In this document: positions 1-64,000 of the stretch, piece after piece
Layout: each line of letters starts with the position of its first letter
How positions within the stretch are numbered: position 1 is the first letter of the stretch
Assembly: GCF_003149025.1 (NCBI RefSeq)
Contig: NZ_QGDV01000004.1
Location: 124,001 to 188,000, forward strand
Origin: Rathayibacter iranicus NCPPB 2253 = VKM Ac-1602
GTDB lineage: Bacteria; Actinomycetota; Actinomycetes; Actinomycetales; Microbacteriaceae
Length of the DNA: 64,000 nt
Direction: 5' to 3'
Made by a program: the position numbers and the translations under genes
The notes under the pieces: model-generated
The model's database searches: none
What the model was told of the DNA's origin: nothing
Seen by the model: only the letters and a program-made list of their open reading frames with translations

Positions 1-65
1 CTTCGCCGGCCCGGGTCTGGGGCTCCTTGACCGGCCTCGGCGCGGGCGAGCGCGCCTCGCGCCTC

Positions 66-905
<840 letters not shown>

Positions 906-925
906 TCAGCGGGTTACACGGTAGT

Positions 926-959
926 CACCGGGTTGCGTCGAACACCGGGTTGCGTCGAA
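926..959. repeat. 17-bp tandem duplication
   Basis: Two perfect head-to-tail copies of a 17-bp unit (926-942 and 943-959) plus a few bases of a third lie between the aldo/keto reductase start and the end of the next minus-strand gene. No function is visible; it looks like local slippage. Confidence 0.7.
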
Positions 960-1000
960 CACCGAAAGCCCAGACTAAGTCACGCGGCATGTGCGGCTCG

Positions 1001-1309
1001 TCAGCGTAGTCGCCCGCCGAAACGGGGGACGATCCGGATACCCGTGTCGGCGAGTTCGCGCCGCAACTCCAGGACGATCCGGTCCCCTTCTTCGCGCCAG
1101 GCACGTCGGACAGCGGGCGAATCGAAGCCGCCGTCCCACGGGCGCTGGCTTTCCCACACCTCGTACCAGGCCGTGATCCTGTCCTCAAGTTCTTGGCTCG
1201 CGCCGAGCTCGGTTGCTGTGGGGGTGATATTTTTCACTCCCGACGCCCAGAGACACCACGACGCGGTCACGTCGGGGAAGAACCGAACTTCCCGGAACTC
1301 ATCCTCCAT
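1001..1309 (-). CDS. Hypothetical protein coupled to a secreted protein (candidate immunity protein)
   Basis: 102-aa soluble, charged protein (Trp-rich centre, WDGGFDSPAVRRAW then a helical Arg/Glu-rich tail); family not recognised. Its ATG follows the TAA of the upstream secreted-protein gene with no gap. Its Shine-Dalgarno sequence (AAGGAGG) lies inside the last codons of that gene, so the two are translationally coupled. A small cytosolic protein made strictly together with a secreted partner is the arrangement of toxin/immunity pairs, but no known immunity family is evident; that role is inference. Confidence 0.65.
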   Translation of the reverse strand: MEDEFREVRFFPDVTASWCLWASGVKNITPTATELGASQELEDRITAWYEVWESQRPWDGGFDSPAVRRAWREEGDRIVLELRRELADTGIRIVPRFGGRLR

Positions 1310-1993
1310 TTAGCAAACCTCCTTAGCCTGGGGGAAACTCGTGATCAGGCGATCGCTGTCACTCGCCCACACCGCCCTCGCGCGGAAAGAATATACGGGC
1401 TCTCCGGAATTGACTCTGTAAAAAATTACCTCACTCACTGCACAACGTGTCTTATTTACCGTGTTCCCACCCCTGAACTCGGGATAGCGAATGGCCTGCC
1501 CCGCAGAGAAGGACATCAGATCATCCCAGGACTCCATCCTGTCGTTCTGAGGATCCCAGCCCGCCGCTCGCGCCGCGTCGAACTCATCCTGCCAGTTCCC
1601 CTCGTGCTCGCCGCGGATGTGCTTGTAGCCCCATCCGGTGTCCTTCCCTCCGGTGCCGCACTTCAACCTCACGTCCTGTGATGCGCCGTCCCACCAGTGC
1701 ACGTACTGCGCGAAGACGTCGTCCTCATGATTCAAACTGAAACAGCCGTACCACTGGTTCCAGTCGATCAGCTGCGGCCTCACGTCTCCGCCCTCTCCGG
1801 GAGACCGGTCGGGAAGCCCGAGAGTCGCAGCGGCAATGTCGGCAGGGTCAGCGGGAGTCAGAACGCCGTCGATCATGACTCCGATCCGCACCTCTGTATC
1901 CGTGTGTGCCTCGTCGGCGAGCGTGGCCGGAGCGAGAAGGCCACCTACCATCGCGATCGACGCGATGTGCGCCAAGAACTTCGAATGGAACAC
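1310..1993 (-). CDS. Secreted protein, possible toxin-like C-terminal domain
   Basis: Probable GTG start at 1993, preceded by AAAGGGAG; an upstream ATG at 2008 is possible but has a poor ribosome site. From the GTG the protein has about 227 residues. It begins with a signal peptide (SKF then a hydrophobic stretch ending PATLADEA), so it is exported. The mature part has four Cys and a His-rich patch (GWGYKHIRGEHEGNW) resembling the KHI..H segments of small secreted nuclease or polymorphic-toxin domains, but no family can be named with confidence. It is the first gene of a two-gene unit with the 102-aa protein. Its promoter region and first codons recur as a remnant at 2622-2747. Confidence 0.7.
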   Translation of the reverse strand: MFHSKFLAHIASIAMVGGLLAPATLADEAHTDTEVRIGVMIDGVLTPADPADIAAATLGLPDRSPGEGGDVRPQLIDWNQWYGCFSLNHEDDVFAQYVHWWDGASQDVRLKCGTGGKDTGWGYKHIRGEHEGNWQDEFDAARAAGWDPQNDRMESWDDLMSFSAGQAIRYPEFRGGNTVNKTRCAVSEVIFYRVNSGEPVYSFRARAVWASDSDRLITSFPQAKEVC

Positions 1994-2098
1994 GTGACTC
2001 CCTTTCATTAACTCTGACCGCACAATCACGCTACAAAGATCCGATGGCTCCGGGGCGAAAGTGGCGTGAGGGAGTTCTCAAGGGAAGCGAACGGAATC
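1974..2098 (-). repeat. Promoter/5' end repeat, intact copy
   Basis: About 125 bp covering the upstream region, ribosome site and first codons of the secreted-protein gene. It matches 2622-2747 at roughly three quarters of positions by eye, in the same orientation, so the upstream region and 5' end of this gene have been duplicated. Confidence 0.75.
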
Positions 2099-2162
2099 CC
2101 ATTCAGCGCCGCGGCAAAAGTCGCGGGGGCGAGCGACCGCCCAGACTCTCACTGAGATCGCC

Positions 2163-2399
2163 CTACTTGACACGGATGTCTAACGCCGTTCGCTTGCTAC
2201 GAGTCCACCGCCGGACGCCGAGCCACATGATTAAACCAATTCCTGGGAATAACAGGAGGACGACTCCCCAAACCACCTTATAATATGAGGAGATTCGTTC
2301 CTCTCGGACCATTATTGCGAGAGCCCAGATGGACCACGCCACGACGATAGCCGAAAGGCCGAGAAATATTACGTGAAAATATGAGGTATCAGTAATCAT
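2163..2399 (-). CDS. Small two-helix membrane protein (PLDc_N-like)
   Basis: 78 residues from ATG 2399, with AGGAAGG 10 nt upstream; a TTG two codons earlier is an alternative. Two membrane segments are evident (FHVIFLGLSAIVVAWSIWAL and VVWGVVLLLFPGIGLIMWLG), joined by a short charged loop. The second helix with its Pro-Gly-Ile-Gly turn followed by Trp and Arg resembles the phospholipase-D nuclease N-terminal (PLDc_N) family, as does the protein at 43100-43480. Specific function unknown. It lies between the intact and the decayed copy of the secreted-protein promoter repeat. Confidence 0.65.
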   Translation of the reverse strand: MITDTSYFHVIFLGLSAIVVAWSIWALAIMVREERISSYYKVVWGVVLLLFPGIGLIMWLGVRRWTRSKRTALDIRVK

Positions 2400-2484
2400 G
2401 ATCAATATGCCTTCCTGGAGTGACGCTTCGTGCGCCTACGGCCAAAGATGCTGCCGACTCGAAGAGAACTGACGTGCACTTCAT
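2389..2484 (-). CDS. Possible 31-codon leader ORF
   Basis: ATG at 2484 is preceded by a good GAGGAG at 6 nt spacing. The frame runs 31 codons and stops inside the start of the 80-codon membrane gene, overlapping it. No family or signal is recognisable. The ribosome site and the overlap suggest translation coupled to the next gene, but it could also be the decayed end of the second secreted-protein copy that began near 2640. Confidence 0.3.
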   Translation of the reverse strand: MKCTSVLFESAASLAVGARSVTPGRHIDHDY

Positions 2485-2621
2485 CGTCGTCTCCTCTCAA
2501 TCGTCGGCTGCGAGTATGAGGCGAATGCAAAATTTAGGTGGGCTTGAGAAAGACCGAGGCGCGCTCATTGAGTATGCAAGAGCATTTTGCATAAGCTTCT
2601 CTGTAATCTCGTACGAGCAAC

Positions 2622-2747
2622 CAGAACTTCGAAAGGAATATGTGACTCCTCTACGATTAACTCTGATCGCACAGTCACGCTAGACAGGTCTGATGTCTTC
2701 GATGCGAAAATGGCGTGAGCGAGTTCTCAAGGGATACGAACGGAATC
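2622..2747 (-). pseudogene. Remnant of a second secreted-protein gene (promoter, RBS, first codons)
   Basis: This stretch matches 1974-2098. The ribosome site (GAGGAG) is kept, but the start codon position reads ATA instead of GTG. The next codons still correspond (TTC-TCG-AAG-TTC) before similarity is lost and a stop follows. It is best read as the 5' stump of a duplicated copy of the gene at 1310-1993. The surrounding gap 2485-2920 shows no other gene until rnhA. Confidence 0.6.
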
Positions 2748-2920
2748 TCTCACACGGACCGAACAACCACTTCCGCGCGGTTCGTCTCCGTCCGTTCACC
2801 TCGACCAGTGGGCGCGCGCCGTCAGACTCCTCGCCGGTCGGATGCCGACTACCCTCGGAAGGCGCCGAATGGCGTTCAGTATCGACGCCGAGCATCGAGA
2901 ACACACAGGGAGAATCACAC

Positions 2921-3442
2921 GTGAGCATCATTGCCGCCGCAGACGGATCCGCACTGGGCAACCCCGGCCCTGCCGGCTGGGCCTGGTACGTAGACGAAAA
3001 CCGCTGGGCGGCCGGCGGCTGGGCGCACGGCACGAACAACATCGGCGAGCTCACCGCGGTACTCGAGCTGCTGCGGGCGACGAAGCAAGAGGAGGAGCCG
3101 CTCCACATCCTGTGCGACAGCCAGTACGCGATCAAGGCCTGCACCGAATGGCTGCCGGGCTGGAAGCGGAAGGGCTGGCGCAAGGCCGATGGCAAGCCGG
3201 TGATGAATGTCGAGATCATCCAGGCGCTCGACGAGGAGCTGCAGGGCCGCGCGGTCACTTTCGAGTGGGTGAAAGGGCACGCACACCACCGGATGAATGA
3301 AGCCGCCGATGTGCGCGCGCGCAACGCTGCGACCGCCTACCAGCGCCGGCAGCCGGTCGACGTGGGTCCCGGATGGCCGACCGCATCGGCACCCGCCTCC
3401 CCCGCCGCTCCTGTCGCCGAAGACTCGACGACGCTCTTCTAA
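2921..3442 (+). CDS. rnhA: Ribonuclease HI
   Basis: 173-aa RNase H fold enzyme that cuts the RNA strand of RNA/DNA hybrids (R-loops, primers). The four acidic active-site residues are visible: Asp8 (DGSALGNPGP), Glu43 (NNIGELTAV), Asp66 (CDSQYA) and Asp130 (NEAADVRARNAA). A GH-AHH loop supplies the histidine. The start is GTG 2921, preceded by AGGGAGA; the open frame continues upstream to 2693 but that part lacks family similarity. The C-terminal 35 residues are Pro/Ala-rich and probably disordered. Confidence 0.93.
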   Translation: MSIIAAADGSALGNPGPAGWAWYVDENRWAAGGWAHGTNNIGELTAVLELLRATKQEEEPLHILCDSQYAIKACTEWLPGWKRKGWRKADGKPVMNVEIIQALDEELQGRAVTFEWVKGHAHHRMNEAADVRARNAATAYQRRQPVDVGPGWPTASAPASPAAPVAEDSTTLF

Positions 3443-3457
3443 CCAGAGCTCTCCCGA

Positions 3458-5056
3458 TCAGGGCAGGCGCAGCACACCCGTCGCGACGAGTTCGCGCACG
3501 CGCGGGAGGACCGAGTCGGCTACCGCCTGCTCCTGCACCTCCAGGAGCGACGCGACCGCCGCGACGATCGCCGCCACTGAGAGGTCGCCGTCGCAGGCGC
3601 CGACCACCGCGGCAAGCGCGGTGTCGACCTCCTCGACGCGCGCGAAACCTCCGCCCTGGCGCAGCCGCAGCACCGTCGGGTCGTCGTTGCCCGGCCAGTA
3701 GTGCCGCTCCTCCGTAACGTCGCCCGCCACCACGAGCGGCAGAGCCGCTAAGGCGCGGTCGTCCAGGGCCGAGAGTACCTCCGCTGCCTCGAGGCAGGAC
3801 GCCAGGTGCCCGCCAAGCCCGGCCGTCGCGACCGCGGTGGTGATGCGCTCAAGGCGCCGGATCGGTGGCCTCGGCTGCTCGGGGAGGCGAAGGGTCACGA
3901 AGCCGAAGCCCACCCCCGTCACGCCGCGCCGCTCGAAGTCGCTGAGCCAGGCCTCGACCAGCGCGTCGACGTCGGCTCCGCGGACCGTACCGCCATCACG
4001 GATCCACGTCTCGGCGTAGACCGCGGGGTCCTGGCGCTCGCGCTCCACGATCCAGACGTCGAGCGGGGAGGCCGTGCTGCCGATCCAGGCGTCCAGACCG
4101 GCGGGCTCGGGCTCGAGGGCCTGCTCCAGAGGACTGCGGACGTCGGCGAGCCAGTCTGCGATCCGGTCGAACGCATCCGCGCCCTCCCGGTACTCCCAAT
4201 TGCCAAGCAACTGCGCGACCCCGCCGGGCTTCAGGTGCTGGGCGGCGCCGAGGATCACCCGGCGAACGATCTCATCGCCCTCGAGCCCGCCGTCGCGGTA
4301 CTCGTAGGAGGGGACGCCGGCGGCTCGCGGAGTGATGACGAAAGGCGGGTTCGTCACGATCTGGTCGAACCGCTCCCCCGCAACCGGTTCGTAGAGACTG
4401 CCGAGACGGAACTCGATGTTCTCGATCCCGTTCAACGCCGCGGTAAAGGCGGCGAGGGCGAGCGCCCGTTCGGAGATGTCGGTGGCCACGACATGCTCCG
4501 CATGGCGGGACGCGTGTAGCGCCTGGATCCCGCAGCCCGTACCGAGGTCGAGGACCCGACCAACGGGGCGCTGGATCATCAGCCCGGTGAGGCTGAGGCT
4601 CGCGCCGCCAACCCCGAGTACGTGGTCCTCATCGAGGGGGCGGCCGAGGGCGAGCTCGCCGAGATCGGAGGCGATCCACCACGAGGCCGCGCCGCGCTGG
4701 TCGACGACGTCGTATGGCCGCAGGTCGAGCGCGGCAGTGACCACCGCGCCGGCAGCGACCCGCACGAGGCCGAGTTCCACGGCACCCTCCAGCGCGAGAG
4801 CGCCGAACGCCTCCTCCGCCTCGTCCGCCGAAACGGGGTCGGCCAGGAGAAAGAGGCGGGCAAGGGTCGCCAGTGCATCGCGGTCGCCTGCGCGCTCCAA
4901 CGCCCGACGAGCGGGGACGCGGTCGCCTCGGTGCAGGGCCTGGGCCGCCTCGTCTCCCCACAGCCCGCGCACCTTGTCGACGCGATAGTGGGCGCGGGTG
5001 AGGTCGTCGCGTAACAATGCGATGCGGGGGCGGTCCACGTGGTCTGCTGGTTGCAC
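3458..5056 (-). CDS. Class I SAM-dependent methyltransferase (PrmC/RlmG-like)
   Basis: About 532 aa. An N-terminal helical region precedes a Rossmann methyltransferase domain with the SAM loop ([10 protein letters not shown], about residue 170) and the catalytic NPPF motif (about 236). NPPF marks methylation of a planar amide or exocyclic amine, as in release-factor Gln or rRNA guanine N2 methyltransferases. A further C-terminal region of about 250 residues is typical of a mostly actinobacterial subfamily of unknown substrate. The start is taken as GTG 5056 because GAGG lies 8 nt before it; GTG 5074 is the longer alternative. Divergent from the nitroreductase-like gene. Confidence 0.85.
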
Positions 5057-5116
5057 CGCTCCATCCTCGTGCACGTGGGTCGGCCGCCCGGCCCGCCGCG
5101 GCCGTACGATCGGAGC

Positions 5117-5554
5117 ATGCCCCTGACCGGAGAGTACGAACCGAGCACGTCCGAGTGGGCCCGCGAGCAGGCGGAGCTCTACGAACGCACCGGCGGAGCC
5201 GAGGGCAACCTCCTTCGCGGTCGCCCCATCATCGTGTTAACCACCGTCGGCTCGACGAGCGGGAAGCTGCGCAAGACCGCGCTGATGCGTGTCGAGCACG
5301 ACGGGGAATACGTCGTCGTCGCTTCCAAGGGCGGCGCGCCCGAGCATCCCGTCTGGTACGGAAATATGCGCAAGGAGCCCCACGTCGAGCTACAGGACGG
5401 GCCGGTGAAGAAGGACTACACGGCGAGCGTCCTGGAGGGGGAGCTTCGCGACACCTGGTGGGAGCGCGCCGTCGCGGCGTGGCCGGACTACGCCGAGTAC
5501 CAGACGAAGACCGAACGTCAGATTCCGCTCGTCCTGCTCACGCCCTGGTCGTGA
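5117..5554 (+). CDS. F420-dependent nitroreductase family protein (Ddn-like)
   Basis: 145 aa, typical length for the deazaflavin-dependent nitroreductase family, a split beta-barrel fold. Family hallmarks: [23 protein letters not shown] (first strands and phosphate-binding turn), [19 protein letters not shown], and a C-terminal [10 protein letters not shown]. Members bind F420 and reduce quinones or unsaturated lactones. ATG 5117 with GGAG just upstream is chosen; the open frame extends back to 5039. It is one of at least three candidate F420 enzymes in the window. Confidence 0.88.
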
Positions 5555-5562
5555 GCCGCGGC

Positions 5563-5616
5563 CTGGCGCCTCGGACCCTTGTGGCGCCTCAGACCCTCGT
5601 GGCGCCTCAGACCCTC
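5563..5616. repeat. 18-bp tandem repeat, three copies, between convergent genes
   Basis: Units at 5563-5580, 5581-5598 and 5599-5616; the last two are identical and the first differs at three positions. Each contains the palindrome GGCGCC and, on the minus strand, a TGA in the same frame. The lipase gene therefore ends inside the repeat with two more in-frame stops behind it. Confidence 0.85.
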
Positions 5617-6326
5617 GCCGCAATCAGGTCGAGCACCCTCGGGTGCGAGAGCAGCGCGAAGTGCCCGACCACCGATACCGCGATGTTCTCGTGCGCACCG
5701 ACGAGCCTGCTCCCACCCGGGATGTACTGGTCGCGCATCCCGTAGATCGACGTGATCCGTGCGTCGGCCTCGCGCTCCTCGAGCAGCCGCCGAATGAGCG
5801 GGCGGTGCGGCGAGAATTCTCGCAGGCCTCGGGCCGGGGCAATGCGCGCCAGAGGCGACCCGTTGAACGGAGTCGAGACGGCGATCATCCGCTCGATACG
5901 CTGCTCGTCGCGGTCATCAACGACCATCATGTGCTTGCCGATCAAGCCGCCCTTGCTATGAGCCACGATGACGACTCCGCGCAGGTCGTGCTCGCGGAGG
6001 TAGTCCTGGCCGAGACCCGCCGCGGCGACAATCGGACGCGTGTTGTAGCCGAGCGCGGGGAGCACGTGGATGGGATGCCCGGCCGCATGCAGCCGTTGCG
6101 CGATCGGGCGCAGGAACTGCCAGGTCTCGTAGATGCCCGGGATCAGCAGCACGGGAGCGCCGTCGCCGGACGAGTACCGCGACACATCCCAACCCTCGCG
6201 CAGGTGCGTGAAGCGCGAGCCATAGGCGTAACGGTAGTCACGCAGATACGCGGCGCGGAGCGAGACCGAGCGGCGCGCGAGGCGACGGACGCTCCTGGCC
6301 GCGGGGCTCCCCTCGCCTGAGGTCAG
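5607..6326 (-). CDS. Alpha/beta-hydrolase (triacylglycerol lipase-like)
   Basis: About 239 aa. Conserved core: LLIPGIYETW (oxyanion region), the nucleophile elbow AHSKGG (G-x-S-x-G type with Ala first) and a C-terminal GHFALLSHP supplying the His. STPFNGSPLARI matches lipases that follow the AHSKGG elbow. The N-terminus is uncertain. The frame is open far upstream through the lyase gene, but similarity begins near 6290, and the most plausible start is CTG 6324-6326, overlapping the TGA of the lyase gene with GGGGTGA upstream. Translationally coupled to the lyase. Confidence 0.8.
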   Translation of the reverse strand: MTSGEGSPAARSVRRLARRSVSLRAAYLRDYRYAYGSRFTHLREGWDVSRYSSGDGAPVLLIPGIYETWQFLRPIAQRLHAAGHPIHVLPALGYNTRPIVAAAGLGQDYLREHDLRGVVIVAHSKGGLIGKHMMVVDDRDEQRIERMIAVSTPFNGSPLARIAPARGLREFSPHRPLIRRLLEEREADARITSIYGMRDQYIPGGSRLVGAHENIAVSVVGHFALLSHPRVLDLIAARV

Positions 6327-7192
6327 AGCGGATTCACCCCGAACGCGGTCGCGAGCTTGTCGATCTTCTTTGCCCGACCCAGGCGCGGCAGGTCGCTGCC
6401 GTCGCGGATGACGCGGCCGCGGGCTTCGAACTCGTCGAGGAAATCGCGAGCCCAGGCGACGTCGGAGGGTGTCGGGCTGATGACCTCGTTGATCACGGCG
6501 AGCTGTTCGGTGTCGAGGCACAGCTTGCCCGTCAATCCGAGCGAGACGGTCAGCGCGGACTGCTCTCGCAGCACCGGGTGGCTGTTCGAGACGGTCGGTC
6601 CATCGATGGGACCGGGAAGGTCGCCGATGCGGGAGGCCACGACAAGACGCGAGCGCGGATAGGCCATCGCCAGGTCATCCGCGCTGGTGCCGGTATCGCG
6701 GCGGTAGTCGCCACTCCCGAAGGCGAGGCGGAAGGTGCCGCGCGCGCGGGCGATCGCGACCGCCTCCTCGATTCCCAGGGCTGATTCGACGAGCGCGAGC
6801 ACCGGAGTGGCGCCGCCGAGCCGGTCGAAGGTCTCGGTGACGTGTTCGCCCGCCTCGGTCTTGGCGAGCATGACGCCGGCAAGACCCGGCAAACCTTTGA
6901 GCGCGTCGACGTCGTCCGACCAGAACGGGGTGGAGTGGTCGTTGATCCGGACCCAGGCACGCTTATCGCCCCTCAGCCACTCGGCCACGTCGGCGCGGGC
7001 GTCCGGCTTGGCCTTGGGGTCGACCGCATCCTCGATATCGAGGACGATCTGGTCGGCGCGGGAGGTGTGCGCCGCGTCGAAAGTCTCGGTACGCGCGGCG
7101 TTCACTAGCAGCCAGGAGCGCGCGATCTCGGGGGCTATGTCGCGCCCCTTGCGCTTCGCGAGGGTGGCGGCGGTGGTCTCGGGCAACGTCAC
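6323..7192 (-). CDS. HpcH/HpaI aldolase / CitE-like acyl-CoA lyase
   Basis: 289 aa from GTG 7192, which has GAGAGGAG upstream; the open frame extends to 7315 without similarity. TIM-barrel CitE family: RSWLLVNAARTE, the metal/phosphate segment VLDIEDAVDP, VALVESALGIEEA with the metal-binding Glu, and FGSGDYRRDTG. CitE-like proteins cleave or form C-C bonds in beta-hydroxyacyl-CoA compounds such as malyl- or citramalyl-CoA. No citrate lyase partners are present, so it is a stand-alone member. First gene of a pair with the lipase. Confidence 0.85.
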   Translation of the reverse strand: MTLPETTAATLAKRKGRDIAPEIARSWLLVNAARTETFDAAHTSRADQIVLDIEDAVDPKAKPDARADVAEWLRGDKRAWVRINDHSTPFWSDDVDALKGLPGLAGVMLAKTEAGEHVTETFDRLGGATPVLALVESALGIEEAVAIARARGTFRLAFGSGDYRRDTGTSADDLAMAYPRSRLVVASRIGDLPGPIDGPTVSNSHPVLREQSALTVSLGLTGKLCLDTEQLAVINEVISPTPSDVAWARDFLDEFEARGRVIRDGSDLPRLGRAKKIDKLATAFGVNPL

Positions 7193-7353
7193 AGGGGACT
7201 CCTCTCGGTGGCGCGGTGCTCGCTCCGCGGGCACTAGGAAAGCGGCGGCGCCGGGAACCAGGGTAGCGGTGAGCGTCGGCCGCTCGCTCCTCAGGCAACG
7301 TCTGGGCACACCCACAGGGTCAGCAGGACCGTGGGGAGACGGACCGCACAGCC

Positions 7354-7872
7354 CTAGGAGACCGAACGCTTCGCGAGCCCCTTCGCGAACGCCGCCTGGC
7401 CGACGTGCTGAGTGTCATCGTCGATCACCGACATCAGACGCACGGCGAGCGTGACGGGCGGATCCCACTGCTCGTCGACGACGCGGGTGAGGTCGTCGTC
7501 GGCGAGGGTGGCGAGGAACGCGAGCGTCTGCTCGTGGACGGCGTCGATATAGGCCGCGAGCAGCTCGGCCGGGACAGCGGCGAGCGCCGCCACCTCCGCC
7601 GGCTCCTGGCCGTACCCGGTGACTCCGGGGCCGAATGGCACTCCGGAGCGCTCATGGAAGCCGTCTGTGGTCCACACCTGCTCGTGGCCGGCGAGTGGGG
7701 CGAGATGGTCGTCCTGCACCCGCGTCAGGTGCCAGATGAGCCAGGCAGGGGAATTCGAGCGCGCATCAGCCCGGAAGGCGAGCTGCCCTGGGCTGCTGTC
7801 GTCGAGGACCGCGTGCACGTTCTCGTGCACCCGACCGAAGGCGTCGCGGAGGAGGTCGATGGCTGAACTCAT
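7354..7872 (-). CDS. DinB/DUF664 family protein
   Basis: 172 aa from ATG 7872. Four-helix-bundle DinB-like protein: SSAIDLLRDAFGRVHENVHAVL starts helix one. Potential metal ligands are in WLIWHLTRVQDDHL and DDDTQHVGQAAF, whose spacing matches the three-histidine metal site of the superfamily. Members include thiol-S-transferases for mycothiol/bacillithiol, but the substrate is unknown here. It is divergent from the acyl-CoA ligase; the 90-bp gap holds both promoters. Confidence 0.85.
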   Translation of the reverse strand: MSSAIDLLRDAFGRVHENVHAVLDDSSPGQLAFRADARSNSPAWLIWHLTRVQDDHLAPLAGHEQVWTTDGFHERSGVPFGPGVTGYGQEPAEVAALAAVPAELLAAYIDAVHEQTLAFLATLADDDLTRVVDEQWDPPVTLAVRLMSVIDDDTQHVGQAAFAKGLAKRSVS

Positions 7873-7962
7873 TCCGCCAGCCTGCCGCTTCCACGTGTCG
7901 GGCGGCACCCCCCTTCGCGTGCCGTGGAGCAACTGCGGTGGCGCATACCGGATACTCGATTC

Positions 7963-9663
7963 GTGACTTCCGGATCCTCGAACCTGGCAACGAAGCCGTG
8001 GCTGTCCTCCTATGCGGAGGGCGTCCCCACCGAGATCGACCCGCCCACCCAGACCCTCGTCGATCTGCTCGAGGACTCGGTCGCCCGGTACCGCCGAGGC
8101 GTCGCGCTGGAATTCTTCGGCGCGAGCACGAGCTACGCGGAGCTGGGCGAGCAGGTCGAGCGCGCTGCGGAGGGGCTGCGCCGTCTGGGCGTCCGGGCCG
8201 GTGACCGAGTCGCGCTCGTGCTCCCCAACTGCCCCGAGCACGTCGTCGCGTTCTACGCCGCGCTGCGGCTAGGGGCGGTCGTCGTCGAGCACAACCCGCT
8301 CTACACCCCGAGGGAGCTGCGGCGGCAGTTCGAGGACCACGGCGCCCGCGTCGCGGTGGTCTGGAACAAGGTCGCCGACGTCGTCGCCACTATGCCGACC
8401 GACCTCGGGATCGAGCGCGTCGTGTCCGTGGACCTCACCCGCTCCTTCCCACTCGGCAAGCGGCTCGCGCTGCGCCTTCCCCTGCCGGCAGCGCGGGCGG
8501 CGCGCACCAAGCTGACCGCGAGGCCGCGCTCACGCTCCCTTGTGACGTTCGCGTCCCTCCTCCACCACCACCGCTTGTCCCACTCGTACCCGCGACCCGC
8601 TCTCGCCGACACCGCGCTGCTGCAGTACACCAGCGGCACCTCGGGCCTGCCGAAAGGAGCGATTCTCTCGCACGCGAACCTGCGCGCTAATGCTCTCCAG
8701 GGGCGCGCGTGGGTGCCCGGCCTGAGCGAGGGCGACGAGACGTTTTACGCCGTTCTCCCTCTGTTCCACGCCTACGGGCTCACCCTCTGCCTGACCTTCG
8801 CGATCAGCATCGGCGCGAAAGTCGTGCTGTTCCCCACATTCGACGTCGATTTGGTCAAGGCCGCCGTCACGAAATCGCCGCCCACCTTCCTGCCCGCGGT
8901 GCCGCCGGTGTACGACGCGCTCGCCCGCGCCTCCGAGCGCCATGAGCTCGATCTGCGCAGCATCCGCTTCGCCATCTCGGGCGCGATGAGCCTTCCGGTC
9001 GCGACGGTCGATCGGTGGGAGCGGGCGAGTCGGGGACTCCTGGTCGAGGGGTACGGAATGACCGAGAGTTCCCCCGTCGCGCTGGGCAATCCGGTCGGCC
9101 CCACCCGCCGACCCGGCACAGTGGGCGTGCCATTCCCGAGCACGACGATCCGCCTCGTCGACCCGGATGATCCGTCCGTCGATCGCGGTCCCGGCGAGTC
9201 CGGCGAGCTGCTGCTGCACGGGCCGCAGGTGTTCCAGGGCTACTGGAAGCGGCCGGAGGAGACCGCCGAGGCGCTCCTGCCCGGCGGCTGGCTCCGCACC
9301 GGCGACATCGCCACGGTCTCGGCCGACGGCTTCGTCACGATCGTCGACCGCGCGAAAGAGCTCATCATCACGGGCGGATTCAACGTCTCCCCCACCGAGG
9401 TCGAGGGCGTGCTGGAGACACATCCGGACGTGATGCGCGCGGCGGTCGTGGGGCTGCCCCGCCCGGATGGTGGCGAGAGCGTGGCGGCGGCCGTGGTGCT
9501 GCGGGCCGGCACCGCTGTGGATCCGGAGGCACTGCGCGACTTCTGCCGCCTGCACCTCACGCCCTACAAGGTGCCCAAGCGCATCGTGCCGGTCGCCGAA
9601 CTCCCAACCTCGCTCATCGGGAAAGTGTTGCGGCGCGAGGTGCGCGCCAGCATGCTCGACTGA
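7963..9663 (+). CDS. Long-chain fatty acid--CoA ligase (AMP-binding)
   Basis: 566-aa ANL-superfamily enzyme that adenylates a carboxylic acid and transfers it to CoA. A3/P-loop YTSGTSGLPKG near residue 222, A5 YGMTESSP near 363, A7 TGDIA near 446, the hinge DRAKELIITGGFN, and the catalytic Lys in SLIGKVLRRE near the C-terminus. The start is GTG 7963; the frame extends to 7924. There is no Shine-Dalgarno; a GATACT box 6 nt upstream could allow leaderless translation. Followed by a thiolase, which suggests fatty-acid activation and degradation or ketoacyl-CoA metabolism. Confidence 0.92.
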   Translation: MTSGSSNLATKPWLSSYAEGVPTEIDPPTQTLVDLLEDSVARYRRGVALEFFGASTSYAELGEQVERAAEGLRRLGVRAGDRVALVLPNCPEHVVAFYAALRLGAVVVEHNPLYTPRELRRQFEDHGARVAVVWNKVADVVATMPTDLGIERVVSVDLTRSFPLGKRLALRLPLPAARAARTKLTARPRSRSLVTFASLLHHHRLSHSYPRPALADTALLQYTSGTSGLPKGAILSHANLRANALQGRAWVPGLSEGDETFYAVLPLFHAYGLTLCLTFAISIGAKVVLFPTFDVDLVKAAVTKSPPTFLPAVPPVYDALARASERHELDLRSIRFAISGAMSLPVATVDRWERASRGLLVEGYGMTESSPVALGNPVGPTRRPGTVGVPFPSTTIRLVDPDDPSVDRGPGESGELLLHGPQVFQGYWKRPEETAEALLPGGWLRTGDIATVSADGFVTIVDRAKELIITGGFNVSPTEVEGVLETHPDVMRAAVVGLPRPDGGESVAAAVVLRAGTAVDPEALRDFCRLHLTPYKVPKRIVPVAELPTSLIGKVLRREVRASMLD

Positions 9664-9807
9664 CGGACGATTCGGGCGAGGAGGTCCGGACAGGGTGCCG
9701 TTTGCGCTCGAACGCGGTGGGCGCGTCGTTGCGACGGCAAGCTTGGCGGACCACGACGCCCTCACCGGCGCCGTCCGTTCGCTCTTACCGTCACGAAGGA
9801 GTCAGCC

Positions 9808-10998
9808 GTGCCGACCGATGACACCACCCCCGTGATCCTCCACGGCGCACGCACTCCGTTCGCCCGCTTTTCCGGAGTCTTCGCGCCACTCTCGGCCGTT
9901 GACCTCGGCGCGAGCGCCGTCAGGGCCGCCCTCGAACGCTCCGGTGTCTCGGCCAGCGACGTCGACGCGGTAGTCCTCGGGCAGGTGCTCCAGGCAGGCG
10001 CCGGGCAGGGTCCGGCTCGGCAAACCGCCATTCGAGCAGGCCTGGGCTGGGACGTGCCGGCGGTCACGATCAATAAGCTCTGCCTCTCGGGCCTCACCGC
10101 AGTCATCGACGCCGCGCGGATGATCCGGCTCGGCGAGGCGGACGTGATCGTTGCGGGCGGCCAGGAGTCGATGACCGCTGCGCCGCACCTGCTCCTCGGC
10201 GCTCGCTCGGGGCTCGGCGTGGGCGCGCGAGCCCTCGAGGACGCGCTGCTCCATGACGGGCTCCTCGACCCGTTCGATCAAGAATTGATGGGACGCGTTA
10301 CCGACGCTGGAAACGCGGAGCGGGACATCCACCGCGAACGCCAGGACGCCTTCGCGGCGCTCTCGCACCAGCGGGCCGCGCACGCTCGCTCATCGGGAAT
10401 CTTGGCTGAGGAGATCGCGTCGGTCACCGTGCCCGGTCGCCGAGGAGCGGACTTCGTCGTGACAGAAGACGACGGGATCCGCGACGACAGCACGGTCGAA
10501 TCGCTCTCCCGACTCGCCCCCGCCTTCTCACCGGAGGGCACGATCACGGCCGGCAACGCGTCACCGATCACCGACGGTGCGGCCGCACTGGTCGTCGCTT
10601 CGCGCGGCTGGGCCCTCGCGCACAAGCGTCCCTGGCTCGCGGTCATCGCCGAGCACGGCCAGGTGGCGGGGCCGGACAACTCTCTGCACTCCCAGCCGTC
10701 CGCCGCGATCTTCCAAGCGCTCGACCGTCGAGGAGCCCCAGTGGGTGACCTCGACCTGATCGAGATCAACGAAGCCTTCGCCTCCGTCGTGCTGCAGTCG
10801 GCGGAGGATCTTGGAGTCTCGCCGGAGTCGGTCAACCTCGACGGAGGCGCTATCGCGCTCGGCCACCCCGTTGGCGCCTCCGGTGCTCGAGTGGCCCTGC
10901 ACCTCGCCCTCGCGCTGCGGCGCCGCGGCGGCGGGCTCGGTGTCGCCGCCCTCTGCGGCGGCGGCGGGCAGGGCGAGGCGCTGATCCTTCAGGCATGA
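9808..10998 (+). CDS. Acetyl-CoA C-acetyltransferase (thiolase)
   Basis: 396 aa, full length. Thiolase II family: nucleophile Cys92 in INKLCLSGL, NEAFASV, the GHPVGASG His motif near 352, and the second Cys in LCGGGGQG near 383. It condenses two acetyl-CoA or thiolyses 3-ketoacyl-CoA. GTG 9808 with AAGGAG 6-7 nt upstream. It lies 144 bp after the acyl-CoA ligase on the same strand, plausibly in the same pathway. Confidence 0.93.
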   Translation: MPTDDTTPVILHGARTPFARFSGVFAPLSAVDLGASAVRAALERSGVSASDVDAVVLGQVLQAGAGQGPARQTAIRAGLGWDVPAVTINKLCLSGLTAVIDAARMIRLGEADVIVAGGQESMTAAPHLLLGARSGLGVGARALEDALLHDGLLDPFDQELMGRVTDAGNAERDIHRERQDAFAALSHQRAAHARSSGILAEEIASVTVPGRRGADFVVTEDDGIRDDSTVESLSRLAPAFSPEGTITAGNASPITDGAAALVVASRGWALAHKRPWLAVIAEHGQVAGPDNSLHSQPSAAIFQALDRRGAPVGDLDLIEINEAFASVVLQSAEDLGVSPESVNLDGGAIALGHPVGASGARVALHLALALRRRGGGLGVAALCGGGGQGEALILQA

Positions 10999-11063
10999 GG
11001 CGGCGGGCCCAGGCATTGCCGCACCCTCACAAGCCCAGCGGCACCTCCGGCTACGCTCGCGGG

Positions 11064-11450
11064 ATGAGCATCCTCAGCGCCGACGGCCTCGCGTTCGTGA
11101 CCGAGCGGCACCTCGCCACCCTCTCCACTCCCGGCCGTCAGGGCCGACTGCACGTCGTCGCCGTCGGGTTCACCTATGAGGACGGCGTGGTGCGCGTCAT
11201 CACGTCGCGCGAGAGCCAAAAGGTGCTGAATGTGCGTCGCGGCGGAACCGCCACCGTCGGTCAGGTCGACGGCATCCGCTGGCTGAGCCTCGGCGGCTCA
11301 GCTTCCATCGAGGAGGAACCAGAAGCCGTGCAGCACGCCGTCGAGCTGTACTCGCAGCGCTACCGCACTCCGCGGCCAAACCCCCTCCGCGTCGCTATCA
11401 GGATCGACGTCGACTTCGCTCTCGCCTCGTCCGGGCTGCGCGCAGACTAG
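11064..11450 (+). CDS. PPOX-class (split-barrel) F420/FMN-dependent protein
   Basis: 128 aa from ATG 11064. Pyridoxamine-oxidase-like split barrel: FVTERHLATLSTPGRQGRLHVVAV, then DGVVRVITSRESQKVLNVRRGGTATVGQVDG and WLSLGGSASIEEE. These match the PPOX-class F420-dependent family. Substrate unknown. A TACGCT box followed by 6 nt and the ATG fits a leaderless transcript. The next gene starts 4 nt after its stop, so they are probably cotranscribed. Confidence 0.85.
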   Translation: MSILSADGLAFVTERHLATLSTPGRQGRLHVVAVGFTYEDGVVRVITSRESQKVLNVRRGGTATVGQVDGIRWLSLGGSASIEEEPEAVQHAVELYSQRYRTPRPNPLRVAIRIDVDFALASSGLRAD

Positions 11451-11454
11451 CCTG

Positions 11455-12381
11455 ATGACTCGCGCAGACGCGCTCGGCGGCGCCATCAGCTCGCTGCGCA
11501 CCTACCGCTACGTCCGGCTCTCAGTGGTGGCCGCCGTTGTCCTGCTCGGCGCCGGTATCGCGTGGCAGTTCGCCACCATCGGACCGCTGAGTTCGATCAG
11601 CGCCTCGTACTACGCGCCGATCCGTTCCGTGTTCACCGGTGCGCTTTTCGCGGTCGCAGTGGCGCTGGTGGTCCTCGCCGGGAGGAGCATCCGCCGCTTC
11701 CTCCTCCTGCTCGCCGGGATGACCGCTCCCGTGGTCGCTCTCGTCCCGGTCCCGCTGGCATCGGATCAGATTCAGCACCTCTTTGGCACGGCCTGCTCAG
11801 GCGATGCCGTCACCTGCCTGCCGCCACAGACAGTCGCCGAGGTCGCCGCGGTGCTGCCCGCCTACCTCATCACGGCCGCCACTCTTCTGCTCGTCTCGGT
11901 GGTCCTCCTCGCACTCGACCGTGCCCTCGACCGCTGGGCGATCATCAGGACGGGGATCGCCGCAGCCCTCCTCCTGGCACTCGTCGTCTGGAGCACTCTC
12001 CCCTCCTTCCTGCTGCTCGCCCACTACGCGGCCGCCGGCGTCTTCTTCCTCCTGATCGCAGTCACGGCCGGGCTCCATGCCGTCGCCGTGCGCGAGGAGG
12101 GCGCCTCCGGACCCGGGACCCCGCGCTTCTACTCCCGCTGCTATGCCACTGTCTCGGTGCTCATTGCCGCAGTCGACGTCATAGTGATCGTCCTCCTGCT
12201 GACACGCAGCGGAGCCGCCCTGCTCGGCGAGCAGTGGCTCCTTCTCGGCGAGTCGGCGGCGCTCACACTCTTCGGCGTGTTCTGGATACTGCAGACGGTG
12301 GAGAACTGGGATGAGCCGGACGCCACACTGCTCGCGACCGGTGATCCCCGGATGCCTCGCCGACCCGCGCGAGGGCTGTAA
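11455..12381 (+). CDS. Polytopic membrane protein of unknown function
   Basis: 308 aa with about eight predicted membrane segments, beginning near residue 20 (VRLSVVAAVVLLGAGIAWQF) and ending with FGVFWILQTVENWD; the C-terminus is short, charged and cytoplasmic. The ISASYYAPIRSVFTGALF segment resembles DUF998-type proteins, but this is only a visual impression. ATG at 11455, immediately after the PPOX gene. Confidence 0.75.
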   Translation: MTRADALGGAISSLRTYRYVRLSVVAAVVLLGAGIAWQFATIGPLSSISASYYAPIRSVFTGALFAVAVALVVLAGRSIRRFLLLLAGMTAPVVALVPVPLASDQIQHLFGTACSGDAVTCLPPQTVAEVAAVLPAYLITAATLLLVSVVLLALDRALDRWAIIRTGIAAALLLALVVWSTLPSFLLLAHYAAAGVFFLLIAVTAGLHAVAVREEGASGPGTPRFYSRCYATVSVLIAAVDVIVIVLLLTRSGAALLGEQWLLLGESAALTLFGVFWILQTVENWDEPDATLLATGDPRMPRRPARGL

Positions 12382-12554
12382 TGCCTCGGTGCCCAGGTCG
12401 GGTGCCTCGGCCAGCAAGGGGCATCCGCGGTTCTCTCGCTCTGCTCTGCCACATGGTGCAACGGGACGACGGGGAATTCGCACGAAGAACGATCCCGGCC
12501 GTCGCCCCGCTGATTGATCCGCTGGAGGCGATCCGTCCTCACTGAGGAGAACGA

Positions 12555-12586
12555 AGGGAGGGAGTCGCCAGAGACGCCCCCTCCCT
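12555..12586. terminator. Bidirectional terminator hairpin
   Basis: AGGGAGGG (12555-12562) pairs with CCCTCCCT (12579-12586) between two convergent genes, 4 bp before the stop of the SGNH hydrolase. There is no U-tract, as is common in high-GC actinobacteria. Confidence 0.75.
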
Positions 12587-12589
12587 GCC

Positions 12590-13831
12590 TTAGCGAGTGA
12601 GGACGATCGAGGAGCTGCGTCCATAGTTGCCCGCCGCGTCATAGGCGTGCGCGACGATCGTGTACTGCCCGTCCGGGTAGGTCCAGGAGGAGACGGTCAG
12701 CCGCCACGAGCCGTCGGCCGACTTCGCCGCGTCGCCCACCTTCGCCGCACCACTCCAGAAGCTCAGCCGAGTCGTGCCGACGGCGTCCTTCGACGAGGCG
12801 ACGAGCGTCACCGAGCCTCGCACGGTTGAGCCGCTGGTCGGAGCGGTGATTCGAACCGCCGGGGCGGTCGTGTCACGCGCCGGAGTTGGCGTCGGAGACG
12901 GGGAGGACTGGTTGGCCAGACCCCACGCATCCCACAGCACGTCCGCAATCATCGCCTGACCGGCGATATTGGGGTGGAACCAGTCGATATTCGTCGAAAG
13001 CTGGCTGAGCGAGACCGGTGTCCTGGAGAGCGCGCCGCCGTCCCACACACAGTCGTTGACGGAGGCCGCGCAGGCCGATGCGAGCGCCGCATTGAAGTCG
13101 ACGGCCCGCTTCGCAGCAGCAGCGACAGATTCCGAATACGCCGTTCCGGTAAGAGGGACCCCGGTCGCGGCATCGACACCCCGCGTGGTCCGGCAGACGC
13201 CGGCTCCGGCCCAGACTGAGGCCCCGGGCGTCGACTTGACGGCATTCCATTCGGATGCCACGTTCGGGACCGACGAGACAAGCACTGTCGCGGACGGCCA
13301 CGCGGATGAGATCGAGCGCATGATCCCTGTCGCGGCAGAAGCAAAACTTGCAGCGGACGTCATCGCGTAGCCGTCGTTGGCGTTTGGTGAGAGCGTCAGC
13401 GAGCACAGGTCGTTACCGCCGATCAGAAGGGTGACGACCTGCGGCCGCTCCCCTGCTGCGACCGCGGCGCCGATACGCGACGTCACCCCGTTGATGAGGC
13501 TGCCCGACTTTGCGTAGTTCGCCGTCCGCACTGACGTCGCTGTCTCCGCCGCCTCGAGTCGGCTCGCGATCGAGTCGACCGCGCTCGCCGAGCCCGTTGC
13601 CCACGAGTTCACCGCGCAATCAGTGTTGATCCCGCACGTCGTCGCGGCCCGCGTGATTGAATCTCCTAGTGCAAGCACCGTCTGCGTTCCGGCCGCCTGC
13701 GCCGGTTGCGCAACGACGAGACCGCCGAGCAGCGCCAGCGCACCAACCCCCACCCCGAGCATCCGTCGCCAGGATTTTCCAGCTGTGTACCCCATGTCGC
13801 ATCCGTACCCGTCTGTCATCTGAGTGAACAT
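12590..13831 (-). CDS. Secreted SGNH/GDSL hydrolase with C-terminal Ig-like domain
   Basis: Up to 413 aa; internal ATGs at residues 5 and 13 are possible starts. Signal peptide with a hydrophobic core (MLGVGVGALALLGG) ending QPAQAA. The SGNH domain follows: block I LALGDSIT with Ser58, block III IGGND, and block V DWFHPN with the Asp/His pair. Six or more Cys suggest disulfides. After a Ser-Pro-Thr linker (about 315-325) comes an Ig-like domain starting APAVRITAPTSGSTVRG. Extracellular esterase or lipase acting on polysaccharide acetyl groups or lipids is likely. It is a paralogue of the tandem pair at 41190-43083, which lack the Ig domain. Confidence 0.9.
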   Translation of the reverse strand: MFTQMTDGYGCDMGYTAGKSWRRMLGVGVGALALLGGLVVAQPAQAAGTQTVLALGDSITRAATTCGINTDCAVNSWATGSASAVDSIASRLEAAETATSVRTANYAKSGSLINGVTSRIGAAVAAGERPQVVTLLIGGNDLCSLTLSPNANDGYAMTSAASFASAATGIMRSISSAWPSATVLVSSVPNVASEWNAVKSTPGASVWAGAGVCRTTRGVDAATGVPLTGTAYSESVAAAAKRAVDFNAALASACAASVNDCVWDGGALSRTPVSLSQLSTNIDWFHPNIAGQAMIADVLWDAWGLANQSSPSPTPTPARDTTAPAVRITAPTSGSTVRGSVTLVASSKDAVGTTRLSFWSGAAKVGDAAKSADGSWRLTVSSWTYPDGQYTIVAHAYDAAGNYGRSSSIVLTR

Positions 13832-13848
13832 TCATGCCCCAAGGGCTA

Positions 13849-13876
13849 AGAAGGCCGAGCGTAAGTTCGGCTTTCT
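13849..13876. terminator. Terminator hairpin
   Basis: AGAAGGCCGA (13849-13858) pairs with TCGGCTTTCT (13867-13876), with one G-U pair and an outer GGGC/GCCC extension. It lies beyond the 3' end of the aminotransferase gene and upstream of the SGNH gene, both on the minus strand. Confidence 0.7.
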
Positions 13877-14028
13877 GCCCCGGCGGTTCGGCGGAGGACG
13901 GCTCCGACGCGGTGAAACCCAGACGGGGGAGCCCAGGCGCGATGTGGGATCACAACGCGCCAATTCCGAGCTGACCTGCCAACGGCGTTGGCAATCGCCC
14001 GCTTCTCCACGCGCCAGCGCCGCCGGGG

Positions 14029-15312
14029 TCAGGAAATCGCGTGCGCCGAGAGAAGCTGCTCGAAGCGGTCGCAGAGGTCGTCGGCCTGCTCCAGAGTGAG
14101 GATCAGAGGTGGCCGGATCTTCAGGACATTGCCGCGGCCATAGCGCGAGGTGCGGATAATCAGTCCGAAATCCATGGCCTTCCGTGCGAGCTCATTGGTG
14201 AGTTCGACGCTGGGTGTGCCGTCCGCTTTGGCGATCTCCACACCGATCATGAGACCGACACCGCGGACATCGTCGATCACCGCATACGTCTTCTTCATTT
14301 CCTGCAGGCGGCCAAGAATCCGGTCGCCGGTCGCCCGCACGTGAGCGAGGAACTCCTCGTCGTCGATAACGTCGAGTGTCGCATTCGCCGCCGCCGCAGC
14401 AAGCACGTTCGACCCGTAGGTAAACGAGTGCTGATCCGCGGGCAAGCCGGCCAGCTCGTCGCTGGTCAGGATCGCCGCGACCTGCGCTCCTGATCCGCCC
14501 AGACCCTTCGCCAGCGTCATCGCATCGGGCTCGACACCGAAATGCTCCGCCGCGAACATGCGGCCCGTGCGGCCAATTCCGGTCTGAACCTCGTCGAGAA
14601 TTAGCTTGATACCCAACTCATTGCAGAATGTGCGCAGATGATCGAAATAGCCCTCGGGCGGAATGATATTGCCACCGTTTCCGGAGATCGGTTCGACGAT
14701 GAACGCCGCGATGCTTCCGCTGCTCGCGTACTCCACGAAGTCGTACAGCCGATCGGTGCAGAGCATGCCACATGTGTCTCGGGAGTGGCCGTAGAAGCAA
14801 CGATGGCAGTAAGGGTCGGGGACCTGGAGGGAGTTGTGGAACAACGTCTGAAACGGTTCGCGCCTGAAAGCATTGCCCGACATGCTGGTCATCATCATGG
14901 TTTGACCCGAGTGTGCGCGGAAGAGCGTCATCACGTCACGCTTCCCTGTCGCCCTCTGCGCCATTTTGACGGCACCCTCATTGGCTTCCGAGCCGCCACC
15001 TACCTTCAAGTGAGCCTTCGCGATCCTCGCTGGAGCGAGGTCAACGAGTCGCCGCGAGAGACGATTGATTGGATCTGTCTGGAAACCGCTCGAGACGTGG
15101 ATCAGCTGATCCGCCTGCTCCTTGATCGCAGCCACAACAACAGGATGTGAGTAGCCGAGACTCAGATTGAACGTCGCCGACGCGCAGTCGAGGTAAGCGT
15201 TACCCTCATCGTCGAAGAGGAAGACCCCTTCGCCCCGCACCATCTTTCGAGCTGATACCGGGTAGTAGAGGGCACTCGGATCCGTCATCTGGTCGTTGCT
15301 GCTCGCGAACAT
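14029..15312 (-). CDS. Class III (acetylornithine/4-aminobutyrate-type) aminotransferase
   Basis: 427 aa from ATG 15312; the frame runs further up without similarity. PLP fold-type I enzyme: GGGSEANEGAVKMAQRATG (cofactor phosphate), FIVEPISGNGG, LILDEVQTGIGRTG with the Asp that contacts the PLP ring nitrogen, and MTLAKGLGGSG containing the Schiff-base Lys. The Cys/His-rich stretch DPYCHRCFYGHSRDTCGMLC is unusual for the class and could bind metal or form disulfides. Amino donor not determinable. Single-gene unit. Confidence 0.9.
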   Translation of the reverse strand: MFASSNDQMTDPSALYYPVSARKMVRGEGVFLFDDEGNAYLDCASATFNLSLGYSHPVVVAAIKEQADQLIHVSSGFQTDPINRLSRRLVDLAPARIAKAHLKVGGGSEANEGAVKMAQRATGKRDVMTLFRAHSGQTMMMTSMSGNAFRREPFQTLFHNSLQVPDPYCHRCFYGHSRDTCGMLCTDRLYDFVEYASSGSIAAFIVEPISGNGGNIIPPEGYFDHLRTFCNELGIKLILDEVQTGIGRTGRMFAAEHFGVEPDAMTLAKGLGGSGAQVAAILTSDELAGLPADQHSFTYGSNVLAAAAANATLDVIDDEEFLAHVRATGDRILGRLQEMKKTYAVIDDVRGVGLMIGVEIAKADGTPSVELTNELARKAMDFGLIIRTSRYGRGNVLKIRPPLILTLEQADDLCDRFEQLLSAHAIS

Positions 15313-16028
15313 TCTCTCCCGTTCCAAAGGTGATGATCGCCGCGAAAGGGACAGCAGTGCAGCACGTCCGCCCAGGTATCGGTCTACTCTGCGAATACAT
15401 CTAGGCACGCTGCTCAGCCGGCGACCCCTCCCCCGGTGTCGCTCCCACGCTAGCCAGCGATGCCACAGAATGGTCGGATTCACTCGTTCGGGGGTAATCG
15501 GACCCATCGCACGTCACGAGAGGGACGATGCCTCGCGAAGCTGGTTATCCGTGCCCAGAGCCCGCGCACGCCGCCGCCAACCGACGCGATCAGGGTGTGC
15601 GGATCAGGGAACACACCGACGCGCTGACATCGCAACGTCGAGTACAAGCCGCCCGTCCCGGCGACGACGAGCCACGACGGATCGGACAAAAGAGAAGCCT
15701 TGCGCGAATCGACGTCAGCGTCTGAAGCGGTCGATAGACATTCGGTCCGCGGCATGTCCGATCATGCTGTCAGGACCTATGCCTCAAGATGGGCACACCC
15801 GAACGGGGCACCCTTGTTTTTCGTCAGGCATTCCGCCTCTTTGTACCCCGAAGTGTCCCCTCTTAAGACGACCTGCCTTCGCAGCTCTCTGCGCATAGTC
15901 TCCCGGTGTCGTCGGATTCAATAGTGAGAGCGTCTCTCAGAAAACCTGCTAGGAAGCTCTCGAGACACTTGCATCGGACGTCGTTCTTCTTCCAATTTTT
16001 TCACCTTCAATCAAGGAGATTCGACAAA
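15313..16028. other. 716-bp intergenic region
   Basis: Divergent promoter region between the aminotransferase (minus) and a small secreted protein (plus). A 91-codon minus-strand frame (15480-15755) has no start context or recognisable similarity. No RNA gene or convincing operator was seen. Confidence 0.5.
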
Positions 16029-16559
16029 ATGAAGGTTCACACAATCGAACGGGCGATGACCGTCATCGGGATATCGCTCTGCCTGATCATCTCGGGAGCA
16101 ACGGTCGCGGAAGCCGCACCAGGGCCCGGAGAAGACCGAATCAGGTGCACCGTCACTCTGGAATACCCACATCAGTCCGGGCTCGTGAACGGGACGATCA
16201 GCGCTCAAGGCCGGGTGGCGTGCACTGCAACAGTGAAGGAGATTTACATCACGACGTCCATTCGGCAAGTGGTCAACAACACAGTCGCATCCCAGACGTT
16301 CGATAGCTTCAACGTCAGCAGCGGATCCGCCGTCGGAGCGAGGCCGTGCTCTGACGGCCCTGCGACCTTCATGTCGCAGGCAGACGTCCGGGTCGACTTC
16401 CCCCTCGGTTATACACCGACACCGCAGATGGCGAGCGAGTACAGCCCGAATGTTTCTGTGGCGTGCGGTGACGCTCAGAGTGCGCCCGGGACAAGCAAAG
16501 GAGCTGACGCCGTGAGCCCTGACACCGCGACGTGGACGATAACGGCAGTCAAGAACTAG
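16029..16559 (+). CDS. Small secreted protein of unknown function
   Basis: 176 aa. ATG 16029 is chosen because AAGGAG lies 10 nt upstream and a clear signal peptide follows (IERAMTVIGISLCLIISGATVAEAA). The mature part of about 150 residues has four Cys (likely two disulfides), is rich in Thr/Ser/Val and looks all-beta (CTVTLEYPHQSGLVNGTISA). Similar small Cys-containing beta proteins are common in actinobacterial secretomes; no domain recognised. Monocistronic, with a terminator 18 bp beyond the stop. Confidence 0.75.
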   Translation: MKVHTIERAMTVIGISLCLIISGATVAEAAPGPGEDRIRCTVTLEYPHQSGLVNGTISAQGRVACTATVKEIYITTSIRQVVNNTVASQTFDSFNVSSGSAVGARPCSDGPATFMSQADVRVDFPLGYTPTPQMASEYSPNVSVACGDAQSAPGTSKGADAVSPDTATWTITAVKN

Positions 16560-16576
16560 TCGTCAGAGCTGGTCAT

Positions 16577-16613
16577 GTGAGCGGGCCGTCCTCACTCAGG
16601 GAGGCCCGTTCAC
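16577..16613 (+). terminator. Terminator of the secreted protein gene
   Basis: 11-bp stem with one G-U pair (GTGAGCGGGCC at 16577-16587 with GGCCCGTTCAC at 16603-16613), loop of 15 nt, 18 bp after the stop codon. Confidence 0.8.
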
Positions 16614-16815
16614 GCCGAAGACGCTCGCAACGGCGAAACCATAAGATATCCATTCGTCACGGCCACGAACTCGCCCTCTTCGCCATGCTCATACGCACGC
16701 GCCGACAAGCCGCAGGCGACACGTCAGAAACACAAAAGACCCCCTCATGAAAGCAGGTCTGGTGCCGAAAATACTTTGGCACGCTTGCTTACGAGAGTAG
16801 TGAATAAGAACACTG

Positions 16816-16891
16816 TGGTGGATCCGAGGGGATTCGAACCCCTGACCTCTTCATTGCGAACGAAGCGCGCTACCAACTGCGCCACGGACCC
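16816..16891 (-). tRNA. tRNA-Ala (anticodon CGC)
   Basis: 76 nt including an encoded CCA. Acceptor GGGTCCG/CGGATCC contains the G3:U70 pair that identifies alanine tRNAs. D-stem GCGC/GCGC, anticodon loop TTCGCAA, T-loop TTCGAAT with an AGGGG/CCCCT stem. No mobile element is seen at its 3' end. Confidence 0.95.
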
Positions 16892-16964
16892 GTGCCTTCG
16901 CACCGTCATCGGCACGAACAACTCCCCCACAGTATCACGGACGAACTGCCGCCCCGGACGCGCG

Positions 16965-17921
16965 TCAGGCCCCGCGCCGTCGCTGGAGCGCCTGGTCGAG
17001 ATCGATCGCGTCGACCCCGTCCACAACGCCCATCGCAGCGAATCGGGACGAGGGCCGAGGAACGTCAGGAGCCGGGGCGGCGCGCGGGACGCGCAGTGGA
17101 GTGGCCTCGGCAGCAGCCGCACGCTGCGCAAGTTCTGCCTCCGCTGCCGCCGACCGAAGTCGCTCAACCGCATCGATTGACGCCATCGCGGAGGCCGCGA
17201 CCGTTCCGCGAGAAAGATACAGCGGCTTCGGAAGCGGCTGTGGCGTCCAACTCGCGCGTTCGTCGGCAGCATCTTCGTCAACTGCTGACTCAGCCTCCTC
17301 TTCCGCGAGCTCCGCCTCGAAGACCTCAGCACGGCGCCGCTCGGTTGCGGCGGTCGTCGTCTCGACTGCGGCCGGAGCGACGGCCCTTCGGCGCCCGGGT
17401 GCCAACAGGATCAGCGTGCCGAGGCCCGCCGCGAACAAGAGGACCCCGACAAGCGGCACCACCCCTGCACCGCCGAACGGCAGCATCACGAGCCCCACTA
17501 GCGCGGCAACCAGGCCGACCAAAACGGTCAGCGCGGCCCCCTGCCGCCAGTGCAGGATCGAGGGTCCCGTCCGCGCGCTCCGCCGTGCGCTCGCGGTTGC
17601 CCGTCGCAGCGCCTCGCGCGCCGCCTTCTCCGCCTGTGCCAGCTCCATGGCCTGTGCCTTCTCTTCGGCTCGTCGTTGTGTCTCGGTCACCCGGAGCCGG
17701 CGCTGCTGTAGCGCGACCTCGCGGGCCGTCGCCTCCGCACGCACGTGCTCGGGCACTTCCGCGGTCTCGGCGAGGATCCGCAGCGTCTGCTGCAGCCTCA
17801 CCGCGTTGCGCTCGGTCGCGTTGTACGACCGACGGCGCATCCATGTGGGGATCAGATAAGCGACCCACAGGACGGCGGCGAGCGCCCAGACGACGCCCCC
17901 ACCTAGCCAGTCGCTACTCAT
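16965..17921 (-). CDS. Membrane protein with coiled-coil region
   Basis: 318 aa from ATG 17921. One membrane helix at residues about 9-30 (VVWALAAVLWVAYLIPTWM), then a long Arg/Glu/Ala-rich helical, probably coiled-coil stretch (about 45-125). Two further membrane helices follow (ALTVLVGLVAALVGLVMLPF and VVPLVGVLLFAAGLGTLILL), then an acidic low-complexity tail. The N-terminal WxxYLIPTWxRRRSYN motif is familiar from uncharacterised actinobacterial proteins. Function unknown. Confidence 0.8.
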   Translation of the reverse strand: MSSDWLGGGVVWALAAVLWVAYLIPTWMRRRSYNATERNAVRLQQTLRILAETAEVPEHVRAEATAREVALQQRRLRVTETQRRAEEKAQAMELAQAEKAAREALRRATASARRSARTGPSILHWRQGAALTVLVGLVAALVGLVMLPFGGAGVVPLVGVLLFAAGLGTLILLAPGRRRAVAPAAVETTTAATERRRAEVFEAELAEEEAESAVDEDAADERASWTPQPLPKPLYLSRGTVAASAMASIDAVERLRSAAAEAELAQRAAAAEATPLRVPRAAPAPDVPRPSSRFAAMGVVDGVDAIDLDQALQRRRGA

Positions 17922-17960
17922 GCGACCAACGCTAGGAGTACAGGGCACTCCCGTCCGTCA

Positions 17961-18686
17961 TTACGGGTAGGTGTGTCCGTACGGATCGCGGATGAGACGG
18001 CTCCCTGTCGGGGGGACGCCGGCACCGTCGGGAGGTCCAGAAAGCCCTGATCGATGCGAAGCGCGCAGGTCGGCATCGCTCGGGACGCCGGTGTCCTGCG
18101 GCACCTGGCCATCGAGAAAGCGGCGGAGGACACCGCGCGGCACCTCCTCCGACACCAGCGCGAAGCAGAAATGGTCGCGCCAATCGCCGTTGATATGGAT
18201 AAAGCGACGGCGCAGGCCTTCGTAGCGAAAGCCGAGCTTCTCGACCACGCGCAGGCTCGGTCGATTCTCGGGGCGGATGCAGATCTCGATGCGGTGCAGA
18301 CCGACATCGAGGAAGGCGTGATCGGTGGCGAGGGCAACGGCCAGGGGGGTGATGCTGCGCCCAGCGAAGCGCTCCGCCACCCAGTACCCGATCGAGCCGG
18401 AGGACAGCGAGCCGTAGCCGATGTTCGAGATATTGAGCTGTCCGGCGAGTTCGCCGTTCCACTCGATGAGGAAGGGGATTCCTCCCCCTGAGCGGGCGTT
18501 CTGCTGGAGTGAACGAATGCTGGCGCGGACATCGAAGGCAGCGCCGCCGCGGGGATCCGAGGCCTCCCATTGACGCAGCCAGGCGCGGTTAGCGATCAGC
18601 TCGCGCTCCAGCGGGCGGGCATCGCGCACGCGAATGGGGCGAACGGTGACACGACCCTCGGAGAGTGTCGGGATCGGCAGCGGCAT
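17961..18686 (-). CDS. GNAT acetyltransferase (RimJ/RimL-like)
   Basis: 241 aa. N-acetyltransferase fold: substrate strand PIRVRDARPLERELIANRAW, GQLNISNIGYG, the acetyl-CoA loop region SIGYWVAERFAGRSI, then HRIEICIRPENRPSLRVVEKLGFRYEG, the classic C-terminal signature of ribosomal-protein alanine acetyltransferases. It probably acetylates an N-terminal or small-molecule amine. About 35 residues beyond the domain are Pro/Arg-rich. ATG at 18686; the gene lies downstream of galU on the same strand, separated by the 86-bp repeat. Confidence 0.88.
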   Translation of the reverse strand: MPLPIPTLSEGRVTVRPIRVRDARPLERELIANRAWLRQWEASDPRGGAAFDVRASIRSLQQNARSGGGIPFLIEWNGELAGQLNISNIGYGSLSSGSIGYWVAERFAGRSITPLAVALATDHAFLDVGLHRIEICIRPENRPSLRVVEKLGFRYEGLRRRFIHINGDWRDHFCFALVSEEVPRGVLRRFLDGQVPQDTGVPSDADLRASHRSGLSGPPDGAGVPPTGSRLIRDPYGHTYP

Positions 18687-18748
18687 GATGCGACCCTACT
18701 GCTCTGCCACTCTCCGGGAAGGGGCTGGACTCGTCGCCGCTCCAACGG

Positions 18749-18834
18749 TCGCGAGATATGCCGGAACGGACGAAATCTCCTGCCGCGGCGGGCGATCTCG
18801 TCCGTTCGGAGGCATCTCGCGACATTTCGCGAGA
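18749..18834 (-). repeat. 86-bp intergenic repeat, copy A
   Basis: In minus orientation it starts 29 nt after the galU stop. It aligns without gaps over 86 positions with 21387-21472 and 33246-33331. Conserved features are a TCGCGAAAT-TCGCGAGAT half at one end, GGACGAGA and GATCTCGTCCG in the middle, and ATCTCGCGA at the other end, so the ends and the middle can pair. Confidence 0.85.
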
Positions 18835-18863
18835 AAGCAAGGGAGGGGGGCGGGAGAGGGGGG

Positions 18864-19754
18864 TTAGAGGGTGGCGACGAAGTCTTTGAGCCAGGGCTTG
18901 AGGTCGGTGCCGAGGTCCTCGCGGTCGGAGGCGAGCTGGACGATCGCCTTGATGTAGTCGAGCTTGTCGCCGGTGTCGTAACGGCGTCCACGGAACACGA
19001 CACCGTACACGCCGCCGAACTCAGCCGGGTCCTGCGCCATTCGCTCGAGGGCGTCGGTCAGCTGAATCTCGCCGCCCTTCCCGGGAGCCGTGTCATCGAG
19101 CACTCCAAAGACGTCGGGCTTGAGGACGTAGCGGCCGATGATCGCGAGGTTGGAGGGCGCGTCCTCCTTGGACGGCTTCTCGACGAGACCGGTGACGCGC
19201 ACCACGTCGTCCTCATCGGTCGCCTCGACCGCAGCGCAGCCGTAGAGGTGGATCTGGTCGGGGTCGACTTCAAGCAGCGCGACGACCGTTGTGTCGCGTG
19301 CCTCCGCCACCTCGATCATGCGTGAGAGAAGCGGATCGCGAGCGTCGATGAGGTCATCGCCAAGCAACACGGCGAAAGGCTCGTCGCCGACATGGCGTTG
19401 CGCGCGCGAGACAGCGTGGCCGAGGCCCTTGGGCTCGCCCTGGCGAACGAAGTGCACGTCGGCAAGGTCGCTGGCGTACTTGACGTGCTCGAGCTTCTTG
19501 TCGTCCTTCTTCTTGGACAGGTTCTGCTCGAGCTCGGGCACCGAATCGAAGTGGTTCGCAAGCGCGTTCTTGTTGCGCCCGATGATGACGAGGACGTCCT
19601 GGAGACCGGCGTCTGCCGCCTCCTCGACGACGTACTGGATCGCCGGCTTATCGACGACCGGCAGCATTTCCTTGGGGATGGCCTTGGTCGCCGGCAAGAA
19701 GCGGGTGCCGAGACCGGCGGCGGGGATGACGGCTTTGCGGATTCGAGTGCCCAT
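18864..19754 (-). CDS. galU: UTP--glucose-1-phosphate uridylyltransferase
   Basis: 296 aa, full length. Makes UDP-glucose for cell-envelope glycans and trehalose. Nucleotidyltransferase motif AAGLGTRFLPATKAIPKEMLP at the N-terminus, then the UTP-binding GEPKGLGHAV, LGDDLID with the metal-binding Asp, GLVEKPSKEDAPSNLAIIGRY and the sugar-phosphate site RYDTGDKLDY. Divergent from the 5-formyl-THF cycloligase, and followed by an 86-bp repeat that may end its transcript. Confidence 0.95.
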   Translation of the reverse strand: MGTRIRKAVIPAAGLGTRFLPATKAIPKEMLPVVDKPAIQYVVEEAADAGLQDVLVIIGRNKNALANHFDSVPELEQNLSKKKDDKKLEHVKYASDLADVHFVRQGEPKGLGHAVSRAQRHVGDEPFAVLLGDDLIDARDPLLSRMIEVAEARDTTVVALLEVDPDQIHLYGCAAVEATDEDDVVRVTGLVEKPSKEDAPSNLAIIGRYVLKPDVFGVLDDTAPGKGGEIQLTDALERMAQDPAEFGGVYGVVFRGRRYDTGDKLDYIKAIVQLASDREDLGTDLKPWLKDFVATL

Positions 19755-19885
19755 GGGGCGTCATCATAGCGGCGGCCGAAGTCGCCCGAGTTTCACGCCT
19801 CTTGCACGCAGCACACAGCTCTCCTGATCGGACCGCTCGCTCCCGAGCAGCAGGGGTGGCGAGACCCGCTTGATCCCGCCGGTTC

Positions 19886-19897
19886 TAGACTGAATGT
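19886..19897 (+). promoter_or_regulatory. Probable leaderless promoter -10 box
   Basis: TAGACT (TANNNT consensus) at 19886-19891 is followed by exactly 6 nt and then the ATG of the cycloligase gene, and no Shine-Dalgarno is present. This is the usual spacing of a -10 box and a transcript that starts at the initiation codon. Confidence 0.6.
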
Positions 19898-20482
19898 ATG
19901 CCTGCCGACATCTCGCACGAGAAGCGCGCCCTACGCGCCGAACTGCGCGAGCGACGCCGTACGCAGACGTCGACAACGCGTGAGCAGGCGTCCGAGCAGA
20001 TCACTGCTCACTTGATCGAGCTCGCCACGCGGATCGGCGCCCGCTCGCTCGCCTGCTACCTCTCCGCACCGGAGGAGCCAAGCACCCGCCCGTTCCTGGG
20101 CTGGGCCGAGAGCCGGGGCATCCGAGTCCTCTTCCCCATTTCGCGTCAGGACGGCCTACTCGACTGGGCCGTCGGCGACGGGCACACCGAGACGCAGGGG
20201 CTGTTCGGGATGCCCGAGCCCGTCGGGCAGCTGCTCGGACCGATCGCGATCAACGACGTCGACCTCATCGTCGTCCCAGCAGCAACTGTCGACCGGCAGG
20301 GCATGCGGATGGGCTGGGGTCGCGGCTACTTCGACAAGACCCTCGGCTCAATGGAGAAATGCCCACCCGTCTACGCCGTCGTCTTCGACAGCGAGTTCGT
20401 CGACCAGGTGCCGAGCGAAGTCCACGACCAGGCCGTCGATGGGGTCGTCACGCCGTCCGGCATCGTCGACCTGCGCCACTGA
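19898..20482 (+). CDS. 5-formyltetrahydrofolate cyclo-ligase
   Basis: 194 aa. Converts 5-formyl-THF to 5,10-methenyl-THF with ATP. N-terminal KRALRAELRERRR and C-terminal ATP/folate motif MGWGRGYFDK preceded by DLIVVPAATVDRQGMR, typical of the family. It forms a likely operon with the FmdB-family gene 39 bp downstream and mscL, an arrangement common in actinobacteria. Confidence 0.93.
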   Translation: MPADISHEKRALRAELRERRRTQTSTTREQASEQITAHLIELATRIGARSLACYLSAPEEPSTRPFLGWAESRGIRVLFPISRQDGLLDWAVGDGHTETQGLFGMPEPVGQLLGPIAINDVDLIVVPAATVDRQGMRMGWGRGYFDKTLGSMEKCPPVYAVVFDSEFVDQVPSEVHDQAVDGVVTPSGIVDLRH

Positions 20483-20521
20483 CCTGTTCCCTCTTCCCTA
20501 CCCGCCCTCGAGGAGCCTCCT

Positions 20522-20932
20522 GTGCCCACGTATTCCTACCGCTGTACACAGTGCGGCAACGCTTTTGACATCCAGCAGAAGTTCACCGACGACAGCCTCA
20601 CGGAGTGCCCGAGCTGCCAAGGAGCACTGCGCAAGGTGTTCAGCGCGGTCGGTGTGACGTTCAACGGCTCAGGGTTCTATCGCACTGACTCGCGATCTGG
20701 CGGCACGTCGGGCGAGGGCTCGACAGGCGCGGCGGCACCCGCCACGTCCGGTTCGCCAGCGTCGGGGTCTGGATCGGGCGGCTCCGAGTCGTCCGGGTCG
20801 GGATCGTCCGCGTCGAACGGCTCCGGATCGAAAGGCGCGGGATCGAACGGCTCCGGATCGAAAGGCTCGGGCTCCTCCGGGTCGGGCTCTTCGTCCTCGG
20901 GCTCCTCCGCGTCCCCCTCCTCGGGGAGCTGA
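20522..20932 (+). CDS. FmdB-family zinc-ribbon protein with Ser/Gly low-complexity tail
   Basis: 136 aa from GTG 20522, with GAGGAG 6 nt upstream. The first 40 residues are the FmdB regulatory zinc ribbon: two Cys pairs (YRCTQCGN and TECPSCQG), Tyr-rich, then LRKVFSAVGVTFNGSGFYRTDSR. The remaining 75 residues are almost entirely Ser, Gly, Ala and Lys in irregular GSGSKGSG repeats, doubtless disordered and encoded by a repetitive GC-rich tract prone to slippage. The family is widespread next to mscL; molecular role uncertain. Confidence 0.88.
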   Translation: MPTYSYRCTQCGNAFDIQQKFTDDSLTECPSCQGALRKVFSAVGVTFNGSGFYRTDSRSGGTSGEGSTGAAAPATSGSPASGSGSGGSESSGSGSSASNGSGSKGAGSNGSGSKGSGSSGSGSSSSGSSASPSSGS

Positions 20933-20969
20933 CCGCAGCACCTCCGCCCGCCCGCAGAAACGGAACGAC

Positions 20970-21380
20970 ATGATCAACGGCTTCAAAGAGTTCATCCTCC
21001 GCGGCAATGTCATCGACCTTGCTGTTGCCGTCGTCATCGGCGCGGCGTTCACGTCGATTGTCAACGCGATCGTCACGGGAGTCTTCAATCCGCTGATCGG
21101 CGTGATCTTCGACGCTTCGTCGCTCGAAAGCCTTACCTGGACGATCCGCCCCGGCAGCGATGGTCGGGAACCCTCCGTCATCGCCTGGGGCAGCGTCCTT
21201 TCGGCGCTGATCCAGTTCGCTATCGTCGCGTTCGTCCTGTACTTCGCCTTCGTCCTGCCGATCAATCACCTGAAGAACGCCGCCTTCGCTCAGAAGGCCG
21301 CCGACGACGCCAAGGCACCCACAGAGCTCGAACTCCTGGCCGACATCCGCAACCTCCTCGCCCGCGCCCCCTCCGACTGA
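20970..21380 (+). CDS. mscL: Large-conductance mechanosensitive channel
   Basis: 136 aa, normal length. N-terminal amphipathic helix and pore helix FKEFILRGNVIDLAVAVVIGAAFTSIV, periplasmic loop, second helix LIQFAIVAFVLYFAFVLPIN and the cytoplasmic bundle (ELELLADIRNLLA). Homopentameric emergency valve for osmotic downshock. The stop is followed after 6 nt by the 86-bp repeat, whose first 32 bp here are a perfect palindrome. Confidence 0.95.
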   Translation: MINGFKEFILRGNVIDLAVAVVIGAAFTSIVNAIVTGVFNPLIGVIFDASSLESLTWTIRPGSDGREPSVIAWGSVLSALIQFAIVAFVLYFAFVLPINHLKNAAFAQKAADDAKAPTELELLADIRNLLARAPSD

Positions 21381-21386
21381 CCCGCA

Positions 21387-21472
21387 TCTCGCGAAATTTC
21401 GCGAGATGCGGGTCAATGGACGAAAAACCCTGCCGAGGCAAGAGATCTCGTCCGCAGCACGCAATCTCGCGA
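21387..21472 (+). repeat. 86-bp intergenic repeat, copy B (with perfect hairpin)
   Basis: It begins 6 nt after the mscL stop. Bases 21381-21412 form a perfect 16-bp inverted repeat (CCCGCATCTCGCGAAA and its complement), a likely terminator. The full 86-bp unit aligns with copies A and C. Confidence 0.88.
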
Positions 21473-21476
21473 CGCG

Positions 21477-21680
21477 TCAGTAGTGCGGGGGAACATCCTG
21501 GCGGAGTCGGGCGTCGTTCGGACCGGTGTCAGGAGTGGCCGCAAGCCCGGACACATCTGCGGGTGCCGCATGCGGGGACGGGTCGGTGCCGGGCTTCGCG
21601 GGGAGGGACGCGCGCCGACCACCGCGGGTGCGCCGCAGCGGCCGGTCCTCGCCCGCAGGCGCGTCGGGATCGGACGCCAC
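21477..21680 (-). CDS. Short Pro/Ala-rich hypothetical protein
   Basis: 67 codons from GTG 21680, two bases after the stop of the large helicase-like gene. Composition is polar and disordered (SDPDAPAGEDRPLRRTRGGRR at the start) and ends in the tidy motif NDARLRQDVPPHY. No domain, and no ribosome site is visible, so it would rely on coupling to the upstream gene. It may instead be fortuitous. Confidence 0.4.
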   Translation of the reverse strand: MASDPDAPAGEDRPLRRTRGGRRASLPAKPGTDPSPHAAPADVSGLAATPDTGPNDARLRQDVPPHY

Positions 21681-21682
21681 GG

Positions 21683-24600
21683 TTAGTCGCGCGGCAGCGG
21701 CTCGACGGGCTGAGTCGCACCCGACGCCGGCGGCGCGGCAACCGCAGTGGCGTCCCCTGCCACATCGTCGGTCGTCGGCGCGCCAATCAGCCCGGCCACG
21801 CGGGCGGCCACCGCCTCCGGGTCGGCAAACAGTTCGAAATTGTGCACCCGCAGGTAATGCCAGCCGAGCCGCCGCAGCAGCTCCGGACGCAAGCGCAACG
21901 AGACCCGCAGGCTCTGCGTGCTCACATCGCGGTCGGTCTCGACCACCGCCGCCCGCGTCCCGTGCGCCGCAACCAGGGCCAGCTTGCCCTTATGGCCGAT
22001 GTTCACCCGGAGACCGCGGCGCTCGAGGCGCGCGGCCAGATCGACCAGCATCGGCTCGGAGTAGTCATCGCGGTCACTCGGCTGGACCCTGTCCTCCGCC
22101 TCCTGAAGCACCTGCGCCAGCGCCACCATGCCGTAGCGCATTCGCGACTCGTCGATGTCGCCCGGGCGGAAGCACGAGACGATGTCCATCGAGCGGCGCG
22201 CGCGGGTCATCCCGACGGCGAGCAGTCGCTCTCCCCCGGGCTCGGCGAGGGCACCGAAGTTCGAGAGCAGACGGCCGTGCGGAGTGCGTCCGTAGCCGAT
22301 CGAGAAGATGACACGGTCGCGGCTTTGCGCCACCGACTGCTCCAGCGTGACCACCGCGAACGGCTCGGGACGATCACCCAGGATGAAGTCGTTGAGGTCC
22401 GTCCGCTTGGCGAACGCCGTGAGCACTGCCTGTTGCACCCTCACCGCGTGACGCGGACTGGCTGTGATGACCATCAGCGATTCCCGCGGCCGGATCACGG
22501 CGTGCTCGAGGACCAGCTCGACGACCTTCGCGACCTCGGCGTCGACTGACTCGACCGCTCCGGAGTCGTTCTCGGGCATGCCGTGCCCGCTGGCGATGTA
22601 GTGGAACCGGAGCGAGTCATGACCGAGGAACGAGCCGGCCCACGGGAGGGAGTCGATACGCCCGCCGTAGAAGCGGCGGTTCACGAGCTCAGCGAGGTCC
22701 TCGCCACCCGCTCGGTAGCTGCGGGTGAGCGTGACCGTGTTCAGCAGCTCGCCGAGTCGCGCGAGAGCGGACTGCGCGTGCAGTGCCTCCACGTCGGTCC
22801 GTGAGGCGGTGGCACCGAACTCGGGCGTCTCGTCAACCCGTAAGGCGAACGGAGTGGGTGTCTGCGTCACCGGATCGCCAAACGCGACGACCTGCTTCGC
22901 CCGGCGGATCGCTCCGACGTTCTCGGCGAGCGTGGTCGCACCTGCGTCGACGAGGAAGACCGCATCGAACGTCGTCTCAGTGCCGATCCGGTGCACCTCG
23001 TAGGGCGAGGCAAGCCAGGCCGGAGCGAGCACGCGGGAGAGGTGGGGTGCCGCCTTCTGCAGCTCCTGAGGCGTCGTCGACTCGGTGCGGAGTAGCTCCC
23101 TCAGCGCATCGCGCTCCTGCGGCCAGTCGACAAGACCGATCTTCCAGGTTTCCGAGAGCTTCCATGCCAACAGCTCGGCGCTCGATGCCGCATGTGCCTC
23201 ATCAACGAGCTTGAAGTCAGCCTCGAGCCGGTCGAGGACGCCGGTGTTGCCGCCGAGCAGCGCGCGCTCGTCGGCCAGCATGATCTCGAGCGCGGAGCGC
23301 CACCAGGCGAGGTCGATCTCGGCCGCGACGAACTCGGCCGGCACGTGGCGTCGCGAGAGGTCAGCAAGCAGCGGATCCAGGCCCCAGTCGCGCAGGGTGG
23401 TCAGGAGGGTCGTGCGCTCCTGAAGATTCGCCAGTACCTCGCTGTCCTCGGCGAGACCCGAGATGATGGAGGCCAGTTCGGCGAGTGGCAGGGAGGCGAG
23501 CTGGAGGTTGGTGCCCCGTCGGCCGAGCGGCTCGTCGACTCGGCTGAGCTCATCGGTGACCTGCTGGTGCGCGACCTTCACATCCGCGACACCGACCGGC
23601 ACCTCGGGGATCGTCCCCGCGACGGCGTAGCGCTGCCACAGCGTCCGCTGTTGCTGCACACGACGAAGTGAGGCGTTGAGGTCGGTTACGTGCGCTCCGG
23701 GCCGGAGGTACTCCCGTGCGAGCTTCTTCAGGCGACGGCGGTTCGTCGCCGACATCTCGGAGGCCTCGCGGCGCGGCGCGGTGGCGATGATGAGGTCCTG
23801 GATCGAGCGGTCGAACACGGCCGGCTGGAACTTGTCCAGCGTCTCGCGCACGTCCTGCAGCAGGCGCAGGTAGATGCCGAGCTCGGCGACGGATTCGAAC
23901 GGGCGCATCCGGGTCTGCCCGATGACGTCCTGAGCCCGATCGAGCAGGCGCGGCAGGTCACGCAGGTGCAGGCGCTTGGCCAGCTCGTGCGCGACCTCGG
24001 CGTCGGCTGTGGAGTCGAAGTGCGCGCCGTACCAGGGCGAGTCGCCCGGCCCATAGCGGAACTCGCCGAGGCGCGCCGACTCGATGAGCATGCGCGTCGC
24101 CTCCGGTCTGCTCTGCGCGAGCGCGCTCACGGTGCGGCGGTCGAGCCGGGCGGCAGTCGACGGAGGCGTGCGCAACTGCGACAGGCGCGCCAGCTCCTCA
24201 AGGGCTTGCAGAGCCGAGACTCCGAAGTTCTCGTCGCGGCGCGAGAGCGCGCCACGGTAGTCGAGCAGCACCTTGCGCAGGCGCAGGAGTGCGTCGTCGA
24301 TCTCGCTGACGGAGGGGCGCGAGGCCTTCTCGTTGCGGGCGATCGACTGGATAAGGTCGCGGCGGAGCGTCCGCGGGCCGACCGCGACCCCGCTGAGGCC
24401 CGCGGAGAGCAGGCGCTGGTGAATGCTGTCGAGGCTCGAGCGGCGTGCGCTCACCACGAGCACGCGCTTGTGCTGGGCAGCGAGCGCCCCGATCGCGTTG
24501 ACGACTGTCTGCGTGCCGCCGGTGCCCGGCAGGGTTTTGACGACGAGCGAGTTGCCGGCCGCGATATTCGCGATGACCTGCTCCTGCTCAGCGTCGGCGT

Positions 24601-25507
24601 CGAGCAGAAGAGTGTCGGTCGCGGGCGGGCGCTCGTCCTGCGGGATGATCGACGCGACCTTCTGCGACTGCTGCAGCGCGCGCTTGGCAGCCGGGTTGCC
24701 GGCCACGGCGTCGAGCACGGGATGCTCGAGCATCCGGGCGTCACGGAGCATGTCGCCCGCGACATCGGCGAAGCTCGACACCACGAGACGCGGATGAACG
24801 GCGAACCACGGTAGGTGGGAGGTCATTCCGCGGAGCTGGTCGATGACCGGTTGCGGCTTAAAGACGCCGTTCTGCACCGCGAGTTGGACGAACTGCTCCG
24901 GATCGATGGTGATGCCGAACTGCTGCCTGAGGGCACGGGCGAGCTGCGGGTTGAAGTAGGGCTGCCCCTTGAGCTTGAGTTCGAAATCGCGCCCATAGCG
25001 GCGGATCGCGAGGGGACGCAGCAGGACGGGAGCGGTGAACTCGGTGTCTCCGGCACGCCACTGAGCGAGGCCGATCGCGAGGTGGACGCCCTCAATGCCG
25101 CGGACGGAGCGCAACTCGATCCCCTTGTCGGTGATCGCGCCGGCGGCGCTCTTGGCCGTGCGCAGAGCGAGTTCGTCGCGAATGAGCGAGGAGAGCAGCG
25201 TGGTCTTACCCGAGATGAACGGCGGCAATCCGCCGGGATGCGTCGTCGAGAGTTCGATGCGCGTGAGCGGCGAGTCGACGAAGTGCAGCAGGGGCGAAGG
25301 ACCGCCCACTTTTGCGAGCTCGTCGCGCCAGGACTGCCACACGGGCTCGGCCACATTGCCGCCCTGGTAACCGGCCTCGCCGCTGGTCACCTGCACGGGA
25401 GACGTGGGGGTCGGAGGAAGTCGGTGAGCGGTCGCCTCCCCCGGGTCACCGGACTCGGGGGGGGTCGCCACCGGTCCGGCTCCAGGGAAATCATCGACTC
25501 GTTGCAC
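21683..25507 (-). CDS. Large SF1-helicase-like AAA ATPase with C-terminal MTES_1575-type nuclease-like domain; motifs degenerate
   Basis: 1274 aa from GTG 25507. The SF1 helicase architecture is recognisable: motif I region KTLPGTGGTQT (about 330), motif II FLVDAGATT (about 870), motif III VAFGDPVTQTP, motif IV LTRSYRAGGEDLAELVNRRFY, motif VI LLAVGMTRARR. However, the Walker A Lys is Gly (GTGG instead of GTGK) and the Walker B Asp-Glu is Asp-Ala. The last 90 residues (VDLAARLERRGLRVNIGHKG, VVETDRD, LRRLGWHYLRVHNFELF) resemble a Vsr/MTES_1575 nuclease fold but lack its usual acidic pair. It may be a non-hydrolysing scaffold or a divergent active form. Upstream of two small genes on the same strand. 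Confidence 0.8.
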   Translation of the reverse strand: MQRVDDFPGAGPVATPPESGDPGEATAHRLPPTPTSPVQVTSGEAGYQGGNVAEPVWQSWRDELAKVGGPSPLLHFVDSPLTRIELSTTHPGGLPPFISGKTTLLSSLIRDELALRTAKSAAGAITDKGIELRSVRGIEGVHLAIGLAQWRAGDTEFTAPVLLRPLAIRRYGRDFELKLKGQPYFNPQLARALRQQFGITIDPEQFVQLAVQNGVFKPQPVIDQLRGMTSHLPWFAVHPRLVVSSFADVAGDMLRDARMLEHPVLDAVAGNPAAKRALQQSQKVASIIPQDERPPATDTLLLDADAEQEQVIANIAAGNSLVVKTLPGTGGTQTVVNAIGALAAQHKRVLVVSARRSSLDSIHQRLLSAGLSGVAVGPRTLRRDLIQSIARNEKASRPSVSEIDDALLRLRKVLLDYRGALSRRDENFGVSALQALEELARLSQLRTPPSTAARLDRRTVSALAQSRPEATRMLIESARLGEFRYGPGDSPWYGAHFDSTADAEVAHELAKRLHLRDLPRLLDRAQDVIGQTRMRPFESVAELGIYLRLLQDVRETLDKFQPAVFDRSIQDLIIATAPRREASEMSATNRRRLKKLAREYLRPGAHVTDLNASLRRVQQQRTLWQRYAVAGTIPEVPVGVADVKVAHQQVTDELSRVDEPLGRRGTNLQLASLPLAELASIISGLAEDSEVLANLQERTTLLTTLRDWGLDPLLADLSRRHVPAEFVAAEIDLAWWRSALEIMLADERALLGGNTGVLDRLEADFKLVDEAHAASSAELLAWKLSETWKIGLVDWPQERDALRELLRTESTTPQELQKAAPHLSRVLAPAWLASPYEVHRIGTETTFDAVFLVDAGATTLAENVGAIRRAKQVVAFGDPVTQTPTPFALRVDETPEFGATASRTDVEALHAQSALARLGELLNTVTLTRSYRAGGEDLAELVNRRFYGGRIDSLPWAGSFLGHDSLRFHYIASGHGMPENDSGAVESVDAEVAKVVELVLEHAVIRPRESLMVITASPRHAVRVQQAVLTAFAKRTDLNDFILGDRPEPFAVVTLEQSVAQSRDRVIFSIGYGRTPHGRLLSNFGALAEPGGERLLAVGMTRARRSMDIVSCFRPGDIDESRMRYGMVALAQVLQEAEDRVQPSDRDDYSEPMLVDLAARLERRGLRVNIGHKGKLALVAAHGTRAAVVETDRDVSTQSLRVSLRLRPELLRRLGWHYLRVHNFELFADPEAVAARVAGLIGAPTTDDVAGDATAVAAPPASGATQPVEPLPRD

Positions 25508-25571
25508 ACGGACACCCTAAACCGGGCGCCTCCGAAAGACCGTAGCGACGCGGGTGGGCGTCGCGCCACCC

Positions 25572-25943
25572 TCATTCGGGCCAGACAGCTAGCGGCGGCA
25601 CGGTCTCGAGACGGCGCTCGTCGCCGACGACGTGGATCCGGCTACTCACCCGATCGTGCCCGGCGGCAGCGGCGACCGCAATCATGACGAGTTCGGCGTG
25701 ATCGCGAGTGAGGTGGCCGAAGGCGAACCGCAGGTCGACGGGACGGCCGGTCGCGAGCGAGAGCGCGACGCGAGCGACCGCCTCCTCCGAGAGGTCGAGG
25801 ACGCCCGCGTGCTCGGCAAGAGCGGAGAAGTCGACCTCCGCGTCAACACTCGTCACCCACGGGTGCTCGGGGCGGAGGCAGCCCGAGCGGGCGAGGAGCT
25901 GCTCGGCCACCTGCGCGGCGGGTCCTGCCAGAGCCAGGCTCAC
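25572..25943 (-). CDS. Hypothetical protein
   Basis: 123-aa soluble protein from GTG 25943, which overlaps the TGA of the preceding membrane-protein gene (GTGA), so the two are coupled. Mostly Ala/Val/Leu helical (VAEQLLARSGCLRPEHPWV at the start, ending RRLETVPPLAVWPE). No domain recognised. The next gene downstream on the strand is the helicase-like ORF, 64 bp away. Confidence 0.7.
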   Translation of the reverse strand: MSLALAGPAAQVAEQLLARSGCLRPEHPWVTSVDAEVDFSALAEHAGVLDLSEEAVARVALSLATGRPVDLRFAFGHLTRDHAELVMIAVAAAAGHDRVSSRIHVVGDERRLETVPPLAVWPE

Positions 25944-26293
25944 GAGTGCGCCCGCCCGCCGCGCCGACCACGGACGCGGACGGCGACGGAGACCACGGCC
26001 ACCAGCAAACAGATGATTCCTGCGACGAGCGGCGCGAGCCAGCCGAGGACGCTCACCTCATCGACGTCGGGGCCGAAATACTGCCAGTGCGCAATGGCGA
26101 AGACGAACAGCGAGAAGAAGCACAGGGCGACTCCGGTGAGCGCCGAGACGAGGTCTGCAGGCCGGACCAGCGGGTCGCGGTCGAGCGGCACCACGGCGTC
26201 GGGGGCGACGATGCCGGAGGGGGTCGGGACATCGGTGCTCGGATCTTCGATACGAGGCTTCTCGAGGATGCCGGTGGTGCTGTGCTGCGTCAT
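25940..26293 (-). CDS. Two-helix membrane protein
   Basis: 117 aa from ATG 26293. A polar N-terminus of about 50 residues (including PSTDVPTPSGIVAPDAVVPL) is followed by two membrane helices (VSALTGVALCFFSLFVFAIA and LGWLAPLVAGIICLLVAVVS) and a short Arg-rich cytoplasmic tail. Unknown function; cotranscribed with the 123-aa protein and probably the helicase-like gene. Confidence 0.72.
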   Translation of the reverse strand: MTQHSTTGILEKPRIEDPSTDVPTPSGIVAPDAVVPLDRDPLVRPADLVSALTGVALCFFSLFVFAIAHWQYFGPDVDEVSVLGWLAPLVAGIICLLVAVVSVAVRVRGRRGGRAHS

Positions 26294-26392
26294 GCCTTGA
26301 TCGAAGCAGTCGGAGCTGTCATCGGCGTCCTCCGCTGGCATGACGTCGCGAGCCGAGCGGATGGTGTCGCGTGGACAGATCCTCGTGGGGCC

Positions 26393-26809
26393 TCAGGCGG
26401 AGCGGCGGCCGAGCGAGGACTGGAAGCGGAGAAGGTATCCGTCGGGATCGGCGACGACGAGCTGGCGTACACCCGCCTCCTCCGCGCCGATGCGGTACCA
26501 GCGAGTCTCGAGCGGCGAGAAGGGCACGACTCCCGCCTCCGCCAGCGCCAGCGCACTGCGATCGGCGTCCTCGACGTGGATCTGGAGGTTCATCCCGCGC
26601 CCGAGTGGCTGGTCCAACGCGCCGGCAAGCCAGTGACGGCCCAGCCCGGCTTGCTCAAGCATCACGTGCGCGGTGCCGAGGACCAGGTAGGCGAACCCCT
26701 CCTCGGGTCGGGAGTAGCGGATCCGGAACCCGCAGGGACCGCACCAAAAGGCGAGGCTGCGCTCCAGGTTCTCGACAAGGAGTTCGGGGACGAGATCGGG
26801 ATCGGTCAT
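26393..26809 (-). CDS. VOC (glyoxalase/bleomycin-resistance) family protein
   Basis: 138 aa from ATG 26809. Paired beta-alpha-beta modules: VPELLVENLERSLAFWCGPCGF opens the first, NLQIHVEDADRSALALAEAG the second, and RQLVVADPDGYLLRFQSSL closes with the usual Asp-Pro-Asp-Gly-Tyr turn and metal-binding position. Ligand cannot be predicted; relatives are resistance proteins, lyases and dioxygenases. Confidence 0.88.
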   Translation of the reverse strand: MTDPDLVPELLVENLERSLAFWCGPCGFRIRYSRPEEGFAYLVLGTAHVMLEQAGLGRHWLAGALDQPLGRGMNLQIHVEDADRSALALAEAGVVPFSPLETRWYRIGAEEAGVRQLVVADPDGYLLRFQSSLGRRSA

Positions 26810-26902
26810 GGAGACGATGCTGACAGGCGCCGAGCGTGGGGCCCGCCTCCGCGACACCCTGTTAGGACTGGACGCAGGACGTCTGGCTTTGGGCCGTCCG
26901 GC

Positions 26903-27466
26903 TCACGCCTTCGCGCCGTCGGGCCGCTTCGTGCGGCCGGGGAGCAGCAGCAGGCCGGAGACGCCGACGACGATCAGGAGGATCGCAACAACGGTGACGA
27001 AGGAGGCGAGGGCGAGCACGGGCATGATGATCGTCAACACGCCGGCGATCACCGAGGCGATGCCGGCCGCGATCGGCAGCCAGGCAGGACCTGCCACGGT
27101 GCGGCCACTGGCGATGCTCGAGATGCCATCAAGGATCCAGCCGAGGCCGATCACGAGGCCAAGGACGGTCAACGATCCGAACGGGTTCGAGAGGCAGAGG
27201 ATGCCGGCAACCAGGATGAGCGCGCCGAGCAGACCCGCCAGCCAGCGCACCCGGGCATCCAGGCGTGAGGCGGTGAAGGCCAGCAGCAGCCGGAACACAC
27301 CGGCGGCGATGAGATGGATGCCGAAGACGATCGCGACCGTGAGCAGGGTCGGTCCCGGGATCACAACGGCGATCACGCCGAGGCCGATCGCAATCAGCGA
27401 GACGGCGATGATCCAGCCCCGCTCAACGGCAGTGCGGGACATCATGGGCGCGGCGGTCTCGGACAT
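26903..27466 (-). CDS. HdeD-like (DUF308) membrane protein
   Basis: 187 aa, six membrane helices in three similar pairs (for example WIIAVSLIAIGLGVIAVVIP and WLAGLLGALILVAGILCLSN). The recurring NPFGSLTVLGLVIGLGWILDG motif is typical of HdeD/DUF308 proteins, which are linked to acid or envelope stress in enterobacteria and uncharacterised here. Lone gene. Confidence 0.87.
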   Translation of the reverse strand: MSETAAPMMSRTAVERGWIIAVSLIAIGLGVIAVVIPGPTLLTVAIVFGIHLIAAGVFRLLLAFTASRLDARVRWLAGLLGALILVAGILCLSNPFGSLTVLGLVIGLGWILDGISSIASGRTVAGPAWLPIAAGIASVIAGVLTIIMPVLALASFVTVVAILLIVVGVSGLLLLPGRTKRPDGAKA

Positions 27467-27558
27467 GGCGTTCCTTCGCGTCGGGGAGTAGTGACCCTCC
27501 GACGGTAGGGCACCGGAGTGCCCCGGCGCGGGACCTTGCGGGCACGGCGCGAAGTGGG

Positions 27559-28257
27559 TCAGCCCCGCGAACCGGTGCGCGCGGCGGCGCGGTGCCTCCG
27601 GACGCTGCGCACGACGAGCGCCAGCACCAGCACGCCGATCGCGCTGTAGATGACGGCATCGAGAACGCCCGCGTACTCATCGACGAGCTCGTACTGGGTG
27701 CCAAGCGCCGCGCCGAGCCCGATCAGGAGGCCGTTCCAGACTCCGGAACCGAGAATCGTCAATCCTGAGAACAGGAGCAGGTTCATCCGCTCGGCGCCCG
27801 CCGGGAGCGAGATCAGGCTGCGGACTCCTGGAATCAGCCGGCCGACGAGCACCGCCCACGTGCCGTGACGGCGGAACCAGCCGACCGCCTTCTCAAAGTC
27901 CTCGCGGTCGACCAACGGCAGCCTCGAGAGCAGCCGGATCGAGCGCTCGGTGCCGATACGGTGGCCGAGTCCGTAGAGGATGAGCCCGCCGAGGTACGCG
28001 CCGAGTGTCGCGGTGACGACGACCAGCACCAGATTCATCCGCCCCTGCTGCGCGAGAAACCCGGCCAGCGGGAGAACCAGCTCGCTCGGGATGGGCGGGA
28101 AAACCGTCTCGATCAGCGTTAACAGGCCGACGCCCGGCTCGCCGAGCGCGGCGATGATTCGGGCGGCAACGCCGACGAGCCCGGAGAGTTCGTCGATGCT
28201 GCCGGAGGAGGAGGTCGCCAGAGAGGCGGGGGCGAGGGCGAGAGTCGCGATCGTCAT
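27559..28257 (-). CDS. DedA family membrane protein
   Basis: 232 aa. DedA/SNARE-associated fold: IETVFPPIPSELVLPLAGFL (the conserved Glu and Pro residues of the first re-entrant loop) and RLIPGVRSLISLPAGAERMN (the conserved Arg-Pro-Gly-Arg segment), followed by helices LTILGSGVWNGLLIGLGAALG and VIYSAIGVLVLALVV. DedA proteins flip undecaprenyl phosphate or phospholipids and support envelope homeostasis. ATG at 28257. Confidence 0.92.
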   Translation of the reverse strand: MTIATLALAPASLATSSSGSIDELSGLVGVAARIIAALGEPGVGLLTLIETVFPPIPSELVLPLAGFLAQQGRMNLVLVVVTATLGAYLGGLILYGLGHRIGTERSIRLLSRLPLVDREDFEKAVGWFRRHGTWAVLVGRLIPGVRSLISLPAGAERMNLLLFSGLTILGSGVWNGLLIGLGAALGTQYELVDEYAGVLDAVIYSAIGVLVLALVVRSVRRHRAAARTGSRG

Positions 28258-28308
28258 GACTGAGAAGCTACTCAGTCCGTCGAACGCTCACCTGGGAACC
28301 GTCCGCGC

Positions 28309-29037
28309 TCAGGGGTGCCCGGTAAGTACGACTGTGTCCGAATCCTGCAGACGCACCTCGACCGACGCGATCTCGGACAGCGGCAGACCGGTCGCCAGGC
28401 TCGGCTCCATCGTGGTGCCAGGCGCGCTGGTCCACGAGCCGACCGCCTCGGTGCCGCCCGAGGTGTCGGTGACGTAGAGGACGTAGCCCGTGGAGCCCGC
28501 GAATTGCTGAGCGGTCGCGCCCCAACTGCAGTCCATGTCGATCCGGGTGCCCCACTGCTGGGGCACGAACTCTACCGAGGCCTCGACCGGAACGCCGGGC
28601 GCGGCAGCCAGCGACACCGTCGAGCCGACTGTCTCGATCGGCGTGAGTGACGGAGCAACCGCCAGCGGGAGAGCGATGGCGGTTGCCGCCGAGACTCCCG
28701 CAGCGGCGAGGACGAGGGCGGCGACCCGGACCCGCGTGCGCCGGCGCAGCGACTCGGCGGCGGCGGCGAGGCGGGCGAGGAGCGCGGGCGGGGCCGACTC
28801 GTCGGTGCTCGCGTCCGGCTCCTCGAGGAGACGCAGTGCCTCACCCTGCGGAAGATGCGCGAGCAGACCGGGCAGGGGAACGAACTCAGCCAGGCTCTCG
28901 CGGCAGGGGGGGCAGCCGCGCAGGTGCAGCTCGAAGGCGCGACGGTCCGCCGCGGAGAGGGAGCCGAGCAGGTAGGCGGCATCCCAGTCGCGGAAGGAGT
29001 CGTCATGCGCCTCGTCGGAGAGCGGATCGTTCGTCAC
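28309..29037 (-). CDS. Anti-sigma factor (RskA type)
   Basis: 242 aa. N-terminal zinc-associated anti-sigma domain with the HxxxCxxC motif (HLRGCPPC, about residues 38-45), a single membrane helix at about 105-127, and an extracytoplasmic RskA-like domain (QWGTRIDMDCSW, TDTSGGTEAVGSW). It sequesters the co-encoded ECF sigma factor until cleaved or released. The GTG start overlaps the sigma gene stop by 4 bp (GTGA), ensuring stoichiometric synthesis. Confidence 0.92.
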   Translation of the reverse strand: MTNDPLSDEAHDDSFRDWDAAYLLGSLSAADRRAFELHLRGCPPCRESLAEFVPLPGLLAHLPQGEALRLLEEPDASTDESAPPALLARLAAAAESLRRRTRVRVAALVLAAAGVSAATAIALPLAVAPSLTPIETVGSTVSLAAAPGVPVEASVEFVPQQWGTRIDMDCSWGATAQQFAGSTGYVLYVTDTSGGTEAVGSWTSAPGTTMEPSLATGLPLSEIASVEVRLQDSDTVVLTGHP

Positions 29038-29543
29038 AGCTCGGTCACCCCTCGCTCCTGCAGTGCGAGCTTGAGTGCCCGCATCCCGTAGTGCATCCGC
29101 GACTTGACGGTGCCCGGCGCGATCCGGAGCAGTTCGGCGATCTCGGTCACCGAGCGGCCACCGTAGTAGGCGTGCACGATCACGGCACGATGGTCGTCGC
29201 TGATGCCGCTCAGCGCATCGGAGAGCAGCCAGGCGTCGAGGACCTGGTCGGTGCGATCGGCGGTGGGACGCTCGGGGACCTCGTCGGTGCCGAACTCGCG
29301 GGCGTACCGGGCACTGCGGCGGTCATCGATCACGATGTTGCGGGCGACGGTGTAGAGCCAGGAGCGGGCCGCCGCCTCCCCCTGGGCGAGAATTTCAGGA
29401 TGCTTCCACGCGCGCAGGAGCGCCTCCTGCACGACGTCCTCGGCCATCTGCCGGTCGCCCGTCAGACGCAGAACGAACCGCCAGAGCGCGCTCGCGTGCT
29501 CGTCGTGTAGCGCGCGCAGCATCTCGGCCTGATCCTCGGACAT
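29034..29543 (-). CDS. ECF RNA polymerase sigma factor
   Basis: 169 aa from ATG 29543, with AGGAAGAGG 5 nt upstream (an in-frame TTG lies at 29564). Sigma region 2: HASALWRFVLRLTGDRQMAEDVVQEALLRAW and the -10 recognising RSWLYTVARNIVIDDRRS. Region 4: LSGISDDHRAVIVHAYYGGRSVTEIAELL with the HTH IAPGTVKSRMHYGMRAL. SigK/SigE-like group. Partner is the adjacent anti-sigma factor. Confidence 0.94.
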   Translation of the reverse strand: MSEDQAEMLRALHDEHASALWRFVLRLTGDRQMAEDVVQEALLRAWKHPEILAQGEAAARSWLYTVARNIVIDDRRSARYAREFGTDEVPERPTADRTDQVLDAWLLSDALSGISDDHRAVIVHAYYGGRSVTEIAELLRIAPGTVKSRMHYGMRALKLALQERGVTEL

Positions 29544-29562
29544 CTCCACCTCTTCCTGCTCC

Positions 29563-29589
29563 AACGTACTGGGGACTCTGGCGGTTCAC
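29563..29589 (-). promoter_or_regulatory. Probable autoregulatory ECF promoter
   Basis: On the minus strand GTGAACC (-35) is separated by 16 nt from CGTT (-10), just upstream of the ECF sigma gene. The AAC...CGT pair with this spacing is the standard ECF promoter pattern, so the sigma factor probably transcribes its own operon. Confidence 0.6.
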
Positions 29590-29758
29590 AGAGGCACCTG
29601 GGCCCTCCTCGCGTCGCGGCGCACATTCTGGTAATTCGGAGTCGATGAGCATCCACGACATGCTGGAGCGGACGACGCTGCGTGTCTCGAGCCTCGGCGA
29701 GGAGCCGGAGCAGAGTAACGCCGCAGCGGGATAACGCACTACAGATGAGGGAGCACGG

Positions 29759-30169
29759 ATGACACTGCAAGAATCGCGCCCGGTGGGCGTCGTGATCGAG
29801 GCCCCGGCCGCGGAGGTCTACGCCTTCGTTTCCGACCCCGCCAACCTGCCACGCTGGGCCGCGGGCCTCGCTTCCTCCGCCGTCGAGGAGGTGGACGGAC
29901 GCTGGTTCGCCGACTCGCCGATGGGCCGGGTGGAGGTGCGCTTCGCTCCGCAGAACCCGTTCGGTGTGGCGGATCACGAGGTGACACTGCCGGACGGGAC
30001 GGTGGTGGACAATCCGCTTCGGGTGCTCGTGAACGGCGACGGGGCTGAGGTCGCGTTCACCGTGCGCCGGCGGCCGGGAGTGAGTCTGGAGGACTGGGAC
30101 GAGGACTGCGCTCGCGTCGCCGACGATCTCGAGACCCTCCGGCTGCTGTTCGAGCGCGGTGCGCTGTAG
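29759..30169 (+). CDS. SRPBCC family protein (polyketide cyclase-like)
   Basis: 136 aa. START/SRPBCC fold: VVIEAPAAEVYAFVSDPANLPRWAAGL is the typical first strand-helix, and a long C-terminal helix follows (WDEDCARVADDLETLRLLFERGAL). Binds a hydrophobic ligand in a helix-grip pocket; ligand unknown. ATG 29759 with GAGGGAG upstream. Divergent from the ECF sigma operon. Confidence 0.85.
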   Translation: MTLQESRPVGVVIEAPAAEVYAFVSDPANLPRWAAGLASSAVEEVDGRWFADSPMGRVEVRFAPQNPFGVADHEVTLPDGTVVDNPLRVLVNGDGAEVAFTVRRRPGVSLEDWDEDCARVADDLETLRLLFERGAL

Positions 30170-30219
30170 GTTCGTTCCAGCTCCGGCGCAGGGCCGGCAC
30201 CCGTGAGAACGAGGACGCG

Positions 30220-31668
30220 ATGACCTCCCCCGATTTTCCGAGCACCCGCCCCGCCGGCGGTATCGAGCTCAACGGCCTCGACACGATCACGGAGTCGGAA
30301 CGGCACGGCCGACCGCGCGACCTCTTCTGGCCGTGGTTCGCCGCGAACGTGTCGGTGCTCGGACTGAGCTACGGCTCGTTCCTGCTCGGCTTCGGCCTGT
30401 CCTTCTGGCAAGCCACGCTCGTCGGCGCGATCGGGATCGTCGTCTCCTTCCTCTTCTGCGGCTTCGTCGCGGTCGCGGGCAAGCGCGGGTCGGCGCCGAC
30501 GATGGTGCTCAGTCGCGCGGCCTTCGGCGTCGACGGCAACCGGATAGTCGCGGTGATCTCGTGGCTGCTCACGGTCGGCTGGGAGACGGTGCTCGCCTCC
30601 CTCGCCGTGCTCGCGACAGCGACCGTGTTCGAGGAGTTCGGCTGGGACGGCGGCGTGCTCACTAAGGTTGTCGCGCTCATCGTGGTCGCCGCGCTCATCG
30701 TGATCGCGGGGATCGCCGGCTTCCGCCTGATCATGCGGCTCCAGCTCGCGATCACGGTTGCCACGGCCGTCCTGACCGTCGTGTACGTCGTGCTCGTGCT
30801 CGACCGGATCGACCTCGCGGCCGTCGGGAGCCTGCCCGCCGGCTCGACTGCCGCCGTCATCGGCGGCCTGGTGTTCATGATGACCGGCTTCGGGCTGGGC
30901 TGGGTGAACGCTGCGGCCGACTACTCCCGCTACCTGCCTCGGACGGCACGCACGGGCTCAGTCGTGGCCTGGACGACGATCGGCGGCGCCGTCGCTCCCG
31001 TCGTGCTCGTGATCGTCGGCCTGCTGCTGGCCGCCTCGTCGCAGGAACTCTCCGATGCGATTGCCACCGACCCGATCGGGGCGCTCGCCGGCATCCTGCC
31101 GACCTGGTTTTTGCTCCCCTTCATCGTCGTCGCGCTGCTCGGACTGATCGGGGGCGCCGTGATGGACATCTACTCCTCCGGGCTCGCGCTCCTCAGCACA
31201 GGGCTGAAGGTCTCGCGGCCGGTCGCCGCCGGGATCGACGGGGTGCTGATGGTGCTCGGAGCGATCTATGTCGTGTTCATTGCAGGTGACTTCCTCGGCC
31301 CGTTCCAGGGCTTCCTGATCACGCTGGGCGTGCCGATCGCGGCCTGGCTGGGAGTGTTTCTCGCCGACCTCCTCCTCCGCCGCCGCGACTACGACCAGGA
31401 GGCGCTCTACGATTCCCGCGGCCGCTACGGCAGCGTCTCGGCGGCGCCTGTCGCGCTCGTGCTCGTCGGATCCGTGATCGGCTGGGGGCTAGTCGTGAAC
31501 TATTCGCCCGGCTTCGAGTGGGAGGGCTACCTCCTGGGCCCCATCGGCGGCCGCGAGGGCGACTGGGCGGGGGCGAACCTCGGCGTCCTCGTCGCGTTGG
31601 TGATCGGCGTTGTCGGCACTCTCGCTCTGTCGCGCCCGGCGGTACGGCGTCAGGAGGCATCGACGTGA
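30220..31668 (+). CDS. NCS1 nucleobase:cation symporter (cytosine permease-like)
   Basis: 482 aa, 12 membrane helices. NCS1 hallmarks: DTITESERHGRPRDLFWPWFAANVS at the N-terminus, GKRGSAPTMVLSRAAFG (helix 3), and GLGWVNAAADYSRYLPR in helix 6. Probable uptake of cytosine or a related purine, pyrimidine or allantoin compound with H+ or Na+. Its stop overlaps the start of an isochorismatase-like amidohydrolase, which suggests a shared nitrogen-compound pathway. Confidence 0.92.
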   Translation: MTSPDFPSTRPAGGIELNGLDTITESERHGRPRDLFWPWFAANVSVLGLSYGSFLLGFGLSFWQATLVGAIGIVVSFLFCGFVAVAGKRGSAPTMVLSRAAFGVDGNRIVAVISWLLTVGWETVLASLAVLATATVFEEFGWDGGVLTKVVALIVVAALIVIAGIAGFRLIMRLQLAITVATAVLTVVYVVLVLDRIDLAAVGSLPAGSTAAVIGGLVFMMTGFGLGWVNAAADYSRYLPRTARTGSVVAWTTIGGAVAPVVLVIVGLLLAASSQELSDAIATDPIGALAGILPTWFLLPFIVVALLGLIGGAVMDIYSSGLALLSTGLKVSRPVAAGIDGVLMVLGAIYVVFIAGDFLGPFQGFLITLGVPIAAWLGVFLADLLLRRRDYDQEALYDSRGRYGSVSAAPVALVLVGSVIGWGLVVNYSPGFEWEGYLLGPIGGREGDWAGANLGVLVALVIGVVGTLALSRPAVRRQEAST

Positions 31669-32210
31669 GCCTGCTCGTCGCCATCGACATGCAGCATGTC
31701 TTCGCCGATGCTCGCTCACCCTGGGTGTGCAGCGACTTCACCCGGGCGGCCGACGGCACGCGGCGCCTGCTCCCCGCGTTCGGGGATCGCGCCGTGACCA
31801 CGCGCTTCGTGGCGCCGGAGCAGCCGAGCGGCGCGTGGATCCGCTACTACCGCGACTGGCCGTTCGCGCTCGTGCCGGAGGGCGACCGGCTGTACGAGCT
31901 GGTGCCGGGCTTCGAGGGTCACCGCACGATCACCGCGACGACATTCGGCAAGTGGGGCCCGGCCCTGGACGCCGAGTTGGATGACTCGCGCGATGTCGTG
32001 CTGACCGGCGTCTCGACCGACTGCTGCGTGCTCTCGACCGCGCTGGCGGCGGCAGATGCGGGCGTTCGGGTGCGCGTGGTCGCGGACGCATGCGCGGGCG
32101 CCTCCGAGGCCGACCACCGGCGGGCGCTCGACGCCATGGCGCTCTACGCGCCGCTGATCGAAGTGACCACGGTGGACGCCGTGCTGGCGGGCGTGCGTAA
32201 CCGAGGCTGA
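31665..32210 (+). CDS. Isochorismatase-family cysteine hydrolase
   Basis: 181 aa from GTG 31665, with AGGAGG 7 nt upstream and a GTGA overlap with the permease stop. Catalytic triad: Asp8 (AIDMQHVF), Lys (FGKWGP, near 96) and Cys (STDCCVLSTALAAADAG, near 120) with the following cis-peptide region. Family members are nicotinamidase, N-carbamoylsarcosine amidase and ureidoacrylate hydrolase. Paired with an NCS1 permease, hydrolysis of an imported amide or carbamoyl nucleobase breakdown product is a reasonable inference. Confidence 0.9.
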   Translation: MSLLVAIDMQHVFADARSPWVCSDFTRAADGTRRLLPAFGDRAVTTRFVAPEQPSGAWIRYYRDWPFALVPEGDRLYELVPGFEGHRTITATTFGKWGPALDAELDDSRDVVLTGVSTDCCVLSTALAAADAGVRVRVVADACAGASEADHRRALDAMALYAPLIEVTTVDAVLAGVRNRG

Positions 32211-32312
32211 GAGGAGCGGAAGTGGCGCGAAAAGTGCTCTGACGCCCAACTGACCTCGGGAACGAACGCTCCTGCGTCGCGAAGGGCACCCATCTCCCGG
32301 CATGATGGCCGC

Positions 32313-33224
32313 ATGTCCCCCTCCGACAACCGCGACGTCGCGGCAGCCCGCATTCTGGTCATCGGCGAGGCGCTGATCGACATCGTCGAGCACGACGGCA
32401 GTGTCGTCGAGCACGTCGGCGGCTCCCCCGCCAACGTCGCCCTGACGCTCGCTCGTCTCGGCCGCCCCGCCATCCTCGTCACCGACATCGCGGACGACGA
32501 GCGCGGTCGCCGCATCGTCGAGCACCTCGCGTCCTCAGGAGTGGAGGTACGGCACGGGGACGCCGAGCGCACGTCGACTGCCCGCGCCGTACTCGCCGAG
32601 GACGGCTCGGCGCGCTACGTCTTCGACCTGTCCTGGAACCCGCCGGCGGCCGATCCGTCTGGCGTAGCCCATGTACACACCGGTTCGATCGCGATCTTCC
32701 TCGAGCCGGGCGGCACAGCGGTGCTCGAGCTGCTCGAAGCGTTGCCCGCCGGGATCACGGCGAGCGTCGATGCGAACATCCGCCCCGCGCTCGTGGGGAC
32801 GCATGCCGAGGCCCTTACCCGTTTCGAGCGCGTCGCGAGCGCTTGCGAGATCGTCAAGCTCAGCGACGAGGACGCGGAGTGGCTGTACCCGACGATGCAG
32901 CTCGACGAGGTACTGACGCGGCTGCTCGGCCTGGGCGCGCAGCTCTCCGTGGTGACGCGCGGCGGTGACGGGCTCCTGCTCGCCTCCGCAGCAGCCCGGG
33001 TGAGCGTGCCCGCGGCCCGGATCGTCGTGGCCGACACGATCGGTGCCGGTGACTCGGCGATGGGCGCTCTCCTCGACGAGGCCTTCCGGCAGGGCCTCGG
33101 CGCGCCGAATGGGCCGCTCCTCGACGGTCCCGCCCTGCACGCCATCGGCCACCACGCCGCGCACGTCGCCGGCATCACGACGTCGCGCCCTGGCGCAAAC
33201 CCGCCCACCCGCGCCGACCTCTGA
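32313..33224 (+). CDS. PfkB-family carbohydrate kinase (fructokinase-like)
   Basis: 303 aa ribokinase-fold enzyme. N-terminal GEALIDIVEHDG and the GGSPANVALTLARLG substrate motif; C-terminal ATP/anion hole signature ADTIGAGDSAMGALL with catalytic Asp. Fructokinase is the most likely activity. Single gene, ending 21 nt before the 86-bp repeat. Confidence 0.92.
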   Translation: MSPSDNRDVAAARILVIGEALIDIVEHDGSVVEHVGGSPANVALTLARLGRPAILVTDIADDERGRRIVEHLASSGVEVRHGDAERTSTARAVLAEDGSARYVFDLSWNPPAADPSGVAHVHTGSIAIFLEPGGTAVLELLEALPAGITASVDANIRPALVGTHAEALTRFERVASACEIVKLSDEDAEWLYPTMQLDEVLTRLLGLGAQLSVVTRGGDGLLLASAAARVSVPAARIVVADTIGAGDSAMGALLDEAFRQGLGAPNGPLLDGPALHAIGHHAAHVAGITTSRPGANPPTRADL

Positions 33225-33245
33225 TCCGCCCGCCCGCCCGCTCCC

Positions 33246-33331
33246 TCCCCCGAAATGTCGCGAGATCGCGAGTGGCGGTCGAGAAGCCTCGCCCTTCCGG
33301 CCGATCTGGTCCGCGCTCGGGGATCTCGCGA
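33246..33331 (+). repeat. 86-bp intergenic repeat, copy C
   Basis: It begins 21 nt after the PfkB kinase stop, in the same orientation relative to the upstream gene as copies A and B. Contains GAAATGTCGCGAGAT at the left and ATCTCGCGA at the right, with GATCTGGTCCG in the middle. GATCGCGAG follows at both ends as an extra. Confidence 0.82.
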
Positions 33332-33420
33332 GATCGCGAGTGCGTGTAGCGCTCGGGTGGCGCCGAGAAGATACTGAGCGCACCAGTCAACGAGCGCACC
33401 ACTGAACGAAAGGCGTGCCA

Positions 33421-33837
33421 ATGTCCACCTCGCTAAGTCCCTACATCGGATTCCGCGGAGAAGCGCGGGAAGCCATGGCGTTTTACCGCACCGTCTTCGG
33501 CGGCGAACTCACGTCGAGCACATTTGGGGAGTTCGCAATGAGCGAGGACCCCGCCGACCAGGACCTCATCATGCACGCGCAGCTCGTGACCCCGAGCGGA
33601 CTGATCCTGATGGGCTCCGACACACCCGCTTCGATGCCGGCAGACACAGGAAGCCGCATCACCGTCGCGCTCTTCGGCGACGACGACGCCGAACTCAGCG
33701 GCTACTGGGGCGGGTTGGCCGACGGCGGCTCTGTCACCGTGCCGCTGGCCCCGTCGCCCTGGGGTGACCAGTTCGGGATGCTCATCGACCGCTACAGCGT
33801 CGGCTGGATGGTAAACATCACGACTCCCGCGACCTGA
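33421..33837 (+). CDS. PhnB-like VOC family protein
   Basis: 138 aa from ATG 33421. Starts LSPYIGFRGEAREAMAFYRTVFGG, the classic PhnB/3-demethylubiquinone-methyltransferase-like VOC opening. Contains MHAQLVTPSGLILMGSDTP, GDDDAELSGYWGGLADGG and the closing WGDQFGMLIDRYSVGWMVNI. No enzymatic activity is established for this group. Monocistronic. Confidence 0.9.
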   Translation: MSTSLSPYIGFRGEAREAMAFYRTVFGGELTSSTFGEFAMSEDPADQDLIMHAQLVTPSGLILMGSDTPASMPADTGSRITVALFGDDDAELSGYWGGLADGGSVTVPLAPSPWGDQFGMLIDRYSVGWMVNITTPAT

Positions 33838-33972
33838 GGCTCCTCCACAGGGCGTCATTGAGCGGATCCCTCCCCAGGGTCCCTCCTCGGGTCCCGCTGG
33901 TCCTCCCCGCAGGCGCAGAATGGGGGAACGCTCCCGATCCGGGGGCGGTCCTCCCTCTCACGAAGGCTGCAG

Positions 33973-34989
33973 ATGACCATCACGCTCGGGTACAAGGCGT
34001 CGGCGGAGCAGTTCGGTGCGCGCGAACTCGTCGAACTCGCGGTCAGCGCCGAGCGGCACGGCTTCGAGAGTGCGGTCGTCTCCGACCACTTCCAGCCCTG
34101 GCGGCACACAGGCGGGCACGCACCGTTCTCGCTCGCGTGGTTGGCGGCGGCAGGAGAGCGCACGTCGAGCATTCGTCTTGGCACGTCTGTCATGACTCCG
34201 CACTACCGCTACAACCCGGCCGTCATCGCGCAGGCCTTTGGCACGCTCGGGGTGCTATACCCCGAGCGGATCATGCTCGGCGTCGGCACTGGCGAAGCGC
34301 TCAACGAGGTCGCGACCGGATACCAGGGTGCCGGTGAGCAGACCTGGCCCGAGTTCAAGGAGCGGTTCGCGCGTCTGCGCGAGGCCGTCCGCCTCATGCG
34401 TGCCCTCTGGGCCGGAGATCGGGTCACCTTCGACGGCGAGTACTACTCCACTCACGAGGCGTCTATCTACGACAAGCCGGAGGACGGCGTCCCCGTCTAC
34501 ATCGCTGCGGGCGGCCCAGTGGTCGCGAAGTACGCGGGTCGCGCGGGCGATGGCTTCATCTGCACCTCGGGCAAGGGCATGGACCTCTACACCCAGAAGC
34601 TTCTGCCCGCGGTGGAGGAGGGAGCGACGGCGGCTGGCCGCGACTCCTCGACCCTCGACCGGATGATTGAGATCAAGCTCTCCTACGACCCCGACCCGGC
34701 ACTCGCCCTCGAGAACACCCGCTTTTGGGCTCCGCTCTCGCTGAGTCCTGAGCAGAAGCACTCGCTGACCGATCCCGTCGATATGGAGCGCGCGGCCGAC
34801 GAGCTGCCGATCGAGCAGGTGGCCAAGCGCTGGATCGTGGGCTCCGATCCCGACGAGACGGTCGCGCAGATCGCGCCCTATGTCGACGCTGGCTTCACCC
34901 ATCTCGTCTTTCACGCCCCCGGCGACGATCAGCAGCGCTTCTTCGACAGTTTCGAGCGCGACCTCGCACCGCGCTTACGCGCGCTATGA
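33973..34989 (+). CDS. fgd: F420-dependent glucose-6-phosphate dehydrogenase
   Basis: 338 aa luciferase-like TIM barrel, the expected length. FGD features: [43 protein letters not shown] (His and Trp contacting F420), [33 protein letters not shown] (catalytic Glu) and [13 protein letters not shown]. Oxidises glucose-6-phosphate to the lactone while reducing F420, supplying F420H2. The FbiC gene for F420 synthesis starts 37 nt downstream on the same strand, so the two are probably cotranscribed. Confidence 0.93.
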
Positions 34990-35026
34990 CCCGCTTGCCG
35001 ATTCCCTCCGAAAGGGCCGCCCCCGC

Positions 35027-37414
35027 ATGACCACGGCCACCCTTCTCGCCCGGCTTGACCGCGGCGAGCCGATCACGCGCGCAAGCGCCGAGGACCTGCT
35101 CGGCTCCCGCGGACCCGACCTGGACCTGCTCCTTGATGCCGCTGGGCGCCTCCGCGACGAGGGGTTGGTCCGCCGCAGTCGTCCCGGAGTGATTACCTAC
35201 TCCCGCAAGGTGTTCGTCCCGCTCACGAAGCTCTGCCGCGACCGCTGCCACTACTGCGTTTTCGTCGAGACTCCCGGTGGGCTCGCGGCCAAGCGTGAAT
35301 CGACCTTCATGGAGCCCGAGGAGATCCTCGAGGTTGCTGGAGCAGGTGCCGCGCTGGGCTGCAAGGAGGCGCTCTTCACGCTCGGCGACCGACCGGAGGA
35401 CCGCTGGCCGGTTGCTCGCGCGTGGCTCGCCGAGCACGGTTACGCCTCGACTCTCGAGTACGTCCGGGCTATGGCGATCCTGGTGATGAGCGAGACGGGT
35501 ATGGTGACCCATCTGAACCCCGGCGTGATGTCCTGGGCCGAGTTGCAGCGGCTGCGTCCCGTGGCCCCCTCGATGGGGATGATGCTCGAAACCACCGCCG
35601 AGCGCCTCTGGTCAAAGAAGGGCGGGGTGCACTACGGCTCCCCCGACAAAGATCCGGCGCTGCGACTGCGCGTGCTCGAGGACGCGGGCCGCAGCCGCAT
35701 CCCCTTCACGACCGGAGTGCTGCTGGGAATCGGCGAGAACGCCGTCGAGCGGGCCGACGCGCTCTTCGCGATCCGCGAGTCACACGAACGCTGGGGTCAC
35801 GTGCAGGAGTGCATCGTGCAAAATTTCCGGGCGAAGCCGCGGACCGCAATGCAGAACGAGGTCGATCTCGAGTTGCAGGAGTATGCGGCGAACGTCGCCG
35901 TCGCGCGGCTGGTCCTCGGCGCAGATGCGACGATTCAGGCGCCACCGAACCTCACCGATGAGCAAGAGCTCGGGCTACTCCTGCGCGCCGGAATCGACGA
36001 CTGGGGCGGCGTCAGCCCCCTGACCGCCGACCACGTGAACCCCGAGCGCCCCTGGCCGAACATCGACGACCTCGCCCGGCTCACGGCTGCCGCGGGGTTC
36101 CGCCTACACGAGCGCCTCACCGCGCATCCGCACTATCTCCGCGACGCAGCAACCTGGATCGACCCGCGGGTCGAGCCGTACGTCCTCGCCCTCGCCGACC
36201 GCTCGACGTGGCTGGCCGACGAGGCGGCACCGGTCCTCCCGCGCCCGTACCGCGAAGCACTCGACGCCCCACCCCGACCCTCCGCTCCGACGCTCGGCGC
36301 AGTGCTCTCCCGAGCCCGCGCCGATCCGGCTGGGCTCGCCGACACCGACTACCTCGCTCTGCTCGCGGCCGACGGAGACGACCTCGACGCGCTCGCCGCG
36401 CTCGCCGACGATGTCCGCCGCGAGAGCGTCGGCGACGTGGTCTCTGTCGTCGTCAACCGCAACATCGACACCTCCCTCTGGGGCGCGGGTGGGCTCACCG
36501 TCGAACGCCTGGAGGAACTCGCCGACGAGGCTGTCGCCCTCGGCGCGACTGAACTCTGCTTGCAGGGCGCACTCGGGCCGGAGCACCCGGGCGACGACCT
36601 TCTCCTGATCGTGCGCACTCTCCGGCAGCGGCAGCCGACGCTGCACCTGCACGCCTACCGTCCGGGCGAGATCCTTGAGATTGCCCGCCGCACAGGCCGC
36701 ACCCTGCCCGCGATGCTCGATGCCCTGCGCGACGCGGGGGTGGACTCCGTCCCGGGCACGGCCGCGAGAATCCTCGATGACGGCGTGCGCGCAATACTGA
36801 GCGAGGGCGCCGATCCGAGCGCCGCAGAATGGCGAGAGACCATCACCGCCGCTCATCGCAGCGGCCTCCGCTCGACCTCGACCATGGTCTACGGTCACGT
36901 CGAGACGCCCGCGCAGCAGCTCGCCCACCTCCGTACACTGGCGGCGATCCAGGATGAGACAGGCGGATTCACCGAGTTCATCGCGATGCCGTTCGTCCCG
37001 GCCGAGGCACCTCCCTCCGTCGTCCACGCAAGCCGCGGAGGCCCAAGCCTGCGCGAGACCCGCGCCGTGCACGCCGTTGCCCGGCTGGTGCTGCACGGCC
37101 GGATTGACCACATGCAGACAGCCTGGACCAAGCTCGGGCTGCAGACCGCGCAGGTCCTGCTGCGCGGTGGCGCCGACGACCTCGGCGGTCTGCTGCTCGA
37201 CGGCGTGCTGCGGCCCGAGGCGGGCGCGGAGGCGTTCCGCACCCTCGACATCGCCACAGTCGCCCGGATCACCGCGGAGATTGGTCGCGGCTGGCGCCAG
37301 CGAACCACGACCTACGGCGTCGTCACTCCCGATCGCGCGCTACAAGCCGAACTGCCAAGAGCAGCGGAACCCAGACGGCTTCGGCTCCCCGTACGCGAGT
37401 CCCGTCCGTCATGA
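35027..37414 (+). CDS. fbiC: FO synthase FbiC (CofG-CofH fusion) with defective CofH half
   Basis: 795 aa from ATG 35027 (the upstream frame to 34880 overlaps fgd). The N-terminal CofG half is intact, with the radical-SAM motif CRDRCHYC near residue 70, GVLLGIGE and NFRAKPRTAM. The C-terminal CofH half is recognisable (GATELCLQGAL, HLHAYRPGEILEIA, STSTMVYGHVETP, GGFTEFIAMPFVP, TAWTKLGLQTAQ). But after NRNI (477-480), where CofH has a CxxxCxxC cluster motif, the sequence reads DTSLWGAGGLTVERLEE with no Cys and is about 14 residues shorter than known FbiC. The frame is otherwise open. Overlaps the next gene by ATGA. Confidence 0.92.
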   Translation: MTTATLLARLDRGEPITRASAEDLLGSRGPDLDLLLDAAGRLRDEGLVRRSRPGVITYSRKVFVPLTKLCRDRCHYCVFVETPGGLAAKRESTFMEPEEILEVAGAGAALGCKEALFTLGDRPEDRWPVARAWLAEHGYASTLEYVRAMAILVMSETGMVTHLNPGVMSWAELQRLRPVAPSMGMMLETTAERLWSKKGGVHYGSPDKDPALRLRVLEDAGRSRIPFTTGVLLGIGENAVERADALFAIRESHERWGHVQECIVQNFRAKPRTAMQNEVDLELQEYAANVAVARLVLGADATIQAPPNLTDEQELGLLLRAGIDDWGGVSPLTADHVNPERPWPNIDDLARLTAAAGFRLHERLTAHPHYLRDAATWIDPRVEPYVLALADRSTWLADEAAPVLPRPYREALDAPPRPSAPTLGAVLSRARADPAGLADTDYLALLAADGDDLDALAALADDVRRESVGDVVSVVVNRNIDTSLWGAGGLTVERLEELADEAVALGATELCLQGALGPEHPGDDLLLIVRTLRQRQPTLHLHAYRPGEILEIARRTGRTLPAMLDALRDAGVDSVPGTAARILDDGVRAILSEGADPSAAEWRETITAAHRSGLRSTSTMVYGHVETPAQQLAHLRTLAAIQDETGGFTEFIAMPFVPAEAPPSVVHASRGGPSLRETRAVHAVARLVLHGRIDHMQTAWTKLGLQTAQVLLRGGADDLGGLLLDGVLRPEAGAEAFRTLDIATVARITAEIGRGWRQRTTTYGVVTPDRALQAELPRAAEPRRLRLPVRESRPS

Positions 37415-38232
37415 GCACTCCGTCGGACTACCTCGCACGGCAGGCCGCGCTGGTTGGTGAGGAAACGGTGCTCAGCGGCGGCGCCCGGGTGCGGATGCTC
37501 AGCGGCGGTTCTGTTCAGCCGTCCGTCGTCCTTCTCGTGACCGGCGCCGGGCGGGGGGCCCGCGCCGACACCTCGTTCCTGCTGCCCATGCTCGCCCGAC
37601 GCCACCGAGTCGCCGCGCTCGAACTTGCCGACCTCGAGGACCCCTGGGCAGACGCTCCGCGAGCCATCAGCGCCGCCCTCGACGCACTCGGTGGCGCCGA
37701 GGCCGTCGTCGTCGGGCATGCGCTCGGCGCCTGCGTCGCCCTTGCCGCCGCCGATACCGACCCACGCGTGCGCGCCCTCGCCCTCGTGGCGGGCTGGCTG
37801 CGTCCGACCACACGCCTGCTCGGCACTGCCCGACTCTGGGCGCTGCTTGCCGACTCTCCGGACGCACGTGACGAGGCGGCGCGACTGCTCGCTCTGCGCT
37901 CACCCAGCTGGGGATCGCCCGGGTCCCCACCGCCCTGGGACCACAATGCCGAGCGGATGCTGGCCGCCTCCGCTCGAGCCGACACCAGCGCAGCCGCCGC
38001 TCGCCTACGCGTCCCCGCCCTCGTCGTTGGCTGCACCTCGGATATGGTCGCCGGGATCGAGGGTTCGGAGGCGCTGCTTGGCGCAATCGAGGACGCCCGC
38101 TACGCCGTTGTCGACTCGGGCCACGCCGTCCTCGCCGAGCGCCCGGCCGAACTCCTCGCCGTGCTCGAGCACTTCCTCGCCGATCCTCGCCGCGATCCGG
38201 CGGGCAGCGTCCTTCCACGGATGACGGTCTGA
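37411..38232 (+). CDS. Alpha/beta-hydrolase fold protein lacking the nucleophile
   Basis: 273 aa, start overlapping the fbiC stop (ATGA). Alpha/beta fold: VVLLVTGAGRGARADTSFL (oxyanion strand), the elbow VVVGHALGACVALAAA, the acid strand LVVGCTSDMVAGIEG and VDSGHAVLAERPAELLAVLEHFL with the His. The elbow has Ala where the catalytic Ser should be (G-H-A-L-G). It therefore may not hydrolyse esters; cofactor-independent oxygenase-like or non-catalytic roles are possible. Overlaps the next gene by one base. Confidence 0.85.
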   Translation: MSTPSDYLARQAALVGEETVLSGGARVRMLSGGSVQPSVVLLVTGAGRGARADTSFLLPMLARRHRVAALELADLEDPWADAPRAISAALDALGGAEAVVVGHALGACVALAAADTDPRVRALALVAGWLRPTTRLLGTARLWALLADSPDARDEAARLLALRSPSWGSPGSPPPWDHNAERMLAASARADTSAAAARLRVPALVVGCTSDMVAGIEGSEALLGAIEDARYAVVDSGHAVLAERPAELLAVLEHFLADPRRDPAGSVLPRMTV

Positions 38233-39686
38233 TGGGCGCCGTCGACGTCGACGTCGTCGTGGTCGGTGCCGGATTCGCCGGCCTCGGTGCCGCGACGCGC
38301 CTCGAACGCCGCGGTCGAACCTCCTTCGTGGTGCTCGAACGCGCCGAGCGTGTCGGCGGCACCTGGCGCGACAACGTGTACCCCAACGTCTCCTGCGACA
38401 TCCCCTCGCACCTCTACTCCTACTCGTTCGCCCCCGAGTCCGACTGGTCCGCGTTCTACGCTCCCGGCGCCGAGATCCAGGCTTATCTCGAGCGCGTGGT
38501 CGAGCGCGAGCAGCTCGGCCCGCGCCTGCGCCTGGGCACCGAGGTCCTTGAGGCGGTCTTCGACGAGGAGGCACACCGCTGGCTCGTCCGCACCACTCGA
38601 GGCGACTACTGTGCCGCCGTGCTCGTGCTCTGCGCTGGGCGCCTCTCGGAGCCGAGGCTGCCGGCCGTCCCCGGCCTCGATTCCTTTCCCGGCCCGGCCT
38701 TCCACTCGGCCCGCTGGCGCGATGACATCGACCTCGAGGGAGCCCGCGTCGGGATCATCGGCTCCGGCGCCTCCGCCGTGCAGATCGTGCCGCACCTGGC
38801 CCAGCGCGCTGCCCAGGTCGTCCTCTTCCAACGCTCCGCACCCTACGTCGTCCCCCGACGCAACCGCGCATACCGGCCGGAGGAGCGCCGGGCTCTCGCC
38901 CGCGCACCGGGCGCCCTGGCGCGCCTTCGCGAGGAGCTGTTCTGGCAGGCCGAACTCGGCTTCGCAGGCCGCGTCGGCGTACCTGAGGCGATTGATCGGC
39001 TGCGAGCGGAGGCGCGTCACCACCTCACCACGCAGGTCTCCGATCCCGAGCTGCGCGCCGTCCTCACCCCCGACTACGAGATCGGTTGCAAGCGGGTCCT
39101 GCTCTCAGACGACTACTACCCCGCGCTCGCACAACCGCACGTTCGCGTCGTGCCCGGGCCGCTGCGCACCATCGAGGGCTCGGCCGCTGTCGGCGACGAC
39201 GATGTGCCACACGAGGTCGACGTGCTCGTCTTCGCTACCGGCTTCCACTCCACACGTCCACCATTCGCCCGGCGAATCCGCGGTCGGGGCTCTCTGCTGC
39301 TCGCTGAGTGCTGGGCCGACGGGATGGCGGCGTACGCCTCGACGACTGTGCACGGCTTCCCCAACCTCTTTGTCGTCAACGGCCCCAACGCCAGCCTCGG
39401 CCACAACTCCGCCGTGCACATGATCGAGTCGCAAATTGAGTACGTCCTCGCCGCCCTTGATCACCTCGAGAACACGGGCTCTAGCGTTCTTGAGGTGAGC
39501 GTCCACGCCGAGTCCGCCTCCGTCGCCCGCATCGACGCGCTGAGCGCCGACACCGTGTGGACCAACGGCGGCTGCGAGAGCTGGTACCTCGGCCCGAACC
39601 GACGCCTCTCACTGCTCTGGCCCGACTTCGCCTTCGCCTTTCGCGAGGACCTGAGCCACTTCGACCCGGCAGCGTATTCGCCGTGA
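38232..39686 (+). CDS. Flavin-containing (Baeyer-Villiger type) monooxygenase
   Basis: 484 aa. FAD Rossmann motif VVVGAGFAGLGAATRLERRG, then GGTWRDNVYPNVSCDIPSHLYSYSF, the Baeyer-Villiger fingerprint FPGPAFHSARW (FxGxxxHxxxW, about 148-158), the NADPH Rossmann IIGSGASAVQIVP, and ATGFHSTRPPF. Inserts an oxygen next to a ketone or oxidises heteroatoms using NADPH and O2. The ATG overlaps the hydrolase TGA, so fgd, fbiC, the hydrolase and this gene form one transcription unit. Confidence 0.9.
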   Translation: MGAVDVDVVVVGAGFAGLGAATRLERRGRTSFVVLERAERVGGTWRDNVYPNVSCDIPSHLYSYSFAPESDWSAFYAPGAEIQAYLERVVEREQLGPRLRLGTEVLEAVFDEEAHRWLVRTTRGDYCAAVLVLCAGRLSEPRLPAVPGLDSFPGPAFHSARWRDDIDLEGARVGIIGSGASAVQIVPHLAQRAAQVVLFQRSAPYVVPRRNRAYRPEERRALARAPGALARLREELFWQAELGFAGRVGVPEAIDRLRAEARHHLTTQVSDPELRAVLTPDYEIGCKRVLLSDDYYPALAQPHVRVVPGPLRTIEGSAAVGDDDVPHEVDVLVFATGFHSTRPPFARRIRGRGSLLLAECWADGMAAYASTTVHGFPNLFVVNGPNASLGHNSAVHMIESQIEYVLAALDHLENTGSSVLEVSVHAESASVARIDALSADTVWTNGGCESWYLGPNRRLSLLWPDFAFAFREDLSHFDPAAYSP

Positions 39687-39710
39687 CCGCGCTCTCGCTA
39701 TCGTGACCGC

Positions 39711-39950
39711 ATGACCGACCGCGTGCTCGCCCCCGAACCACCAGCCGACGGCACGAAACCGAAGGGACCCGCCTCCTACTTCCCCAGCATCGAGAACACT
39801 TACGGCCGCCCGGTGCAGGAGTGGCTTGACCTCGCCGACGAGCGACTGCACCACGACCCGCACCTACGGGTCGTCGCCTGGCTCAAGGCCGAGTACGGCC
39901 TCGGACACGCACAAGCGATCGTCGCCTACGTCCGCTCCGCCCGCACCTGA
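39711..39950 (+). CDS. DUF4287 domain protein
   Basis: 79 aa. The core KGPASYFPSIENTYGRPVQEWLDL matches the DUF4287 family, followed by HLRVVAWLKAEYGLGHAQAIVAYVR. Small cytosolic protein, function unknown. ATG at 39711, 24 bp after the monooxygenase gene. Confidence 0.87.
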   Translation: MTDRVLAPEPPADGTKPKGPASYFPSIENTYGRPVQEWLDLADERLHHDPHLRVVAWLKAEYGLGHAQAIVAYVRSART

Positions 39951-40111
39951 AGGGCCGGGCCGCACAGGCTCCTCATCGCCGCTACCTCGTCCGCCACCCG
40001 CAGCAGACACAGCAGCAGCTGCGTCGTGCGCAGACGCACAGCGACGATCCGCACAGGCTAGGGGCCGCCCGTGCCTCCGACCAGCCGTCCTCGCCGCCTG
40101 CGTCACCAGAG

Positions 40112-40117
40112 GATAAT
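40112..40117 (+). promoter_or_regulatory. -10 box of the MarR gene, leaderless
   Basis: GATAAT followed by 7 nt and the ATG at 40125, with no Shine-Dalgarno beyond a run of G. This fits a leaderless transcript. Confidence 0.5.
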
Positions 40118-40124
40118 CGGGGGA

Positions 40125-40622
40125 ATGCGAGAAGACGACGATGTCGATCTGGTGATTGACGCGTGGGCCGGGGCGTTGCCTGATCTGGACTTCGCTCCCC
40201 TCGACGTCCTCTCGCGCCTTCGTCGATTGAGCCCGCGCGTGCAGGAAGTGCGTCGGCAGTCCTTCGCCGCCAGCGCCCTCACCCCGTGGGAGTTCGAACT
40301 CCTCTCCCTCCTGCGCCAGCGCGGACCGAACGGGATGACGCCATCCGGCTTGGCGGCCCGACTCGTTCTCTCGAGTGGCAACCTCGCCAGCCGCGTCGAC
40401 CGTCTTGCCGCCCGCGGCCTCGTCGTCCGCGAGCAGAACGCGGCAGATTCGCGGAGCAAGATCGTCTCGCTCACTCCGCGCGGCACCAAGCGGGTCGACG
40501 AGGCCATGCGGCACCTCGTTGCCGCCGAGGGCGAAGTACTCGCCGCTCTCGACTCCGCTCAGGTGTCCGTGCTGATCGAGTGCCTGCGCAGGATCAGCGA
40601 CACGCTCGACCGTCTGCAGTAG
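40125..40622 (+). CDS. MarR-family transcriptional regulator
   Basis: 165 aa from ATG 40125. Winged helix core: LTPWEFELLSLLRQRGPNGMTPSGLAARLVLSSGNLASRVDRLAARGLVVREQNAADSRS contains the recognition helix and wing with Asp-Ser-Arg, then VSLTPRGTKRVDEAMRHLVAAE. Binds DNA as a dimer and is usually relieved by phenolic or hydrophobic ligands. Targets unknown; the adjacent genes are too diverse to infer them. Confidence 0.92.
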   Translation: MREDDDVDLVIDAWAGALPDLDFAPLDVLSRLRRLSPRVQEVRRQSFAASALTPWEFELLSLLRQRGPNGMTPSGLAARLVLSSGNLASRVDRLAARGLVVREQNAADSRSKIVSLTPRGTKRVDEAMRHLVAAEGEVLAALDSAQVSVLIECLRRISDTLDRLQ

Positions 40623-40743
40623 TAGACCCGCCGAACCTGGGAGGTCAAGCCCGTTCAGGAGGGTTCGCACCGGTCGTAGCGTGAGGCGTGCACGGCCGAG
40701 ACGCCAGCCACCCGTGTCGATGAACGCGAAAGCGGAGAGCACC

Positions 40744-40965
40744 ATGACACAAATCCCCACTGTCCAACCCGCGCGATGGAGCCGGAACGGAGTCAGGATC
40801 GTTGTCGTGCCCGGCGCAGACCTTCCCCGGTTCCGACTCGAAATCGACCCGCTCCTCGCGTCCAGCGCCCTGCCCGTTTCGACGGGATTCTTCTCGAGTG
40901 TCGAGGAGGCCGAGCGCGCTGCCGAAGCTGCCGCTGCTCTGCTCCGGCTCAAGATCCCAGCCTGA
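40744..40965 (+). CDS. Small hypothetical protein
   Basis: 73 aa from ATG 40744, with GGAGA 5 nt upstream. A Trp-Ser-Arg-Asn region leads into VRIVVVPGADLPRFRLEIDP and an amphipathic C-terminal helix (SVEEAERAAEAAAALLRLKI). No recognised domain. Followed by a strong hairpin at 41011-41045. Confidence 0.6.
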   Translation: MTQIPTVQPARWSRNGVRIVVVPGADLPRFRLEIDPLLASSALPVSTGFFSSVEEAERAAEAAAALLRLKIPA

Positions 40966-41010
40966 GCCTCACTCCCGACGAAGTTCTGGGAGCGGCCCGG
41001 GCGGCACGGC

Positions 41011-41045
41011 GATCCACAGCCCTCCCGGCGGCGGGGCTGTGGATC
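41011..41045 (+). terminator. Perfect 12-bp hairpin terminator
   Basis: GATCCACAGCCC (41011-41022) is exactly complementary to GGGCTGTGGATC (41034-41045), with an 11-nt loop. It lies 46 bp after the hypothetical gene and 145 bp before the first tandem SGNH hydrolase. Confidence 0.8.
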
Positions 41046-41189
41046 GAGCAGGTGCGGCTGACGCCCCGCTGAGGAGGGGCCCGTCGATCTCCGCCTTGGG
41101 TCCCCCGTCCGGGGTCAATCAGCCCGCGAGTGGCCTAGCGTCAGGCTCGACGACTCCCCGCCGTCTCCCTCCCCGAGAGAAGGTCTCTC

Positions 41190-42074
41190 ATGCGATACTC
41201 GCCCTCTTATCGTCCGCAGATCGCGACCCGCCGGGTGCGCCTCCTCGCCGTCGGCGCTGTGCTCACCCTCGCCGCCGCCTTGGTTCCCGCCCAGACAGCC
41301 TCCGCCGCCACCCCCGCCGCCCTCTCTGTGGTGAGCCTTGGTGACTCGATCACCCAGGCATTCGGCACCTGCGGCTCCTTCGCCGACTGCCCACGCAACA
41401 ACTGGTCCACCGGGACCAACTCCACGGTGAAGTCGTTCGCCTCACGTCTGCGGGCCACCGTGCCGAGCACCACCGTCACGACCGCGAACGTCGCCACCAC
41501 CGGCGACGTCGTCGCGCGAGTGCCCTCTCGGATCGACGCCGCCGTCGCTGCAGGCGTGAAACCGGACATTGTCACGCTGTTGATCGGCGGCAATGACCTC
41601 TGCTCGCCGGACAACCGCGTCGCCGCCGACGGCTACACGATGACGCCGGCCAGCACCTTCCGTACAGGAGCGTCCGCCGCGATCACCAAGATCCGCACCA
41701 CCTGGCCCTCGGCTCGCATCGTCCTCTCCTCCGTGCCGAATATCGCCTCGGAGTGGTCGGTCGTGCGCACCGGAGTCGGCGCGCTGGTCTGGTCGGGTGG
41801 CGATCTGTGCCGGACCACTCGCGGCGTTAGCTCGACCGGTCGACGGCTGAGCACGACTGCCGCCGCCGCCTCGGCGGCCGCTGCGAAGACGCGGACAGCG
41901 CAGTACAACACCGCCCTCCAAGCTGCGTGCAGCGCTGCCGGTCAGCTCTGCGACTGGGACGGTGGCGCGCTCACCGCGACACCCGTCACGAAGAGCCTGA
42001 TCGGGACCACCGACTACTTCCACCCGAGCATCTCCGTCCAGTGGTCATCCTCGAACTTCGCTACCAGAAACTGA
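41190..42074 (+). CDS. Secreted SGNH/GDSL hydrolase (tandem copy 1)
   Basis: 294 aa. GAGAAGG lies 6 nt before ATG 41190. Signal peptide (LLAVGAVLTLAAALVPA then TASAA). Block I SLGDSIT with Ser53, block III LLIGGNDLC, block V TDYFHPS with the Asp/His pair; conserved Cys in FADCPRN, DLCRTTRG and GQLCDWDGGA. Compared with copy 2, about 7 residues are missing after FHPS (no EGQAKIA), an in-frame deletion just after the catalytic His. Secreted esterase/lipase acting outside the cell. Confidence 0.9.
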   Translation: MRYSPSYRPQIATRRVRLLAVGAVLTLAAALVPAQTASAATPAALSVVSLGDSITQAFGTCGSFADCPRNNWSTGTNSTVKSFASRLRATVPSTTVTTANVATTGDVVARVPSRIDAAVAAGVKPDIVTLLIGGNDLCSPDNRVAADGYTMTPASTFRTGASAAITKIRTTWPSARIVLSSVPNIASEWSVVRTGVGALVWSGGDLCRTTRGVSSTGRRLSTTAAAASAAAAKTRTAQYNTALQAACSAAGQLCDWDGGALTATPVTKSLIGTTDYFHPSISVQWSSSNFATRN

Positions 42075-42180
42075 CTTTTGTCTCGCCCTTTTTGGGGCAT
42101 GTCAGAACAATCCGATCAGGTCTCGACTCCTCTACGGTCGATGCCGACGGCTCATCACCCCCGTCACGATTGGATTGATC

Positions 42181-43083
42181 ATGCGTAAGACCCCCACTAT
42201 TCGCCCGTCCTCCAAGGGAGTACGCCGCGCCCTCGCCGCCGGCGCCGCGGTCGCCTTTGCCGCAGCACTCGTCCCGGCTCAGGCCGCGTCCGCCGCGACC
42301 CCCGGCTCCCTGTCCGTCGTCGGCCTCGGCGATTCGCTCACTCAGGCGTTCGCCAGCTGCGACGCTCTCGAGAACTGTCCGACCAACAGCTGGTCCACCG
42401 GGACGAACCCCGCGGTGGACTCCTTCGCCTCCCGCCTTGGAGCAGCCATGCCCGGAGTCGCCGTGACGACCGAGAATTACGCCAGCTCAGGAGACGTGAT
42501 CGCCCAGGTTCCGTCGAGAATCGACGCCGCCATAAAGGCGGGCGTCCACGCCGATGTCGTCACTCTCCTGATCGGCGGCAACGACCTCTGCGCGCCGAAC
42601 GTTCCCGTCGCCTCCGATGGCTACACGATGACCCCCGCCAGCACCTTCGCGGCCGAAGCCTCGGCCGCAATCACGAAGATTCGCACCACCTGGCCCTCTG
42701 CCCGCATCGTCCTCTCCTCCATGCCGAACGTCGCCGGGGAGTGGTCGGTGATGCGGTCAGGATCGGCGCCGTTCTATTGGGCCGCCGCCAATGCGTGCCG
42801 CACCACTCGCGGCGTCGACTCGTCAGGCGCCGCTCTGAGCCCCGAGGCGGCAGAGGCCTCCGCTGCCGCTGCGCAGACCCGGACCGCCGAGTACAACTCT
42901 GCCCTGCAGTCCGCGTGCTCCGCCGACGGACCGCTGTGCGACTGGGATGGGGGCGCGATGACCGCCGTCGAGGTCCAGGAGAAGTTGATCAGCACCACTG
43001 ATTACTTCCACCCGAATGTCGAGGGGCAGGCGAAGATCGCCTCCATCGAGTGGGCTGCGTCCGACTTCGCGAAGAAGATCTAG
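42181..43083 (+). CDS. Secreted SGNH/GDSL hydrolase (tandem copy 2)
   Basis: 300 aa from ATG 42181 (an in-frame TTG at 42175 is less likely). Signal peptide ending PAQAASAA. Block I GLGDSLT with Ser52, IGGNDLC, TTDYFHPNVEGQAKIASIEW. Roughly 70% identical by eye with copy 1, so a tandem duplication; both share the domain of the Ig-bearing paralogue at 12590-13831. Separate expression is possible since 106 bp separate the copies. Confidence 0.9.
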   Translation: MRKTPTIRPSSKGVRRALAAGAAVAFAAALVPAQAASAATPGSLSVVGLGDSLTQAFASCDALENCPTNSWSTGTNPAVDSFASRLGAAMPGVAVTTENYASSGDVIAQVPSRIDAAIKAGVHADVVTLLIGGNDLCAPNVPVASDGYTMTPASTFAAEASAAITKIRTTWPSARIVLSSMPNVAGEWSVMRSGSAPFYWAAANACRTTRGVDSSGAALSPEAAEASAAAAQTRTAEYNSALQSACSADGPLCDWDGGAMTAVEVQEKLISTTDYFHPNVEGQAKIASIEWAASDFAKKI

Positions 43084-43099
43084 GCGCCGGGGCGGCCGT

Positions 43100-43480
43100 T
43101 CACGCGTCGAGCGGCCGCTCCCCCTCTCGGCGTCGACGCTGCTCCTCGGCGAGCCGCGCGTAGTGCGCCTCCTCCCGCTCCAGATCGGCGAGCTGCTCCT
43201 CCGTGCTCTTCTGCGCGGGCCGGAGAACGACCGTCGAGGGTGGCTGCGGGCGGCGACGCCGCGGAGTATGCCCGCCGGGGACGAACGAGCCGCCGTCGCC
43301 GCGCTTCCACTCGTGACCGAGGAGGAACCACAGCGAGACCCCAATGATCGGGATGAATACGATCAGCAGGACCCACACGATCTTTGGCAGATTACGGACA
43401 ACGCTGTCCGGCTGCCGCACGACATCGACGAGCGCCAACACCATCAGCACGATGATGAGCAGCGAGAACACAAACCCCAT
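43100..43480 (-). CDS. PLDc_N domain membrane protein
   Basis: 126 aa from ATG 43480. Two membrane helices (FVFSLLIIVLMVLALVDVV and IVWVLLIVFIPIIGVSLWFLLG) with the PLDc_N turn between, then a basic cytoplasmic tail with a Glu/Arg-rich helix (STEEQLADLEREEAHYARLAE). Actinobacterial proteins of this type are phage-shock-like or uncharacterised. Convergent with the SGNH pair, 16 bp apart. Confidence 0.85.
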   Translation of the reverse strand: MGFVFSLLIIVLMVLALVDVVRQPDSVVRNLPKIVWVLLIVFIPIIGVSLWFLLGHEWKRGDGGSFVPGGHTPRRRRPQPPSTVVLRPAQKSTEEQLADLEREEAHYARLAEEQRRRREGERPLDA

Positions 43481-43678
43481 GTCCACGAGCGTACGACGCC
43501 CCGGCGGCGCGGGCGCGGGTTGCCTCGGCGGACGATGATCGGAGCGGCGGAGTGTTCGCGACCGAGGTCAGCTCGCCCGATCCGCCCGTGAACGCGCCAG
43601 CTGACGCCTCTCATCCTCGGTGAGGCACACTCCCGATGTCCTCGGTCGCCTACCGCGCGTCCGTGGCACGATCGGACG

Positions 43679-44086
43679 ATGACCGAAACGCAGCCCGGAC
43701 CCCGGCCGACCGCGGTGAGACGAGCGCTCAGCGCCCGCCGTCTCACCCTGCTCGTGGGCCTCGTCGTGGTCGCCGTTGGTCTCGTCATCCTCGCCCTCGT
43801 ACCGCTGCAGTACTGGACCCTCAGCACTCAGGGCTTTGACGACGCCTGCAATAGCAGCCTCGGCGGTGTACCGCCTGAGTCGGGCGAACTCGTTCGGGGA
43901 TTCTGGTCATGGTGGCCCCTTGGCGAGGCGTGCGAATGGACCCTTCTCGACGGAACGTACGTGATCGACCGCCCGGACTCATCGACAACGGCGGTCGCGA
44001 TCATCGGTGCCGTCCTGCTCCTCGCGGGCATTGGACTGACGATCGCGTCCCGATTCCTCAGCCGTCGCGTGCCGGCGGAGGCTTAG
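43679..44086 (+). CDS. Small membrane protein
   Basis: 135 aa. Helix one at about 22-43 (LTLLVGLVVVAVGLVILAL), an extracytoplasmic loop with two Cys (DDACNSS and GEACEWT) that could pair, helix two near the end (AVAIIGAVLLLAGIGLTIAS), short basic C-terminus. Unknown function. Overlaps the 3' end of the convergent gene by 4 bp. Confidence 0.72.
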   Translation: MTETQPGPRPTAVRRALSARRLTLLVGLVVVAVGLVILALVPLQYWTLSTQGFDDACNSSLGGVPPESGELVRGFWSWWPLGEACEWTLLDGTYVIDRPDSSTTAVAIIGAVLLLAGIGLTIASRFLSRRVPAEA

Positions 44087-44841
44087 CGGTCGAAGAAGCT
44101 TCCGAGATCACCGAGCCCCGGAAGCGAGATGTCCGAGCCGAATTCCGACACGTGCTGCCCCAGCCCCGACATCTGCTCTTCCGCCCCGGAAACCGCGTCC
44201 CCCGCGCCGCCGGTGATGTCACCGAGATCCCCGGCACGGCTGTCGACATCCGCTCCGAACTCCGCAGCCTGTGCCAGGAGCGGGCCTGCGACGCTACTCA
44301 TCACTGCGCCGCCCGGGACCGCCGCGAACAGTCCGCCCGCGGCTCCGATCCCGATCCCCGCCGCTCCGCCACCGACTCCCGCGAGAGCGCTGCGCCCGCC
44401 CGGCACCGAGAACATCCTCCGCAGGAACCCCGGACTGGTCGCCTCGGCCCGCGTCGCCGCGCGGGCGAGATCCTCCGGCGCTGACGACCACGGCTGTTCG
44501 TTCGCGGGTAGTTCCTCACGCAGGCGTTCTTCCACCTGCGCGCGCTGCACCGGTGTCAGCTTCGCGAACGACTCGCGATGCACCTGCTCCAGCTGCTCAC
44601 GGTCGGCGGTGCGGAGGAGGTAGTCGTACCGGGCGATTGCCGCGCGGTCTTCCTGACTCGGTGCCGACTGCTCGGGTCGAGCGTCCTGAGGCCGAGTGGA
44701 GGCGCGCGGCTGTGTAGACGTCGTCCGGGAGTCTCCCGTCACCGTGTCTGCGGCCGTGCGGACCAGCTGGCGCGCCGAATACTTCCCCTGCAACCCTCTT
44801 GCAAAACTTCGATTGTCCCAGGTCGGAAGCAGAGAGTCCAT
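44083..44841 (-). CDS. Hypothetical protein of the actinobacterial 'cation-transporting ATPase' type
   Basis: 252 aa. The central helical part YDYLLRTADREQLEQVHRESFAKLTPVQRAQVEERLREELP and DLARAATRAEATSPGFLRRM is widespread in actinobacteria under a misleading ATPase label; no ATPase motif is present. Residues about 145-185 are Gly/Ala-rich and hydrophobic and could insert in the membrane, and the tail is Gly/Asp-rich. Function unknown. Confidence 0.75.
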   Translation of the reverse strand: MDSLLPTWDNRSFARGLQGKYSARQLVRTAADTVTGDSRTTSTQPRASTRPQDARPEQSAPSQEDRAAIARYDYLLRTADREQLEQVHRESFAKLTPVQRAQVEERLREELPANEQPWSSAPEDLARAATRAEATSPGFLRRMFSVPGGRSALAGVGGGAAGIGIGAAGGLFAAVPGGAVMSSVAGPLLAQAAEFGADVDSRAGDLGDITGGAGDAVSGAEEQMSGLGQHVSEFGSDISLPGLGDLGSFFDR

Positions 44842-45057
44842 GGTGCTTATGAAAACCTGGGAAAACGCAGTCCGCCACCCATGTACAGAACTCGAATATT
44901 AGAGGGGTGATCGGGCATTTCCTCGCCCGCCATTCTTACTGTGCTTTTCTGAGAACTTTCGAGGTTCGACTGAACGTGGCACACTCGAAACGAGTCGAAA
45001 TCCACGACTCTTCACATCTACCCTAAAAAATGAACACGAGTTATCGGGGGGTAACAC

Positions 45058-46443
45058 ATGATCAAGAAGAAGCAGACTACAACGGTCTCCATCCTTGCTG
45101 CGGCCGCCTTGGCCATGACCGCGGCGACGCCCGCGCAGGCAGAGACGACGACGCAATGGTTCAGCGGGAGTGCTACTGCAGGAACGAGATACGCGGAAAG
45201 CAACGGACATTCGGACCACGAGGGGATCAGGGCAGGACTCGCCGAGACCTCGGCCTTCGGCTCCGCCAATGTCCAGGCGTGGTACGGCCCGGTCAAGGTC
45301 GACGCGTGGGATGCGGAGATCGCGATCGACAGTACCCACGGCCCTCAGGAAGGCGGATTCAGGTGGACCTCTGCCAGCGGAATCGGGGCAGCCAAGGCGA
45401 ATGCCTGGGCTCTCGGCGCAGGCACCCACGCTCAATCGGCACCAGAGGACACTCCGAAGCGTCCTGCTGACGGTGCTCCCGCTCCTTCCGCATCACTGGT
45501 CTCACTCGCCGCAGCCTTCGGATTGTCTCTCGGCGATCTGACCTTTGCAGGAGAGTACGAGGAAGTCGCGCTCTGGACGGCGGCGAGTGCCTCGCACACG
45601 TTCCTCTTCGCCGGCACCGCCACCGGCTACGCCCTGTCCGCTCGAGTATCAAACGAACGCTTTCAGCAGGGCGCACTCTCTGTTCGCAGCACCATTCCCG
45701 GAGCCGATGGGGTCGACCATACTTATCAATTCATCCTCACCGATGACGCTCACGCAAAAGAGGTCGCGGCCGTAGCCGGTCTGGTGAGAATCGGAGGCAA
45801 CGTCTTCGTCGACACTTCCGTTGGCGACCGGGCAGACGATCAGATCACCTCGTTCACCGCGGCTGGAGCGATTCAGATCGGCGGTGGAGCGGGCGGAGGC
45901 GCTGGTGCTGGTGCCGGCGGTGAGATCGGCGGAGGCGCACACGGCGGGTTCGGCGGAGGCGCAGGCGGCGGAATCGGCGGCGGAATCGGCGGGGGCGCAG
46001 GCGGCGCAATCGGCGGCGGCGCAGGCGGTGGAGCGGGCGGAGGCGCAGGCGCTGGTGCCGGCGGTGAGATCGGCGGAGGCGCACACGGCGGGTTCGGCGG
46101 AGGCGCAGGCGGCGGAATCGGCGGCGCAATCGGCGGAGGCGCAGACGGCGCAATCGGCGGCGGCGCAGGCGGCGCAATCGGCGGAGGCGCAGGCGCAGGC
46201 GGCGGCGCGGGCGGCAGCGCAGGCGGAATCGTCATCGTGGTGGGCGGCGGCGCAGGCGGCGGCGCGGGCGCAGGCGGCGGGTTCGGCGGAGGCGCAGGCG
46301 CAGGCGGCGGGTTCGGCGGAGGCGCAGGCGCAGGCGGCGGGTTCGGCGGCGGAATCGGCGGCGGATTTGGTGGGGGAATCGGCTTCGGCGGCGGAATCGG
46401 CGGCGGAATCGGTTACGGTCTCGCGCTTTCCGGCGGAGAGTGA
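45058..46443 (+). CDS. Secreted glycine-rich tetrapeptide-repeat protein
   Basis: 461 aa. Clear signal peptide (MIKKKQTTTVSILAAAALAM then TPAQAE). Residues 30-275 form a Ser/Ala/Thr-rich, probably beta-sheet domain without Cys. From about 276 to the end the protein is about 60% Gly with a four-residue period, G-G-G-X, where X is Ala, Ile or Phe. It is broken once by a very hydrophobic patch (IVIVV) and ends in GIGYGLALSGGE. No sortase motif. Such repeats can give polyproline-II or fibrous structure, as in cell-surface adhesins or Gly-rich ice-binding proteins; the actual role is unknown. A strong terminator follows. Confidence 0.85.
   Translation: MIKKKQTTTVSILAAAALAMTAATPAQAETTTQWFSGSATAGTRYAESNGHSDHEGIRAGLAETSAFGSANVQAWYGPVKVDAWDAEIAIDSTHGPQEGGFRWTSASGIGAAKANAWALGAGTHAQSAPEDTPKRPADGAPAPSASLVSLAAAFGLSLGDLTFAGEYEEVALWTAASASHTFLFAGTATGYALSARVSNERFQQGALSVRSTIPGADGVDHTYQFILTDDAHAKEVAAVAGLVRIGGNVFVDTSVGDRADDQITSFTAAGAIQIGGGAGGGAGAGAGGEIGGGAHGGFGGGAGGGIGGGIGGGAGGAIGGGAGGGAGGGAGAGAGGEIGGGAHGGFGGGAGGGIGGAIGGGADGAIGGGAGGAIGGGAGAGGGAGGSAGGIVIVVGGGAGGGAGAGGGFGGGAGAGGGFGGGAGAGGGFGGGIGGGFGGGIGFGGGIGGGIGYGLALSGGE
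45881..46168 (+). repeat. 144-bp tandem duplication inside the Gly-rich gene
   Basis: 45881-46024 and 46025-46168 are near-identical 144-bp (48-codon) units made of 12-bp subunits such as GGCGGAGGCGCA. Both contain the codons for GEIGGGAHGGFGGG. The 12-bp periodicity continues to about 46420. A hotspot for length variation. Confidence 0.88.
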
Positions 46444-46508
46444 CTACTCCACGGCCGACACCGCGCAGAGCCGGCACGACGGGGAGTCGACAGTGACTCG
46501 CCCTTGAC

Positions 46509-46555
46509 GTGCGGAGTGGGGCGCAGCACGACCAGTGCTGCGCCCCACTCCGCAC
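46509..46555 (+). terminator. Perfect 20-bp stem terminator
   Basis: 46509-46528 is exactly complementary to 46536-46555, with a 7-nt loop, 66 bp after the stop of the Gly-rich protein gene. The longest perfect stem seen in the window. Confidence 0.88.
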
Positions 46556-47245
46556 CAGCTCAACCCCTTAGCTCACCCTGGGCCGCGCCCACCCGCAACT
46601 GCTGGTGAGTTGGCCGATCACGATGCGACCGTGGCAAACCTTGAGGACCAGCAGCCGATAGTGGCGCGCAGAAGCTCTGACGGGTTTTCATCGCATCTCG
46701 TCAGAGTTCCTCATCGCCATTCTTCTTTTCACCCCGTCGGCGTGACCCGGTGAAGAACACCGAGTCAGCACCACAAACATGTCGCGCTTCAGACGTGTCA
46801 TAGATGAACCCGAAGTAAGCTTCTTCGCCACAACGACGATCGAGAACGTCTTCTGCCCACCGGCATCGAGAGCACTTCGCGAGATATCTCTCCTCTCATC
46901 AGTGCCGACGCCCCCATCTTGCGAGCCCGGGCGGACGAGCCCACCCTGACGAGGTTAGCGTCTCGCCGGACATTTTCAACCAGTCGACATTCCATCATTC
47001 TGGACATGAAGCCCGTCCTCGAACGACGCTGCCCAAGCGCACGCGCCAGATGAACCTCTTTAAGCAATCCAGCTTCTCATTGAGTCTGCTCACCTTACAG
47101 AAGCGAGTATCACTGTAGCGCTCGCGAGCGCCGGCCCTCGCTCGTTGCTCACCAGAGAAGAAAGATCGCGACAAGAGTGCGCACTCAGTAGGAAAAATAC
47201 CACTTATCCATCTCCATCGGGTCGCAATTTGATCCAACGCTTCTT
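46556..47245. other. 690-bp region without a recognised gene
   Basis: Between the Gly-rich gene terminator and the ABC permease stop. Short frames exist on both strands, none with a start context or similarity. Base composition is lower in GC than the core chromosome. Possibly decayed material at the edge of the bacteriocin locus. Confidence 0.5.
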
Positions 47246-48310
47246 TCACCGCTCCTTGAAGTAACGGAACATGTGCCTCTCTCGGGTGAGAGCCACGCCG
47301 AGAGAGGAGCCGAGGAGCACCGACGCCGCCGCGAGCGCGAGAATGCGCACCGTACCAAGCATTAACGCCGTCCGGTCGGATGCGGCTTCCGGCATGACGA
47401 ACAGCAGCGTCACTGCCATCGCCGTGGCGCTAGCCGCAGACAGCCACGCGACATTTTCCAGGAGAAGTTGCACGAAGAGGGCACTCCTCCCGACACCGCA
47501 GTGCAGCGCGGATGCCAACTCCAAGCGGCGCACTCGGACGAGGACGCATCCAAGCGCGAGCCCAACGAGAGCAGCACTCGGGATCGTCAACAAGGAGTCA
47601 CGCGCCTCGACAAGTGCTCCAAAGTCGTAGTTGGCGCCCAGACGAGCGTTGAGCTGACCCACCGTGGGCTTTTCTCCATTGCCCGGCGCAACGGCTGTGA
47701 GAATGAATGAGGGAGCCAGTGATTGAGCAAACGGTACGTCCAACCAGCATGAATCAAACATGCCGTCAGCCGGAACGACATCGAGAACCGACCAGCCCAA
47801 CCCGGGAACGCGCCCATCGTCCGGGTAACTAAAAATGCCCGCGACAAAGACGGGCCCGCTCGTGGTTTCAACTCGTTCACCGACACCGATACTCAACGCG
47901 AGCGCGACCTCTTGCGAAAAGTACATACCCGCGACCGAGGGATCCGATTCGTGCGTGAAAAGCTCGACGAAGCGCGGGGTCACCGCCTTCGTGGGCACGA
48001 CAGAAGACGGCAACGCTTCAAAAACGATACCGTCGCCCTCCGAAAGTGCTCCTGCCGCCCGGGCACCAGAGACGTCTGCGAGATTCTCGCAGGCAGTACC
48101 GATGACACTCTTGGCGGAACTCACAGTGGAGACAGTCGCACCGGCCGAGAGGAACTCCCGGAACCTCGCCGTGATCGCCGTCACCGTCGTCACATCGTAG
48201 ACGCACAAGGAGCCGACGATGATAACGAAGAACACCAGCGCAAGGAGCGGCTTACTCGTACGAGTGGAGACGTTCCGCATTGCCTCCGAGAAGACGGATG
48301 AGAACCGCAA
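47246..48310 (-). CDS. FtsX/MacB-type ABC transporter permease (bacteriocin locus)
   Basis: 354 aa. The start is TTG 48310, two bases after the ATPase stop; ATG 48280 is an alternative. Topology is one N-terminal membrane helix (PLLALVFFVIIVGSLCVYDV), a large extracytoplasmic domain of about 190 residues with a Cys pair, then three C-terminal helices (SAALVGLALGCVLVRVRR onward). This is the MacB/FtsX architecture used in peptide export and antimicrobial-peptide resistance. Fourth gene after the bacteriocin, with its own ATPase and adaptor, so it probably exports or gives immunity to the bacteriocin. Confidence 0.82.
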   Translation of the reverse strand: MRFSSVFSEAMRNVSTRTSKPLLALVFFVIIVGSLCVYDVTTVTAITARFREFLSAGATVSTVSSAKSVIGTACENLADVSGARAAGALSEGDGIVFEALPSSVVPTKAVTPRFVELFTHESDPSVAGMYFSQEVALALSIGVGERVETTSGPVFVAGIFSYPDDGRVPGLGWSVLDVVPADGMFDSCWLDVPFAQSLAPSFILTAVAPGNGEKPTVGQLNARLGANYDFGALVEARDSLLTIPSAALVGLALGCVLVRVRRLELASALHCGVGRSALFVQLLLENVAWLSAASATAMAVTLLFVMPEAASDRTALMLGTVRILALAAASVLLGSSLGVALTRERHMFRYFKER

Positions 48311-48311
48311 C

Positions 48312-48959
48312 TCAGGTCACCAGCTCGATGATGGTGTGGCAAGCATCCGCCGCGCGAGAATCGTGTGTCGCTACGACGACGATGCTTCCACCGCTCGACA
48401 CCTTCGCGAGTGCCTGGATCACGACCTCGGCCGTTGCGGTGTCGAGCTGAGCAGTCGGCTCATCCACCAGAAGCAGATCGGGCGAGAAAGCCACCGCGCG
48501 AGCAAGCATCAGACGTTGAGCCTCACCGCCCGAGAGCTGAGCGAAAGAAGCGTATCCCTTTTCTTGAAGACCGAACGTTTCGAGTAGGTCCGTCGCACGC
48601 TCTTCGGCCAGCGCCCGGCTCTCACCTTTCGCGAGGAACGGCAAGACAACATGATCGATCGCTGATCGCCTCGCCGAACCGTGCGGGTTTTGGAAGACCC
48701 AACCGGTACTCGAGATGCAGTTCTTCCGTACTGATCCGAACGTCGGAGTGACGGAGCCCGAGATGATCCCGAGCAACGTCGACTTACCGGACCCGGACGG
48801 ACCTATCAGTGCATAGCTTCGCGAGGGTAGTAGTACCTGAGATATACCTTCAAAAAGGAGATGTCGACCATCGAAAGAGTGTTGAACGTCGACAAGCTCG
48901 ACGAACTTGTCTCCAGCAGAGCGCTCATCGAGTGAAGCATCCGAGCGGACGTCTAACAT
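48312..48959 (-). CDS. ABC transporter ATP-binding protein (bacteriocin locus)
   Basis: 215 aa. Walker A GPSGSGKST, Q-loop WVFQNPHG, signature LSGGEAQR, Walker B LLLVDEPTAQLD and switch His ATHDS are all intact: an active MacB/LolD-type ATPase. The ATG overlaps the end of the adaptor gene by 7 bp. Powers the permease encoded next. Confidence 0.93.
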   Translation of the reverse strand: MLDVRSDASLDERSAGDKFVELVDVQHSFDGRHLLFEGISQVLLPSRSYALIGPSGSGKSTLLGIISGSVTPTFGSVRKNCISSTGWVFQNPHGSARRSAIDHVVLPFLAKGESRALAEERATDLLETFGLQEKGYASFAQLSGGEAQRLMLARAVAFSPDLLLVDEPTAQLDTATAEVVIQALAKVSSGGSIVVVATHDSRAADACHTIIELVT

Positions 48960-50041
48960 GCACCCGAACCCTCCGGCGCAGCATCGACACTGTCCGGCGC
49001 TTCCGAGTCAGGGAAGACCACGAAAGACTTCCCCAGTTCAGAACCGACAATCTCGACAGCGAAGTTCGACCCCTCTGAGCTCGTGCAGCCACGATTATCC
49101 CTCAGTGCGAATATCGCGCCCGGAGGGACAGCCCATGTCTCCAGCGGCGAAGCGAGTTCCAGGCTTGCGTCAAGCATCACGGAGCCGCCTGAGTCGGCAT
49201 CGGACTGTGCGGTACTTCCCGCCGCACCAGAGGAGTCAGAGGTGTGTAACGCCTGCCTGAATGCGGTCGTCCGCCGAAGAGCATTGACGTCCTCGGGAGT
49301 CGTGACCGCTCCGGATTCGTCAACGGGTACACGAAGCTCGCCAACCACCACGACTCGCTGTCCAGGCACGAGATCCTTCGGCGCATTGCTGACTTCAGCG
49401 CCGGTCGCTTGCGGGTCAAGGGTGGCCACTACGGTGCCTGATGCGACCTGTCCGCCAAGGGGGACGGCGCACGAGGCCGCCGTTCCTTCCGAAACCGGCA
49501 GCCAGAGGACCGAATCCCGGGCAATTGTATCAGAGGGAGAAGCAGGTCCGCCCAGCTCACGTAGTCGGGCGTTGACGATCTCAATGGCTGTCAAACCCAG
49601 AACCCCGTCGGCGCGGACAGATTTACCGAGGCGCATCAGTTCTTCCTGCAAAGCACGGACGTCGGCCCCGCTATCCCCGACGCGTAAGTCACGATAAAGC
49701 GGAGTTGTCGTCGCCACACTCAGGAGATGCACTCCGTCGACGGCAATGAAGCTCTGCCACGATGAGAGTGCAGACCCGGGCGCACAGTCGAGAGCCGTCA
49801 CTGTTCCGGTCCGGGGTACCTCTACCGATAATTTTCCGCCCTGCTGAACGGACAACTTGACTGTCCGAGCATCGACCAGTGTTTGCGACGTAAGTGCAAA
49901 TTTTGACGGCGTCGATTTCGTCATCGTCACCGATCCCGGCACCGCAGGCGGCACAGCAAGTGCAAGGCCCACCACAAATGCAGCGCTAGCAATCCCGATA
50001 CCCGCTAATATCATCAGGCCGTAGCCCCTGCCCTTACTCAT
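48953..50041 (-). CDS. HlyD-like adaptor with peptidoglycan-binding domain
   Basis: 362 aa. N-terminal membrane anchor (LMILAGIGIASAAFVVGLALAV), beta-barrel/lipoyl-like strands, then a peptidoglycan-binding type 1 domain (LRVGDSGADVRALQEELMRLGKSV, about 120-165), and distal membrane-proximal barrel strands. A Ser/Gly-rich insert lies at about 285-300. In Gram-positive bacteria such adaptors assist MacB-type exporters of antimicrobial peptides. Cotranscribed with the ATPase and permease; preceded 42 bp upstream by the lipoprotein gene. Confidence 0.82.
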   Translation of the reverse strand: MSKGRGYGLMILAGIGIASAAFVVGLALAVPPAVPGSVTMTKSTPSKFALTSQTLVDARTVKLSVQQGGKLSVEVPRTGTVTALDCAPGSALSSWQSFIAVDGVHLLSVATTTPLYRDLRVGDSGADVRALQEELMRLGKSVRADGVLGLTAIEIVNARLRELGGPASPSDTIARDSVLWLPVSEGTAASCAVPLGGQVASGTVVATLDPQATGAEVSNAPKDLVPGQRVVVVGELRVPVDESGAVTTPEDVNALRRTTAFRQALHTSDSSGAAGSTAQSDADSGGSVMLDASLELASPLETWAVPPGAIFALRDNRGCTSSEGSNFAVEIVGSELGKSFVVFPDSEAPDSVDAAPEGSGAC

Positions 50042-50083
50042 GGCGACTGCGCCGTGAGTAATGCGACTTGCGAGACTCGCGTC

Positions 50084-50692
50084 TCACGGCTGCTCTCCGA
50101 GAGGGTCGATCCGGCATTCCTCAAGGGCTTCTCGACCCGCATCCTCATCGACAAAAGGATAATCATCGCGAGAAGAGTCGTTGGCGTAGTCATTCGCCGA
50201 GTAAGACGATGGAACGACCGCCTTCTTCACCAGGCATTCTACGATCAACGACCCCTCGTCGGTCCTGTCCGGGTTGCGGTGTGTCCAGCTGTACAACGAC
50301 CCGATCTCCGCTTCGCCGGACTGCCGGGAGCACGACTCGACATCGCTGTTGGCGACGTCGGAAGAGGTCTCTGGCGGAAAGGTGAGAGAGAACGAGCCAT
50401 CCAACTCGTAGTCACCGATGTCGTACCCGAAGCCTGACACGCAGCCCCTGAAGCGGTCTATCATCTCCGAGTATTCTTGCTCTGAGATTGCCCCGTCCTT
50501 GATTGCCTTCCGGGAGAATTCGTCGGAAGCCCGCGCATAGCTGGCCGAAAACTCTGCGGCCCACGGCCCGGTGAATTCGACATCGGAGGCACTTTCTGCC
50601 CCTTCGGTGGTAGGAATCGTCTGGCTCGTACAGGCGACCAGACCCACGACCACCAGCGCACATCCGCATATTGACCACATTTTCGACCACAC
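50084..50692 (-). CDS. Lipoprotein of unknown function (bacteriocin locus)
   Basis: About 202 aa (GTG 50692; ATG at residue 5 is an alternative). Lipobox LVAC following a short hydrophobic segment (ALVVVGLVAC), so it is anchored to the outer face of the membrane. The mature part is acidic, with CVSGFGYDIGDYELDGSFSL and later Cys in DVESCSRQ, IVECLVK and LEECRID, suggesting disulfides. Similar small actinobacterial lipoproteins with a FRGCVxxxGY motif often accompany MacB-type transporters. It may take part in immunity; that is inference. Confidence 0.8.
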   Translation of the reverse strand: MWSKMWSICGCALVVVGLVACTSQTIPTTEGAESASDVEFTGPWAAEFSASYARASDEFSRKAIKDGAISEQEYSEMIDRFRGCVSGFGYDIGDYELDGSFSLTFPPETSSDVANSDVESCSRQSGEAEIGSLYSWTHRNPDRTDEGSLIVECLVKKAVVPSSYSANDYANDSSRDDYPFVDEDAGREALEECRIDPLGEQP

Positions 50693-50761
50693 GTCTGACC
50701 GCCAATAACTTGAGGGCTACGGCCCTATGACGGGCATGAGCTTGGGAAGTTTCTTACGGTA

Positions 50762-50798
50762 CTGCGTGCCGGCGAACGAACTGTACGCCGGCACGCAG
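50762..50798 (-). terminator. Terminator of the bacteriocin gene
   Basis: Perfect 13-bp stem (50762-50774 with 50786-50798) and an 11-nt loop, 3 bp beyond the bacteriocin stop. It probably lets the bacteriocin transcript accumulate above the transporter genes downstream. Confidence 0.85.
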
Positions 50799-50801
50799 CC
50801 T

Positions 50802-51131
50802 CTAGGAAAGGACGTCGTAATACGCGGTATTACCAGAGGCCTTCATCGGTGACCAGTGAGCTATAGCAAGCACCGACGAAGGCTTCCAACCACTGTACGC
50901 ACACCCACGGTAGCCGCACGCGGTCGACCTATGGGTCCTGCTTTCGTGCTGGTATTCGGAATAAACTTGGCCACCACTTCCGTACTGGCCGCCGGCCCGC
51001 ACACCGTGATGCCACACGCCCCCGTCAGCCGGATATACCGTCGTCGCTGATGCGCTGATTGCTCCCCCCATCACGAGACTACTGGCAGCCAACACACCTG
51101 CAACAACCTTCGCAACTCTGCATCGAATCAT
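50802..51131 (-). CDS. Lactococcin 972-family bacteriocin precursor
   Basis: 109 aa from ATG 51131 (longer in-frame starts exist). Signal peptide (VAKVVAGVLAASSLVMGG then AISASA) gives a mature peptide of about 80 residues. The mature part carries the family pattern: GGVWHHGV, then SRTHRSTACGYRGCAYSGWKP and the C-terminal SGNTAYYDV. Two Cys. Lactococcin 972 binds lipid II and blocks septum formation in lactococci; members are Sec-exported. The mature peptide is longer at the front than lactococcin 972 (66 residues). Followed by its own terminator and a lipoprotein/adaptor/ABC set on the same strand. Confidence 0.9.
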   Translation of the reverse strand: MIRCRVAKVVAGVLAASSLVMGGAISASATTVYPADGGVWHHGVRAGGQYGSGGQVYSEYQHESRTHRSTACGYRGCAYSGWKPSSVLAIAHWSPMKASGNTAYYDVLS

Positions 51132-51670
51132 GTTTCCCCATTTCACGTAGCACCTTTCGGCGCCCCCATTAGTGCTTTCGCTGAGGAAGGCTAACACACC
51201 GATGAGTAGACGTTCAGGTCAAGCATCTGAGCTTTGCATCGACGCATCAATGACGACATCAGCGCCTCGCGCTCGCGGTCCTTTGAGTTGCGCCGAATTA
51301 GCATTTGACCAGGAGGTTCTTCTACCCGACTCGGTGGATTGGCTTCTCAGGCGAACGCCTCGCGTCCCCCTGAGAGGGGTATCAACGCGCGGCCCTCATA
51401 CGTTGAAACGTGATGGAAAAGAATCAGAAAGACCAACAACGAAAGATAGGTGTCGGCCACGCAGCAGACCTCCGCCGCCGGGACCAGTCAGCGCTCGGCC
51501 CGCAAACACGCTTCTCTCCGGCGCCTCGTCCGATTGCCGTGCGCGCACCACAGGACGCACCGCAGCGATGCGCGCCGCGGTTGCACGTCGGTGACGTACT
51601 ACTCAGCCCCATGCGCGCCAGCACCTTCCGACACGTGCCCCCGGCCAGTCAAGGTGCCGCCCACTGGCTT
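51132..51670. other. Bacteriocin upstream region, no gene recognised
   Basis: 539 bp. The minus-strand region just before the bacteriocin ATG has a short GAAA-loop hairpin (51150-51163) overlapping a weak ribosome site, which might modulate translation. The rest shows no convincing gene. It ends at the direct repeat at 51671. Confidence 0.45.
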
Positions 51671-51698
51671 ATAATGCTAACCATAATCGTTATGCTGC
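51671..51698 (+). repeat. Distal direct repeat of the tRNA-Arg island (putative att)
   Basis: Contains TAACCATAATCGTTATG (51678-51694), identical to 58463-58479 at the 3' end of tRNA-Arg. Seven further identical bases (ATAATGC) lie on the left and TGC on the right after one mismatch. It marks the probable far boundary of an insertion of about 6.8 kb. Confidence 0.7.
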
Positions 51699-54026
<2,328 letters not shown>

Positions 54027-54053
54027 GCATCGTCACGGATATCCACCGTCCGG

Positions 54054-54657
54054 GTGGCTGCTCTGTCCTGGGTCTGCGTCGTGGTGGTCATCGCCGCGTG
54101 GTGGGTTGCGAGCACTGCCGGACTCGTCCCGACTGACGCGCTGCCAGGACCACTCGACGTCGCTCGGGCCGCGGGGACACTACTCGTCGATGGCGAGTTC
54201 GTCGGCGCCCTGACGGCGAGCCTCGCACGGGTACTGGTCGGCAGCATATTCGGTGGTCATCGGTCTGGGGCTCGGTGTCCTCGCGGGGCTCTCGGTGATG
54301 GGTCAGGCTGTGATCGATCGGCCGCTCCAAATGCTCCGGATATCCGAGACGTCGATCGTCGGCTCGTGGAAGTGGCGACCGCGTACCGCATCCCTCGCGC
54401 CGTCATCGCCGTGCAGGTTCTGCTCCGCGGAGCCCTGCCCCAGGTCCTCACGGGGTTCCGGTTCTCGATCGGCATCGCGTGGATCGCACTCGTCACCGTC
54501 GAGGTCGTCGACACCCCCGAGGGTCCGGGCTCTCTGCTCAACCAGGCGCGGCAGTTCGCCCGCACCGAGATCGTGCTCGTCGTCGTCATCGTCCACGGCA
54601 GTGCAGGACGCGCTGCAGGTGCATCGCTCCTGTGGCAGAGGCCCCGTAACAATCCTT
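54054..54657 (+). pseudogene. Broken ABC permease (SsuC/ThiX-like)
   Basis: Fragments of one binding-protein-dependent permease in two frames. The N-terminal part is LPGPLDVARAAGTLLVDGEF to LVGSIFG. After a frameshift near 54248 it continues VVIGLGLGVLAGLSVMGQ to IDRPLQML. Roughly 45 codons are then missing, and it returns to the first frame with VDRRLVEVATAYRIPRAV to QFARTEIVLVVVIV, ending without its last helix near 54600. Position behind riboswitch-controlled thiC suggests a former pyrimidine-precursor (ThiXYZ-like) importer. Non-functional. Confidence 0.8.
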
Positions 54658-54658
54658 C

Positions 54659-55079
54659 GTGCACCTATCTGCAACTAATCAAAAAAGATGGGAGCGCACC
54701 CTGGTGGCTGCCAGGACCGGGATCAACAGGGGTGACGAGCCGGAACAGGCAGCTCCCCCACTTGGTGTACAGGCCCTCCGTCAGCGCCAGGTGCGGCTGT
54801 CCGACGAGCAGAAGGCCAAGCTGGCCGCTGAAGTACGCGGCCGGTGGGAACATCCGGCAGCTCGCCGCGTCGTGGGGCGTCAGCCGAGAGGCGGTGCGGT
54901 CAGCGCTCAGGCAGCAGCATGTTCCGGTTCGACAGGTTGTGCTGACAGATCGGCAGCTGGAGGATGCGGCGGCGCTGAAGACGCGGGGCTGGTCGCTGAA
55001 CCAGCTCGGTGCGCTCTACGGTGTCGATCCGAAGACGATGAAGGCGAGGCTCCAGGCGCAGGCTCGAGAATCGGAGTAG
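54659..55079 (+). pseudogene. Frameshifted helix-turn-helix protein
   Basis: Frame one runs from GTG 54659 (RLSDEQKAKLAAE). One extra base near 54833 then moves the reading to the frame giving YAAGGNIRQLAASWGVSREAVRSALR and LKTRGWSLNQLGALYGVDPKTMKARLQ before the stop at 55079. Two helix-turn-helix units are recognisable, as in small DNA-binding proteins linked to mobile elements. Its first bases are the 12-mer TGCACCTATCTG also present at 51696. Probably inactive. Confidence 0.65.
54660..54671 (+). repeat. Second copy of the TGCACCTATCTG 12-mer
   Basis: Same 12 bases as 51696-51707, next to the distal direct repeat, with AA conserved after one mismatch. It sits exactly where similarity to the ABC permease ends and the HTH gene begins, so it may be a recombination junction. 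Confidence 0.45.
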
Positions 55080-55602
55080 AGACAACCGCTGCCTTCGTGT
55101 TGTCCCGTACGTAGTCCGGGTTCTCCATCTGCCAGCGCACAAGAGCGAGGATCGCACGGACGAGCTTCTTCTTGTCGATGCGCTGCGCGATGGGCACGAT
55201 CGTCACGTTGCTGGACGCTCCCCCGCCGCGCTTCGAGTCGTGCTGCTTCGCCTCCGAGACTGAGGCATAGGCCGGTGGCGGACTGCGGTGCCGACGAACG
55301 ATCTCTTCACGCTGCTCGTCCGTGACGCCGTGGGCGCGGGAGGCCGTGATGAAGGCACCTTCGATCAGCTTGAAGCTCTTGCCTACTTCGTTGCGCATCG
55401 AGAGATGGGTTGCATCGAGCTCCTTGCGGTGCTCGAGGAACTCCTGCTCGCCGTAGTCTCGGTCCGTGGCGTAGTACTCGTGGGTATCAAACTGCTTCGT
55501 CAGGTCGAGCAAGGCGAAGAAGATCTGCAAACTCTGGTCTTGAAAGACCAGGCGAAGGAATTGGTGACGGCGGAAGTGCTCACTGGCGTGAACGCGCGGC
55601 AC
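54907..55602 (-). CDS. Unknown protein following the AAA ATPase, 3' end probably replaced
   Basis: Start GTG 55602, two bases after the ATPase stop, so the genes are coupled. The first 170 codons look genuinely coding (FRRHQFLRLVFQDQSLQIFF, TDRDYGEQEFLEHRKELDAT, GKSFKLIEGAFITASRAHGV, NVTIVPIAQRIDKKKLVRAI). After about 55080 the frame runs into the opposite-strand HTH pseudogene, and the Pro/Ser/Ala-rich tail there is probably not native. No family recognised. Possibly the second component of a two-gene system with the ATPase. Confidence 0.55.
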   Translation of the reverse strand: MPRVHASEHFRRHQFLRLVFQDQSLQIFFALLDLTKQFDTHEYYATDRDYGEQEFLEHRKELDATHLSMRNEVGKSFKLIEGAFITASRAHGVTDEQREEIVRRHRSPPPAYASVSEAKQHDSKRGGGASSNVTIVPIAQRIDKKKLVRAILALVRWQMENPDYVRDNTKAAVVSTPILEPAPGASPSSSSDRHRRAHRAGSATSPASSAPPHPPAADLSAQPVEPEHAAA

Positions 55603-55604
55603 CC

Positions 55605-58181
55605 TTAGGCGCTCAACGACTTTAGATAAGTGGAGCGCACGTCTTTCATTTCCTGCCAATCTGCTTCCAAATCCGACAGGGCTGGTACTACATTAAGAGC
55701 TGCTAATGGCTGAGAATGGGAATCAATGTACCGACAGGCGTCTTCGAATACTCGGAAAACCGCCTCTGATGCAATCCCAAGAGCATCACCATTGATTTTA
55801 CTTAGTACGGTCATCTGGATATTAGGCCGATAGCGTTGCGAAACGCCTTGCAGCAAATCCATTTCAGTGAAGACCTCACACCAAGACCGAAGCCACCCAT
55901 ACCCAGTGCGAATCAAAGCCTCACGCGTGTCGCCAGATTCCTTCTTCGCAGCCTCAATGGTCAGATTTACCTTCTTCGTCAACTCACTGATGCTGTCCCA
56001 GCGAGGACCACTTGCCGCAGTGACTTTGCCTTTACCGCCGTCGTCAGTGATCTGATAAAAACGACAGCGCTTAGACTTTTCAAACCGGCTAATGAGCGCA
56101 GCGGCGAAAAGCACATCGTGAGTGAATACGATAACCTGGATCGTATCGGCAAGGCGAGCGATGCGATCTGCGACCTCGTTGATTCGCCTATGATCCAAGC
56201 TCGAGACTGGATCATCAAAAATCACTGGCGCGCTTATACCGCTAAGTCGTGCCTCCGCAAGAAAGTCTGCCATGGCAAGAACCTTCTGCTCACCCTCCGA
56301 CAAAATTTTTGAAGGGCGATGCTTGCCGCTCAAAACCTTCTTGCGATGAGCCCTTCCTTGTCGCCCAATGAACTCTACCTTCAAGCTGGGCGCTCGGAGT
56401 GCTTCGCATTCCTCAAGGAACAAGCTATCAAAGCTTTCGTTGACCAGATGGTCGCTTGCCGCCTTCGACAAATCCGTCAACGTGCGCAAAAACCCGGAGA
56501 AAGGCTTCGCCAGGAGCCTCAGTTTGTCAGCTTCTTTCGCGTTGACCACAACGGCTTCAAGCTCCGCCCAGCACCGCCCAAGCTCGACAGCAACCTGAAG
56601 CTTCTGAAGATCAGCACGTTTCTGCTTCAACAGTTCATCTCGATCAGAAACTTGCTTTTGCAACTCAAGGATCGTGGCGTCGACAGTAGCTTTATTTTCT
56701 GAGAGCTGACCGCTCACCCGACCCGCTACAGAAACCAAGTCAACGTCAATGACCTCACCGGCTCTAGTTCTCGTACGAGCATGATCGAATGCTGCAACTA
56801 TCGGTTTCAAGCTTTCAAGGAATGACGGCTTCACGTCGAGCTCCGCGAACTCATCCACGAATGCCCGAACCTCACCAACATCGACGCGCTCGATTGCACT
56901 CTTAACCGATGTGATCGACGCTTTAGCCGATGCTATGTCTTTGCCGATCTTATCGAGAAGATATTCGGAATAGCGCGCAAGAAGAGCATGGCCGGCCGGA
57001 GTCAACTGTTGACGGCAGTAGAGGCATCGACTGTCATCGTGACTACCCGATGAATCAAGGTGTTCTTGATACTCGGCGCCAGCTTGCACGAACCGCTCCC
57101 ACCTTTCCTCAGGTTCGACGGGAAGGTCAGCAGTTTCGAAGAATGTGGTTCGGAACAGGTCACGATCTGATTCGAGCCGCTTTAAAGAAGTGTGCATCTC
57201 ATTATGAGCAACCAGGTCAAGTTCACCGAGTTGTTCTGAGGCAGTCAGAGCTTGATCGAGTACTCGTGCTTGTCTTCGCGTCAAAGCCAAAGTGTTGGAC
57301 GCCGAATCTGTCTGCAGAGCAGCAACAACTGTTTGAAGCTGTTCGATATCTGCGTCGGCTTCCGTCCGTGTATCAGCCAGCGCTTTCAGCGAGACCAGAT
57401 CGGAAGTCGCACCGAGTGTTTCGATTTGCGGATAGATAACTGAATCGCGTGGAAAACGATGAAGGAGAGAAGGTGAAGCCTTTGTAAGTGAAAGCAAATC
57501 AGCGTCGATCAACTGTTTCACTTCTTTAATACCGCTCGAAACATGATTGAATAAAGCAAGTACCGCAGGCACGTACACGTACTCAAGCTCGTCGTCGACA
57601 TGAAAAGTCACGGCAGGACTATCGAAGATGGACATGCGAGTAAATGGAGAGCGGCCGAAGTCACCTCTCCAGTCAAGTTCGTGTAGCTCGGTTCCGAGCA
57701 AATAGGAAATGCTTGCCGAAACAGGCAGTTGGGATACGGCGGCGACGTCACCTAAAATGGGGTCAGCCGTCCTGCTCCCGGCTAGTGCTTTGAAGACACG
57801 CGAGTAGCCAGTTTTTCCCGTTCCGTTCTCTCCGTAGAGAATGGTAAGTCCGTCGTGTGGTTCTATGACGGAAGTTGACACCAGGGCATTCACCCCTGAC
57901 ACCTTGTCCAGCTTGCGTATTACAAGTGGAGAAACTTTTTCTTCCACTACGGTCTCTACCGCAAGATCCGGCTCAACGGGCAACGTGCGTTCTTCGAGAC
58001 CCTTAGCCTGCCTGAACAGATCATATGCGTACTCAACGTCAGATCGATCGACAGCATGGCCTGAAGCAAGAACACTCTTAACGAGGAACCGAACCCACTC
58101 ATCCTTGCCGTTCGCCCACCGCGCTAAAGTTGAGCGAGGATCTTCAACGTTTTTCTCTTCAACCAAGTCAGCTGTACTCAT
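55605..58181 (-). CDS. AAA ATPase (AAA_13/RloC-like), candidate defence protein
   Basis: 858 aa from ATG 58181. Walker A ILYGENGTGKTGYSRV near residue 120. Then a long coiled-coil middle (about 265-590) with a CxxC knuckle (SRCLYCRQQL) like a zinc hook, the ABC-type signature LSEGEQKVLAMADF, Walker B VIFDDPVSSLD and switch His VFTHD. The C-terminal 150 residues are helical and contain CRYIDSH, an R-x4-H pattern as in HEPN ribonucleases. Similar ATPases (RloC, PrrC partner-like, AbiL-like) act in phage exclusion. GC content is well below the neighbours, consistent with transfer. Confidence 0.85.
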   Translation of the reverse strand: MSTADLVEEKNVEDPRSTLARWANGKDEWVRFLVKSVLASGHAVDRSDVEYAYDLFRQAKGLEERTLPVEPDLAVETVVEEKVSPLVIRKLDKVSGVNALVSTSVIEPHDGLTILYGENGTGKTGYSRVFKALAGSRTADPILGDVAAVSQLPVSASISYLLGTELHELDWRGDFGRSPFTRMSIFDSPAVTFHVDDELEYVYVPAVLALFNHVSSGIKEVKQLIDADLLSLTKASPSLLHRFPRDSVIYPQIETLGATSDLVSLKALADTRTEADADIEQLQTVVAALQTDSASNTLALTRRQARVLDQALTASEQLGELDLVAHNEMHTSLKRLESDRDLFRTTFFETADLPVEPEERWERFVQAGAEYQEHLDSSGSHDDSRCLYCRQQLTPAGHALLARYSEYLLDKIGKDIASAKASITSVKSAIERVDVGEVRAFVDEFAELDVKPSFLESLKPIVAAFDHARTRTRAGEVIDVDLVSVAGRVSGQLSENKATVDATILELQKQVSDRDELLKQKRADLQKLQVAVELGRCWAELEAVVVNAKEADKLRLLAKPFSGFLRTLTDLSKAASDHLVNESFDSLFLEECEALRAPSLKVEFIGRQGRAHRKKVLSGKHRPSKILSEGEQKVLAMADFLAEARLSGISAPVIFDDPVSSLDHRRINEVADRIARLADTIQVIVFTHDVLFAAALISRFEKSKRCRFYQITDDGGKGKVTAASGPRWDSISELTKKVNLTIEAAKKESGDTREALIRTGYGWLRSWCEVFTEMDLLQGVSQRYRPNIQMTVLSKINGDALGIASEAVFRVFEDACRYIDSHSQPLAALNVVPALSDLEADWQEMKDVRSTYLKSLSA

Positions 58182-58404
58182 CAAACCTGATTATCTCAGA
58201 AACGGGGCCGAGCGCAAGAAGCAAAAACTGGCGCGCTGAGAACGGACCGGTACAACTGTGGATAACTCGACAGAGGTGGACTACCCCATCACCTCCCTTC
58301 ATTCTTGTACCGGCGTCAGCTTTCGGCCTCAGGCGCACTTGCCCGCAACAGGGGTGGCTGACTGGCGTGAAGATCCATGTAGTTCTACCTAGGTACCGGT
58401 CGCA

Positions 58405-58438
58405 ACAAAAAAGGCCGCTCGCTGGTGCGAACGGCCTT
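58405..58438 (-). terminator. Intrinsic terminator of tRNA-Arg
   Basis: 12-bp stem (58411-58422 with 58427-58438) with a 4-nt loop and a run of six U on the minus strand (58405-58410), 40 bp beyond the tRNA 3' end. One of the few U-tract terminators in the window. Confidence 0.9.
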
Positions 58439-58454
58439 CGTTACGATGTGCATG

Positions 58455-58483
58455 ATAATGCATAACCATAATCGTTATGGTGC
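58455..58483 (+). repeat. Proximal direct repeat at the tRNA-Arg 3' end (putative att)
   Basis: TAACCATAATCGTTATG (58463-58479) runs into the CCA end of tRNA-Arg and equals 51678-51694. Part is a small palindrome, CCATAA-TCG-TTATGG. This is the expected position of an integration site for a tRNA-targeted element. Confidence 0.7.
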
Positions 58484-58552
58484 CCCTGGAGGGACTCGAA
58501 CCCCCAACCTGCTCCTTAGGACGGAGTCGCTCTTCCATTGAGCTACAGAGGC
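58478..58552 (-). tRNA. tRNA-Arg (anticodon CCT)
   Basis: 75 nt including CCA. Acceptor GCCTCTG/CAGGGGC, D-arm GCTC/GAGC, anticodon loop GTCCTAA, T-loop TTCGAGT. Reads AGG codons. Its 3' end abuts the repeat that bounds the 51.7-58.5 kb island. Confidence 0.95.
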
Positions 58553-58697
58553 TGGCTGAGCCAGTGTACCCGCCGCCCGGAGCGCCCGCGAAGCCTTCGA
58601 CTCTTGACAACAGCACGTCCCCCTGCTTGGTTTGTTACTATACTAACCAACCACGTAACCAGCATGACCCGAGCTGCCCGAGAGGAGGCATCCGCCC

Positions 58698-59084
58698 GTG
58701 GACGACTCCCGCCCGCTCTTCCTCCAGATCGCCGAGCAAATCGAGAACGACATCATCGCCGGCGCGCTCGCGGAAGAGACTCAGGTCCCCTCAACCAACG
58801 AGTTCGCGGCGTTCCACCGCATCAACCCGGCCACCGCAGGCAAGGGCGTCAACCTCCTCGTTGACGACGGCGTCCTTTACAAGAAGAGGGGAATCGGCAT
58901 GTTCGTCGCCGCAGGGGCACCCGCCCGCCTCATCGAAAAGCGCCGCATGCAATTTCGCGACCAGTACGTCGCACCATTGCTCGCCGAGGCCGCCAAACTC
59001 AGCCTCAGCACCGAGCAACTCGCAGACATGATCAGAGCAGGGGATCGCCATGAGTGCGGTCATCGAGGTCCACGACCTCAGTAA
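58698..59084 (+). CDS. GntR-family regulator (YtrA type)
   Basis: About 128 aa from GTG 58698, with AGGAGG upstream. Winged helix PLFLQIAEQIENDIIAGALAEETQVPSTNEFAAFHRINPATAGKGVNLLVDDGVLYKKRGIGMFV, then a short helical tail; no large effector domain, hence the YtrA subfamily. These repress the adjacent ABC transporter operon and often respond to cell-wall-active antibiotics. Its 3' end overlaps the ATPase start by 34 bp, longer than usual, so the C-terminus may itself be altered. Confidence 0.85.
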   Translation: MDDSRPLFLQIAEQIENDIIAGALAEETQVPSTNEFAAFHRINPATAGKGVNLLVDDGVLYKKRGIGMFVAAGAPARLIEKRRMQFRDQYVAPLLAEAAKLSLSTEQLADMIRAGDRHECGHRGPRPQ

Positions 59085-59948
59085 GAGCTACGGCCAGGTG
59101 CAGGCCATCGACGGCATCAGCTTCAATTAGAGGAGAACCGCATTCACGGCCTCCTCGGCCGCAACGGCGCGGGAAAGACGACGCTGATGTCGCTGCTCAC
59201 CGGCCAGGAATTCGCCAGCGCCGGCGAGATCCGCATCTTCGGTCACAGTCCCGTCGAGAACGCCGCCGTCCTCTTCCGCACCTGCTTCATCAAGGAGGGC
59301 CCGAAGTACCCCGACGACTTCAAGGTGAAGCATGTCCTGCGCAGCGCCCCCTGGTTCTTCGACGGCTGGGACGAGGCCTTTGCCCAGGAACTCATAGACG
59401 ACTTCCGGCTCCCCACTGACCGGAGAATCAAGAAGCTCTCCCGCCGCCAGCTCTCGACGATTGGCGTGATCGTCGGTCTCGCCTCCCGCGCGCCGCTCAC
59501 CTTCTTCGATGAGCCCTACCTGGGCCTCGACGCTGTCGCCCGGCAGCTCTTCTACGACCGCCTCTTGCAGGACTTCGCCGAGCATCCGCGCACTGTCGTG
59601 CTGTCGACGCACCTGATCGACGTGGTCAGCAGCCTGCTCGAGCACGTGCTCGTGATCGACCAGGGTCACCTCGTCGTCGACAGTGACGCGGAGGAGCTAC
59701 GCGGAGCCGCCGCCACAGTCGCCGGTCCGCGCGCAGCGGTCGACTCCTTCACCGCGGGCCGTGAGGTCATTGCCCGCTCCGCCCTGGGCAGCCGCGCCTC
59801 GGCGACGCTCCCCCGCCTTGACGCCTCCGGGTGGTCGCAGGCCCTTCAGCACGGGCTCGAGCCCGTCTCGCTTCAGCAGCTCGTCGTACAGCTCACTACC
59901 GGGAAGGACCCGAGATGCCCCCCTCGTCCCCGCCCGCTTCCGGCATGA
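59050..59948 (+). pseudogene. ABC transporter ATP-binding protein, frameshifted
   Basis: Starts at ATG 59050 (VIEVHDLSKSYGQVQAIDG) and hits TAG at 59128-59130. Coding continues in another frame with LEENRIHGLLGRNGAGKTTLM (Walker A), FFDEPYLGLD (Walker B) and VVLSTHLIDVVSSLLEHV. A single base missing from a T run (AATTTAG to AATTAG) explains the break. Partner of the GntR gene; inactive unless the base is a sequencing error. Confidence 0.82.
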
Positions 59949-60685
59949 CACCGCCGCCGGACGCTTCGGCAGTATCGTCCGCCTCCACTTCACGAATCCG
60001 GCCACGATCCTCTACACACCGCTTGCGATTCTGATCGTGATCTTCCTCGGCAACCTCGCCGTCTGGTGGCTGATCCTGCGGAACCTCGACACAGCCGCGG
60101 CGGTCACCGAGGCGACCAACGGGATGCAGTATTCAGGAGCGACATTCTTCATCTTCGTGTACATGATGGTCGTCGCCGTTCAGGCGGTGAACATCAGTTT
60201 CGGTCTCGCGCTGCGCTACGGATCCACGCCGCGACTTTTCTCTCGGCACCGCCCTCACCTTCGTCGGACTCTCGATCGCCTGGACCGTGCTTTTCGCGGT
60301 CATGGGCGGCCTCGAGGACGCGACCGACGGCTGGGGCTTCGGCGGCAACTTCTTCCGCGCAATTTACTTCGGCGATGGACCGCTCCTCGAGCGCGTCTTT
60401 GCAGTCCTCTGCACGTTCCTGTTCTTCTTCTTCGTCGGTTCCGCGACCGCCTCCGTCTACGTCCGCTGGCGCCAGCGGGGCATGCTCGTCTTCTTCACCG
60501 CGCTCGGGATCGTCGTGCTGGGCGTGAGCGCACTCCTGACCTTCACCGAGGGCTGGAAGGCTTTTGGCGAGTTCTTCGCCAACATCGGCTTCGTCGGCGG
60601 CTACGCACTCTCGCTGATCCCGACCGCTCTCGCCGCCGTCGCGGGCTGGGCGATCCTCCGCCGCGCGACTCCGCGCAGCAGCTGA
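59915..60685 (+). pseudogene. ABC transporter permease, two frameshifts
   Basis: ATG 59915 has GGAAGG upstream. The opening frame (PPSSPPASGMTPPPDA) must shift once near 59965 to reach GSIVRLHFTNPATILYTPLA and MVVAVQAVNISFGLALRYGS. A second shift near 60235 is needed to reach DFSLGTALTFVGLSIAWTVL through the rest (VFFTALGIVVLGVSALLTF, IGFVGGYALSLIPTALAAV) to the stop. Six membrane helices in all. Third gene of the GntR/ABC operon, and it has decayed along with the ATPase. Confidence 0.78.
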
Positions 60686-60716
60686 GCCGGCGGTCGGGAC
60701 CGAGACCGGACGGCTG

Positions 60717-61256
60717 CTAGGGCGCCGGTTGTTCTTCGAAATAGAGAGTGCAGCTTGATGCTAGTTCCGCTTTGACGCCCGCCAGATCGCCGTGTAACGC
60801 GGGATCCGCAACGGTCCGTCGCCAACCAGCATTGGGGTCAATGAAATTTTCTTGATAAACTTTCAAGCTAGTGAAGCTATCAACCATACTGAGCGCCTTC
60901 TCAGCGCCCACAACGTCTCCCATGTTTGTCGTCGAAACGAGTGAGTCCTCCCATGCGCAGAGCCAGTAAGTCGCCATAGTTGACTGCACGAAAGAAGGTT
61001 CGACTCGAACGCTGACTCCGTCGGTCGGCTCCTCGATTCCGAGAGAATCGTTCCATTTGACCCCCTGTGGGAGCGGAGCCTCAAATAAACTCGCCTGATC
61101 CTTAAGAAGATCGAGCGCAACAGTGCCCGAGACGAGAGAACCAGTGTCAGACGACAGACCAGCATTCACATCTGCATGGGCAGTCGAAATCGAAATTCCT
61201 AATATGATCGCTAGAGGCAGACCTGCCGTCCCTGCAACAATCGAGCGCTTGTTCAT
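60717..61256 (-). CDS. Secreted protein of unknown function
   Basis: 179 aa from ATG 61256, with AGGAG 6 nt upstream (the ribosome site includes the stop codon of the upstream broken gene). Signal peptide (SIVAGTAGLPLAIILGISI then STAHA). The mature part is about 150 aa with two Cys (YWLCAWED and ASSCTLYFEE) and a Trp-rich centre. No domain recognised. Forms an operon with the pseudogene at 61265-61676. Confidence 0.75.
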   Translation of the reverse strand: MNKRSIVAGTAGLPLAIILGISISTAHADVNAGLSSDTGSLVSGTVALDLLKDQASLFEAPLPQGVKWNDSLGIEEPTDGVSVRVEPSFVQSTMATYWLCAWEDSLVSTTNMGDVVGAEKALSMVDSFTSLKVYQENFIDPNAGWRRTVADPALHGDLAGVKAELASSCTLYFEEQPAP

Positions 61257-61264
61257 AATTTCTC

Positions 61265-61676
61265 CTAATACGTGAGCGGACCGGTCCAGTTGACGTCTTT
61301 CGACGTCGAACCACCGCAAGCCCCGAATACATTTGTGATAACTGAATAAGGCCCTGACGGGATCGAGTAACTTCCCGTATTCCACTTCGAGGACCTATTA
61401 CCGCCAACATCGTGCCACTCGGCCTGGTCGAGAAGAATACCGCCCCCGCTTCCAGGATTACGAACCCCGAATTGAAAAGCGCCTCCACAGAACGAGTGGT
61501 CGTTCGTGGATAGGGTGAATGCGATTCCGCCGCCATCATGGTATCTGACCTTACCGAAATAGGTCTTCCCATTCTAGTCCGATCTGCCCCCGATGGACTC
61601 GGTGGTCAAATCGGCCGCAGCCGACGCCGACATTATTGCTGCCGTTATAAGCCAAACTAGCTATAGCGACCCTCAT
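61265..61676 (-). pseudogene. Broken secreted-protein gene
   Basis: ATG 61676 starts MRVAIAS. After a frameshift, signal-peptide-like sequence continues (VWLITAAIMSASAAADLTT). An in-frame TAG at 61574-61576 interrupts it, and the frame then stays open for 103 codons (GKTYFGKVRYHDGGGIAFTL, STNDHSFCGGAFQFGVRNPG, ending GGSTSKDVNWTGPLTY). The long open stretch after the stop and the ribosome site for the next gene argue for recent inactivation of a secreted protein of about 135 aa. Two Cys remain. Confidence 0.65.
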
Positions 61677-62272
61677 TATTCCGCTCTTTCTCTGCGAAAG
61701 GCTTTCTTTTCAGAAATGGCTCATATTCTCTCCAACTTTTCATTGTCGGCGGTTAATCCACTTTCCAAATATCGAGTCGCTTTATTCCCGATGTGACGCA
61801 TTCCGGCCGCCAGGAGTCCGCCAACCGATTGGTCTTCGATGTCGAATGCATCTCACTCAAGATCAACGTCCTCCCGCCTGTCCGCTGCAGATCGAACTGG
61901 AGCCAGCCAGATCGAGGAGGACAACACAGTCAAGCCAGTGGCGCGGCATATAAGAACCAAGCGCCGTGACTCGTGCGTAATCAACCTTAAAGTCCCCCAA
62001 AAAGGTCTAGCAGAGCGCGCCAAACTGGCTCGTCGCAGTCAGAGATTGTCACGATCAGGCGGCGGTGTCGATGCGCCGTTACCGAGAAACAGGACCAGGA
62101 CTCGGTGGCTTATGCAAAATTCGATTAATCGAGACAGCACGCATTTTCTTTCGTGACGACGGCCGCATCACGGGGCTGTTATCCTCGCCGGATCGCCGTC
62201 GTGAGCGGTGCATCGGAGCGGCTGATGCGCACGTCGCCCAACCGCGGTGCGGACGGCAGTGAGGGGAAACTC
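61677..62272. other. 596-bp intergenic region of lower GC
   Basis: Divergent region upstream of the broken secreted gene (minus) and the ABC ATPase (plus). AT-richer than the surrounding chromosome. Short frames only; no RNA gene or clear operator seen. Confidence 0.5.
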
Positions 62273-62902
62273 ATGATCGACGTGCAGCAATTGGTCGTCG
62301 CCGTGGATACGGTGACGTTGCTCCCTCCGACGAGCGTGCGAGTCGAGGCAGGCGAGATCTTGGTCGTTCGTGGCAAGAACGGCACGGGCAAGTCGACGCT
62401 ACTCAAGGTGCTCGCCGGTGTGCGCTCACCCACCGGCGGATCCGTGACAGTCGGTGGTGAGCCGGTTTATCGCCGCAACCGGGCTTTCCGACGTCGAGTC
62501 GCCTCCCTCATCGGGCTCCCACCGATGGCACCAGACCTCACAGTGGAAGATCACGTCCGGCTTGTCGCCGCGACCTGGTTCGACACGTCCGCAGACGCCG
62601 AGCGCTCCGCTTCGGACGCGCTAAGCGCGCTCGCTCTCGACGGACTGCTCCGAAGGTTCCCGCACGAGCTGTCCTCAGGGCAACAGCAGCTCTTCGCCCT
62701 CGCCCTCGTGATCGCTCGGCCATTCGATGTGCTCGTGCTCGATGAACCGGAACAGCGTCTCGACGCGGAGCGCCTCGCACTCGTGGGGGATTTGCTCGAC
62801 AAGTGTCGAACGAACGGCGTAGCCATCGTCATCGCGACCCACAGCACCGCGCTCGCGGATCGTCTCGCCGACCGCGTCCTCGACCTGGACCACCCGCAGT
62901 GA
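62273..62902 (+). CDS. ABC transporter ATP-binding protein
   Basis: 209 aa from ATG 62273, with GAGGGG upstream. Walker A GKNGTGKST, signature LSSGQQQLFALAL, Walker B VLVLDEPEQRLD and switch His ATHS. Small single-domain ATPase like those driving multidrug or lipid exporters of unknown substrate. Overlaps the following permease by 4 bp (GTGA). Confidence 0.92.
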   Translation: MIDVQQLVVAVDTVTLLPPTSVRVEAGEILVVRGKNGTGKSTLLKVLAGVRSPTGGSVTVGGEPVYRRNRAFRRRVASLIGLPPMAPDLTVEDHVRLVAATWFDTSADAERSASDALSALALDGLLRRFPHELSSGQQQLFALALVIARPFDVLVLDEPEQRLDAERLALVGDLLDKCRTNGVAIVIATHSTALADRLADRVLDLDHPQ

Positions 62903-64000
62903 CCTCCCGCCTCGCATCGGCAACCGGCATCTGGCGCGCGCGGCAACCTCGGGCAGCCGGTGATCGTGCGTACATCGCGTACTCGCTGGTGCTGCTCGGG
63001 CTGGTCGTCGTGATGCCCGTGGTGCGCGCCGCGTGGCTCGCCGTGACGACGCCAGAGGCCGCCGACGCGCTGAATGGCCCGGACGCGGCGGTAGTCGCCG
63101 CCGTCGCCGTCCTCGCACTCTGGGCGGCCGCGCTCATCACCGGACGGAGCCGCGGGCCAGCCGTCGCACCCCCTTTCTTCACCTACGCCCTCACGGAGAG
63201 CGACCTGCCACGGCGCGAGGTCTTCCGTTCGCGCGTCGTGATGGCAGTCGTCGTCGCAACCGTCGCGAGCGGAGGCATCGCCGTCTTCTTCGGCGCAGCA
63301 CTCGGCGCGGTCGGGCTCCTGACTCCGCCGAGCGTCATCGGTTTCAGCATTCGCGGTGTGCTCATTGGGACGATCAGTGCGGTGTGCTGGCTGAGTGGAG
63401 AAGCCGCTCCGAAGGCATCCGCGATCGTCGCCGGTGCCCTGATCGCCACTGCCACGCTCGGAATCGTCGGCCTGGATTCCGGACCGGTCGTCGCCCAGCT
63501 GTCGAGCTGGGCCTGGGCATCGGCACATGCCGACGTACCCGCAATCGCCGCCCTTGCCGCACTCTCCGCGGGAGGTCTCCTCGCGGCGCCAACACTGCTC
63601 GACCGGATCAGCGAACCGACGCTCGCGATGCAGTCCGCTCGATGGGACGTCGCGATGGCACATGCCGTGAGTCTCGACTTCACGGCTGCGTCGGAGTCCT
63701 ACCAGGCCCGGCCCTCCAGCGGGCGTCGGTTCCGCGCGGTGATCCAAGGTGCGAGTCCGGTCACCCTCGTGGTCGTCCGTGACACGATCGGCGCCCTGCG
63801 TACCCCACTTCGTGTGGTGAGTGGCGCCCTAACGATCGTCGGATCGGGCGTCCTCCTCGTCGCGGCGGCAGCAGCCCCTGGCGCCGCTCCGCTGCTCGGA
63901 GCACTTGCCGCGGCGTTGCTCTATGTCGGGACCGGTGCCTTCAGCCGTGGCCTCCAGCACATCAGCCAGGTCTCCCGCGCCCAGCCTCTGTACGGCATCA
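62899..64000 (+). CDS. ABC transporter permease (partial, runs off the window)
   Basis: Starts at GTG 62899, overlapping the ATPase stop, and is still open at the window end (367 codons seen). Hydrophobic helices: IAYSLVLLGLVVVMPVVRAA, AVVAAVAVLALWAAALITG, VVMAVVVATVASGGIAVFF and others, with a DUF6297-like layout (long cytoplasmic segments such as TYALTESDLPRREVFRSR). It is the permease partner of the ATPase. Truncated only by the window edge. Confidence 0.85.
   Translation, partial: MTSRLASATGIWRARQPRAAGDRAYIAYSLVLLGLVVVMPVVRAAWLAVTTPEAADALNGPDAAVVAAVAVLALWAAALITGRSRGPAVAPPFFTYALTESDLPRREVFRSRVVMAVVVATVASGGIAVFFGAALGAVGLLTPPSVIGFSIRGVLIGTISAVCWLSGEAAPKASAIVAGALIATATLGIVGLDSGPVVAQLSSWAWASAHADVPAIAALAALSAGGLLAAPTLLDRISEPTLAMQSARWDVAMAHAVSLDFTAASESYQARPSSGRRFRAVIQGASPVTLVVVRDTIGALRTPLRVVSGALTIVGSGVLLVAAAAAPGAAPLLGALAAALLYVGTGAFSRGLQHISQVSRAQPLYGI

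What the first reader, a model, noticed from the sequence alone, without database searches (positions are those of the whole stretch)
47246..51131. Lactococcin-972-type bacteriocin locus with an unusual accessory set
A Sec-exported lactococcin 972-like peptide (SRTHRSTACGYRGC core) is followed by its own 13-bp-stem terminator and then a lipoprotein, a HlyD-like adaptor with a peptidoglycan-binding domain, an ABC ATPase and an FtsX-type permease. Known lactococcin 972 loci carry a membrane immunity protein and an ABC ATPase. The lipoprotein plus peptidoglycan-binding adaptor arrangement differs and may be the immunity or export device in this lineage. The mature peptide is about 80 residues, longer than the 66 of lactococcin 972.
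Basis: partly seen in the sequence, partly recalled or inferred. Interest (0 to 1): 0.8.

Follow-up and report, generated by a model that had tools for sequence, protein, structure and literature searches.

The report
Modular immunity cassette for actinobacterial bacteriocins
A bacterium carries a gene for a secreted, probably antibacterial peptide followed by four genes that most likely protect the maker from it, and the same four-gene kit sits beside several other, so far unnamed, small secreted peptides in related bacteria, which makes it a signpost for possible new antibacterials.

Summary
The five genes are real. The precursor passes the PF09683 and TIGR01653 cut-offs. The four genes behind it (lipoprotein, adaptor, ABC ATPase, FtsX/MacB-like permease) are a conserved cassette. 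Of 46 PF09683 loci from genus and family samples, 19 have the cassette, 4 only the lipoprotein, 22 a classical 7-9-TM protein plus ATPase, 1 neither; none has both. Bacteriocin sequence distances track the lipoprotein (partial r 0.385, permutation p 0.0002, 17 loci) but none of the transporter genes. Best reading: the lipoprotein is the cognate immunity protein and the transporter clears peptide from the membrane-wall zone; export is by Sec. The cassette is not tied to lactococcin 972: of 38 cassettes found through the permease alone, 5 have a PF09683 peptide, 23 another small secreted peptide at that position (19 by a mechanical rule, 4 by hand), 10 neither. No convincing family match was found for these other peptides. 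Function is inferred, untested. New variant of a known kind; it works like NisI plus NisFEG or AS-48EFGH, membership in those not shown.

The parts
50802..51131 (-). lactococcin 972 family precursor, 109 aa
   Evidence: PF09683 30.7 bits (cut-off 22), TIGR01653 33.7 (cut-off 32.1):
51045..51131 (-). Sec signal peptide, about 29 aa, cleavage after SASA
   Evidence: by inspection; no signal-peptide program was available
50762..50798 (-). hairpin with 13-bp arms directly after the precursor gene; no T-run
   Evidence: (z -5.9)
50084..50692 (-). lipoprotein, 202 aa, predicted cognate immunity protein; five invariant Cys including the lipobox Cys
   Evidence: AF2 model pLDDT 88.1; co-variation
48953..50041 (-). 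adaptor: N-terminal membrane anchor (by inspection), peptidoglycan-binding-like segment about profile positions 116-165
48312..48959 (-). ABC ATPase, 215 aa
   Evidence: PF00005 83.2 bits; TIGR03608 107.2 bits, under its cut-off 254.85
47246..48310 (-). FtsX/MacB-like permease, 354 aa
   Evidence: FtsX in 4 of 17 aligned permeases, not in this one; MacB 5gko E 0.045

Best explanation
A five-gene operon makes a Sec-secreted lactococcin 972-type bacteriocin and protects its maker. Shown: the genes, their family ties, their conserved order, and that the device stands in the place of the classical 7-TM-plus-ATPase device beside the same bacteriocin family. Inferred: the lipoprotein, anchored outside the membrane, binds the cognate bacteriocin and keeps it off its target (lipid II in lactococcin 972, from the literature); the adaptor, held by the peptidoglycan, together with the ATPase and the MacB-like permease uses ATP to push bound peptide out of the membrane-wall zone (mechanotransmission) rather than exporting it from the cytoplasm. 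A strong hairpin after the precursor gene probably gives much peptide message and less immunity message. The transporter is a general module that also serves other secreted peptides.
For: Family cut-offs passed; profile hit on solved lactococcin 972, 2lgn, E 1.5e-8. Device swap: 19 cassette, 4 lipoprotein only, 22 classical, 1 neither, 0 both, of 46 (TIGR01654 at E <= 0.01 in 9 of 14 classical proteins scanned). Distances: bacteriocin-lipoprotein r 0.41, partial 0.385, p 0.0002; adaptor, ATPase and permease 0.75-0.80 with each other but 0.12-0.16 with the bacteriocin (17 of the 19 loci, L051 and L064 left out). Lipoprotein in 60 of 66 cassettes. One cassette (L164) keeps all four genes beside a broken-off, inverted C-terminal piece of a bacteriocin gene, as expected of retained immunity. 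Three of the four genomes with bacteriocin plus lipoprotein alone have a cassette-type adaptor at another place (L143, L144, L074). Hairpin after the precursor gene: z <= -2.9 in 6 of 11 gaps, -2.2 and -1.7 in two more, none in three. Outside parallel: between AS-48EFGH and MR10EFGH the adaptor, ATPase and permease are over 95 % identical but the small first protein only 46 % (PMC8306556, passages).
Confidence: 0.65

Rival explanations
1. The ABC complex exports or releases the bacteriocin (dedicated secretion or passage through the cell wall), with the lipoprotein as a chaperone.
For: The NCBI name of the classical ATPase family is 'putative bacteriocin export ABC transporter'; a peptidoglycan-binding adaptor could carry a peptide through a thick wall; MacAB-TolC exports a protein toxin from the periplasm (PMC5985334, passages).
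Against: The precursor has a plain Sec signal peptide (by inspection); 4 of 46 loci have precursor and lipoprotein without a transporter beside them, although 3 of those genomes have one elsewhere; sequence distances of the transporter genes do not follow the bacteriocin. Sec export is also argued for mediterrocin, a family member (PMC12345188, passages).
Confidence: 0.17
2. The three transporter genes are a general cell-envelope stress pump (MacAB/YknXYZ-like) that happens to lie beside bacteriocin genes; only the lipoprotein matters for immunity.
For: Bacteriocin distances follow the lipoprotein only; 10 of 38 permease-found cassettes have no recognised peptide gene; more distant adaptors of the same kind are common (118 of 299 genomes have a match at E <= 0.001, but only 33 places reach 220 bits).
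Against: The cassette-type adaptors form a separate group (33 places at 220 bits or more, next at 96), and 27 of the 33 stand beside a secreted-peptide gene; the operon is tightly packed.
Confidence: 0.13
3. The secreted peptide is a signal or envelope protein, not a bacteriocin, and the cassette senses or responds to it.
For: No activity is known to me for any peptide of this set.
Against: Membership in a bacteriocin family at curated cut-offs. Regulator genes were not searched for systematically.
Confidence: 0.05

Closest known systems
Lactococcin 972 and its classical operon (streptococcin B, mediterrocin); PMC11796350 and PMC12345188, passages seen
   Same: Secreted peptide of the same family; peptide gene first, then membrane protein(s) and ABC ATPase. 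[quoted passage not shown]
   Different: Classical loci have one 7-TM DUF1430/TIGR01654 protein and one ATPase; here a lipoprotein, an adaptor, an ATPase and a small permease.
AS-48EFGH and MR10EFGH 'Transporter-2' of enterococci; PMC8306556, passages seen
   Same: Same gene order: small protein of unknown function, adaptor, ATPase, permease; serves self-protection; one module gives protection against bacteriocins of different classes; the small first protein is the divergent part.
   Different: The bacteriocins there are of other classes; the small first protein (163 aa in MR10) is not called a lipoprotein in the passages seen; no sequence comparison was made here.
NisI plus NisFEG (lantibiotic immunity); PMC8538875, passages seen
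   Same: Membrane-anchored lipoprotein that binds the peptide plus an ABC transporter that expels it.
YknXYZ and other Gram-positive MacAB-like systems; PMC5985334, passages seen
   Same: Adaptor that binds peptidoglycan, MacB homologue; protection from an endogenous peptide toxin (SDP).
   Different: No lipoprotein or own peptide gene is mentioned in the passages seen.
Lactococcin 972-related clusters of Brevibacterium; PMC5719810, passages seen
   Same: An actinobacterial peptide gene in an operon with two transmembrane proteins and an ABC ATPase: possibly this cassette without its lipoprotein.
   Different: Not described there as adaptor, lipoprotein or immunity cassette; sequences not compared here.

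Membership tests
Lactococcin 972 family bacteriocin (PF09683/TIGR01653) | Precursor above curated family cut-offs | tested here: met
   30.7 vs 22 bits and 33.7 vs 32.1 bits
Lactococcin 972 family bacteriocin (PF09683/TIGR01653) | Sec signal peptide | tested here: met
   by inspection only; no signal-peptide program
Lactococcin 972 family bacteriocin (PF09683/TIGR01653) | Relation to a solved family structure | tested here: met
   profile A4, 16 sequences including the window peptide, hits 2lgn E 1.5e-8 and 9hkj E 1.3e-5; the window peptide alone was not searched
Lactococcin 972 family bacteriocin (PF09683/TIGR01653) | Lipid II binding, antibacterial activity | not testable with these tools
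   needs a bench test
Classical lactococcin 972 operon | 7-TM TIGR01654/DUF1430 protein | tested here: not met
   no TIGR01654 match listed for the precursor, lipoprotein, adaptor or permease at E 0.1; the permease matches no Pfam family at E 1
Classical lactococcin 972 operon | ATPase of TIGR03608 | tested here: not met
   107.2 bits, cut-off 254.85
MacAB/YknXYZ-type tripartite transporter | FtsX/MacB-type permease | tested here: inconclusive
   FtsX in 4 of 17 aligned permeases, best 4e-6, none in the window protein; MacB chain E 0.045
MacAB/YknXYZ-type tripartite transporter | Periplasmic adaptor with lipoyl/barrel-sandwich core | tested here: inconclusive
   HlyD_D23 in 1 of 18 at E 0.012; peptidoglycan-binding domain in 13 of 18
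AS-48EFGH Transporter-2 | Gene order small protein, adaptor, ATPase, permease | tested here: met
   order against the description in PMC8306556
AS-48EFGH Transporter-2 | Sequence homology of the four proteins | not tested
   AS-48 proteins were not fetched
NisI/SpaI-type immunity lipoprotein | Lipobox | tested here: met
   LVAC; Cys invariant in 30 of 30 aligned, whose starts were chosen by the lipobox
NisI/SpaI-type immunity lipoprotein | Same fold | tested here: inconclusive

The most novel reading that the evidence does not exclude
The lipoprotein-adaptor-ATPase-permease cassette is a general self-protection kit of Actinomycetota that travels with several unrelated or very distant families of small Sec-secreted, often Cys-containing peptides; lactococcin 972-like peptides are only one of them, and the others (in Nocardiopsis, Actinoplanes, Thermomonospora, Cellulomonas, Sanguibacter, Mycetocola, Bifidobacterium, Propionibacteriaceae) are undescribed bacteriocin families that can be found by looking at the gene in front of the cassette. 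Each lipoprotein is the specific antidote of its neighbour, while the transporter is exchangeable.
Probability: 0.5. Interest if true: 0.75.

Novelty: new variant of a known kind. Interest (0 to 1): 0.57.

Why it matters
How lactococcin 972-type producers protect themselves has, according to PMC11796350, not been verified in any locus. Here nature offers two alternative devices for the same peptide family, one of them with a separate, easily assayed lipoprotein, so the question becomes testable with simple gene-removal and binding experiments. The cassette also works as a search handle for secreted peptides that the Pfam and NCBIfam models do not clearly recognise.

Full report
What is there. 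Five minus-strand genes lie at 51131-47246. The first encodes a 109-aa Sec-type precursor that passes the PF09683 and TIGR01653 cut-offs. Behind a 109-base gap with a 13-bp-arm hairpin (z -5.9) come a lipoprotein, an adaptor, an ATPase and a permease, the last three overlapping or 1 base apart. The hairpin has no T-run. I looked at 16 cassettes with a PF09683 peptide (window included): 5 have gaps too short or overlapping genes; of the other 11 gaps, 6 fold with z <= -2.9, L068 with -2.2, L057 with -1.7, and L062, L063 and L077 no better than shuffles. The own genome has this one PF09683 locus. The genus is probably Rathayibacter, because genome G011 of the same genus has a contig of the same length, with the same locus, as the record of Rathayibacter sp. 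VKM Ac-2856 (L200); the species is unknown.

Forward test. PF09683 was found in 10 of 15 genomes of the genus, in 33 of 299 of the family and in 4 of 396 of the phylum. I fetched the neighbourhoods of all 45 further loci listed by the genus and family searches and mapped them with profiles of the five proteins and by crude membrane-segment counts. With the window, 46 loci: 19 with lipoprotein, adaptor and permease (one of them, L051, without a recognised ATPase and with its permease in two frames); 4 with the lipoprotein only (L053, L055, L061, L082); 22 with a 645-889-aa protein of 7-9 predicted membrane segments and a separate ATPase; 1 (L049) with neither. Of 14 of those 22 membrane proteins scanned, 9 match TIGR01654, the classical 'bacteriocin-associated integral membrane protein', at E <= 0.01 (best 2.4e-37; the one row whose score is shown, 23.6 bits, is under the cut-off of 189), and 3 match DUF1430. 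No locus has both devices (chance under free mixing 3e-12, but loci are related, so this number only describes). Two genomes, G005 and G111, hold both kinds at different loci. In the genus 3 of 11 loci have the cassette, 8 the classical device.

Reverse test. In the 299 family genomes, cassette-type adaptors (220 bits or more; the next match has 96) occur at 33 places: 19 beside PF09683, 8 beside another small secreted peptide (L148-L153, L158, L159), 6 beside none, of which L156 is at a contig edge. In named genomes, a scan with one pattern from seven permeases found 42 loci, 38 of them with adaptor and permease: 5 have a PF09683 peptide; of the other 33, 19 have a head peptide by a mechanical rule (80-130 aa, signal-like start, ribosome-binding-like bases, soluble rest, ending near a cassette start; 17 if only the first start is tried), 4 more by hand (L166, L168, L179, L197), and 10 neither (L164 with a broken remnant, L165, L171, L178, L181, L183, L188, L194, L195 at a contig edge, L196). 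Pooled without five duplicates there are 66 cassettes: 60 with a lipoprotein, 22 with a PF09683-like peptide; of the other 44, 24 pass the rule, 22 with one start point each, against 25 of 1182 control positions with one point each in the same loci (Fisher p 3e-22). The pooled figure of 22 PF09683-like peptides is inflated, as many loci were found through PF09683 itself; the 38 permease-found cassettes are the fairer count. The controls are long open frames on both strands, genes or not.

The other head peptides. By eye they fall into groups: 'C...N..C' peptides of Microbacteriaceae and relatives (A6, 12 sequences), a group with 'RSYAxHG...W' in Nocardiopsis, Actinoplanes, Thermomonospora, Cellulomonas and Propionibacteriaceae (A7, 7 sequences, 34-55 % identity to the first), a Micromonospora/Cellulosimicrobium group (A8, 6), and pairs in Bifidobacterium and Propionibacteriaceae. 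Scans of 27 of them gave only scattered hits in one or two members each, the best E 0.00018 in Pfam and 0.0021 in NCBIfam (listed under Tried and rejected). Homology to lactococcin 972 is neither shown nor excluded. Mediterrocin, at 18 % identity with a similar predicted fold (PMC12345188, passages), shows how far this family can drift.

Mechanism. NisI binds nisin and NisFEG expels it (PMC8538875, passages). AS-48EFGH, with the order small protein-adaptor-ATPase-permease, protects against bacteriocins of two classes, and in the kindred MR10 cluster only the small first protein differs much (46 % against over 95 %; PMC8306556, passages): a specific small protein before an interchangeable transporter, as seen here. 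YknXYZ protects against SDP and its adaptor binds peptidoglycan, and MacB-type transporters work outside the membrane without carrying substrate through it (PMC5985334, passages). These fit a lipoprotein that captures the cognate peptide and a wall-anchored transporter that clears it. Which step does what here is inference.

Literature. [quoted passage not shown] PMC5719810 (passages) reports Brevibacterium clusters with two transmembrane proteins and an ATPase; PMC12823222 (passages) only names such a cluster in Frigoribacterium. PMC12328743 (outline and passages) concerns another class. Search listings in which I saw no title or abstract describing this cassette; subscription papers and preprints are largely outside that library and most listed papers were not opened, so absence there is weak evidence.

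Verdict. An ordinary family member with a recurrent, alternative, probably exchangeable immunity kit; the wider guild of unnamed head peptides is the interesting part and is a prediction.

Noticed in passing
window 52095-54026 and 52190-52297 (+): thiC with a TPP riboswitch (61.3 bits), which overlaps the start of the long frame, so thiC probably starts later than 52095. A DNA search found the gene in none of the other 14 genomes of the genus, only the riboswitch core and short scattered pieces: the bacteriocin locus may lie in an accessory region.
   Followed up: partly
window 45058-46443 (+): Secreted-looking 461-aa protein with a long Gly/Ala-rich repeat tail, no Pfam family at E 0.001.
   Followed up: no
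L164:5458-5634 (-): Inverted, broken-off C-terminal piece of a lactococcin 972-like gene directly before an intact cassette in Agromyces soli.
   Followed up: partly
L154:4679-7776 and L155:4541-7608 (-): A cassette-type lipoprotein and a small Cys-containing secreted peptide beside a much longer open frame (about 2.1 kb) matching the ATPase profile: perhaps a fused or third kind of device.
   Followed up: no
L077:5730-8901 (+): Three lipoprotein copies and two bacteriocin-like frames (one at only 28 bits) in a row before one transporter: possible spare antidotes against neighbours' peptides.
   Followed up: no
L160, L161, L162: Cassette-type adaptor, ATPase and permease without a peptide gene or a lipoprotein in front; all three have weakly matching lipoprotein frames (33-54 bits) behind the permease, and L161 and L162 another ABC ATPase match upstream.
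   Followed up: no
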